This document shows, in pieces, positions 1 to 64,000 of a stretch of 64,000 nt of DNA (within the stretch, counting starts at the first letter, position 1; the number at the start of each line of letters is the position of its first letter). A model generated the notes under the pieces. The model searched no databases. It was not told the DNA's origin and was given only the letters and a program-made list of their open reading frames with translations. This stretch comes from Daphnia pulex (taxonomy: Eukaryota; Arthropoda; Branchiopoda; Diplostraca; Daphniidae), in assembly GCF_021134715.1 (NCBI RefSeq), contig NC_060026.1:7307001-7371000 (forward strand), given 5' to 3'. A program made the translations under genes and the position numbers.

Positions 1-1887
1 ATGCGATGGCAACTTCTAGCCTCTTCTGACCATTTTCGTCCAATGTTTTAGGATCCAGAACAAAGTCCATATTGTTTGTGTACTTAACTAAGGTGAAACT
101 TTTTCCACGGAATCTTTGCTCTGACGCCAAGTAACGTGGAATACGATCTTCTCCTTTGAAAATTCGAACAACTTTCGTCATTAAAAATTTCGTCTTGATG
201 TTGGGGTTCTGTGTTGTTCTAACGAGTCTCCCGTTAAATTCAATTGCTAGTTTAGCAGCAACCGTCTGTACCTCTAGATCAGTGACGTAACGTTGGCGAT
301 CGAGTTCTTCCACTTTTGGCAGCGAAATAATCTCTTTGAATACAACATCGTCAACAATATCGGCGGACGCAGACGTCGATGAATTCTCATCCTTAGATAC
401 GGCCGGGTAATAGATTTTACCATAGTAGGCCAAACGAATAGATCCTTTGTCAAACGGATCTGGAGCGATTTGTAAGCGGAGTTTTTTAATCTTTTCTTGT
501 AGTTTCATAAAAGATGTTATCTCTTGAATCGTTTCAGGTAATTCCAGTGTTAAAACGGTGCCGTTCTCTCGTGGAAGCCGTAACCAGTTTGGTTCCTTTT
601 CATCCATAGTAAATTTCCTCACTGTTTTGTTGGCCAAACTAGGGGGGATGTCGGTGCGGTGGGTGACAGAAACCGATCGCATTACGCTTTCTATCACCGA
701 ATTGCAAATAGTCTGAGCTTTTGTGCTATCCATGGGCTCAATTCTTTGGCCATAGTACTTTTCAAAGACAGAAATCATCATGTCACATTCGTCATTGATG
801 CGACCGAAGTAGTAATTCAGTTTCTTAGTACGCATTTCAAGGAAAATGTCCTGAATCGGACGATCACGGGGGTGGCCGTTTGGGTAGTCATCTCTATGAC
901 GGCCATCATGGAATTTATGCTTTCCATGTTTTCCATGGGGAGGTGCGTCTGCAAGATGAAAAATAATTCGGGTACCACTTGGCTGTGGCCAAGGAAGAGT
1001 CACCGCCTTATTTAATCCTCCTATTACATCTTCTGGGAAATCTCCCCCTCCTTTGGCGCAGATTGAAGCGACGAAGTCCTTGAATATGGAAACCGATTTG
1101 GTGAACTTGAGCGTTTCGAAATGATTCTCCCCTGTAAACAATTAAATTACAAGTTGATGATTCAAATATACTTGTATCGTACAAGATGTCTTAGAAAATG
1201 TCCTTGAGATAACGTACCGTCACACCAATCTTTGTATCCTGCAAATACATTTTAAAAATTCTAGTTATTTCAGAGTTCTATTTTTGTTAAAACTTGCGAC
1301 TACTAACCAATAAAAGCTAGTCCTTCTATTTCACAGCCGCTTATTTGCACCAATCGGACGATTTCGGCAATTTGTTCTTTGACTCCCGAAATGTATTTAG
1401 ACATGCTTCCAGTTGTATCCAACAGAAAGCAAATACAAATATTTTGAGTTCGACTTATAATATCTGCAACTCGATCCATGTTAATATTCGCTTTGCGAGT
1501 AACCGAGTTGATGATTTTTTCGTTGATCACCCTCGTTCCAGTAACGGGATTCAAAGCCATTTTCAAGTAGGCATTTACCAGTTCATCGTCACCATCTGCA
1601 ATCGCCGAAAGAATGGAAGATTCGAGGCCGCTTTTCTTTACTTTACTTTTCCTCTCCAATCCAGCTTCCATTGCTGCAACGAGAGAAGCGTCAAGTAGCG
1701 TTTCTGAACCAAATTGGCCTTTAGCAGACATATTCTTGGGCTTGACAACATCGAGCTTTTTAGGTGTCGTTTTACAACTTGGACTCGTCTTATGCAAATG
1801 GGTTACCAACCCAGATTTTTCTTGAAATTTTTCTCTGCAAACGGAGCATTCAAAAGGCCTACGCGACGCCATAATCCTGAATTCCAA
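1..1887 (-). CDS. vWA-domain alpha-kinase (VWKA-like), 3' part outside window
   Basis: This gene runs off the left edge. Exons on the minus strand are 1887-1308, a 21-nt microexon 1238-1218, and 1131 to the window start; all junctions are GT-AG and keep the frame. The first ATG is at 1887 and a second in-frame ATG at 1872 (MASRRPFECSVC) is equally likely. The N-terminus holds a C2H2-like finger (CSVC, then HLHKTSPSC). Next comes a von Willebrand A domain (CFLLDTTGSMSKYI, a DxTxS MIDAS, then GYKDWCDG and GTRIIFHLADAPPHG). The last visible part (LRLAYYGKIYYP, ending LDPKTLDENGQKRLEVAIA) resembles the start of an atypical alpha-kinase domain as in Dictyostelium vwkA and eEF2K. The catalytic core lies outside the window, so kinase activity is inferred from family order only. 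The role in arthropods is not established. Confidence 0.85.
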
Positions 1888-2251
1888 TTTAGAAAAATTG
1901 AAGCATCGAACATTATTTGATAATGAAACGGAAAACCAAATTATTCTTATTATTACACCATTAAACTCATTATTAAATATTAAATACTGAAACTACACCA
2001 TTCATGCAAGACCTTCCGCAAACGATAGATTTCTAAGATCGAACGTTTAGTGGCCAGCGGCTTTCAAATTTTCAAAAATACAAAGATAAAATCTATTGCA
2101 CTCCAGAGTGCAATAGGCCTGACCAAATACAAAAGTATCTTTAATAACAAAACGTAAAATAATGATTTTTTAAATATGACAGAAAAAGGCAATTGATTAC
2201 ACGAAATTTTTAAGCACAATTTAATTATCAAAAAATTACAGAATAACTCAC
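1888..2251. other. Intergenic, AT-rich, 5' flank of the alpha-kinase gene
   Basis: This is the upstream region of the minus-strand vWA/alpha-kinase gene. It contains a perfect 11-bp inverted repeat at 2093-2116. Otherwise it is AT-rich with no open frame of note, except that a terminal exon of the possible small gene at 2252-2717 could lie here (acceptor near 2132, short hydrophobic frame). Confidence 0.5.
2093..2116. repeat. Perfect 24-bp near-palindrome (11-bp arms)
   Basis: The arms CTATTGCACTC (2093-2103) and GAGTGCAATAG (2106-2116) are exact reverse complements separated by CA. It could be a dimeric transcription-factor site or a hairpin in a minus-strand transcript. No known motif is claimed. 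Confidence 0.9.
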
Positions 2252-2717
2252 CACGACTTGCTCAACCGAACCTTCTGAGTTGAAGAAACCAAAACGTTTG
2301 GCAAATGAAATGAGAAAAAGGCGAGCGAATTCTAGGTCTGCTGATCCCAAGAACGCAATTAGTGAATGGTTTCTTAGAAAATAGGGTGGTAGCATTGGAT
2401 GTTAAATCGAAATGATTTTTTTTCACTTTTTAGAAACGATAGAATCTCATAATCCAATACTCGCTTGAGTAGAAAATATTTCAAAGAAATTGTCTGCGTA
2501 CTAAAATGTTATCTTGTAGCATTTTTCGTGCCTATTTATCTTTTTTTTTTAAATGGTCCATCACACGACAACAGTTGAGACTGAACTGAGTTGCCCAGAC
2601 GTAGATTGTACAAAGCTAACATTTGTTGTCGATAAGTGAAAAACGACGTGGAAAGGGAAATTCGATACACACCCCAATATCCGTTACTTGCTGACTCAGA
2701 AATTGCTTAATTGTCAT
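2252..2717 (-). CDS. Possible small unannotated gene
   Basis: An ATG at 2717 in a good context (ACCATGA) opens a frame starting MTIKQFLSQQVTDIG. Using the GT donor at about 2670 and the acceptor TTTCTAAG near 2377, it joins a second open exon (NHSLIAFLGSADLEFARLF, then FGFFNSEGSVEQVV) that ends at a GTGAGT donor at 2251. A following exon would lie at about 2132-2060. The protein-like composition and matching splice sites favour a real gene of about 80 residues between eIF3h and the alpha-kinase gene. No family was recognised and each exon is too short to be decisive. Confidence 0.28.
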
Positions 2718-2994
2718 GGTAGACTGTTTGCCACAACTAAAAAATACAATACAACACCGATGACCTTTTGCAACTAACTTTTTTGCAACTTACAACTATT
2801 TCATCTTGTTCCTTCAGGAACATCTACAGACCTTTATTACTTTGCAATTTTTCTCCTTAAAAACAACGGTGTAATGATTAAAAATAAAACAGCATTTGGC
2901 GACGAATATTTTCTTGATAATGCCCTTTTTCGTAATCAAACAGAATGCAACCATAAAGGTTTATTTCCGGTTTCCAATTAAATTGCAATACAAT
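2718..2994. other. eIF3h 3' UTR and flank
   Basis: TTTATT at 2960-2965 is AATAAA on the minus strand, 30 nt past the eIF3h stop, and is the likely poly(A) signal. The rest is AT-rich with nothing else recognised. Confidence 0.6.
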
Positions 2995-4385
2995 TTACTG
3001 GGTAGTTTTCGAACTACCTTTCAACACTGTTTGTTGCTGGGAAGACTGAGGCTGTTGTAGAGCTTCAGATAAAAACAATTTACCCAGGGCTTGGCTACAG
3101 AAAAGTGATACTTGTTGGCAATGAGCTGCAATTTGGGCAGAGAGTACCATTGGTTCCAAACGTGGGGGCACTGGAATCGGCTTGAAAACCTTAGTCACAT
3201 CTTCTTCGGGTAGAGCCGCTTCACCACGAGCCTGTCGAGCAGTGTTCTCCAAATTCTATGAAAATAAACAAGTACGTTTAATAAAACCACTCATGCATCA
3301 ATTACAGTTTTATAATAATTCAATAAAAAGAACATACCCTTTTTTGAACATATTTCTGCTTCTCTTGTTGTTGCTTTACAACCTGACGTTGATAAATATT
3401 GAACTTGTTTGTATCTTGTAAAAGTTCATCGACATTATCTGTCAAGCTTCGCAGGTGCTTCTCAAGTACAGACCTATAATTGTCGTAAAAATAATTAATT
3501 TGGATGTTTAAGGGAATGTAGTTTAAAGAAATGTGTTCACATACGCAGTTCCAAGATCAAGATATTGAGATCCCTCATATGAAGGAACCATTTCACTAAG
3601 TTCACAAAGTAGAGCATTAACCAAATGGGAATTATGAATCACCAGTCGGATTTCCTATGGTTAATTAGAAGTGTTTATTAAAATTCTTTATATTAAAAAA
3701 CAAAATCAATACCTGGTAAAGGCTTTCAAAGCTCAAGTGGTGAGTTTTAATGTTGTCAGCACCAAAATCATTATCTTTGTATAGGGCAACTGCCTGTGGG
3801 GTTAAGCGATAGGCTTTCAAATGCAAGAATCCTCTTTTTGTTTTCAATGGATCTATATAATAAACTCATTGAGAATATGTGATTTTAAAACAATATAATG
3901 GAAAGGGAATTTTTATACCATAGATTAGTACAACAGACTCTTCAATTGAAGTCTGATAAGTAAACTGAGACTCAAGGAACTGAGTAGAGAGAAAAGCTCC
4001 TTGCTGGGTACTCTGATACCATCCAACATGAAGATGATCCACATTGACTTTCCTCAGATGACGCATCATTTCCATTTGATAATCTTCTTCGTCAAAGTTT
4101 TCATCAAGATTCTTTGGAAATGGAAAGCAATTTGTCACTTCAAGTCGAGTATCAGCAACAAGCCCCAATAAAACACCTTGGGCCACATCCACTGCACTGC
4201 TTCCTTCTTCATGGCAATGCTTGATTATCTTGGCCACAACCTTGTTTAAACAACACAACATTAGAATCTGGCATGAAATTCCGAAGTCTTTAAGGGATCT
4301 TTTAACTTACCAAACCATCCACTTGAACCAAATCAATTGTGTTATCTACGTCAGGAACATTAGTTCTTCGATTTCGGTTCGCCAT
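2995..4385 (-). CDS. eIF3h: Eukaryotic translation initiation factor 3 subunit h
   Basis: Six exons (4385-4311, 4240-3919, 3852-3713, 3654-3545, 3473-3338, 3255-2995) join to 1,044 nt, a 347-residue protein, close to animal eIF3h (about 350). The N-terminal half is an MPN domain (from [15 protein letters not shown] through [11 protein letters not shown]). The JAMM metal motif H-x-H-x7-S-x2-D is absent, as expected for eIF3h, which is a non-catalytic scaffold, unlike CSN5 or RPN11. The C-terminal half is helical and charged ([18 protein letters not shown], then [19 protein letters not shown]), typical of the subunit. It acts in the cytosolic eIF3 complex during 43S assembly and scanning. The gene is divergent from mitoferrin, about 750 bp away. 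Confidence 0.97.
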
Positions 4386-5132
4386 TTTTGTGACAGGCCA
4401 GGCCGGTTACTTGGCACTCGGAGATGAACTCATGGAGCATGGGCTACTGTAAATAGAGGGCGAGACTCTTCTCCCCATTGCCGTGGTAAAGCATGAGAAA
4501 AGTCGACGCCATCTAGTAATCAAGCCTCCTATTCTCCTAAGCTATTGTTAAAGTAACTACAATACAGTGTAAGATAATTAGACAGTTATGTCAGGGGCAT
4601 AGAGATAAAAGCTGTTTCTATTTCTCTAGCTATTGATTTTTAAATTAAAAGTTAAGAATAAAATCCATTGTTTTTTCAAACATATTTTCACTGTAGAAGT
4701 CTAAAAAATGCTTCCTAGATGGCATCGGAGTTTCTTCCTTTTTCAAATTTGTCTGTAACAAATATTGAAATATCTCATTTAATTTTCATTAAAAGTATAG
4801 AAATATTCCAAAATTCAATAATTATAATTACATTTTGTTACTTATCAAGTTCACCCATAAAAAATTACATGACCGACACGACCGACACAGATCAAATTTC
4901 TCAACTAGAATAGTCCCGGCCTTTGGTTGTAGTATTGCAATTGCAAAGTAAACGTGGTTTGGTTGTCTGCTTCAAATGCCGCAACATTAGACTGGAAGAA
5001 AGGTCTCATTGGCCCGTGTTGATTGAATGATTTTTAATCTCGATGGATACTTGACCAGCGAAATTAAATCTTTTACTCAAAAATCTCTTACTCACTCAAT
5101 TTCTTACACAATCTAGTGATCTCACGTATACG
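4386..5132. promoter_or_regulatory. Divergent intergenic region between eIF3h and mitoferrin
   Basis: This 747-bp AT-rich stretch separates the two start codons and must hold both promoters. No TATA box at a fitting distance was identified on either side. GC-rich sequence near 4390-4440 is the likely eIF3h core promoter and 5' UTR. Confidence 0.5.
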
Positions 5133-7098
5133 ATGGCTCAATTTGATGAATACGAGTCCTTACCAACCTCGAATTCCACTACACACATGATTGCTGGTTC
5201 CATGGCTGGAATTTTAGAGCACTGTGTAATGTTTCCAATTGATTCGGTCAAGGTATTTTAAATTTAATTTGATTTCACTCTTTCTTTTTTTAATGAAATC
5301 ATGACAGTTGGAACAGAATGTTACAGTGTAGTCTATACATTCTGTGCTCTTAAATTTAGAATTTGCCATAAACTTATATTTGTTGACATAACATTCATTC
5401 GACATGCTGTTGTAACATTTTGACAGGAAAGTATTTTCATGTAAGATTACATTAATAATAATGCTAATTTTAATGGTCATCTTAAGTTATCTAAATAATT
5501 CTATCAAACATAAATGATCTAGAAATAACTCCCCAAAATGCTTGCATATTTTATTTGACTTTACATTCTGTTTCTTCTCACGCAGACGCGTTTACAGAGT
5601 CTTGTAAGCGCCAATCGAAGTTTCCGGTCAGTCCTGATGACTATGATCAGAAATGAAGGAGTGTTCAGACCACTTCGCGGCATTGGCGCTACGGTTGCTG
5701 GAGCTGGACCAGCTCACGCCTTGTACTTTGCTGCCTATGAGCGATTGAAAGTTGATTTCACATCGACAGGCTCAGCACATCATAACTACTTGGCTCAGGG
5801 AGCAGCTGCCTCCGCTGCCACTGTTCTCCATGATGGAATTATGACGCCAGCGGAAGGTATCCATCACGTTTCCGACAACAAAATTTAGCGCGTGTCGCTA
5901 TAAAAAACCTAAATATTCTAATGGTCGCCAGTGTCAGTACTTTTTTTAACGAACATTAAAATACCCCAAATACCCTACATAATATTACTAGGCCCATCCT
6001 TCATATTGAATGTGATTATTGCAATTTTATTCTTATTTTTGGTTGCGCTCATAGTGGTTAAGCAGCGATTGCAGATGTACAACAGCCCCTTCCGGTCCAT
6101 GACAGAGTGTGCCCTAAAAGTCTATAAGACGGAAGGATTTTCCGCCTTTTATCGCTCTTACGGCACGCAACTCGCCATGAATGTGCCGTTCCAGTGTGTT
6201 CACTTCATCGTGTACGAGGCAATGCAAAATGCCACCAACCCCGAACGCACCTACAATCCTTTAGGTCACGTCGTCTCGGGTGGAGTCTCTGGTGCGCTAA
6301 TTCTTCACGTTTTGTTTTGCTGTTTTAGAAAATGTTTAGAACTATTAATTTGGATTCTTAGGAGCCCTTGCGGCCGCTGTTACCACGCCGCTTGACGTCT
6401 GCAAGACACTGTTGAATACTCAAGTGAGTCGTTGTTTTCCAGTCACCCGACATCAGGTTTAGTGTTGATTTTATTTATAATTATTTTTCTTTTTTAAACT
6501 CATTAGGAGGCTGAAGTTCTGCACCGGGCACAGAAGACGCAAATCAGTGGATTTTTTAACGCTGCCCAAATGGTTTACCGATTGGGAGGTTTTGGTGGCT
6601 TCTATCAGGTGAAAAAAGTGGTTTTCTATCTTTTTATATTGCTTCTGCTGGATCCACACCAGATTTTTTATCAAAATTAAGCTATACATTTATGGGTAAA
6701 ACTGATCTACCTTTTGAGCTCGTAAACGTCGAATTCGATTGACAACAATGCTTTCCCTTGTTATTCAAAATTCCTCCCTTCTTTTGTTAACAGCAAAGCT
6801 AAATGAGTTATACCATGTGAAATCGCTTCATCGTTGTGCCTGCTCGAAACACGAGTCGTTGAGCGGTTTAACGTGGGTCGCAAAATATTTAGCAACATGA
6901 CAATCTAGTGGTTTGACCAGTAGGGCAGTTCCCGCTTTGAATTATAATATCCATTGATTTGCGCGAAGATTTATTAACCAATAATTTATTTATTTATTTT
7001 AGGGATTGCAAGCACGTTTATTGTTTCAAGTTCCTTCGACGGCTATCTGCTGGTCCGTCTATGAGTTCTTTAAATATTTTCTGACAAAAACGGACTAA
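5133..7098 (+). CDS. mfrn: Mitoferrin, mitochondrial iron carrier (SLC25A28/37 family)
   Basis: Six exons (5133-5252, 5586-5856, 6055-6291, 6362-6423, 6507-6608, 7003-7098) give 888 nt, 295 residues. Three mitochondrial-carrier repeats are visible, each with its signature: PIDSVKTRLQSL near residue 36, [17 protein letters not shown] near 127, and [14 protein letters not shown] near 222. These match mitoferrin rather than other carriers. The protein would sit in the inner mitochondrial membrane and import ferrous iron for heme and Fe-S cluster synthesis. The second intron contains an unrelated open stretch that reads through the donor but is clearly intronic. The start was chosen as the first ATG before the first repeat; no cleavable presequence is expected. 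Confidence 0.95.
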
Positions 7099-8297
7099 GT
7101 GACGGTGACAAAGTCACGTATGTTTGAATAACTAAACGTTTTCGAAAACGAGCAAAATCAAACTGGGCTAATGGACTAGAACGTTGACGCAGCGGAAGTA
7201 TTTTCAAATTTAGGTACAAACACTATACTAGATTACAGTATAGTGTGATTCATCGGTGGTTGAAGAAGAAGTGGCATTAGTTGCAGCTTCTGCTGCTTAG
7301 TAATCCATCAAGGTAGTAGGCTACCGTCCTGGCCGTTTTTTATGTCTTTTCTGCCTTTTTCCCGCTATAGTGTTGTTCATTTCTTTCTTTGCAGTGTAGT
7401 ATTTAAAGTGGGAGATCGAATCATCTATTGTTTGAATCACCTATTGTCCTTGACAGCTGTATATATGTGTATATAGAGTCACGGGCTCACGGCCGTCTAG
7501 TTGCACTATCCCTTGCCATTGGTGCCTACAAACTCGGAAGTCAAGATACAAATTTTTAATGTTGAGAAAATGGTTCTTCTTTTGCCACCAAACTAAACCA
7601 AATAAACAATTGTAATCACACACAAAAATGGGAAATTTACATATAATGATTGAATAAAACGGAAGAATTCTGACTCATCAACACTCCAATATTTAACGCA
7701 AGATTTTTTAGATTTCTTATGATATAATATGTTTGATGTATTGGCGCAGATCAAGGTCTGTACAAGAACGTACACGTTTGCAGATTTGAACTTCTCCCTT
7801 GTAAATCGAAAAGGGAAAAATATCTTTCTTTTTCTTCTTAAGATTTCACTCCTTTTCTTTATTCTCCGCCCTGGCTGGATTTTGATACTCCCGGGCTTGG
7901 ATTAACTTTGGGTTTGCCGGTTTGGTTAGATTTAAGTTGCACACAGCTTGCTACCCTATCATGTCCGTTATTATACCAATAAAGATTTAACAATTTTTTT
8001 TTCGACTTTCCCAGTGGTCGAATCCGACTCTAGACGAAGGTTAGGTCAGAGCTGCAAATTGAAAAAAATAAAAATAAAAAAATAAAAACTTATTGCTAGA
8101 TTTCTTAAAAACTTGGCAATGTGGAATATCTCGGTTTTTTACGTTATCTGCAGACGAAGTTATCATGTTTACAAAAAAGGAAAACAAATAGCATTACGAT
8201 TCAACAGTTAATAGTTCGTGTGTGTGTAGCTTGTCTTCTGATTCAACGGCACTACGACAGATAGATAGGGATACTATTGGATAGCGGATCAATAAAA
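7099..8297. other. Mitoferrin 3' UTR and intergenic DNA up to the GST gene
   Basis: This 1.2-kb AT-rich stretch holds the probable mitoferrin 3' UTR, with a strong 27-nt hairpin at 7220-7246. AATAAA hexamers occur near 7598, 7653 and 7979. No coding frame is supported. The GST promoter must lie toward 8200-8297; no core element was recognised. Confidence 0.5.
7220..7246 (+). repeat. Perfect 10-bp stem hairpin in the mitoferrin 3' UTR
   Basis: ACACTATACT (7220-7229) pairs fully with AGTATAGTGT (7237-7246) around a 7-nt loop AGATTAC, 122 nt after the stop. The loop is not the CAGUGN of a canonical iron-responsive element. Confidence 0.9.
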
Positions 8298-9482
8298 ATG
8301 GCTTTAAGAGTTTATTACGACTTAATGTCACAGCCTTCTAGGGCTATTTATCTATTTCTGAAGGTGGCAAATATACCTTTTGAAAGTTGTCTTGTGAAAC
8401 TTCGTGAAGGTGGATAAATCTGATCAGCTTTGGAATTTGTATTTTACTTATTTACTCTTATTTAACAGGAGAACATTTCCAAGATGAGTTTACCAAAGTC
8501 AATCCATTTAGGAAAGTTCCTGTTATTGATGACAATGGATTCAAACTAACTGAAAGGTATCTAAAAATCACATTATTGTTAATTAAAACTTTCCTAACTT
8601 ATTTTATATCATTATGTTTACATAGTGTAGCAATTCTTCGTTATCTAGCCAGAAGCAGAAATGTTGAGGATAATTGGTATAAGGCTGATTTGCAGCTTCA
8701 GGCAAAGGTGGATGAATACCTTGAGTGGCAACATTTGAACACTCGGCTATTCTGTGCAATGTACTTCAGACACAAGGTTTGGAATATTTGGTTTTCCTTG
8801 AAATGCATTTGTATTTACATTAATTTTTCTACAGTTTTTGGAACCAATGATGCTTCAAAAACCAGTTGATGAAAAAAAAGTTGCTCGCTTTCAGAAAGAA
8901 ATGGAAAAGTGCTTGAGTGAAATAGAAAATATTTGGTTAGATAGTGGGAAAAAAAATTTTATCACTGGGGATAAAATTTCCATTGCTGATCTTTTAGCCT
9001 GCTGTGAATTGGAACAACCTGGTAACCAAATCAATTTTATAATGGTTACAGAAATGTTAGTTTTTGTTTTTTAATTTCAGGGATGGCTGGATATGATGTC
9101 TTCTCCAAACATCCTATTATAGGTTAGTAAATATTTTAGATTTGAACTTTTCTGCTCAGTTAGTGCTAGCTAACCCAAGTTTAGATTATGAGGTGGACAA
9201 CTGGCTATGTAATAAGTTCTTTAGGCGAATTTATCCACTCAGGGTTCGGCATACAAGAAAAAAAAAGATTGCTTAGTAAAACTGCTTTAAGTAAAACGGA
9301 TGCGTGATCATGCTTTTATTCGTGGAAACTAATCAATGACATATTTATTTTATTTTCCCATTTTAGGAGCATACAGGGAACGTGTGCGGAAGGCAACGGA
9401 ACCTCATTATGAAGAAGCCCATAAAATCGTTCGAATTATAACGAACAAATTTAAGGGTGTTCCACAAGCTAACAAGCTGTAA
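8298..9482 (+). CDS. Glutathione S-transferase, theta-like
   Basis: Six exons (8298-8409, 8469-8556, 8626-8776, 8835-9021, 9081-9122, 9367-9482) total 696 nt, 231 residues. The N-terminal thioredoxin-fold domain reads MALRVYYDLMSQPSRAIYLF; Ser11 occupies the theta-class catalytic position, and NPFRKVPVIDDNGFKLTES contains the cis-Pro and the glutathione-binding ES pair. The C-terminal helical domain carries FITGDKISIADLLACCELEQ, the conserved GST N-capping box (SIAD). It is a cytosolic enzyme that conjugates glutathione to electrophiles. Theta class is assigned from the serine motif and the VDEYLEWQHLNTR segment. The gene is convergent with the TMEM68-like gene; the stop codons are 149 bp apart. 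Confidence 0.93.
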
Positions 9483-9584
9483 GCAAATTATCAAGTTTGT
9501 TTCGTGCTCCTCTGTATAGTTCTTAAGAATTTGTAAGAGGTTTTCTACATTTTCTATTATTAAAAGGAAGAGGTCCAATATATT

Positions 9585-9590
9585 AATAAA
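9585..9590 (+). terminator. Probable GST poly(A) signal
   Basis: AATAAA lies 103 nt after the GST stop and before the end of the convergent gene. The two transcripts probably overlap at their 3' ends. Confidence 0.5.
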
Positions 9591-9631
9591 TAGGTAAATT
9601 ACGGTATATAATAATTGTCCATTTGAAGCGA

Positions 9632-10965
9632 TCAATTATTCTTACGAAGAGTAAATCTTTCTGTGATTGCTCTGAGAATGTTTCCTGGTTTGGGTTGATG
9701 ATTTGCAATCATCTCTTTCATATTTTGAGTTACCAGTTTCACTAACGACTCGGGTGTGTGTGATTCATCGTATGGAATGGCACGTCCTATAAACGTAGTC
9801 AACTTCACTGGAAATCCTCCGTATATGGGAACTAGAGGCAAATGCGTTTTTTGATACAACCAATGCCAGAACGACTGACAAATATTGAATGAACGGAAAG
9901 CTTCTCGAATATTTCGCGTGAAGATTGGAATGATGGGCTAGTGTAAAAGGAAACTAGAAAATTATGGCGGTTTAATCAATAAATGGATATTTACCACTTT
10001 TGCTTCAATTGCCACTTTCGCAAAACCTAGACGTTGCCTCCAAAGAAGTTCATAGTTATGATCACCCAACTGAGCCTCATAAACTCCTCCCGGGGCAATA
10101 GCCAAGAGGTTGCCTTTCCGTAGCAAAGAGGCACAGCTCTGCACAGTACCAGGAATTACACCAAATGCTTCTAAAAGACTTCCCCAACCTTAAAAATTAA
10201 AACTTTCTCAGTATCATTCACAAAAAAACTTAGGCTGAAAAGTTATATACATCCTACTTGTAATTTTTTTCATTACCTGGAATTTTGAAGAGAAACCTAT
10301 CACCAACAGGATTTATCAACCTTCCTTCATACAACAATATGTGACTGCAAATGTAGTAAAAGTCAATAGGAACTGCTCCATGATAATATACTAGAAGAGC
10401 ACCCCCAGCAGGAATGTTTTCAATCCCATGAATCTCATATCCTAAAGTAAAAAATTAGGTTTCTTAGTTTGGACTGTCTTTATAATTAAATTTAAAAAAA
10501 TTACCATGCCAAATCCAGCCTAATGCATCCCATATAGCTGAAACAACTTTTCTTCCTGCATCCCATATGTCTTTATCATATGCATCTAAAAGTCTACGCC
10601 TGAGGGAGTCAAATAATGTACATTGTGTAATAACCCACAAAACAAAACAAAAATGTTAATATTCAAAATGCTTTAGTGCCTTACCTATGCAATTTATAGA
10701 TGTACAAAAGGGAAGAAGTGATGTAAAGCATGATAATAATAATACCAGGCAGAAGAGACACCACAATTAAAGGTGTGAAAAGCCATGAAAGCCAAGAGGA
10801 ATAGTAGATATCTATCGAAGCCCCTGATAAATGTAACAATAAGAAAATGATGAAAATGAATAACTTTAACAAATTGACATTAATAAGATATTAACAATTT
10901 TCTTTACCCAATAACTCAGTAAGATTCAGATATTGAGTTAGATACTCTAGTGTGTTGTAAGACAT
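9632..10965 (-). CDS. Tmem68: TMEM68-like membrane acyltransferase
   Basis: Six exons (10965-10908, 10823-10685, 10599-10505, 10441-10277, 10188-9995, 9937-9632) sum to 957 nt, 318 residues. Near the N-terminus a hydrophobic segment (SWLFTPLIVVSLLPGIIIIM) would anchor the protein in the membrane, probably ER. The acyltransferase core follows: ALLVYYHGAVPIDFYY (the His...Asp motif), GRLINPVGDRFLF, then IAPGGVYEAQLGD in place of the usual FPEG block, and PIIPIFTRNIREAF. This order is that of TMEM68 (also called DIESL), which makes triacylglycerol independently of DGAT1/2. The His-Asp spacing is five residues rather than the four of generic PlsC enzymes. Identity is strong; the substrate is inferred from the family. 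Confidence 0.92.
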
Positions 10966-12310
10966 GATTGATTTAGCAATGGCTATAGCAATCAACTTTT
11001 GTTAATAATCCACTTGCCAGCAAGAGCAAAAAAAGCTTATACAACTGTAGCATCAATTATTTATGTTAAATTGATAAAGAACAGTTTTTGTATGTCACAT
11101 AACATAACCTAAATTGGGCCATACAAATGCAATGATATATACATGTCGGGTCAAAGATCAATGCCTATTGAATAATATCGTGCGTTTGCGCGTAGCCTCC
11201 AAGATGAAAACCAGCACCGTTAATTCAATAAGGGAATTCACACAATTTTCCAATAAAACAATTTCATATTAGCAACTTACACGTAAACATTCCAAGTTAA
11301 ACATACAGACGTAATGTTATCTAGTTCTATTTACACACACAAAATTTGACACATTTAGCCTACTTTTACAAGTTTACTTTCACGAAACGGAACTAAAATC
11401 TAGCAGACAACTACTGTTGAGGAATGAATGAATCATAAGGCCTAAACACTCAAGACTGCCGTGTAAAAAATTCGGATTTCTAAAAAGACAAAAAGTATGC
11501 GCGCTCTGCAGCTACCCCAGATGGCAAGACCTACCCCATAAGAAAAAGGAACATCTTCCTGGGTGCATTATTTAGGTCAATATTTCCCGATAGGGATTTA
11601 TCGGCAAACGACCCTGTCCTCCCACCCCCACCCCACCCGACCCCACTCTACCCACCTCCCACTCAGGACGGGGGGACGACGTCTCTTTCTTCTACGGCTC
11701 GATAGCTGTTTTCGGGGTTTTTTACTCGATTTCTCTCTGGGAGGTGGCGCTGTTCCTCTCGGAGAGATAGGGAAACGATTTTCGTTTGGGGGGTTCCATT
11801 GTTCTTTTATGCGATTTGCGGGGGTTTTCGTCACGGTATTCAAATTGTGACCGTCTTGTAGAGGGGATGCTATTACATTGCAACGTCGTGATCCCGCTTT
11901 GATTGAGATAATGGGGTCGGTGTGATTTAAATGTAAAAAAGAATCGCTTATTTTTAGTTAGTTTTTCTCCCGACAGGTGGTTCTGACGCCAATCCATAAT
12001 TCAAGGCCGACGAACTTCAACGCGGCCTTGGATTGGATTGAAAAACAAAACAAAAACAAAACAAGGCTGGCTGCTAATCAATCAACTGAATCAAGGCAAG
12101 TTTAAAGAAAAATGTAGTCAAATTTTAAATAATGTAGGTAGTATAATCCTTTGATTGTAAATTATTTTCCCTACTACGTAAAGCTGGTACAATAGCCGTA
12201 CGGTTTTTTATATACCGAAGAGCATTCATTCATCATGGAGTCCAGGTATAATTAATTAAATTCTGTTGGTCTCTTATTGAAATAAAATTGTCCTTACTTA
12301 ACGAAATTCA
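10966..12310. other. Non-coding region upstream of the TMEM68-like gene
   Basis: No supported gene. 11560-11850 is unusually C/G-rich with runs of C (CCCACCCCCACCCCACCC near 11620) and contains open frames on both strands with low-complexity composition, which are judged spurious. TTTCCCGATAGGG at 11583-11595 recurs inverted at 15061-15073. The remainder is AT-rich. Confidence 0.5.
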
Positions 12311-12592
12311 ACTTTGGATATATCAAAGGATGATTTACGATGTGATGGTAGAACAATGCTGGATTACCACCCTATAATTCTTGAAACTACATTAGTTTCC
12401 AATGCCAGTGGATCGGCAAGGCTGAGACTTGCAAACTCAACAACATCTGGAAAATGAAATTTGCAAATTCCTACAAAGATCCTATGCTTCAGGTGATACA
12501 ATTAATTTATGTCAACTTTCTTTATTGACACGACAGCAACATTGGGTCTTGTATGTTGACATATTGATATAGCTGATGTGATATTTCCACCA
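12311..12592 (+). pseudogene. Exosome subunit EXOSC7 (Rrp42-type) pseudogene, 5' piece
   Basis: The frame from 12311 reads TLDISKDDLRCDGRTMLDY, then PIILETTLVSNASGSARLRL. This is the N-terminal RNase PH fold of EXOSC7, followed by a premature TGA near 12455 and a retained donor at 12493. A second exon block (12511-12592) matches the piece at 14793-14876 on the other strand and is frameshifted. The copy ends abruptly where cyclin G-type sequence begins. Retained intron borders show that it came from DNA duplication, not retroposition. Confidence 0.8.
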
Positions 12593-13631
12593 GTCCTGAT
12601 GTATCAACACTGGTGCAGAGTCTACGACAAGCCTTGGCCCTTGAAGCTAAATTCCAACCAAAGCTTCAACTTCTGTCAACACTCAACAGCCAGCAATACA
12701 GGAGTAAGTATTCTGTAATGCTTCTTCTATTGAGAATACAAACTAATTTGTAATTTGTTGTTTGTGTTTTAGGAAAGCGGTGAAATTATGTGTGCAATGA
12801 GGGATGGAGCTGCTCATGTTCTTCGCTGCATGAAAGTCTGGTATGATCTTCCTTATGCAGTTCTTCTGGATGCTCTCAACATGATGGACTGGTTCATGAG
12901 CCGCATGAAAGCACTCCTAAACACCTCTCATGCATAGCAATCAGCTCCTTCCATCTAGCAGCTTGCCAATGGGTGGAGAGGATTAAACAGAACAACATTG
13001 AGGTATCTTCCATTCAGAGTCCATTGTAGGTATGTTGACAGTTTTAATTGGCTAGTATTCAGGTTGTCTAATAAATTTTAATTAATAGATTGTTCCTGAA
13101 CCTCAATATCTGGTAACGATATCTTAATGTAAATGTACCGCCGGAGACATCAACCGGATGGAAAAAATTGTCTAAGCCAAGTTAGCTTGTCTACCCCAAG
13201 AAGAACCGGTCACGACCTTAAAATTCCTCAACCTGTATCACTCACTTCTCTCGACGACTTTACCTGCCGCTCTTCAGCAAGACCTTCTTATTCTTTCATG
13301 CAAGCAGGAGACCATTTGCTGTGACGCAAAATAATGCTGCCTTTCCCTCATCTCTTTTGGCTTTCGTCCTACTGTTTGTCGAAATGAAGTGTCACCAGCC
13401 GGCCATCGAGGTTATTATCAGAGACGTTTTACTAGAACTTCAGCGACTTGTTCAGGTATTTAGTGGTTGTGCTTGTTTGTTGATTCCAATTTTGTAATGC
13501 TGATATTTTACCTCTAGGTCAAAGATGACTAGTTGAAGGAGTGTATAAGAATGGTCACTTCGGAAATGGCACCTTACGATGGCTATGCCCAAAGCAATCC
13601 GTCTCATCGTCAACGACTTACCTGGAAGTTG
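12593..13631 (+). pseudogene. Cyclin G-type pseudogene
   Basis: Pieces in order: about 12600-12703 (VQSLRQALALEAKFQPKLQ), 12773-13029 (GAAHVLRCMKVWYDLPYAV, then after a one-base loss PKHLSCIAISSFHLAACQWV), 13089-13455 (ISQCKCTAG and INRMEKIV then a stop), and about 13520-13631 ([26 protein letters not shown]). The 'R(F/M)LxKMK-xPKHLxCIAISSFHLA' cyclin box and 'RMEKIV' are diagnostic of cyclin G. There are a frameshift near 12916, stops at several points, and intron borders still in place. It is a decayed genomic duplicate, cut off at about 13631 by the bacterial-like segment. Confidence 0.85.
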
Positions 13632-13965
13632 TCCTTTTTCTACTATTTCTTTGCCTTCTAAACCATTTATAATAAGTTTTGCCTTTAGTAAAGCAAAATG
13701 CCTAGCTTTTTCTAGTCCTATACCACTTACTTGTTGAGCCTGTGTAAATTCGGGTCTCAGTGATATATGATTACCACTCTTAACAAGAAAACTATATATT
13801 TCTTTACTCACTACATCAGAAGTTTCTCCAAGTGTGCGGTCGAAAATTTTAGTCGAAATTCCCTTCATAGATAAGAGAAATAAAGCCGTAATTTCATCCT
13901 ATAAACGTTCAATTAATCTATCAAAAATCTTATCTTGTTTAGGGTGGTTATTAACCTTATATGTT
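13632..13965 (-). pseudogene. hisS-like: Relic of a bacterial (Rickettsiales-like) histidyl-tRNA synthetase
   Basis: On the minus strand, 13960 down to about 13744 reads KQDKIFDRLIERL, a stop, then [19 protein letters not shown] and SLRPEFT. These match the N-terminal catalytic core of bacterial HisRS up to motif 2 (LRPE). The GE(T/S)SDV(V/I)SKEIYSF wording is close to my recollection of Rickettsia-type enzymes rather than the animal cytosolic or mitochondrial ones. The frame then runs into [20 protein letters not shown] (to 13632), which is not HisRS and was not recognised; it may be another bacterial fragment. Part of the motif-1 region is lost. A laterally transferred endosymbiont fragment is the best reading; a decayed host mitochondrial HARS is the alternative. 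Confidence 0.65.
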
Positions 13966-14339
13966 ATTTATATAAATTTAAATACTATAAATAATGGTTC
14001 GAAATTAACTGAAAAAAGCAACAAGACTTCTGTATAATTTTACATAATTTCGATGTTACGTCATGACGTCATACGTCGAGTATGACTTGATAACCACCCG
14101 AATCAGTAAGTATCGGCTTTGACCTATTCATGAACTTATGTAGCCCACAATTATAAAAGCAAAATCTCCTGTCCTATTTACAATAAATGCTTGAATTGCC
14201 GCTTTATTTGCCGTTTCTTTTTTATACCAAAAGCACTTTAATTCAGACAACGGGCGATGGTAGAGAAATTATATAGTCAACCTAGGTTACGAAGAGATAA
14301 GTAAAGGTGAACTCTTGGAAGATTTATATCATCGCTTAA
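13966..14339. other. AT-rich DNA between relics
   Basis: Nothing coding was recognised. A palindromic CRE-like TGACGTCA occurs within TCATGACGTCATACG near 14062-14076. The EXOSC7-type 3' flank probably fades into this stretch. Confidence 0.4.
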
Positions 14340-14876
14340 ATGTTATTTCTCTAAAAGTTCCATCTTTAAGAATATCATAGCTGATGTCTTACAACTGTCA
14401 ATTTTCCTAACTGCAGTAATCATTTTAATACCAGAAAAGCTGCAGCATTTTTCTTTTGGTGTTGGAACTACTAGGAAATGGTTTCCAATCTGAAAGTGAA
14501 AACTTAGTATTATTAGACTATTTATTTCAAATTTAAAGTTTTAACCTACAAACCTTCATCAAAGTCAGTACACAAGGAATGTTCTCTGTGTTTAGTCTCT
14601 TGGTATCATAAGGATCATCTGAGAGCTCCACATCAGGTTGATATCCGTCCATGGTTGCTATTTTAATAGATGGAATTTGTGTTGCAAAAAAAGAGCCGAT
14701 TTCTCAGCCAATGACACTGCATCATAAGGGTTCCCTCCACATTCAAGAATCTATTTTAATGCCATTAAAATGTTTCATGAGAATTTGTTGATTGGTGGAA
14801 ATATCACATCAGCTATACCAATATGTCAACATACATGACCCAACATTGCTGTGTCGTGTCAATAAAGAAAGTTGTC
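14340..14876 (-). pseudogene. EXOSC7-type pseudogene, middle/3' piece, inverted
   Basis: Minus-strand exons can be read: 14876 to about 14826 (FFIDTTQQCWVMYVDIL, donor GTATAG), then about 14755-14555 (ILECGGNPYDAVSLAEKSAL; two extra T in a poly-T run shift the frame; then ATMDGYQPDVELSDDPYDT and NTENIPCVLTLMK, donor), then after an intron IGNHFLVVPTP and degraded sequence ending LKDGTFRE near 14340. All align to the EXOSC7 core. Introns are retained. The 14793-14876 block duplicates 12511-12592 in opposite orientation. Confidence 0.85.
14793..14876. repeat. Inverted copy of 12511-12592
   Basis: The reverse complement of this block matches 12511-12592 at nearly every base, with a few substitutions and a short indel (GACACGACACAGCAATG against GACACGACAGCAACATTG). 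The block covers one EXOSC7-type exon plus the adjacent intron start, so both copies derive from the same gene segment. Confidence 0.9.
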
Positions 14877-15406
14877 ACACCCCATACTTTCGAGTCAAAC
14901 TCGCGCGTGGGTTTTTAATTTTTGGGGCAGATTCATTTCGGTTAGCAATTTTTTTTCCCGTTCCTATTGTTATGGGCTTTTTTTTATTCCCTATAAAACG
15001 ATTAATCGAACAAAAACATCGAACCCAAAGCTAAAAAGACACAAACTCCGCAAAAAAAAACCCTATCGGGAAACTCGCGCGCGAAGCAAGGGATCGGCAT
15101 ACAATCATGTTTCATACATATCAAAACTTATTCTTCTAAAGCACTGAAAATCAACAATCTCCGAGTCTATGACAGTAATGACAGGCATGCTTAACAATAG
15201 TTCTAAAGATTTCCACGTGAGGCGCTACTGACGCCCTGACGGTTTATACATGGTCTATATCTGGCGGGCCTGGGCCCGACAGAAGAATATTATAACCGAT
15301 CCAGTACCGCCGGTAGCGCCGATACCATCCTACTGATCCTAGAATAAAATAAACCACATTGAAAACACAAACTGATATATATTTTTGTTACAAAAACCTA
15401 CAAAAA
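14877..15406. other. Spacer and probable mRpL24 promoter
   Basis: AAACTCGCGCG occurs twice (14897-14907 and 15071-15081). CCCTATCGGGAAA at 15061-15073 is the reverse complement of 11583-11595. GC-rich sequence at 15210-15340, including GGCGGGCCTGGGCCCG, is the likely mRpL24 promoter. Overlapping open frames at 14792-15147 look spurious. Confidence 0.45.
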
Positions 15407-16699
15407 ATGAGGCTTACCTTAATATTATCCAAAATAGGGAAATATTCTACCGAATATTCTAATCTCCCTGAATCGTACATTAAAAGAGCTATGAAGCAAG
15501 TAAGATTTTTAATAAATTACGTCCATCCTAAACTCAAGATCTTAACTTAATTTTTCAAATGGTTATCATCTTGTGTAATATACAGTAAGTACATATCTAT
15601 GTTTCATTTGATTATTTTATTTTAATCATAGGTTTATTGGGAAGCACCAAAAGACATACCACAGTATCTGCCTGTAACCCTGGAAAAGAAAAAATTCAGG
15701 TATTCCCTTCATGCAAATGAAAAAAATTTTATTGTCAGAAAACAGTCGTACAATTAGTTTGTGTTTTCAATTTGCAGGTATACAATGAACCGACCATGGA
15801 CAGAGGAGTTTCGAAGACAAAATCTTGCAAAGAGAAAAAAGGTCTTTGTGGAACCAATTAAAGAGTGGGCATTTTTTAGAGGAGACAGGGTAAATTGACA
15901 AATTCACCTTATTAAAATAAAAAATCATTGTGTGTATCTGAATTAGGTTGAAGTCTTGGTCGGAAAAGATAAAGGAAAAATAGGTTTAGTAAATCAAATC
16001 ATTGAGGTAATAATCATTAAGAATTATTTTGTATATATGAAAAATATGTATGTTATTTATTTATCTTTACTTAGGAAAGAAATTGGGTAGTTGTCGAAGG
16101 CTTAAATGTGCATTACAGACGAATCGGTAGGACAGAAGATTTCCCTGGTACAATGGTTCAGTCTGAAGCACCCCTCTTGGTTACCAATGAGGTTGCATTG
16201 GTTGATCCTTCTGATGAGTAAGAATTTCATTAAATAGTAGTTTCCTGTTAATGATACTATACTAATGATATTCTGGAGTAGTAAAGGCACTAAAGTGGAA
16301 TGGCGGTTTACGGAACAAGGAGAAAAAGTAAGAGTTTCTCAAAGAACAGGGCATATAATACCCATTCCGTTGTCAGCTTCGGAGACCATTGATTTTAAAA
16401 CAAGAGCTGGATACCCAGGTAAACGGTCTTTATCATTTTTCAACATACAGAATGCAATCACAACATTGATCAGCAAAATTATCAGAAGGTGTACATATAT
16501 ATTTACGCATCATTTATATTTTAAATTGCACAAGACGCGTAAAATCACGGAATATTTTTAAAGAATGAAACGCTATACATGCATTGATTTTACAGAGCAA
16601 GAAAAAGACACACGGGCCGCAGACGTATCCGAAAATACCTACGTCCCACAAAGCAAAACATTTGAAATGGACTTAATGGAGCATTACAAACTGGAATGA
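15407..16699 (+). CDS. mRpL24: Mitochondrial ribosomal protein L24 (uL24m)
   Basis: Seven exons (15407-15499, 15632-15699, 15778-15889, 15947-16006, 16075-16217, 16282-16418, 16596-16699) total 717 nt, 238 residues. The start [13 protein letters not shown] is basic and hydrophobic, fitting a mitochondrial import signal. The KOW motif spans [19 protein letters not shown] and [16 protein letters not shown], as in uL24 proteins. The tail [17 protein letters not shown] is shared with animal mRpL24. It belongs to the large mitoribosomal subunit, where uL24 acts early in assembly. Its 3' end faces the convergent USP32 gene. Confidence 0.94.
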
Positions 16700-17158
16700 A
16701 GTCAGTTGCTTGCGTGTCACTGTAGCAAAATTGTTTGAATATAAAAGAAATAATGCCCACAGTTAAATGTCCACGTTCGTACCTGTTTGCGAATTTTCAC
16801 GAGTGCACCGCGATATATATGTTAACACGAGTTTTGGTAAACTGGGAACAAAGGCACAAGAAAACAATAAGCAACGACTATCGGCCAAAATCAAATCAAT
16901 AATAACATTCATAACAGAGGGGGGAAAAGATAACATTACAGACAACTACATATGGACTTGCACTATCCTACCGACACATTTTTCGACAGAGATAGTTATG
17001 ATGGTGCATGGCACCTCGAGAATCAATCATACAAACCACTTACTGGTTGAAATGTTTGACCTTTGCGAGTGACTAGAGCGCGATCATGCCTATTTCGCTC
17101 TGAGGTGAAACTCGATACTTAAGACTGGAATATTAGGGCTAAATAGGTCAATAATGCA
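16700..17158. other. Shared 3' region of mRpL24 and USP32
   Basis: This convergent spacer of 459 bp probably holds both 3' UTRs. The 101-codon open frame at 16767-17072 has no family features and is not called. Confidence 0.5.
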
Positions 17159-23922
<6,764 letters not shown>

Positions 23923-25195
23923 GGCGCTGATCAAATTGCAAGTTACACTGGCGATCGCTTACCTAAAAAAACGATTATCACTCAAAGAATCTCATCTCGT
24001 TCAGTAATTGAATCCCATAATACATAAATTCATTTCAATAACAAAATATTTAATGCAACAACGTCCAATTCAACAACTTTCAAGTTAAAAAGCCATTGAC
24101 ATTGAATAACTTTATTCCCTTCTGTTATTTTTTTTTGCTGTCGCCATTCGAACCCTCTTCTCACCACGATTACATTACCTTTTCATTGAATTAAAATAAA
24201 GTCTCTATCACTTTTCTATTATTTTTCTTACTTCTAATTGCTTTTCTATTTTAAATTTGATTTATTTGAGAAAATTATTATTGGGAAGAATTGCTCGATG
24301 AAAACTTGAGATTGAGAGTGCGTTCTACGGTCCTGCTGATTAGCGAAGACAGCAATCTTTGAAACCTTGCACCGTGAATGACGAAATTATCTTTTTACAT
24401 AGTTCTAAAAGAGATAGGTATACTATCTTTTTCAAATAATTAATGAAACACTTAAAGTAATAAATGTGTTGCGCTCATCACTTCAATAGTAATTACGGCC
24501 TGCAAGGCTAGGCTGCAAGGGATTCAACGGTTTTTATGCTGATTTCATTTCATTGTATTGATTTGAGAAAGACATATTCTAGACCTATGTATACTTGAAA
24601 ATAATTAAAGAATTACCGAGATCATTTTTTATTCACTCCTAATTTATTTTGATCAAAGAAATAAAAAAATCAGAAATAAAATACATTGCTGCCATTTTGA
24701 CATCCCACCAAGCGGACATCTATAGTGAAACCCGGCAATGCTTTCCTACGTAAAGACTTAAGGTTTCTTTAAGAGTTAAGTTCTTTTTAGTCTGGCAAGT
24801 CGGCCATTGACAGTGCGTGAAAGTAAAAACCCGCTTGCTGATCGGTAAATATCAGATACATCCACGTATGTATGTCTTGTTAAATTTAACGTCAGCGTCT
24901 AAATTATTTGTGCAAGTCAAAATTTACAATTGTATCCAGTATTGTGTGTCGAAAAATTTGCTTCTTGTAAATCTACCGTAAACAAGCTCGTTCATTTCGG
25001 CTTGATAAATACTTGTTGTAGGATAATTTTTTCCTATTTTGATTCATTCTTCGTGTTGACTAAACGTTAAATCGGTTCTCATGCCTTACAGATTTACTTG
25101 CTTTCAAATCTTTCTAGATTGTAGTTGGATTGTTATTATTACATGACTTGTTTGATGAATGTTAACATGTCATTTTTTCCATTTTTCAGACCACC
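23923..25195. promoter_or_regulatory. Divergent promoter region USP32 / RpL27 with RpL27 5' UTR intron
   Basis: CTTTTTAG near 24784 looks like a TOP-type pyrimidine start typical of ribosomal-protein genes. A donor at about 24845 (GATCGGTAAAT) and an acceptor TTTTTCAG ending at 25189, six bases before the ATG, suggest a 5' UTR intron. The rest is AT-rich, with CCATTTTGACATC near 24692. No other gene was seen. Confidence 0.5.
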
Positions 25196-25967
25196 ATGGG
25201 TAAGATCATGAAATCAGGAAAGGTCGTGTTGGTCCTGGGTGGACGTTTTGCCGGCCGAAAGGCAATCATAGTCAAGAACTATGATGAAGGAACCAGTGAG
25301 AAACCTTACGGCCATGCCCTTGTTGCTGGAGTGGACAGGTATCCCAGGAAAGTCACCAACAAGATGAGCAAAAAGAAGGTTGCCAAGAGATCCAAGATCA
25401 AGGCCTTCGTCAAGGTAATATTTCTGTCAGATCATTTAGGTAATAGTAAACACATTCCTTAGATCCGCTGTTGGGGCCTTAACAGGCTCAACCTCCTTAC
25501 CGGAGGTATATTGGCAGTGAATGAGTCATTGATGTGTGAAAGAATTATACCTCCAATGCTAGAACATTGCCTGTGCCTGTTAACTTGACTTGTCAAGTGA
25601 GTTCAGGGCCAGGATGTATTCTGGTGCTGGGGACAATTTTTATAGTTTTAGTTCATAGTATAGTTTGTAGTTCTTGTGTCACATCTAACTTGTTAAATCA
25701 ATCTTGTTTAGATTGTCAACTACAACCACATGATGCCAACCCGTTATTCAGTGGACCTCAGCTTTGACAAGAATTTGGTCAACAAAGACTCCATCAAAGA
25801 TCCCTTGAAGAGGAAGAAGGCGCGATTTGCCGTCCGAACCAAATTCGAGGAGAGGTAAAAACATTGCAAGATTGGTTTATGCAATATGTTTCTAAGGAAC
25901 TTTTCATTATAATGATAGGTACAAGTCCGGCAAAAACCGTTGGTTTTTCAGCAAACTGCGATTCTAA
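25196..25967 (+). CDS. RpL27: 60S ribosomal protein L27 (eL27)
   Basis: Three coding exons (25196-25414, 25712-25854, 25919-25967) give 411 nt, exactly the 136 residues of animal eL27. Diagnostic stretches are [20 protein letters not shown] (N-terminal KOW), [20 protein letters not shown], and the C-terminus [16 protein letters not shown]. The start ATG has a strong context (CCACCATGG). It is a cytosolic large-subunit protein. The first coding intron (297 bp) is larger than usual here and contains strong inverted repeats. The gene is convergent with sds22, with 124 bp between stop codons. Confidence 0.98.
25470..25600 (+). other. Structured element inside an RpL27 intron, possible snoRNA
   Basis: Within the intron, GTTGGGGCCT/AGGCTCAAC (25470-25492), ACCTCC/GGAGGT (from 25491), GGAGGTATA/TATACCTCC (25502-25510 with 25546-25554), CAATG/CATTG (about 25553-25568) and ACTTGAC/GTCAAGT (from about 25584) are all inverted repeats. 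Ribosomal-protein introns often host snoRNAs. Clear C/D or H/ACA boxes were not found, so this is only a candidate. Confidence 0.3.
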
Positions 25968-25994
25968 ATGCTACTGGCATGTATCCTATGACAA

Positions 25995-26000
25995 AATAAA
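25995..26000 (+). terminator. RpL27 poly(A) signal
   Basis: AATAAA lies 27 nt after the RpL27 stop. Confidence 0.8.
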
Positions 26001-26026
26001 TCACTTGGATGCAAAATGGAAGTTTT

Positions 26027-26032
26027 TTTATT
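26027..26032 (-). terminator. sds22 poly(A) signal
   Basis: TTTATT on the plus strand is AATAAA on the minus strand, about 60 nt after the sds22 stop. The two convergent genes therefore share a very compact termination zone. Confidence 0.65.
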
Positions 26033-26091
26033 ATTCTTAACATAGCGCACATTTTGAAAAACAACTTTTTGATGTTTGAAACACGTTTAAT

Positions 26092-27216
26092 TTAACGACA
26101 TAAAGCAGCATCAATTTGCGTTAGTGAAGGTAGAGCCATTTTAATTTTACGGCGGTAATTAACGTCTTTTTGAATGGGATTACGTTCAAAGTATACAGTT
26201 TGCAATGTAGTAGCTCCACGAAGTCCATCTAGTTGATTCCAATCTTCAACCAAATTGTCGTTAAACCAGAATTCTTCCAAGTGGCCTAATGTGTCCAATC
26301 CCTGGATCAATTTAATTCTGTTGCCGGCGAGATCAAGGGTTTGTAATTTCGTGTTGTTCTCCAAGTTTTCAATCACCTGATCAGAGAATGTTTATTAGTG
26401 TATATTTCAAATGCAGAATGAACCATAAATACCTGGATTCCGTTATGCGATAAATACAACTCTTCCAAGTTAATTAGTTTATCGAGATTTGCAATAGTTA
26501 CGATACGGTTACTCTGTATGCTTAAAAGCTTAAGTTTGCTTAATGACTGAAGATTGTTCAACTGAGTTATTTTATTTTTCCCCAAAAAGAGAGACTCCAA
26601 GTTAGTAAGTTCATCCAAATTTTCAATTACCTGTAATAAAATTTGAATATTAATAACCTGCAGACAATAGAAAGGCATAGTAATTACCCTAATCCTATTG
26701 TCTCCAAGCTCAAGCATCTGAAGTTCTTTCAATTTAGAAAGATTTTCAATTTTCTCAATCCGATTGGACACTAGAAACAATTTTTTCAAGTTGACCAAGG
26801 TATCCAACCCCTGGATAGTCTTGATGCGATTGAATGACAAATCAAGAAGTCTAAATAATACAAGGCATTTAAAATAAACTGTAGTTAAAACTGGATAATT
26901 AAAAGCCTTACTCAAGATTGACAAGTGATCCCAGGTTTTCTATTTCAGTTATCTGGTTGTCATAAAGCTCCAACTCTCTCAAAGTGGACAGCATACCAAT
27001 GTTCTCAATCTTCTTGATAAGATTCCAACGTAAATATAAGCCCTCTACTTGGGTCAAACACTCCAAATTCTCGATTTTTGCAATTCTTCCATGATTGAAA
27101 TCAACTTCAGTGGCATCAGGATCCAACACAATCAATTCGTTTGTTTCGACTTCTTTGTCCACAGATTCTTCTGCTTCGTTTTGCGACGGGTCGTTAGGTT
27201 CACCAAATGCTTCCAT
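26092..27216 (-). CDS. sds22: Protein phosphatase 1 regulatory subunit 7 (sds22)
   Basis: Four exons (27216-26912, 26850-26688, 26630-26433, 26376-26092) give 951 nt, 316 residues. After an acidic N-terminus (MEAFGEPNDPSQNEAEES) come about eleven 22-residue leucine-rich repeats of the sds22 type, for example LYLRWNLIKKIENI and LDLSFNRIKTIQGL. An LRR cap follows (YFERNPIQKDVNYRRKIKM). Sds22 binds PP1 catalytic subunits in nucleus and cytosol and controls PP1 assembly and mitosis. A 'tag' acceptor just before the start suggests a spliced 5' UTR. An in-frame TTG further upstream is not used as start because it lies within the acceptor region. Confidence 0.97.
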
Positions 27217-29100
27217 GTCTACTCCTAGCAATCACGTTTTCCTAATTAGAAAATGAGCACTTGGGAAAATCTTGTTACCTTTTTGGTTCCTTAAATGGGT
27301 GTTTTAAAAAACCTTCATACCTTTTGGGTTCTCAAATGGCAGATCGAAACTTTGCGACCGACTGTATGAGACCGCAACGTATTTGTTTGTATTATACAGA
27401 AATGTGAAAACAAATTCGTCTGGGTGTCGTTTTATAGTGCATGGAAAACTACAACTACCTACGCGCATTTTTAAGGAAAAACCGTGGAATTCAAAAAGGT
27501 TGGAGCAGAACCGGCAGAACTAAAATCCCTACTCTCTAGTTGGACTTGGACTTGGAACTCGCACTCAAAGGTAAGAAACAATAAAACGTGCCAAAAAAAG
27601 AGAGGAATCGCGATTGAAACTGCTAATTGCTAACTGCGATTCCTTGCTGCGCATCCGAGTTTTCCCGATAAACAGAATTCAAACTTGTTGTTGACTAAAA
27701 CAAAAAATCTTGGTGTGATACTTTCCGCCAGAGTTTTCCGCTATTAAAATTCTTTTGCGTTTTAAAAGTCGTTTTGCTTTTATTTTGTACAAAGAGAAAA
27801 ATACAAAATTAGTAAAAGTAGTTCCAGATTTTTTAAAATAATTGTAAACGTTAACAAATGTACAGCCAATAACGTCCAATTTTGGCAATTTAGTCCGCAT
27901 CGAAAGAAACGCCGTTTCATCAGAGATATTCGGCAGCAAAAAGCACTCAAAACCGTCTTGATATTATGATCACTACGAGCTGCTGTGAGCAACAAGTTTA
28001 CACAGTTTTTGCACCGAATGAGTTTTTGCAGTTTCATAACATGTAATTGCGGTTTAAAGTTTATTTAAAAGGTTGGCAAATGGAGTCCGAAGGAAGCAAC
28101 TCATTAAAGTTATTGTTTGTTTGTTTTCTTTTATTACTGATATTACTGATGCACATTATAGTCCATTAGGTTGTGAGTGTAAACGAGCAACCGAGAATAG
28201 ATAGCTGATCACGTGGAGACACACAGAAAAGATTTCTAAGCAGCTTTTACTTTTTTGCGACTATTTCAAACCGGTTATCAAGAAAGATTATTTACCACGA
28301 TGTAGGTTTTTAAGGTTACGATTAGAAGTGTGGTCGTAGGTCGTAGAGACAATAAAACGCATTACAAATTTAACATAGATATTTCTGATTGATTTATTCA
28401 ATACGGTAGTCCGCAGAGATGGGGTTTATATTTCGCTTCGAGAGAATTCACAAATGCAGAAAAAGTTGAATCACTCTACTGAAATTTTAAGAACCTCATA
28501 TAGTAACTTTTTCTAAAACGCGCTAAAATGAACGTAGGCAACTTAATTTGCGCGTTTATCACACTATATTTTACGTGCAAGAAAAACAAACTCTCAATTT
28601 CCAACTAGATACTTACTACCAAAAATAAGGAATTGCTGTAAAACGGAAATCTGTATTCAACTCGAGGTAAATTACGCATTTATAACAATTCAGAATTCCA
28701 CGTTTGTTCTCAAAGAAAGATTTATAGGTGTTTTTTACTTACCGTTCTAACAATGGGTTGTTAATGAATCAAATCTAAAAGATTTGCGCTTTCTAGTTAG
28801 TAATTTTGCGAGATTGTTTTCTTTGAACGCTGCCACACGTCGATTAGTCCCGTAACCCGAATCCAAATTGGGCTCAGTCAAACAACTGATGTAGTAATAA
28901 AAATGGGCTACAGATGGCGTTCCGATTTCCGATGTAACCATTTTTCTGATGCAGGATGCGGAGAAAAGAAATTGGTGTGAATTGTAAATGAATGCAGTAA
29001 AAGAAGAAAAAATAATGAAGGCAACCACAAAGATATTCGTGGCTCGTGAAGGAGAAAAAAATTTACCCCAGAGAATATTATCAGACATAGATAAGGTTAT
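27217..29100. other. Long non-coding spacer upstream of sds22
   Basis: This 1.9-kb AT-rich stretch includes the sds22 5' region and a possible decayed coding fragment at 27679-28037. A 113-codon minus frame at 28747-29088 with one hydrophobic stretch has no recognisable domain and is not called. Confidence 0.45.
27679..28037 (-). pseudogene. Decayed coding fragment, possibly transposase-derived
   Basis: Two overlapping minus-strand frames look protein-like in series: MKLQKLIRCKNCVNLLLTAA (from 28037), then after a frame change LLPNISDETAFLSMRTKLPK (from about 27945) to a stop at 27679. The KLxKxIRCKNCVxLL pattern weakly recalls the Cys-pair segment near the C-terminus of P-element/THAP-type transposases. 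Parent family is uncertain. Confidence 0.3.
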
Positions 29101-31492
29101 CGGGTAGGTAAGGCGCGAGAGTCAATCCCCCCTCCGTTAGTTATTTTTTTATAGAATAAAGAACAAACAATCGAAACGTCGTTGCATATAGGGGTTTAGT
29201 GATGTAAATATACAGCACGCCATTTTACGTCGTGTGGCGAGTTTCTCTTCCGAACGCGATCGTGTTGCGCGTGAGTCGGTGAACTTTAGACCTTGATCCT
29301 TTTAACGGTGAGTCATCCCCGGGCAAAAATAAAAAAGGAAAAAAGCACACGGGCTTGAGTTTTAATTACACATCCTCGAGGCTTGAAAACAAGTCTCACT
29401 CATTCCATGATTTAAGTATAAACATAAGTAGAAGAATTCTGAATAACTTGAAGAATAGTGTTATTCTATGTGTCTCTATTTTCATGTTGTGTCTTTTTTC
29501 TAAAATTTCTAAAAGATACATCGGTAATGGTAAAGTAAATTACATTTGGTTAGATTTCTTGTGTGTGCGATGTACTGGGGCAACTAAAATTTTGTTTTGT
29601 ACAGCTTTTTCCTGTAGATGGCTCTGGCTAGGTACTTGTTTATATATGGAATTGAGAAAAAAAAAATCCTTATAACACGAAAAATTGGAAGAAGGGAGGG
29701 GGGAGGGGAGGAAGGCTCATGAAAACGGGTGAGGGAGCCCAGCAACCATTTTGTCAATAATCCACCAATGGACAGCCACCTTTTTAGCTCCTCCCACCGT
29801 TGGTGTGTGTGTGCCTGGCGTAGCCAACCGATCGTCGATACTTGTTTTTAAAAAGGGAAGGGGACCGAAAAGAAAAAAAAAATAAATTTTAAAACCCATG
29901 GGAGAAGACAAAAAACTTTTGACTTGCTGTTGTTTCCTTTTGTGTTTTGTTTTAAATCCCTCTGGTGAGCAATCTCAAAAACTTAGGTTAAACATTGCTC
30001 ACCTGTTTTTTGGGTCAACATTATTTTTCATTTCATTTTCAGGCTATATACTATATAAAGGTTAATTTAATTGCAATTAGTACTACGTTCTAGGCGTTCA
30101 AGTTCAAAGTAAATTTAAATGCAAGGCAGGGGCTGAACAGTACGCGGCCGTAAATTGGATTTGATTTATCAAGTATATCAATGGAAATCCAGCTTGGCCG
30201 TCCCCCTCCCCCTCGAAAAATGGAGGCCTGAGTACTCTCCATAGGAAACAACACACACACACACAGGACACACACACAATAGGCGCTGTTGCTAAGCGCC
30301 TAAAGGCTGGGTGGGAAAGAAAGAAGGGGAAGAAGACGACGCCATCTTGCTTTTTTTGATTTGCTGCAGTATTTCATCTTTCGCAACAATATGTCCACGA
30401 GATGGTGAGAAAAGATTTCTGTAACCATCCTTCCGATCCGAAAATAGTGGGCCACCATACACCTATTCCTGCTGGGGTTTAATGTTAATCCGAATCGTTT
30501 TGTGTTGTAGATGTGATGGGCATATCCTTTTTTTTCTCTTTCATCTTTCAGTTTGTACACTCGAGTGCATTTCATACCTGCGGTATGGAGGAAAAACTCA
30601 ATTTTATGCTCATTTCGTCAGAGAATGTTTTTCCTTTTCGTCTCTAGTCCAAGTCAAACATTCGCAATAATATCCACCCCAAATGTTTTTTTAAAGAAAA
30701 CTTTAAATCCAATCTCTCCACCCACCCCAGAAAAAAATGGGGTGTACACACTCTTCGGCGAAACGACTTTTTTAAAAAAATAAATGACGTTTTTCCGTTC
30801 GGAGGTAGAATGAATTCAAAAATACCGAGATGAAGTTTTCTTTGGAAAAAGTAGACATTTTAATAGAAATAGAGAAAATCCATTTTCCAAAAATTTTTTA
30901 AAGAAAAGATCGAAACGTGCGTAAGCAAAGACGGTTCGGGAATCACTGACGCTCCGGAGGTCTGTAAAATGGTATGGACGCCTGGACGGGGCCGGGGACG
31001 GCGTTATGGGGAGCCCAGTCAGCCGCTAGGCGACGCTAGTGGCGCTGTAGTTTTACCCCTCCCTGGTTTTCTTCGAGAGGCGGCTAGTGCCGATGGTAAG
31101 GCCAGTATACTCTCGCGTCTCTTGGAGATCGGTTTCTGATCAAGTTTCTCGTGCAACACATTGTCGGGAAAATTAAAACGTCGGGAAAAATTATCTATTC
31201 ACCGTACGCCGTATTTCCACGACAATATTCAGTTGCTCTCTATTTGTGTGTGTGTCAGTGAATATTGTGATGATGGCCCTGTTTCAATACTGAAGAGAAA
31301 ACGTCGTGGATCAAGCTCTCTCTCCTGCAGTCCCAAACGGCCTCGTTGTGTCGACAGCAACGATTTTTTTTTCCTTTTTTTTACGTCTCATTTGTTCAAT
31401 TCAACGACACTGAAAATTTGATGAATTGAAACGCCCAACTAACCGACCAAACACAAAGATTATAATGAGGATACTCCGCCGTTTTGTGCAAA
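29101..31492 (+). promoter_or_regulatory. Putative spen upstream/5' UTR region
   Basis: A candidate first non-coding exon ends at the donor CGGTGAGTC near 29309, after a GC-rich stretch (TTTTACGTCGTGTGGCGAG). G/A-rich (29690-29720), C-rich (30200) and (CA)n (30250-30280) tracts follow. A second GC-rich patch lies at 30950-31130 (GACGCTAGTGGCGCTG). Which patch is the real start was not decidable. No coding gene was seen. Confidence 0.4.
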
Positions 31493-34400
31493 ATGGTCAG
31501 AGAGACGCGACATCTTTGGGTGGGTAACCTACCAGACAACGTCAGAGAGGAACGAATTCGTGAACATTTCCAAAGGTAGGCAGCCATGTTTTTTTTTTGT
31601 ACCTAAAATTTTTTTCACAAGATTCATGTAGAAAAGTAGGAATCAAGTGTGTGTGTGTGTGTTATTTTGCGCCGAAGCTTCCTTTCTTGACGAACGGCCA
31701 TTGACGACCCCCTCCCTTTTCCTCCCTCATTTCCCCTTGGACTTGTCCTCTACAGACCCCTTTTTCCTCCCCACTCACCCAACTCCCCCTCCACCTCCTT
31801 TTATTTTCTTTGTGTGTTCTCTCTTCTCTCTCTCTCTTTTTTTATGCTTCCTTCCATTCTTGGGTTTCTCTCCCCATCATCAGATCTCTCTCATTCTCCG
31901 ACTGTACACACGCGCGCGGTGGGGGCAACGGCTGCCTTCTCCAACACAATCATGGCGGACACAAACGATCGTTTCAACCAAGAGCGTCTCGACGTTTTTT
32001 CTCTTTTCCTTCTTCATCAAAACCTTCTTCTTTCTTTCTTTTTGCCTTCTTTTGCGGTCAAGCAACTCTTGCCGAGTCGTGTAGGATGGAATTTCAGCGT
32101 GCGTTAATACATTTCCAGGTGTTTTCTTCGACTCGAGTCAACTCTGAATCTTTTTCGATCGAATTGAAAATGAGCTACCCAAAGACCAAAACAGAATGAA
32201 TGTCCCAACAACGATGGCGTCTTTTTTTTCCCTCTCTCTTTTCCCTCTCTCTTTTCCCCATCTCTTTTCCAATTTTTGTTCGTCTTCGTCTCCTTTTTAT
32301 CCGTCTCTTTCATGCCCTTTCGTCCGTGATCAATGGGGGGTGGGGGACGTGTTACCTGGCGCAGCCAACCGATCGTCTATACACAGTATAGGGTCCGTCT
32401 CATTCTTTTGCCCGTCACGCCACTTCTGCGGTTTTTTCTCCTCTTCTTCTTCTTCTTTGCCTGGGGCTTTTTCCCCCAAGTTTCATCACATACACAACCG
32501 AAAAAGAATCCACCTTTTTCTTTTCTGTCTGGTAGAATTCCATGTGTAATAATGATTCTTTACATTCTGGATGGGTGGAGTTGTCGTACACTACGCCGAA
32601 TGCGCGTCGTCGTCGTCGTGTGATTCACCTCCATCGAACATTTATTGATTTCCATGGCCATCTCTTATTTTCTCAGTAGATACGCGGAATATATGACCTT
32701 CACTATGGTGGTTGTAGGTACTAGTAGTAGTAGAGGGAATAGTGGTAGGTTTTGAGAGTTATGACGTCAATATTCAACAAGTTTTCACAAACACACTGCC
32801 ATCTGGTGCCGTTTTTCTTTTTTTTATTGTTAAATTCCTGTGTGTGCTGCTTCTTCTTGTCTTAATTATTAATTATTATTATTTCCCTTTTTCTCTAGAT
32901 ATGGTCGCGTGCAAAGTGTCAAACTTCTGGCCAGGAGTTCCAGCAAAGATGAAGAGGTCGGCAGTGGTAGTGTCAGTACGGGCTATTGTGCCGCAGTGGC
33001 GTTCATGGACATTAAATCGGCGGCCAAAGCACATGCCTCGGAGAACAGTCTCGACGATCGATGCCTGGTGACAGATTACTATGAACCATTACTGGGCGAT
33101 CAGGGACGCACGCCCGGCAGTACTACAACCGCTGGATTAGGGTCGTCAAATACACCCAGCGGTAGTGGCGGTGGTGGTGGTGGTGGCGGCGGAAGTGTGG
33201 GCCGATCGTCGCATTTGATCAACAACAACAGCAGTGGAGGAGGAGGAGGAGGAAGTGGTGGTGGTGGTGGCTACGACCGGCCATCTAGTCATTACTTTGA
33301 ACGGCGCAGCGATCCGGACGGGTCCGGAGCATTCCTCCGCCGACAAGGGCCGGTCAACCATCATTATCGAGATCGGCCCTATCGGAACAGTAACGGACCA
33401 TTTGTGCGGGATACTGGTGGCGAAAGAAATTCTGGCCACTTTCGATCCGGCACTGGATCGGCCGGCGGTCCATCCCCTGGCAGCTGGAATTCATACGAGC
33501 CAGCTGGACCACCTTCAAGTCGTTATCCGCCGCCCGACTACGGCGGAGGTATGGACGAACGGTCGGAACGCATGTCACAAGCCGACCTGCTGCCCAGCAC
33601 GCCTACCACTGGGAAAAGGACAGCTCCGACTCCTGCTGGACTCTCTTCCACCACTAACAACACCACCTCCTCCTCTTCAAGTGTCAACAATACACCCCTC
33701 TCGGCCCGCAAGAGGAAATCCAGGTAGATATATTTATCCATCGATTGTTGCCATGGTCTGGCTGGCGTCAGTGGTGGGGGTTACCTTGGTGACCGGTTTG
33801 TTGCGGCAGATGGATTCAATTTCGATTGTTTTTATTTTTTCCCCCTAGTCGATCTCCTAGCCGATCCAGATCCAGGTCGGATTCGAGGACACCGCCCAGC
33901 AGTAGTAGAAGTCGTTCCAGATCACATTCTCCGGCTTCATCTGCTTCTGTTCCATCACGATCCAGATCGAGATCGACGTCGGGTTCTCGACTTCGATCAA
34001 GGACTTTATCGCCTGGTGGATCCAGCTCGCGTTCCAGTAGCCCTCAGTCGGCTACCAGTCGGACTAACAAAACACCCCGTTCCGCCCAGTCGTCGAGTTC
34101 ACCGCGTAGTCGTAGTTCGCGATCGTCCCAAGGATCGTCGCGATCCCCCGGCTGGTTATCCTCATCAGCTGGCCCACGGAATTCACGCTCATCCCGTCAC
34201 CGCTTGTCGGGTGGTGGTGGTTCGACGGCCCTCAACACATCATCTCCAGCTGGGCAACTCTGCCATTCGGCCGGATCAACAGGCTCTGGTGATGGTGACC
34301 GTAGGCCCTTGGCCATTTGTGTCCGTAATTTGCCCTTGAGGTCATCTGACACTAGCCTCAAAGACGGCCTGTTCCATGAGTACAAGAAACACGGCAAAGT

Positions 34401-37400
34401 GGTGACAGTGAAAGTGGCAGGCCAGGGTTCCGATCGTGTGGCCATTGTTCGATTTAAAAAGGCTGAAGACGTCGACAAGGCACTCGAAGTGTCTCGTGAC
34501 AAACTCTTTTTCGGATGTAAAATCGAAGTGACTCCCTGGGATTCTGGACTTGATTTGGATGACAATGAATTTCGACCGCTGGAAGCCGATTTGGATGAGT
34601 ACCACCCGAAAGCTACGCGAACACTGTTCATTGGCAATTTGGAAAAGGATGTGACAGCCGCTGAACTAAGAGCCTCTTTTGAAACATTCGGACCCATCAT
34701 CGAGATTGACATTAAAAAGCAGAGCCAAGGCTCTTCGTCCGGTGCTAGTGGTGGTACAGCTGGTGGAACAGTGACCACGACTAGCAGTGGTAGTGGCGGT
34801 GGTGGTGGTAGTGGCGGTGGTAGTGGCAGTGGCAGTGGTGGAGCAGTTGGCAATTCCACGTCGTCATCCTCTTCGTCCTCGTCAGCCGCGAATAATAATA
34901 ATAACAACAACAACAACAACGCCTACGCATTTTGCCAGTATGCCGACATAGCGTCTGTAGTGCGGGCAATGAGGCATTTAGACGGTGAACAAGTGGGCAA
35001 CACCCGGGTCAAGTTGGGTTTTGGCAAATCTATGCCAACCAATTGTGTCTGGTTGCACGGAGTTGCTGAATCGGTGGCCGAAAAGTTCCTGGCGAGACAC
35101 ATGAGCCGATTTGGTCATGTTTCTTACGCGGCCATCGACAGAGAGAGGTTCAACGGTCTCGTGTTTTACGATCAGGTCAGTTGTGCACAGGCTGCCGTCC
35201 AGGAATTGAGAGGTCGCGCACTAGCTGGACGTAAACTTCAGGTGGATTTCGCTTCTCGTGAATGCCAAGCTCACTTTTTCGAACTGGTCGAACGTGAACC
35301 GAGAAGCAACAGCAGCAGTTCAGCGGCAGCAGCTGCATTGGCCGTGTCTTCGGCTATCCAGCACAGATTACCGTCTGCCACCACTCCATCTTCATCTGGA
35401 CGCACAGTCCGAACTCCCTCTTGTAGTAGCCGTTCATCAACACATTCAAAAGAACGGACCGGCTCCTCTAGTTCCAGGTAAATATATATATATTTCTCTT
35501 TCTGCTCTTCTTGTCGATTCGTTCATGTCAGTTAGTAGAAAGGCAAGAGTGATGCTTTTTTAAAAGATAAAAACAAATGCTATATTAATAGATGATCCAT
35601 TTATTTAACATTAACCATATTATTCTGAAATTTAGGTCGCGTCATGGCGGTAATTTGAGTCGGGACGAATCCCTTGAACGCGATGCCGAAATGAAAGACC
35701 TGACGGGCGAACGCGACACAGATCTCATCAGCGCCCGTCGCTGTTCTCGGTCGCCTTCACCATGTGAAAAGGCCATCCATCGGCACCCTTCCGTCGAACC
35801 GGATGTTGCTTCGTCCGGATCGCCCTACACCTTATTGGAACGTGAACGAACTCGTCGTTATGGTAGTGGAGGAAGTAGTAGCAGCAGTGGATTAAGCATG
35901 GATACGGGGAGCGCTACAGCCTTACCAACGGCAAACGGATCCGATGTTTTCACTCGCATCCGCGATTTGAGCGAAGAGCGAGTCGACGGTGTTGCCAGTA
36001 GTTCCGGCGAGGATGAGGAAGACGAAGAAGAAGAAGAGGAACAACAAGTTTCGGATGTCGAATCCAGGTTAGTTGCCACCACCAAGTCGGCCTCATCTGC
36101 TTCTAAGAAATCAAAGAAAAAGAAATCAAAATTGAGTGGAAGTAGCGACAGTGGCGTCAGTGATGTTAGCACCAACGAGCCCCTCCCGTCCAGCATTCAG
36201 CAGGCATCGTCTCTTCTTGTCGGCCATACGTCCAGTTCATCCGGTGGCTCATCGGCCTTGTCGACAGTTTGTATGACATCACAAACACCCAAACTATTGC
36301 AACCGTTGAGCCGGCCAAGTCGGAGAGTGTCGCGACTTTCAACGGATAGTTCAGGTGATGGAACGGCCAATGCGACAACGACCAAACATTCCCTGCCGCG
36401 CATCATTCCTTGGGAGGTGGAGACACCTTCGTCGCGCAAGAGCCGGCAGCAGGAACAAGGTTGTAGCCGGCCCGGAACCCCACTCTGCGATGAAAACGAC
36501 GAACCACCAACAGATCCTCGAAAGGAACGACCAGTTCGCGTTGCTCTTGAGCGTCCCATGACGTTACCTTTACCTCGGTTTGGTTTGGAACTCAACCTGT
36601 CCGGCTGCCGTGTCAACTCCTGCAAAACAGCATCGTTATCTTGTTCCTCATCGGCTTCTGCTTCTGGGACGCCATCTTCGTCGGATGGAACGTTCCGTAT
36701 ACCGCACCCGCACGGCACCTCAGTCAGTCCGTCGCGGGGCGCCGCCGTCCCTGGTTCACCTCGAGGTGGAGCCCCTGAATCCGCCCAACAGCAGCAGCAG
36801 TTGGACTCATCATCCGATTCTGAATGTTCTTCCGGCTCTTCTCCAAGAGCGTCACTGAGTACGACGGCCGTTAGTCTTGCGGAGCAATTAAGGCAATGGG
36901 AACAACGATATGAACAATGGTCCAGCCGTTCAGCTCATTCGTCTGGTGAAGGTCCTGTTGTCGGTCCACCTACTACCCCAACGGCCCAGCCGGTGACCAC
37001 AGTAGCCACTGTGTCTGTAGCGGCCGCTCCGATAACGGCAGCGGAACGGTATCGAACTCGTAAAGCCCGTCCAATGAGCCTGGAGGAGCTAAAATCGCAG
37101 GAACCTTCGGATATTGTCCGTTGCTTGCTGGCCAAGCATTCGGTCTTTGATGAGGATCTCAAGCGATTGGAGAGCAGTGGTCGAGAGACGACCGCAACGA
37201 CACCAACAGTGGCCAGTCCAGCAGTGAACAAAGAGAAGAAATTGAGTCCAGTAGTCAATCACGTTTCCGTCCCAGCGTCACCCACCATCATCACCAACAT
37301 CTCCTCTAGCAACAGTCAGGCTGCTGCAAAGTTGTTTCCACCCGTCACGCCTCCACCTCCACCGGCCATTGAAGTCATCAAATCACCGGCCGAACCGTCG

Positions 37401-40400
37401 CCCAGGACTCCATCTCCATTACCACCACCTCCTTTGCCGAAAGAGTCGCCACCCCCTAGTCCGTCGCCTCCACCTCCGCCAGTGGCCAAAGAAGAAGAAT
37501 TTGCCGATCCAGTTGAACCCATGGATGAAGATTTGATGGATGAAACGGACGGCAGTTTGGTGATTGCCACTGAGGAAGAAGTGCCGGAAAAAGAGGAAAT
37601 TCGGGAGCCAGTAAATCTCCTTCCTCCACCTCCGCCACCACCTCCTCCTCCTCCGCCACCTCCTACAGAACCAGTGGAAGTGAAAGAACCGTCTCATCCA
37701 CCTCCGCCCGAACCTGCGCCAGTCGAAACACCCGTGGTTGAGACTCCACAGAAACCATCGCGGAGTAGCAAACATCCGGAATCTTCGTCCAAGTCTTCGT
37801 CATCCCGTGATGTGAAATCGAGTGAACGGTCGAGGCATTCTTCCAGTTCGTCACATCGCAAGGAGAAATCAAGTTCCTCTTCATCATCATCGTCGTCTTC
37901 GTCCACTTCCTCTTCCAAAGATTCCGCTGGAAATAAACCCCAAGAGATTAAAACCGAACCAACAACGATTGATCCAGCATTGGCTCGTTGGAAATCTCGT
38001 GAATCAAGTGAACAACAGGCGACGACGCCAACTTCCAACGATGCTGCCAAGCGTCGTCGAAGTGTTGATGCTGGAACACCGTCTAGCAAGCGGGTCAAAT
38101 CGGAGAAACTTGGCGAGACTCGAGAGAAGGATAAGAGTAGCAAAACGTACGATAAAGAGAACAAAGAGACACCCAAAAGTTCCAAATCGGAGAGTGGTCG
38201 TCGTGAAGTCTCTAAATCGCATTGCTCTTCTACGCCGTCCCTGAGCAAGAAATCCAAACCAGAGTTGGACTTGACCAGTTTGAAACCATGCAAAATGGAA
38301 ACGGAGAAGAAGCCGTCGCGCGACGATTCGGACAAGAAAAGCAACAAATCCAGCAGTGGCAAAAAGGATAAAAAGGATAAAGAACGTGACAAGGATCGTA
38401 GCAGAAGACGAGAAGAAGAGCGCGAACGTGAAAAGCGAAAAGAAGAAGAACGTGAAAAACGGAAGGAGGAAGAACGGGAGAAAAAGAGAGAGGAGGAGAT
38501 TAAATTGAAGGAATACAAGGCAAAACATCAGGTGAATATCTTTTTCTCTTCCCAAATTCATAGGTTTTAATCGTGTTTTATTAATTATTATTTCTTTTGC
38601 AGTCTCCGGCCAGTGCCTCTTCATCTCATCGCCGTAGGAGTGAAGGAGAGCGCATTAAATCTTCTTCGAAAACTGAACATTCATCTCGCAAACCGGCAAT
38701 CCAGCCACCTCGACAGAGCTTGCCCAGTCGGAAGAAATCGCACTCGGATAGCGATAGCAGCAGCAGTAGCAGTAGCAACAGCAGCGTTGGTGGTGGTGGT
38801 GGTGGCCGGCACAGTGACGATGAAAATCATACGTCGGTGGTTCGTAGCGGAAGCAAAGCTAGCAGTGATGACGATTCCGATTCGAATCATTCCAACGACC
38901 AGGAAAAAGCAGACCGTGAGCTGGCCGAATTTTTGCAAAATGAGCCCACCTATTTCTCAATGTACGACAAAGTGAAGGCTCGTTCGCTGAAACTTCAACA
39001 ACAAAAGCGCCAGGAAGAAGAACGGAAAACGGTGCAACAGCAACAGCAGGACAAATTCTGTGCCCTCCGCCAAGCTCGTTTAGCTGGCGGATCCGCACCC
39101 ACAAGCAAAAGGGACAAGGATGGAAAGAAGAATGTCTGGGATTCGTCTGACTCCGATTCAGATGGTCCCGTCCGTTCAAATCGTCCGAGGCCTGTGGCTA
39201 CAGCGTCACTTTTATCCAACTCCGTCAAATTGTCCTCTTCGTCGTCGGAAGATTCTGAGCCCATCGCGCCTCCAAGTAAATTTAAGGATTTCTTGTTTGA
39301 TCAGCCGGACCCCAAATCTGTGAAATCGCGTACACATCCGCCTCCACCGACACCGTCCAGTCACAAATCCAAGCCTTTACTCTCTTCATCTGATTCCGAT
39401 AGTGAACCTGAGGTTAAGCCAACGCCCAAACCCAAAGTTCGTGCCGAGCCAACAGCTGCGGTTACCAAGCGACGACCAAGTATTCCAGAAATCACACAGT
39501 CAAAAACCACTCCCGTCGAGACCAAGAAAACGGTCGATCGCTCAAATTCTTTGCCCGTCAAAAAGAGCAAAAAAGAATCGTCCACCAAGTTACATCACTC
39601 GAATTCAACATCCGGCAAACTCAGCAGCAGAGGCGAAGAAAAAATGGAAAATATTTTCGGTCCACTCTCGGACGATTCGGATGACCAGCAACGGATAGCT
39701 CGTGCTCCACCAGCTGTAGCAACAGCAACCCCAACCAATCCGAGATTGCAAGTTTCTATCGTCTACAGTTCGGATTCGGATAGTGGCCGAGTACCACCCG
39801 CCCCCAAGCAGGAAAGTTTACCTTCTCCACCATTGACTGACAAAACTGACAAGAATAGCGATCGGCAACGTAAGAAGAAATCGAAAGAGTCGCGTACCAG
39901 AGATCGCAAGAAATCTGGATCCAAGGAGTCTGGTACAACAGAGACGCCCAATCATCATCACAAAAGCCGTCCGGTTGTTGAAGCCGTCAAAGAGCAGCAG
40001 CAAAGTGACGGTGAGGAGTTGCAAGAAGCCGGTCGGGCTCTCGAATCGAAATTGATGGAAGATTCTTTGATTGCCATTGCTCACCTTGCTCAGAAAGAGA
40101 AAGATAAGAAAGAGGCGGAATTGAAGGTTGTAGCAGCCCAGACGGCCGTAGTTGTTGATCAGCACAAAAAGAAAAAGAAGAAGAGCAAGAAGAATCATCG
40201 TGAAGATGGGCCACCACTACCAGCTCCACCACCACCTCCGGTGACGATCAAAACAGAATTGGGTCTTGAATTGCCATCCACTGTCATGACAATGATCAAA
40301 ACAGAACCGAATGATGTTGTTTGTCCAGCTCCGATTGCTTCTTCTTCGCCACGAGTCAAACAAGTGACGGAAGTTGTTCATCCACCTGAGCATCCGTCTG

Positions 40401-43400
40401 TGGAACCTAAACTCAGCATGCCATCTTTATTGTGGGAACCTTCAACCTCCCCAGTCATGCCTACTACTCCGCCAGTCGCCGTTGTGCCGATTGCCGTTCC
40501 AACTGAAATGCCAACACTAGTGCCCGCCGAACCAGCTGCAAGGCCGGGCATTTGGAAACAGGAGACGGAAGATGCTGTGGCGGGATTGTTAACGGAAACG
40601 TTTGACGACTTCAAGGAGGAGAAACTCGACGAAGAACCCGAGGAGCCGGTTGAAACACCTGATCAGTCATCGTTGATCCAGCCACAGTGGCCACCCGAAC
40701 AAGAAGAGTCTCCACAGCCCAACGAGGAGGCCCAAAAGGCCATCCAAAGTTTGCAGTGTGAAGATGATTTGGATATTTCGGATGAGATGATCATTGACGA
40801 AGCCGGAACAAGCTCTACAGAAGATACAGCCGGGCCGACCGAGTGTCCCCTTTACTCCGGTTCCAGTTCCAGTGATGTGGCTGAAGTGGAAAGTCAGCGC
40901 TCTGCTCGTTTGGCCGATGTCACTAAGCCAGCTGCTGTCGAAACAGCTCCAACTCCACCTCCTTCACCGCCGGAATTGTGCATTGATGAGACGAGATGTC
41001 AGCCAGAGAACGAGTCCAGCCCTCGCAAGGAATTGCCCCGGACACCCGACATCGACCTGTCGTCAAAATCTCCCAGAACACCAGATTTGGATTTACTCGA
41101 TCGAAGTGGTCGACCGACTACTCCGGACTTGCATTTGCCCACTTTACCTGTTACTAGCAATTCCGTCATCAAAGCTGAACCGCACATTGTGGCTCAAAGT
41201 CCGTCTAAACAGACCAAAAAACCCAGGCAGACTCCATCGACTCGGGGTGGACCACGACGCGTTCGTGGACGAGGAACATCAGGATCCAGTCGCGGAGTGA
41301 GTGAGAGCTCACTGGAAGGTCACGATGCAGATGTCTATGAATTTTATGACACTGAAGAGGAAGTCACTCCAATGGTGGCACCGACAGTGCCCATCATTCC
41401 TGTTCCTCCACCGCTTCCTCCTCCAGTGGCGGTTCCAGCTCCACCTGCTCCCGTCGCTGTTGCTGCCCCTGTCCCTGTCCCAGTCCCAGTTACGGTGCCA
41501 GAAGCCATTGAGCACAAGCCGGAAGAGAAACCTATGGTAGAACTACCGGTACCAGTGCCTGTTCAAGAATTCACTCCAGTCAGCCAGCCGATTCCGAGAA
41601 AAGATTTGGAAGGTCTTAAAGGCCGTTTGATAACTACAATCGACGATACGATCGAAACTGTAGTCCGTGGCCATCATAATTTATCTGCGGTGGCGCTAGC
41701 TACCACCATGATGCTTGCCGCTCCGTCCAGTCCAAGAATTCAATCTCCGAGGGCTTGCTACATTGGCGGGCCGGTGCCTCAACAGCGAACGATAGCTGAG
41801 ACGCCTGGACCGGCAGTGATGAAAGTCGAACTACCACAACCCTTGAAGGAAACGGCCAATACATTGATAGATCCAGTTACGGGCCATTTGACTCCCATCC
41901 GGCGTCATGACGATCCGCTACCCACTCAACACGCTGGAGTTGTCGTTCGACGGACAGAAGAAACAGTTGCATCGCCGTCTACTGTCGTTCTCAATCTGAG
42001 ATCAGGCTCGACCCAAGCCAGTCCGGTTGTCCAGCATCCAACTCAGACGACCACAACGACACCTGTTACCGCTTCATTGGTCAAAGTGCCATCTCCCACT
42101 AATTTGGGTGTAGCCATCACGACGACCAGTTTGCCGGTCGGGCCCAATTTGCCAACACAATCTGTTAGTCAGCAGCACGGCATCGTTTCGTCATCGGTGA
42201 CGATCATCCCAACCACGACACCGGCTTCGACCATTTTGGCGCCGATGCAGGGTACAGAAGTGGCACGTCTACCGTCAGCTACAGTTGTTACGCCCGTTCC
42301 TGCGCGTCCGGCTGCTTCATCTGTTTCGACTTTTCCAGCCGTGCCCCTCACCAGAGACGCCCCAGCCCACGGTTTGCTGCTCCAACAACAACAACAAATG
42401 CAACAGCAACAACAACAAGTTCAGCCTCCAGCTGGACCTGTTCAGCAGCAACATCAACAGCAGCAGCAGCAGCAACAACAGCAAACACAGCAGCCTTCTT
42501 CTCATACGCCGCAACTCCAGTTACCGGCTGGCGTGCCCGTCAGTTTGAGTGGAGGAGCTACTGTCATTGCCGTTGCCAGCAGTGGACGAGTTACCGGGCC
42601 AACTCCACTTCTCGGTCGGCCAACAATTGGTAAATTTGATTTCTTGTTACGATACGATAATTTGATGAAAATTGGTTTTAATTTAATCATCGTTTTATTT
42701 GTATATTGCAGCTACACCCCAGCATTCGATGCAAAACCAGCCTACGATGGGAAGTACCGTGGTGATTGCCAGAGCGACCGGCCCTCAGCAGCAACAGCAG
42801 CAGCCAGTAAACAGGTCACATGCATCAATGGCCAGTGTTCAAGCTGTAGCGCCTGCTTTGCCCGGTGTTCCTTCTCAACCCCAGCGACCTCCACCGGCTG
42901 TAGTTACCCTCTACTCTTCGGGAGCTTATTCTTCGGCATCCCAACCGGGTCCTATAGTCTCGACAGCTTCGCTGACACGGACGCAAGTCTCGGCATCTTC
43001 GTCGTCTACTGGTTCAAGCGTCTCTGTTCTCCCAGCAACTTCTCGTCCGCCTCTAACGTCGTCAACGACCAACAGTGGCGTCTCAGTTTACCCCATCTAT
43101 GGCCCAAGATCCGAATCCATGCCCGCAACTGTTACATCGACTCCTCCTGTATTCGGTTCACCATTGACAACTGCTCCAATCAGAGTGTCCGTCACTTCGG
43201 TACCTACCAGTCGAGCTACTTTGTCAACAACAGTTTCCACGCCCTACCGACCTGTGTATGCTCCTAATGAGCCGCCTTCCCATCATTTTGCTACCTATCA
43301 ACACCATTTAGTTCAGCAGCAGCAGCACTCTCCCAACATTTCTGCAGCAGAAACCAGGAGTCGGGAGGAGCCGGTCCGACAGGTCAACACGCCCTCTCGG

Positions 43401-44779
43401 GAAGACACGGAAGTTCGCCAGTTGCAACAGCAACAGATTCAGCAACAATTACAACAACAACAGCAGCAACAACAACAACAGCAGCAGCAGCAACAACAGC
43501 AACAACAGCCTATTCATCCGGCTATGATGCGCGAAATGCGAACTCCTCCGCCAGCCCATCAACATTCTCCCAGCCAAACGGATATGTCGCGTGTCAATCC
43601 ACAAATTTTACTCCATCAGCAGCTGTATCAGCAATTTTACGCTCGACATCATCCGGACTTTGCCAGAATGGGGACATTTTCTCCTGGTCCAGCATCCCAG
43701 CATGCATTGAATCCAGCAGAAGCAGCTGATTTGCAACGTGATCCGCGAGAAAGGGTTGTCCCGCCATCATTGCCATCTCATCTGAGGGTTTTGGCTGCTG
43801 GAGGTGAACACCGTACGACGGAATCGCCTCTTCAAGGCTGCGTTGCCGTTCCATTCACTGTGGCCAACACCAACCAACAACAATTATACCAACCACACCA
43901 TCGTCCGGCGTCTTCAGGTTCAGCCTATCATCAAACACCGGCTGGTCACATGCAGATGGCTCCACCTTCCCCTTCTCACCAGCATCGCCAGACGCATGTC
44001 TACACTCACGAGGAAAGTGGTGGATACCATCCGTCTCCTCCGCCTGCCCATTTGAGTGTAACCGGAGTTATGCAACGAGTCAATCCGCCGTCTCAGCCCA
44101 CTTTGGCCTGTGAAGCGCCTTCACCTGCGACTTCACTATCAGTCCGACCACCACCCATTCGGACGCCTCCGCACGCTTCGCAGGTGCCTCCTCAAGCTGA
44201 TTCGTTGGTGAGTCTGCTCCAGCGCTATCCAATCATGTGGCAAGGGCTAATGGCCCTCAAAAACGATCATGCCGTTGTCCAGATGCACTTCATCTCTGGC
44301 AATCCCATGGTCGCAAGAGGGTCGTTGCCTTGCAGCCCCGATGGTTTGGCCTTGCCGCTTCGCATAGCCCAACGGATGAGGCTGGAACAACAACAGTTGG
44401 AAGGCGTTGCCCGTAAAGTGCAAATGGAGCAAGAGCATTGTATCCTGTTGGCTTTGCCTTGTGGCCGAGATGCCATGGATGTTCTGCAACAATCCAACAA
44501 TCTCCGCCAGGGATTTATCACTTACCTCCAGCTGAAGCAGGCGGCCGGAATCGTGAATATTGCAGCTCCTGGCTCGCAACAGGTAAAACACATTTTATTT
44601 TTCATATCTTATCAAGAATTTGAGTTTCAATTATTTTTATTCATTTCTAGCCGTCTTATGTCGTCCACATCTTCCCGGCTTGCGAGTTCGCCAATGACAG
44701 TCTGGCTCGTATCACACCTGACCTTCTTCACCGCGTGACGGACATTGCCCACCTGCTTGTCATCATCGCCACCGTTTGA
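31493..44779 (+). CDS. spen: Split ends (Spen/SHARP) transcriptional corepressor
   Basis: Seven exons (31493-31575, 32899-33723, 33849-35477, 35636-38531, 38603-42629, 42712-44582, 44651-44779) give 11,460 nt, 3,819 residues. RRM1 starts at once (RETRHLWVGNLPDNVREERI). RRM2 lies near 457 (LAICVRNLPL), RRM3 near 558-700 (TRTLFIGNLEKDVTAAELR) with a long low-complexity insert, and RRM4 near 699-772. The middle is Ser/Arg-, Pro- and Gln-rich with an RS-like tract before RRM2, a charged ERE/KR stretch near the end of exon 4, and poly-Pro. The C-terminus is a SPOC domain (ADSLVSLLQRYPIMWQG through SYVVHIFPACEFANDSLAR), ending at the stop as in the family. Spen is a nuclear protein that recruits SMRT/NCoR-HDAC complexes and acts in Notch and EGFR pathways. 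Confidence 0.96.
34723..34920 (+). repeat. Low-complexity insert inside Spen RRM3
   Basis: GGT/AGT/TCx repeats followed by AAT/AAC codons encode about 66 residues of Gly/Ser/Thr ending in poly-Asn, between the IIEIDIKKQ strand and the YAFCQYAD (RNP1-like) strand of RRM3. Spen residues about 595-660. Confidence 0.9.
42381..42490 (+). repeat. CAG/CAA repeat encoding a Gln-rich tract in spen
   Basis: Interrupted CAA/CAG codons encode several Gln runs in exon 5. The mixed codons suggest protein-level selection rather than a pure unstable repeat. Confidence 0.9.
43424..43509 (+). repeat. CAG/CAA repeat encoding a second Gln tract in spen
   Basis: A nearly continuous run of CAA/CAG codons in exon 6 encodes about 28 residues, almost all Gln. 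Confidence 0.9.
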
Positions 44780-46140
44780 TTTTTTTTTTTACTCACTCCC
44801 GTCAACAAACAAAAGAAAGAAGAAAAAACGACAAATGTAGAGAAAGAAAATTGAAAAAAAAAATTCGGAAGAGAATCACACACTCCCTTTTATTGTGGTC
44901 TTTTTGCTCAATTCATTCAGAATCCAGCCCCCTATCTATCTAACTAACTTTATCTCTTTCTTCATTGTTTCATCGTTCTCTTCGTTATCATATTAATCTG
45001 ATGTACTATTCTCTCTTTCTCTCTCTCTCTCTATCAACACATCTAGAATGTCCGTTTTTCTGTCACACACTGAAGTTTAATTTAACGTCAAGCGAGTGTG
45101 TCGCAAAAATTTAAAAAAAGAAAAATTTAAAGAAAATCCCCCATTGACCGTGTGCGTGTGTGTAATTTCTTAATAATTCAAAAAACTTTTGTTCTTTCTT
45201 TTTTTTCGCCACTCCTGGACTGTTGTGTAAAAAAACCTACTCCTTCTTTCTGTTGATTTTGTTTGTGTGTGTGTATGCGTGTGTGAGCGATTGTGTGCAA
45301 ACCCCCCATGTTTTTTTTTTCTTTTTTTTTTTAAATTGTATATGTTGAAGAAACAACAGTGTCATTTGACGTGAATGAATAACAATTTACCTTTTTGAGT
45401 TCACCGAGTCTGTGATCTCGCGCCGCCGCATTGATCCCTCCGCGCCGTGTATAATTGAAATGAATGGATCGGTATAATTTTTCTTTTTGTGTTTGAATTT
45501 TGCTCTTGAAACACTCTTACACACACACACACAAACATGTTTTTTTTTTTCATCCACCCAAACCCACACACACACACACAAAAAAAATGTACATTTTTAT
45601 TCTGTGTCTTGAATTCTCGGCCACACTTTTGTCATCATCGATTTACGTTTTGTACCATATTGTATGCTAGAGAGAAGATTTGCAAAACACATTCTGGAAA
45701 AGAAAAAAGATGAAAAGCCCAACAAAGCATACGCCCCGGACTCGTGGAATTCATCCGTCGGGGTATCGTTGTATAGAGTTAACACCAATTCAGTACGCCC
45801 TTGTACATAACTCAGTGGTCAGCATGTATAAATACATGTTTATAAATGTTCCAAATTTCTGATTTAACTTATTTTGTTATCGTGAAATTAAATTTTTAAA
45901 CTGAAAAAAAGAACGCTTCGTGCGGAAAACCCGTTGATGGTGCAATAATGACGTACGTGACTCGACTCAAACGGTGATGATAAGTCCTTGAGGGAATATG
46001 CGCCATATCTTCTCTTTTTGCAGAGTCATCCCAAAGTTTATCACACTCTTGTGAGTAAGTTTGAGATTTATAGTTTAGTATTTAAATAAATCGTCATCAG
46101 GGTCGTCACGTGATTGTTTCCGGGGTTGCAATTTACCAAA
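44780..46140 (+). other. spen 3' UTR and following spacer
   Basis: AT-rich sequence with CT (45010-45030) and GT (about 45150-45300) microsatellites and a CA tract near 45520-45575. The small open frames here are low complexity. No second gene was seen. Confidence 0.55.
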
Positions 46141-46179
46141 AAAAAAAAGAAAAAAACGTAAAACGAGGGCTGGTCTCGG

Positions 46180-46335
46180 TGACGTCATTAAAAGGCATCC
46201 GCCTACTCTAAAATGGCGGACGGGAAAAAGCGGTACCAGGAGGAGATTGTGAAGGAAAGCTGACGCTGGTCTTGACCAAGATTACAGCTACAACTCTATA
46301 AAAAGGCGCAGCGACGAAAGGGCTGGCCTTCATTC
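46180..46335 (+). promoter_or_regulatory. Core promoter of the small gene at 46410
   Basis: In order: a perfect CRE palindrome TGACGTCA (46180-46187); AAAATGGCGGA (46210-46220), which fits YY1/Pho sites; TATAAAAAG (46297-46305); and about 30 bp later TTCATTC (near 46329), which fits an arthropod initiator. Spacing TATA to Inr is right for a start near 46330. Confidence 0.7.
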
Positions 46336-46409
46336 GAAACCGTCTATCGGCCACGAATACGTCAGCTCTTTCGTCTTGTTGCATTTGCCAACTTTCAAGT
46401 CGACCAAGT

Positions 46410-46708
46410 ATGAGCCAGATCGCTGTAAGTCAATTGCATCATCCATTCATTTTATCTAGCAAAAGGTACTCGTTTGTGAAATTCTAACGACATTTTTCAA
46501 TTTTTCTAAACAGTTTGCAGCCAACTGCTTTGCGTTGGGTACTGTTGTTGCTGCTGCCCAGCAAGTTTTCGTCAAAAAGACGATCGAAGGACTGGAAAAT
46601 GCTGCCGATTCGATAGTACGACGTAATTACAGCACGTCATATCGCTACAGTATAGCTCATCCCGCTATTGTACTTCAGTCTTCCCGTCTGTCTCCCAAAA
46701 CGACGTGA
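46410..46708 (+). CDS. Small 69-residue protein of unknown function
   Basis: Two exons (46410-46424, then 46514-46708) joined at GT-AG give 210 nt including the stop. The protein starts MSQIAFAANCFALGTVVAAA, a single hydrophobic segment that could be a signal anchor or mitochondrial targeting helix. It is followed by QQVFVKKTIEGLENAADSIV (amphipathic) and a basic, Ser/Tyr-rich tail (RRNYSTSYRYS). A strong TATA promoter sits upstream, and AATAAA near 46877 is a likely poly(A) signal. No family was recognised. Compact TATA genes of this size are often inducible, but that is inference. Confidence 0.6.
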
Positions 46709-47875
46709 CTGAAGGCCCAACTAAACTGAAATCGGCCCCAGTATTATCTTCACGTATACACACTAGCTGCGTGATATTGCAGTCCTTTTTTTTTGCTGAT
46801 CTCTTCAATGTTTGTGCTGCAGTGACGTCATTTCTGCCGGATTGTTATCGTTGTTCCTTCATTTACTTTCAAAAGCGAATAAAGGGTATCGTTGAATCCT
46901 ATATGCACTACATACATACACTGCTATTGTTTTCGAGCGATCTGCGCTGAATAACAACCAATAGAGAGAGTTAGAATAAAGGAACCGGGGCCACTGCCTC
47001 AAGGTTGGTCGTTGGGAAGTTCCCAATTTTCACCAGGGGAAAAGCCAAAAAACTTACAGTATTTCTGGCAATTTCAATCCGTTGTGCAATTGGCTTCCCC
47101 CCATAGAAAGGAAAAGTTTAGTGGTCGTGGCATGTAAAAATCGGGAGTGTGCGTGAACATAATTCTATCCAGACAGGAAGCAAATAATGTATACAAAAAA
47201 TAACTGATAACGTCTGATAAGACACACAACCTTTTTGAACGACGACCTTGCCAACTAGGAAGAAATGCATAACCACCTCCAAATCCGAATGTCTAGCAAT
47301 TAAATGTTACTTGAACAAAAAAAAAATCGATGATTAAATATTTGTTGAAAATAATGCTAGCCTCTGGTTTGGCCTAGATGTGTTTGCTTTGGCAGCGAAA
47401 CAACTTGAAACTTGTTGATTCGTCAACTTCACAGCTGCAGAATCGTCTACGCTGGCCTTCGAGTTTATTTGGCTCGAAACCCTTTTTTCAATTGGCAAGT
47501 TTTCGGTGCAAGCGTACGCCCGTTTATCCTTTTTAACTGGTTTAAACGATTGGCAGACAAAATAAAAAAAAGAAACACATGCTCCTCCATTATATCAAGA
47601 AAATGCTGTATAGTATATGTGAGTAAGAGAAATAAGAGTAGGGGGAAGGATAAAATACGATTGCGCGTGAGCGCGATCAATACTCTGGTGCCAAGGATCG
47701 ACCTTTGAGACCATACGACTCAGTCGACGTACACCCAAGGCATTGATCGATTTCCTGCTTGTTTCTCTTGTGCTTTTTCCGCGTAGCCAGTCACAAGGTG
47801 AGTCAACAGCTTCATTTCCTAGTTTTTCTACTTATTCTAACAACTTTCTTGGATTTCAATCAAACAAGAAAAATC
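46709..47875. other. Spacer with BTB-gene promoter and 5' UTR intron
   Basis: No coding gene. TTGGGAAGTTCCCAA (47012-47026) is a palindrome containing a kappaB-like GGGAAGTTCC. CACAAGGTGAGT near 47796 is a donor; with the acceptor ACAAG just before 47870 it would define a 5' UTR intron of the BTB gene. Confidence 0.5.
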
Positions 47876-49854
47876 ATGGCTGAAACGACTCTTGGTGGTC
47901 TTTCGGTCATGACCACTGGACTTGGTGATGAAGCTGATTTGAGCGTCTTTGAAAACAAAAGTGGATTGGCAGAGGATTTGAAATTTTTGGCCTCAATGCC
48001 TGAACTATGCGACGTAGGCTATACATACATTCAGCTCGATTATATTTTGTTTTTGTTTTTTTGTAACTTATTCTGAAATTCCGGATAAAGGTGACGTTTT
48101 TGGTTGGTGATACACGGGAGCCAGTTTGTGCTGTCAAGGCCGTTCTGGCGGCTAGGAGCAGGTAACATATTGAAGTTTAAAAAATTTTATTTTCAGTGGC
48201 TGAAAATCAATAGTTTAATTGCAATGTAGGGTGTTTCAAAAAATGCTGTACACCACTCCCAGTCCTCAGAGAAAAAAAGAGCCGAGTACGGGACCCAACA
48301 AATTGCGACTTTTCCTTAAACGGAGCAGTGAGCCTTTACTCAATTTGCAAAATCCAGCAGAAAAGGTAAAGCTTTTATTTCGGGTTCCCCTCAACTAGGA
48401 TACGTCTAATCAATCCCCGTTGCACTCGATAAAAATTCCGTGTGTTACGATACAGAGAGGATATACACAACAGTTAGCTTCCATTCACGAGGTACGGTGT
48501 GGCATATATGATATGTAATCCTCATCATAAAATCCATCCGCCAAGGCTTTGGGCTATTAAAGACCATGTCCAACTGTCCGGTCCACTACACGTAGTTTCT
48601 ATTTTTAGTTCGTTGAAAACCCGTAGTTCGTCGTCAATCAAACCATTTCGCAACCATTCTGCCCATATCATCCCGTTTATTTTTAAAATAACCAGAAAAC
48701 TGATATTTTTAGCCTGCCACACACACCCATCAAACGCTGATTGCCGAAGAATTTGAGCCTGACGTGTTTCGGCAACTCATAGAATACATTCACACCGGTT
48801 GCGTTACCCTTCAACCTAGAACTTTGCTCGGTATTACGGGAGAATGTGCAATGTGCTGCTTACGATTATGATTATAGCAACCATTGTTGTTGTATTATAG
48901 GAGTGATGAATGCGGCTGACTATTACGGACTGGACGAACTGCGTCGATCGTGTGTAGGTTTTGTTCAGTGCTGCATCAATGTCGACACTGTTTGTGCCCT
49001 TTTGGCTTCAGCAGAACGCTACATCCAGTACAAATGCACCAAATCTCTAGTTCAAAAGGTTTTATGCGCATATATTTTCAAAATATTCAAAAAAATTTTA
49101 ATTTTACGTTTTTTCTTTCAGGTTTTAGAATTTGTTGATGAACATGGAAATGAAGGTAAACATTCTATTTAAAATAGCTTCGTTCTTCGTAATGCACAAT
49201 TAATTTCAAATTTCTCTCTAGTATTGAATTTGGGATCATTTACACTATTGCCGCAACATGTTGTCCGTCTTGTTCTGTGTCGAGATGAACTCAAAGCGGA
49301 TGAATTCACAAAATTTCAAGTAGTTTCATTAATCACGTCAAAAGTCGAATATCGTATTATTTATATGTTATTAATCCTTTAGGCTGCTTTGATGTGGTCG
49401 AAAAAATATTGCGACAGTAATCCCAACATCAGCCTAAAAGAAACGTTGTCCAACTTTTTAGAATTCATCCGATTTCACCAAATTCCAGCTAATGTTTTGA
49501 TGCGAGAAATCCATCCATTGGGTACGATTTACTTTAAATCCATTTATAAAAATTGTTATAACCTTAGCGTTTCCGGTTATATCTGTAGGATTGGTACCAG
49601 ATCATTTAATCATGAATGCATTGGCGTACCAAGCCGATCCGACTTGCGTAGACCCAGCTAAATTGTCACCTACTCCGCAACGTGGCGGTAGGAGACGATC
49701 TCAAGCCCGTTCCATGTCAGTCCAGTCGTCACTCGATCCGTACGGATCGTCCACCACGCTCAATAGCGAAAGCGCTTCTTCTGAAATTGAGTCCAGTCCT
49801 CGCTTAAGTTCCGATGGAAGTCGAGGTTCACCATTGGGGCGTCTCTCTAATTAA
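47876..49854 (+). CDS. BTB/POZ-BACK protein, similar to Drosophila serine-enriched protein (gprs)
   Basis: Ten exons (47876-48013, 48091-48161, 48230-48365, 48456-48491, 48713-48830, 48901-49058, 49122-49155, 49222-49319, 49383-49521, 49589-49854) sum to 1,194 nt, 397 residues. A BTB fold starts at LASMPELCDVTFLVGD and continues through AVLAARSRVFQKML and FRQLIEYIHTGCVTL. An insert of about 50 residues, with basic and Ser-rich sequence, splits it. A BACK-like helical region follows (ADYYGLDELRRSCVGFVQ, NLGSFTLLPQHVVRLVL). The C-terminal tail is Ser/Arg-rich (RGGRRRSQARSMSVQSS). Such proteins are often Cullin-3 adaptors. The match to gprs rests on the serine-rich tail and architecture from memory, so no symbol is given. 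Confidence 0.85.
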
Positions 49855-50522
49855 TTTATTTTTGCTGTTAATACTCTTATGCACTTTGCCCAAAACAGAG
49901 TTGTAACTATTAATTTCAACGTATGTATGTATATGTATGTTTGTATTTTTTGGGGTCAAACCATAAGTATACGGTGTATGAATTTGTCGAACGTACAATT
50001 AAAACGCATAGGTCGTCCCGTCAATCACGCTGGGCCAATCACTTTAGTATTCTGGTTAAGACAATGGCGACGGTCCGTGAATGAAGATTATGGTGCGGGG
50101 CGTCCTCATCTCCATTGAGGTCAATTTTCAATGCCGTTCCAAAAATTGAGTTCTAATTGCGCAGTTATTGAGTGTTATGGGCTTCACATGACCTAAAAAT
50201 GTCAGCACAATACCGATAAAATTTTTATATGCCAGTCATTAATTCAATTTCGTGAAGAACCTTGTGTAGTGTAGAAGAATAACTATCAGCCAATCATCTG
50301 AGCTAGTCAACCTAGTATATTAGTGGATCAAGTGACGGATTCTACAGATCTTTTATGAACAGTACGTTTCATTGGTCTTTGATGAATGGACGTTCTGTGG
50401 CGTCGCTCTAGTAGTATAAAATTCGTCTAAATGAAGAGTTATAGAAAAGGGTACGGTAACATTTCATAACGTACATTATGTTAGTCATTTGGGTCTCATC
50501 TTCGTGACGCACGTTATCTTGG

Positions 50523-51064
50523 GTTACAGAAACTTCACGTTGGAAATTCTTCCCAAGTCGCCGTCGATGACGTCCACATCCCTGGAGGTAATTGCCTTAA
50601 TTGGTGGCCGGAATTCTCTCATGGAGGATTTATTGACGAGCATATGGGGCTGTTTGCTTAGGTTTTCCGTCGTCGAAATTCTGTGCTGGAATACGAACAG
50701 CACTTTAATGACCATCTTCCGTCCTTTCAGGTAATGAAACCTTACGCTTCGTTCTCGTTTCACTAGCCCTCGGCGACCACTCGATTGTTTATTCTACAGA
50801 TCCCACCATATATACACCTTTCCTATCTGTTCCGCATATGAATTTGAAAAGAGGACAGACACGTAGTACAGAAAGTGGCACGAATGACTCCAAAAGTGTT
50901 GGTCAGTTCGTCGCGAGCTTGTGAGTCGTTCTAAAGTCCCTTAAACAGCACCACCGGATAACCGATTTCGATAGTGAAAGAGAGATTACTGTGATAATTT
51001 AATTATTGCAATACAGGGGGACGAACTGCGTTCACAGCTGGAAAACGATTGTACAAGCTTGATA
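50523..51064 (+). pseudogene. Unassigned coding remnant or small gene
   Basis: Protein-like stretches with possible splice sites occur in several frames. 50528-50596 can read NFTLEILPKSPSMTSTSLE up to a GTAATT donor. 50663-50730 reads VFRRRNSVLEYEQHFNDHLP after an acceptor, then a donor at 50731. 50768-50925 reads LGDHSIVYSTDPTIYTPFLS and NLKRGQTRSTESGTNDSKSV up to a GTGAGT donor. A single consistent frame across all three could not be made, which suggests decay or a missed junction. Not recognised. Confidence 0.35.
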
Positions 51065-51265
51065 AAAAAAGGTAAGATATAGCGTGGATTATGGGGTTAA
51101 TTCGTAAAGTGGGCAGCAAACAGAATTTTGACAGAATCGAAAATCTAGAGTTCTAGAACGCTATATCAAACTCGACTAAAGTTTCACTTAGGTGCTCCAC
51201 AAGTACATTGTCATTCATCAAAAAATAAACAAAATTGGACATAATAACACATACATTGGATTTTC

Positions 51266-54020
<2,755 letters not shown>

Positions 54021-55013
54021 ATCAGTCCCTTTTTTGCCTACTACTGCCGATTTTGAGTGCTTATTACTTTTTTTATTTAACAAACCCCCCAAGAGTAGTC
54101 ATATATTTGGTCTTTTGGGAGACTGCTGGTGGAAGGAATTAGGTTAAAGGCCTTTGTCTCTTTGCCGTTTTGCATCCTATAACATGCCGTCTGACTTTTG
54201 TGCAACAATAGCTTGTATATGATGATCCATTTTAATGACATTACGACGTTGATTTGCCACCCAATCCCTTATTTTTCGTGCACTGCTTTTTTGTTGTTCA
54301 TTTCAACGAATTGCCAGTTTGTTTAGATCAAACCACGAAGAGGCGCTTCAACTTCAGCAACTGCTACTGCGCACGCATTCACGCAATATCCGACTAGCCC
54401 GTGACCTGACACAATGAGGCGTGCAACTGCATCGAACTTATCTGAAGACGTGTAATTTCAATGCATTCAATACAAAGGCTAGTACACCGAAGTCAGCGAA
54501 ATGTTGTCTAGGATGCAAGGGGGAATATGGGGATGATACAATTTGCGGAACGGGAAAACATAGCAGGAGAAATTATAGTTGTAGTAGTCTATAGGATTTT
54601 TCAGTTAAAAGGTCTTGGTCAATAATAAAGGTCTGTTTTTTGTTTATTTATCAATTATTTTTCTTCTTTTTTTTCAAATTGGAAGTTTTGAACATGTCAG
54701 AAATATGCGTTCAATAGGAACTTTGAAACACTGTACGAATCTTTGAAGGAAAAATATTGACTCGGACTGGACTTTTCTTTTGCCCAAGCTTTTGGCAGAC
54801 AATTGTTTAAATGCGGAGTGCTATGATAGTTTTTTTATTGTAAATTTCAACAGTATTTTTCACGAAAAACTAATAGCAACTAAAATATAACTGACGGAAC
54901 AAGGCCTAGTTAATTTGTGTTTACTGCTTTTTCAAATAAAATTATTAGAACTTCAAAAGTCTGGAGCAATGTTATAATATATTGAAAATATAGTCATGAA
55001 ACTGCAACATGTT
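54021..55013. other. 3' UTRs of fray and the CLCA-type gene
   Basis: AT-rich convergent spacer. AATAAA hexamers such as AATAATAAAGG near 54626 may serve fray. No gene was recognised. Confidence 0.5.
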
Positions 55014-58000
55014 TTACATTGCTGTCATCAGCATATCGTCGTCTTCAATGGTGACACCAATATTGTCGTAAGCTTCATTGCTCTGTATTTCATTCATATC
55101 CTGTCGTCCTAGGCTTTCTGGTTGACGTGAATTGTTCACACCTCCTGAACCTGAAGGAGAAGTGTACGGAGTGGAAGCTGGATATCGAGAGTTTGAATAC
55201 CCTCCTTCCCTTCCGTTACTTCTGTCGTAATTAGAATTGCTTGCAGGGGACGGACTACTAACTCCGCCTTGTTTCTTTTTATAGAAAATAACGCCTCCCG
55301 TAATGGCACCTATAACTACAATTCCTCCAACTACTCCGCCAACGATGTATCCTATTTCGGCAGGAGTAAGTCCCGGATCAGGACCTTCAGTTGTTGGTTC
55401 CTCAGTTGTCGGCTCTGCGCTAACAGTCGAATCGGTAATGGCTGTTGAATCTGTTGTAATAGAACCAGTTGAAGAAATGGTTGGGGTTGAACTGATCTGA
55501 GTCGAACTGATCGGAGTTGAACTGATCGGAGTCGAACTGATCGGAGTCGAACTGATCGGAGTCGAACTGATCGGAGTCGAACTGATCGTAGAACTCGTGA
55601 CGTCTAATGTGCTAGAAGGATCAGTTGAAATGTCGGTCGTTGAAGTTGGGACATCAGTAGGTAATTCAGTTGAACTGGAATCGCTAGTAGAAATGGTTGA
55701 AATTTCAGTGCTGGGTTCAGTTGAGCTCATTATCTCTGTGAATAGGAAAGTAAAGCAAATAATTTATTATTATTCTCTCTCCTAATTTTTATAACATAAA
55801 AATCCTTGCGATGATAGACAAAAAATAACGAATACAGGACCTAATGCGATTAAGACGAAGCGTTAACATTTGCACGATGCAAAACGGAAAAAAATTTGGG
55901 TTATCAGCATACATTATTGCAAAAGAGTTTGAATGGTTTATATATATTGAAAACCTTTTACTTTCTATATGTTCAGTTTTGAATTGAATACCTTCGGTCG
56001 TAGTTAATTCCGTTAATTCCGTTGTAAGCAATGTGGAAGTTGACTGCGTGGTAGTTGATTGTGTGGTAGTTGATTGTGTAGTTGTTGAAGGTGTAGTTGT
56101 TGAAGGTGTAGTAGTTCCTGGAGTCGTGAAGACATTTTCAGGTGGATTACCTTCCGTCCAGATTAAATTTGAGCAAGTCTGCAATCGAAACGTATTTACA
56201 ATTTTCTTTCATTGATGTGAAAAAAAAAAACTGTTCGAACCATACCTTTATATTGCCTTCCCCTGTTGTTTCGACCACAAAATAAACGTTCTTGCCCTCT
56301 GTATATGAAGCGGAGACGTATACAAAAACGGATGTTCCGGCTTCTATGTCGTTTAAAAAGCCGTACTCTACTTTAGCCTCTGGAGCTGATCCAAAGTTGT
56401 TTAATAACTGTTCATAATCTTCTGAATACTTTACAGTCTGGTTTATGGCTGCAAAAAGAGAAAAAGAAAAATGTTAAAAATTTGTGCACACAAGAAATCG
56501 GATGAATCACAAGATATAACTGTTAAAAGGGACAGTCCATCTCAAATCAGCGTAAACCAAGTTTCGGTCGACTCCGTAAGTATTTCCTCGGAAATCACTC
56601 ACGATAGGATATGCCACAGTCTGTTTATAGAAAAAAAATCAATTAGTAACGAAAGATTGAATGTGTTACAGTAGCATATGCTACAAAAATTTGTTTAGCC
56701 AAAATCGTATATCTGATGCGAAAGAATTACTTGTGACGGCGCATTTTGCACTTCAAAATGAACAGCTTCGTTGACAGTGATCTCAAAATTGTTCAAAGTG
56801 GTTGTGGGAAGCGAAGATCCACAGCAGTAGGAATCTTTATCAGGTTAATTTTGTAAAATCATTATAGATATTTTTTCCCATTTACAAGAATTTGGAACTT
56901 ACTTTGATCGGAATTAAGAAGCCTATTACTCCCCTTTGCGGAGCTACCATGCACAGCATGGAAATCCACTTCATAAATTCCGTTTGCTTCCGGGTAAAAG
57001 ATTCCGGAATAAATCCCGTCTTTCGATATATCTGAATCTGCAATACAAAGTATAACGTTAGCAATCAAATCATGACATAAAATGGATGGCCATAAAATAA
57101 TTAGAACATATACCCATTAATCCGGTATCAAAAAGAGGAACCGAAGACACGACAGCTGAGTTTAAACGTACGTCGGCTGTTGCCATCAAACCGCCTAGGC
57201 GGCCTCTTGCGTAGTCAAACCGGGCTTGAATAACCACCGGATGTCGGGAGAGGTCAACAAAATTCGATCCAGGAGTTAGTGATACCCACGGATGAAACGT
57301 TGGCAATAGCGGCGATGTTTCACTTCTAATTGATGAGCCAATTTGTAAATGAATTTCAGGTTCTGCATCACAGGTACTGCAAGAAGAGGAGTCGTAATCT
57401 ACTTTATAAATCCACCGTCCGGTAGCCTGTGACAGAAACACACGGTGACACGGGGCATTTAAAATAAATAAAAGCAATATGATTGCGGTCGGAAAAAACA
57501 CTGACGGTAGTATCTGGAATTCGCTGCCAAACGACTTTGACTGAAGAAGCTGGATCATTCCAGTTGTTTTCTTCCGGTTGTTTATCCAGAGTCAGAATGT
57601 TGCCGCTGGGACTAGTAAGAGTGACAGTGAACGAACCCACCGTGGGTGATTCAAGAACAACAGTTGTGTTGCTTCCGACAGTTTCATCAATTGAGAAAGA
57701 TCCTGTCCAAGGATTGCCGTTTTTGATTGAATCTTTTCTTATAGTTATCTGGAAAAGATTTCATTATTTGTTAAGGAATTAATACTTTATAGAGGGGACA
57801 AATTGGTACTGATGTTACGGTGGACGAATTTTTTTTACGTTTTGCTTTATCCGCCAAATTAACGTGTGCGATTACGAAACTAACACGTGTTATTTATTAG
57901 AAAGGTACGTACTTTAATATATATATATTTTTTAAAAGTTACGTTAAAAACGTTTGTAAAAACAAAGGTGTTTAGAAATTTTTTTTTCGATTAACTTGGT

Positions 58001-60347
58001 TTTTTTAGTAAATTTTTTTTTAAATCTGAAAATAAAATTTGGTAAAGCAGGGAATTTTTCGTAAAATAGCATAAAAAAGTTACTTTATGTCTATGCATAA
58101 AATTAACGGATCCTTAAAATAAACGGCGCGTAAACGAGCTCGTTTATGTTTTAGACTGTGTAAGTTAAACGTAAAATATAATAGCAGTGGTCCACTTACC
58201 ATTCTTCTTTCAGTTTTCAAGCCATTTTGGCAATCATTTAATATTTCTGTGTTAATTGGAGTGAAAAATGCGGAACTTTCCCAAAACGATGTGAAGTAAT
58301 GGCTGCCTTGTGACAAAACAGAGAAACGAAAAAGGTCTTTCACGAGGTTTTTTCCGGACTCTGCTACTACCAGTTTGATATTATTGAGGAGGAGTTTCTC
58401 GGCCATATTTGTTTCCGTTACGGTGTCGTTAGTTTCCGATTCGTTGGATGTTATGATGTACAATATACTGCCACCAACATCCTTGTACTTGCTCAAACGT
58501 AATTCGGCATCGCGAATAACCGCCGATACGTCGCGTGTCACAACATTAACCGAATAATCGAATGCAAATGTTTTTTGATCAAGGGCTTCTTTTCCATCCT
58601 GAATCCTAGTTGGAGGTAATTCTTCTATTAGGTAAGAACCTTCAATGTCAGAAAAATCCACGTTTTCAAATGTAGACCACGCCACTAAGGTATCTGGCAC
58701 GTTATCGTTGAGAAACGTAAACAAAGTGCGCAAGCTTCTTGTGAAAACGCTTTTTATTTGCTAAAATGGAAAAAATGAAACAAAAAAGGTTATTACCTTA
58801 TTGTAAATGAGATTACTAAAGTTGTTAAATCGGTAAAATTAATATTCTATATACTGTTATTTCCGTGTTATTTGGGTTTGATGGCCGTGATTTGTCAATG
58901 GCAAGGTAAACAACTGGTATCATTTTATTTTGTAGTAGTCGAAATTCCGGCTTTGTATCCTGTCCAGGAATGGGTGCTATGCTATCAAAATCGGGTAAGT
59001 TAGCCATGATTTCTGAGCTACTTCTTGAACTACAGAGACGATTCTGACGATGCGGTGGTTTCTTATCATGTTTGTCAGCTTTCGAAAAACTAATCACCTG
59101 TATAAATAAATTTAAAATAATTCGGGGTTTCAGTTTGCATGAAAGACTGATATGATATACGGAATCAAGCCAGTGGAAGCTCATCAAAGACGTGGTAGCC
59201 GTTTGCTCAGTAGCATTTGGGATGAAGCGGCATTCGCCTTGATTTGATATGATACCGAATTCGTCAACTTCACAATCGCCATCTGACAGGCTGTCAATCA
59301 TTATATTAGAAATATTTCATTTGCATTGTGTAATATTAACGCTTATATAGCAAAAAGCAAAGGGGGAAAAATCATTTTTTCTGTACAAGCTGCATAGTAA
59401 ATATACTGTTGAAATGGATTTGGGAATTTCTTTTCTAACCTTTTAAGATTTCCTTTTATCTCTGTATCGTTGCTTGAAGAGACTACGTCGTAACCATCAG
59501 GGTGTCGATAAAAATAAGGTAACAGGTCGTCATTAGGAAAGCCATGTTCTTCAAATACACCATATCGAAGCTGAGCCCATTGCTGAACTAATCCTTTTGC
59601 TTTGACTAGATAAAAGATAAACAAACTTGTCGTTTTGAAAAGAGTCAGACGGTCATCTCTAAGCTGCCGTCTCTATATACCTTCGTCAGTTTCTTCTGAA
59701 TCCATAACAAATTTGACGGGAAGCGTAATAAAATCTCCAGCTACGCCACATTTGCCGGAGTGTGACGTGTGCGGCAAATCATTTGAAGCACTGTCTGAAT
59801 TGAGACGAATATCGGCTAACTGGAAAGAGGTCCTGTAGGATCGGGGTCGGTATTATTTTAGTATATAATGTTTTAAATGTAGCTTGTATTTTTTAGATTT
59901 GTCAATATGATTTACGTTGATGTGTTTGTAGCTTCGGTGTCTTTCCATGAAGGCGGGATAACAATATCGATGCTTTTAAAATAAACTTTATCATCCGTAG
60001 CTTTAAACAGGACGGCTGATGCTTCCGTTAGCAGATCCTGAAAACATTCCAGCGCATTTCAACAACGTGATAGTTTCACATGTTATGATTAACATTACAG
60101 GGGTAATGGAATAATCGTAAAAATAATTGTAACAACATTAGAGAAGCAATTAAATATATGAAACTGTTATTTTCACCTTCAATTTATCTATTAACTCAGT
60201 TCGATTATCAGCGGGCTGAGGAATATCCTTGGATATTGCGACAACGATGTTAGAATATCCGTTACCCTCCAACACAATGGACAAATCAGCCATTCCACTG
60301 AATAACACTATCACGGCAAATGTTACTATGTACGGCGAGCTGGCCAT
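55014..60347 (-). CDS. CLCA-family membrane glycoprotein with degenerate catalytic and MIDAS sites
   Basis: Fifteen exons, first 60347-60177 and last 55735-55014, sum to 3,504 nt, 1,167 residues. A signal peptide (MASSPYIVTFAVIVLFSGM) precedes the N-CLCA domain (SIVLEGNGYSNIVVAIS, SHSGKCGVAGDFITLP, VQQWAQLRYGVFEEHG), the RQNRLCSSRSSSEIM cysteine segment, a vWA domain starting VVYLAIDKS (residue 330), and beta-rich domains. Then come mucin-like Thr/Ser repeats, a transmembrane helix (EIGYIVGGVVGGIVVIGAI, about 1055-1079) and a cytoplasmic tail. In active CLCAs the zinc site is HEWAH; here residues 156-160 are QQWAQ. The MIDAS DxSxS is DKSRP. The protein is therefore probably neither a self-cleaving protease nor a metal-dependent binder. 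CLCAs modulate chloride channels; the role here is open. Confidence 0.88.
55486..55590 (-). repeat. Seven 15-bp tandem repeats in the CLCA-type gene
   Basis: Seven consecutive 15-bp units (consensus GTCGAACTGATCGGA on the plus strand) differ by at most a few bases and encode Ser-Thr-Pro-Ile-Ser repeats in the stalk. Near identity implies recent expansion. Confidence 0.95.
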
Positions 60348-61700
60348 TCTGGAATGTATTGGCCTGCTGGCTATAAATGGTCTCTGGAACTCTGTGCACC
60401 ACTTCCTGACGACCAATGTAAAAACATTCAATGAACAAAATTCGGACACAAGTAAAGTTATCTATGCATTATATAGTGTAACTTGACTATACCTTATCAC
60501 CATCTTTACAACAGTCGCTTCACGTCATTATACATTTTACCAGATTGGACTGATAAGGGGTTTTACATACACCTGCCGAATAATGCGATCTCATGGAATG
60601 CCATATATTATTTCGTTATAAATAACGATCATAAATAATTTTGAACAAGATGATTTCATTTAGATCCTCATTGCACAATTACCGCGACGGCTAGTGAGGT
60701 GACATGTCTTGTGCAAATACGGACATACTGGGATTTCAAAATGTTTCTATCGCACATCATGTCATTGTGTTTTGCTGCTGTTGAGTTCGTTGAGTCATCA
60801 CGAGAACTAGATAACAGGTGATGCATCAGTGGAAAATAAAGTTCCTAAAGCTAAAGAGCAAACAATTTTTATTTACTTACTTACGTGTAGCATTTTTCTC
60901 AACTATTCCTTTTTGTCTTTGATTAAATAAAAAATGTATGGAAGGCATTGTGAACTCATGTCATTATGGCGCTGCAGCGTTTAAAATCTAGTTCTTCGGC
61001 CTCACATTTTAACCTGAAAAAAATTTCTGAAAAATGGTATTTACTAAAAAATGAGTTAGCAGTGAATGGATTAGTTATTTAATTTGTTTAAAGTATTTCA
61101 TAGAGTATTCGGGTGTGAGCATCGGCAGCCTACATTCGATGCAAAAGTAGAAGTTCAAATCAAAAATGATAAGCGCCGATTGCAACTGTCTTCAAAAAAG
61201 GAGATCATACCTTCGTTATTTTGACATTTTCGTATCCATAACCAAACAATACAAAGAATTCAATTCTCCCCCCCCCCCTTTAGATGACGTAATTTAATGT
61301 TGCTGTTTTTCCTAATTAGTCGCTTTCGGCCATGCATAAAAGGAAACTCCGGATGCTCAGGAACACAATATAAAGGTAAATATGATTCCGTGTATTCGTA
61401 TGCGACGCAGTTCGGAAGAAAAAAAAAGAAAAAACATTTATTACATCGTTTTCTTTTTTAAATTAAAGTAAAGACAGGTCTCCGGAGGAAGGATTTCCCG
61501 GAAGAAATGCTGACGTGCGACAGACGATCGAACTACTGAGAAAAATCTGATCGAGGTACGCCACTAAAAAATCTTGGACGTCTTATTTTGTAAAATTTCT
61601 ATGTGTAAACATAAATCGAACGTCTACTTTTGACGACTAATGTAATTAAAACATTGAAATTGGCGTCGTAGTTCTGCTTTGTTGGCTGTTTGCTCCCACT
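60348..61700. other. Spacer upstream of the CLCA-type gene and downstream of MAF1
   Basis: No coding gene. GCATAAAAGG near 61335 looks like a TATA box on the plus strand. Possible non-coding splice signals follow: donor AAAGGTAAAT near 61376, acceptor AGACAG near 61479, donor GAGGTACGCC near 61557. These could belong to an antisense non-coding transcript. A C10 run lies at about 61267-61277. TTTATT near 61437 may be the MAF1 poly(A) signal. Confidence 0.4.
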
Positions 61701-62893
61701 TTATAGGAAGGCCTCTTCATCCATCATGAATTCCGCACCGCAACTCAGATCCATGTGGCTTAAACTAAAGATGTAACATTTTAGATATAACTGAATATCA
61801 ATAATTTCTTCGAGATTATTTACCTGACAGCTCTGCAAGTTAAAAAAACAATGCGCTTTAGTTTCCGGTTGTAGAAAAAATAATTATAAGACCACAATGA
61901 ACCATCTTCACCAAAGGGATCTGACGCCAGATCCGAATTGTAACTGCACAAAAATGATCAATATAAAATACCGAAGCATACTTCAATAAATCTTGAACGA
62001 ACCTATAGATGTCGCATTCGGGCAAATTGATTTCATCGTTAATGGCAGCCCACAGCTGAGCATGTAATTTGGAATTGTAGAGATCTCCAGCTGTAGCACT
62101 CAAATTGTTATCGACTGCATTCATTACCCACTAAAAAGTTAAATTGGTTTAAGAAAGACTACGATAGCGAAATAATAAAAATTTTTACTTGAATCGATCG
62201 TTCGCGACTAAATTCTTCACTGCGAGCATAAGAAAAATCATAGTCTGGATGAAACGAAGCATTTAGTGTGGCGATAAGATAAAATAACGTTTTGCGGCTT
62301 ATTGTGTCACATAACGGGCCTTCTTCATCTCCTGAAACGCTGCAACTAAATAGAAAATGTCGTATGTCTAATGACTCGTACTATTTTTTTTTTTAAAAAG
62401 CTCAATGCACCTTTGATTACTGAAATAACCTCCTGTTGGGGAAACAGCAAGCGCAGTTTGAGGAGCTGATAATACTTGAAGATCGTGCGGACCAGCACCG
62501 GCCTCTGAATGGAAACGCTTATACAGTTGTTTTTCATGTCCTGCCAATTTGCATGAATAGCTTTCAATCCTGCAATAAAGCAATTTTACTATTAGGTCAA
62601 CACAGAGATCCAAATTTTGCAGAAATATGCATGGCAACCAGTCCCGGCTTTCTGATTGGTTGCTGAGGAAGCCAATGAAAGTGGCGACCTTGTTGCTTAG
62701 AAACAAACAATGAGCAAGTGCTTAAAATGTAAATATGAAAAAAATGTGGAAATAATACATATTTTATAGACTTAAAAAATGGGAATTAATTTTACTTTTC
62801 TATTCATTACCTTCCAATAATGTTGCAGTCTCCAGTGAACATATTAAGAGCAGAGTTAACTTGCTCAAAGCGACTACTCTCTAAAAGCTTCAT
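61701..62893 (-). CDS. Maf1: MAF1, repressor of RNA polymerase III
   Basis: Six exons (62893-62811, 62569-62411, 62339-62189, 62130-62003, 61943-61824, 61764-61701) give 705 nt, 234 residues. The three conserved boxes are present: A ([31 protein letters not shown]), B ([15 protein letters not shown]), and C ([37 protein letters not shown]). The C-terminal tail is short and acidic. MAF1 is phosphorylated by TORC1 when nutrients are plentiful; dephosphorylated MAF1 enters the nucleus and represses tRNA and 5S synthesis. The start codon matches the conserved N-terminus. Confidence 0.97.
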
Positions 62894-64000
62894 CTTTCAC
62901 TAATGATTTGTACTTTGCTTTAAAAACAACTTTGGGAAATAAGTCACTCACAGAACCAACAGCAGTTTAAACTTTAGTTTCTTAAAACACTTCGTGGATG
63001 ACAGAAAACACCTTTTTTTGTGAACAAACTGACTGTTTCCATGACACAAAACCAATGTGTCAGTGCTAGGGTCACTTCTGACGTATAATTTTCAGTATAG
63101 ATTCTTGAATTATGTCTACTGAATGATCTCAACATTGAAGGTTTTCACTACAAAAACGAACTCTTTGTAGTTTAACCCAGGAGATGAGATCACTTGATAA
63201 GCAAACAAGCACAGGTTCACAAATTGAAATAAAGAGGTGTAGTAAACCGCCTGTGCAATGCTGCTTTTACTTGGTAAAACTCAGCACAACGCCTTATAAC
63301 TAGAAACCAATTTCTTTAAAGAATTATTTACGGATAGGAACAGGCAAACTACGCAGTTAACAAAAAAGGTTTGGTCTCTGATATTTGTTGACGGTTTTTT
63401 GTTAGGGTAGGGGTTCTTTGTTCTATTCCACACAGCGTTGCCAATTTCGATTATTTCGCAATCGCACTAGAAATTTCTTTTTGGATGCGGTACGCGGACC
63501 GCGGTACGTCTCCTGCGTTCCTGCGGACGTCACCGGAGTCACGAGTTAGTGTATTTTGCATATTCTTTACAATGCGTAAAAATAAACTAAATTTGGAGCC
63601 AATTTTTGAGTTAAGATTTCGTGTGCACAGAATAAACATCAAACTGATTCATTATGAGAAATAAGAAGACCGCTTTCCGTCCATGCAGGTCTAGTCTGAA
63701 TTGTGAACATGATAAAAAAAACTATAGGTTTTGTTAATTGAATTACTGTAATACTGTAAATGGCACATATTGTCATTGAATTAGTGATATGTAATAGGCC
63801 GCGTGTCCGCCAATATTTTTTTTTTTTGAATTGCCTTGAATATACATACAGATTTTTAGAATCAGGTAGGCCTATAATAAGTCTTGCATAGAAAAAAACC
63901 ATCTGTAACTGACATAAGTAAATGACTCTTCGTCATTTATACTGATGTATACCCCACTCTCCTTGGCTTCTGCGCTTCTCCCTAAAAATCTTAAACTGAT
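62894..64000. other. MAF1 5' flank to window end
   Basis: AT-rich, with a GC-rich patch at 63485-63540 (GTACGCGGACCGCGGTACGT). No gene is supported; the two short minus-strand open frames lack any features. Confidence 0.45.

Follow-up and report, generated by a model that had tools for sequence, protein, structure and literature searches.

The window analysed here is a stretch of 64,000 nucleotides from the genome of Daphnia pulex (contig NC_060026.1, positions 7,307,001 to 7,371,000). Its composition varies, with the G+C content rising from ~0.37 to 0.47–0.56 across the 12 kb at 33001–45000, where the skews also change. Positions 13635–14368 of the window (~0.73 kb) contain pieces of six bacterial genes, which lie on both strands and mostly abut one another:

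13635..13743, minus strand: fragment, most likely of a 3-hydroxybutyrate dehydrogenase (SDR), with the Rossmann motif region, split over two frames
13744..13853, minus strand: HisRS fragment (NCBIfam, solved structure and DNA matches)
13846..14015, plus strand: LptC N-terminal fragment (DNA and amino acid matches, profile of the donor frame)
14027..14150, minus strand: Tgt (queuine tRNA-ribosyltransferase) fragment (TIGR00449, PF01702 and DNA matches)
14148..14242, minus strand: NuoL fragment (TIGR01974 and DNA matches)
14291..14368, plus strand: NtrX (sigma-54 activator) fragment (profile and DNA matches)

An earlier note, made from the letters alone, had described a relic of a Rickettsiales-like HisRS gene at 13632–13965. 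HisRS does lie there, but the bacterial patch extends to 14368 and four further pieces had been missed. The patchwork or filler character that it suggested was borne out.

The HisRS piece is part of a single open frame of 148 codons on the minus strand (13452–13898), which contains the words quoted in the note. Residues 16–53 of this frame matched NCBIfam TIGR00442 (E 3.3e-8), with a score under the whole-protein cut-off, as would be expected of a gene piece, and the frame also matched a solved bacterial HisRS (E 6e-5). Pfam returned no family for the whole 148 aa. At the DNA level, 13744–13853 is 86% identical over 110 bp to Rickettsiales genome G228 (E 3e-31), and the HisRS core noticed on the minus strand is therefore real. 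When the 76-residue HisRS and SDR stretch was run against 84,980 species genomes, in a scan that used exact short peptides and so finds only close relatives, five of 95 candidate stretches were confirmed. All five are Rickettsiales loci that match the HisRS part, including LL7.bin32 (G001; 86% over 37 aa), which is labelled Proteobacteria and was listed in the Rickettsiales by the DNA search, the Rickettsia endosymbiont of Bryobia graminum (82% over 39 aa) and three further loci (65–76%). Together with the G228 match, these agree with the Rickettsiales-like wording that had been claimed. When the D. pulex genome itself (133,188,837 bp in 13 contigs) was searched with the same stretch, all 19 of the matches scored (best candidates, E ≤ 10) were in copies of the repeated element described below and none was to a host HARS gene. 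Best matches to host HARS or HARS2, which had been named as the outcome that would overturn the reading, were thus not obtained.

The second segment of the frame, which had been called unrecognised, is the weakest of the six pieces. It matched an SDR model weakly (E 0.0065) and a gene of the Bryobia Rickettsia (G002) with identities of 61% over 23 aa (E 0.039) in protein and of 79.6% over 49 bp in DNA, the latter match covering 13659–13707; the other nine of the ten donor-like genomes gave no match to this piece. The G002 gene scored as a 3-hydroxybutyrate dehydrogenase with TIGR01963 (E 3e-80, under cut-off, part of the gene being given), and this is most likely the identity of the segment, judged from these similarities. 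The TGSTS motif is in the neighbouring frame (13702–13770). The G002 gene itself (L078, 438–600) appears frame-shifted in its start region.

The LptC piece is 83% identical over 155 bp (13858–14012) to G228 and 79% over 170 bp to G223, with 66% identity over 62 aa at the protein level. The donor frame is LptC according to PF06835 (E 2e-10) and TIGR04409 (E 6e-9, slightly under cut-off). Tgt was recognised by TIGR00449 (E 4.5e-7) and, barely above cut-off, by PF01702, and the DNA identity of this piece is 79–87% over 53–70 bp, including 82% to both G227 and G209 at 14082–14148. The piece continues at 14034–14053, adjoining the corresponding position of the donor gene. At 14054–14081, ~22 extra bases that include TGACGTCA split it. 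The NuoL piece matched TIGR01974 (E 6e-9; Pfam just E 0.064) and has 85–89% DNA identity in the copies compared, with 89% to G224 at 14152–14232. The last piece (14291–14368) matched the sigma-54 activator profiles FlbD (E 1e-5) and NtrX (E 2e-5; Pfam E 0.03) and is 94% identical over 78 bp to G215, G216 and G223; in G225 the underlying gene is NtrX (E 3e-51 for the portion searched). In an hmmscan of ten frames from 13635–14703, Tgt, NuoL and the sigma-54 activator were found, and weak profile matches to PpaX (E 0.11), CedE (E 0.027) and a crAss-phage domain (E 0.049) were taken as chance. Comparison with the Rickettsiales genomes gave no gene assignment for 14243–14290 and 14369–14426, inside and beside the mosaic. 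The filler DNA model would have short homologies between the ends joined at capture junctions. The similarities here overlap at two junctions, by ~8 bp at HisRS/LptC and 1–3 bp at Tgt/NuoL, which could be chance.

When 13634–14497 was used to search 343 genomes of the Rickettsiales, to which G002 belongs (two candidates scored per genome among the matches listed), 117 gave matches at E ≤ 1e-6, and the DNA identity of five of the pieces to Rickettsiales is 82–94%. A 1,013 bp section of the 5' part of the element, searched against the same genomes with two candidates scored for each, gave none of 343 at the same threshold, an empty result that has no known positive beside it and comes from DNA of different base composition. 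In a Python shuffle control, none of 200 shuffles matched at E ≤ 1e-4 compared with 34 real matches; this control is weaker than the 343-genome one because the donor loci had been chosen by their own matches. On sequence comparison, the patch is a mosaic of Rickettsiales gene fragments, the closest sequence being bacterial and not host.

The five source genes found in G228 are well separated, at 581, 681, 803, 845 and 864 kb of a 1.66-Mb contig. In seven of the ten genomes examined, the LptC, HisRS, NuoL and NtrX pieces were all matched; among the remaining three, G227 matched HisRS, NuoL, Tgt and NtrX, G224 matched two pieces and G001 one. Of 12 genomes, 11 have a Tgt gene and G002 does not. 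For four of the six pieces (HisRS, LptC, NuoL and NtrX) the best matches fall within G215–G228, and Tgt was equally good in G227 and G209, with 87% over 53 bp in G245. G001 is listed among G215–G228, which suggests one genus, and we suspect that this block is Candidatus Megaira. No direct link between Megaira and Daphnia was found in the literature, as far as the available text of it goes. We infer that a Rickettsiales bacterium was the donor lineage of the mosaic, and it can be speculated that the bacteria lived in the animal or in its food.

Copies of the element and its host-gene cargo

The bacterial patch is part of a larger unit, the features of which are:

11583..15100, plus strand: whole element, a non-autonomous Helentron-like (HINE) repeat of ~3518 bp (shared copy end points)
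11583..11596, plus strand: 5' end with subterminal inverted repeat TTTCCCGATAGGG (TCCCGATAGGGA at 11585; inverted match CCCTATCGGGAAA)
12302..12457, plus strand: captured fragment of host exosome RRP42, N-terminal part (solved RRP42, NCBIfam)
12510..12595, plus strand: internal inverted repeat, left arm at the insert edge (copy alignment)
12593..13634, plus strand: captured, intron-containing 1.04-kb piece of a host cyclin gene (gene match in L025)
14533..14703, minus strand: captured fragment of host RRP42, C-terminal part (solved RRP42, E 3e-10)
14790..14877, minus strand: internal inverted repeat, second arm (copy alignment)
15061..15100, plus strand: 3' end with the inverted 5'-end repeat, palindrome TCGCGCGCGA and GGCAT (copy ends)

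The DNA at 13600–14000 was found in full at 17 places and once interrupted, making 18 with the window included, on nine of the 13 contigs (C1, C3, C4, C5, C7, C8, C9, C10 and C11). One further match, of 35 bp, marks the cyclin locus discussed below. Copies that aligned in one piece are 95.0–99.7% identical to the window, and one part of the broken copy L022 is 91% identical. Seventeen regions were fetched and the ends were compared in 15, of which 13 reach both ends of the element and two (L010 and L013) stop short on the 3' side. The flanks differ among the copies, and copies so dispersed and so similar exclude assembly chimerism, which the earlier note had raised as a concern. Its idea of one relic at one breakpoint was replaced by that of transposon cargo, found in 18 copies. 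Among the matches listed from the host genome, no full mosaic piece lies outside the element. A partial match at C1:4469555 looks like a 5'-truncated copy, and the other partial matches are one at C4:2142554 (14427–14560 only) and seven short ones within 14497–14560.

Divergence in the bacterial patch was calculated for 16 of the 18 copies (the window and 15 others, the broken L020 and L024 being dropped) and is 0–4.1%, with a median of 1.8%. Using the D. pulex mutation rates of 2.3–4.5e-9 given in the accessible part of PMC12926508, taken as per generation, rough arithmetic places the deepest pair of copies ~5–9 million generations apart. Two copies of the element are in tandem in L018 (3078–9900) with ~45 bp between them, and the copy in L012 has a doubled 5' end.

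The cyclin piece is 92.4% identical over 1046 columns, introns included, to a gene in L025 (C3:10632001–10640000). The match stops at 13634, exactly where the bacterial DNA starts, and the foreign DNA is thus directly beside the remnant of an intron-bearing eukaryotic gene, as had been described. Translation of the L025 gene matched Cyclin_N (E 9e-9) and, under cut-off, Cyclin_C (E 0.003), and we take the captured piece to be cyclin-G-like. There is no insert in the L025 gene at the point of the mosaic junction.

On the outer sides of the cyclin and bacterial DNA are the two RRP42 parts. The N-terminal part (12302–12457) matched solved RRP42 (E 9e-6) and NCBIfam Rrp42 (E 1e-4, under cut-off), and the C-terminal part is inverted relative to it and includes a further copy of the 85-bp arm. 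NCBIfam searches of eight frames from the 5' part gave RNase-PH/Rrp42-type matches alone, in one frame, and the frame at 14343–14540 (minus strand) beside the C-terminal part matched nothing useful. A sister copy, L015 (796–3490), has its two RRP42 parts in the same orientation and gave no match to cyclin or bacterial DNA; it is without the 5' end of the element and holds ~1.6 kb of other DNA. The layout of the sister copy therefore places an insert of ~1.8 kb between the RRP42 parts.

Transposon class

Copies with both ends start with TTT and finish with GGCAT; no target duplication was evident by eye, and no empty insertion site was seen. The sequence CCCTATCGGGAAA at 15061–15073 is an inverted copy of TTTCCCGATAGGG and finishes 27 bp inside the 3' end. 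It is followed at 15075–15084 by TCGCGCGCGA, a perfect 10-bp palindrome 16 bp from the end, and TCCCGATAGGGA is palindromic in its outer four bases only. The last 36–39 bp of the element recur elsewhere in the genome. A fold of the 3' end was no better than those of shuffled sequences, with 175 of 200 shuffles at least as good.

These ends were compared with the HINEs described in the available text of PMC4067079, which have palindromic subterminal inverted repeats of 12–15 bp, one near the 5' end and one some tens of bp inside the 3' end, and a palindrome of 5–10 bp located 8–35 bp from the 3' end, and which insert between two T residues and leave no duplicated target. Subterminal inverted repeats and a 3' palindrome were both found here, and the T at the ends is a further feature shared with the HINE/DINE-1-like Helentrons of that paper; the inner repeat is 27 bp from the 3' end, compared with ~38–60 bp in its mite families, and both this spacing and the fold result count against a HINE. 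The intron-bearing cyclin piece and the RRP42 pieces, which are inside the element and were amplified with it, represent capture of the Helitron type.

Searches of the D. pulex genome gave 52 Helitron Rep matches, which were compared with 46 matches to the 5' part and 40 to the 3' end. A single Rep lies less than 25 kb from a match to the 5' part (on C6, 14 kb away on the opposite strand, the match being an internal one of 69 bp). Two Reps are near a relative of the 3' end on C8, the nearer ~6 kb away on the same strand. In the latter case the 3'-end relative is 80% identical over 119 bp, and C8:4287287–4293840 is a candidate autonomous Helentron on the strength of this arrangement. Inverted repeats of 13 bp close to each end, together with a Rep partner that is a candidate at most, could also suit some other DNA transposon with terminal inverted repeats and a transposase of another kind. 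We consider this improbable, as the 3' repeat ends 27 bp inside the element and the 10-bp palindrome and lack of a target duplication by eye are HINE-like.

Proposed capture of the bacterial mosaic

The reading we favour, at a probability of roughly 0.8, is that the bacterial patch is cargo of a non-autonomous Helentron (HINE) in which a break was repaired with host and bacterial filler DNA, and which was then multiplied. An older member of the element would have carried a piece of host RRP42. In one lineage, a break inside this RRP42-carrying HINE may have been repaired by filler DNA consisting of the 1.04-kb cyclin stretch with its introns joined to ~0.73 kb of Rickettsiales scraps from at least six genes, and the repair would have inverted the remainder of RRP42 and duplicated the 85-bp arm. 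The new element would then have been amplified to at least 18 copies, probably in trans by the enzymes of an autonomous Helentron. We infer which of the two states is older, as well as the capture by break repair, the rolling-circle movement and the autonomous partner. Points against this reading are an autonomous partner that is a candidate at most, the fold of the 3' end, the dehydrogenase piece matched in one of ten donor-like genomes, the two unassigned stretches, and the missing 5' end and ~1.6 kb of other DNA in the sister copy. The bacterial pieces are passengers, and nothing here implies that they serve host or bacterium.

The mosaic could also have come first, if symbiont DNA was inserted into the nuclear genome at a cyclin gene copy and a Helentron later captured the finished chimera. 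The cyclin and the mosaic are indeed side by side, and PMC3998919 describes symbiont DNA inserted into arthropod nuclear genomes, as far as the text available shows. We regard this order of events as the less likely one, since the matches listed include no mosaic outside the element and the L025 cyclin gene lacks the insert, though the source copy could have been lost.

Explanations that do without a transfer can be dismissed with much greater confidence. Bacterial symbionts are common in sequenced animals, and contaminating reads or a chimeric assembly might be suspected for that reason, but the 18 copies are on nine contigs with different flanks and are up to 4% diverged, and they hold, in one constant order, short pieces of genes that are dispersed in Rickettsiales genomes; the chance that this is an artefact is negligible. 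A mitochondrial origin, or decay of a host HARS/HARS2 gene, is just as hard to credit. HisRS is found in all cells and NuoL has a mitochondrial counterpart, but the lack of a host HARS among the scored matches at E ≤ 10, the five Rickettsiales loci from the scan, the 82–94% DNA identity of five pieces and the adjoining LptC, Tgt and NtrX all argue against this. Assembly chimera, host HARS, mitochondrial origin and chance were all rejected.

Several components of the favoured reading, capture by a Helentron and subsequent amplification, have precedents, which are summarized here from the parts of the cited papers that were available. Captured gene fragments are known in Helentrons, namely two Culex histone pieces in eight copies (PMC4067079), whereas the cargo here is a six-gene bacterial mosaic with an intron-bearing cyclin piece. 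Capture of filler DNA is a published Helitron model (PMC6544945), with which our case shares the internal acquisition of DNA that is not part of the element and a sister without the insert. It differs in that the source includes bacterial DNA and that several very short pieces are joined end to end. Bacterial-type sequence within helitron boundaries has been described in Pleurotus (PMC4289320), where genes or domains are, according to the authors, probably from other hosts, whereas here the DNA matches are to one order and form a shuffled mosaic. The arthropod HGT-chimeras (PMC13389597) likewise place an animal gene beside bacterial sequence with Rickettsiales among the donors, and the youngest of them are in D. 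pulex and D. pulicaria; that survey used annotated proteins from which metazoan transposable elements had been removed beforehand. The nuclear Wolbachia insertions (PMC3998919) are also Rickettsiales DNA in an arthropod nucleus, but here the DNA is in shredded pieces within an amplified transposon. Lateral transfers in Lepidoptera, covering both Helitron and Wolbachia, are the subject of PMC5704228. In the open-access literature searched, to the extent of the text available, we found no Helentron reported to carry a mosaic of several bacterial genes. Gene capture by Helitrons is known, and a multi-gene bacterial mosaic as the cargo looks to be a new form of it.

This finding suggests that bacterial DNA can be taken up by transposons and multiplied along with them. 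More tentatively, and with somewhat less confidence than even odds, rolling-circle transposons may take naked Rickettsiales DNA, intracellular or ingested, directly as filler in break repair, providing a route for its entry, shuffling and multiplication that makes chimeric frames. If this is true, ready-made animal-bacterial frames would result, an example being the 148-codon frame made up of HisRS, dehydrogenase and antisense cyclin sequence. The element is in any case a concrete example of bacterial DNA entering and spreading in an animal nucleus and of how chimeric frames could arise, and its amplified copies can be dated. It also serves as a warning that a short match to bacteria in an animal genome can stem from the cargo of a transposon, rather than from contamination or a separate transfer.
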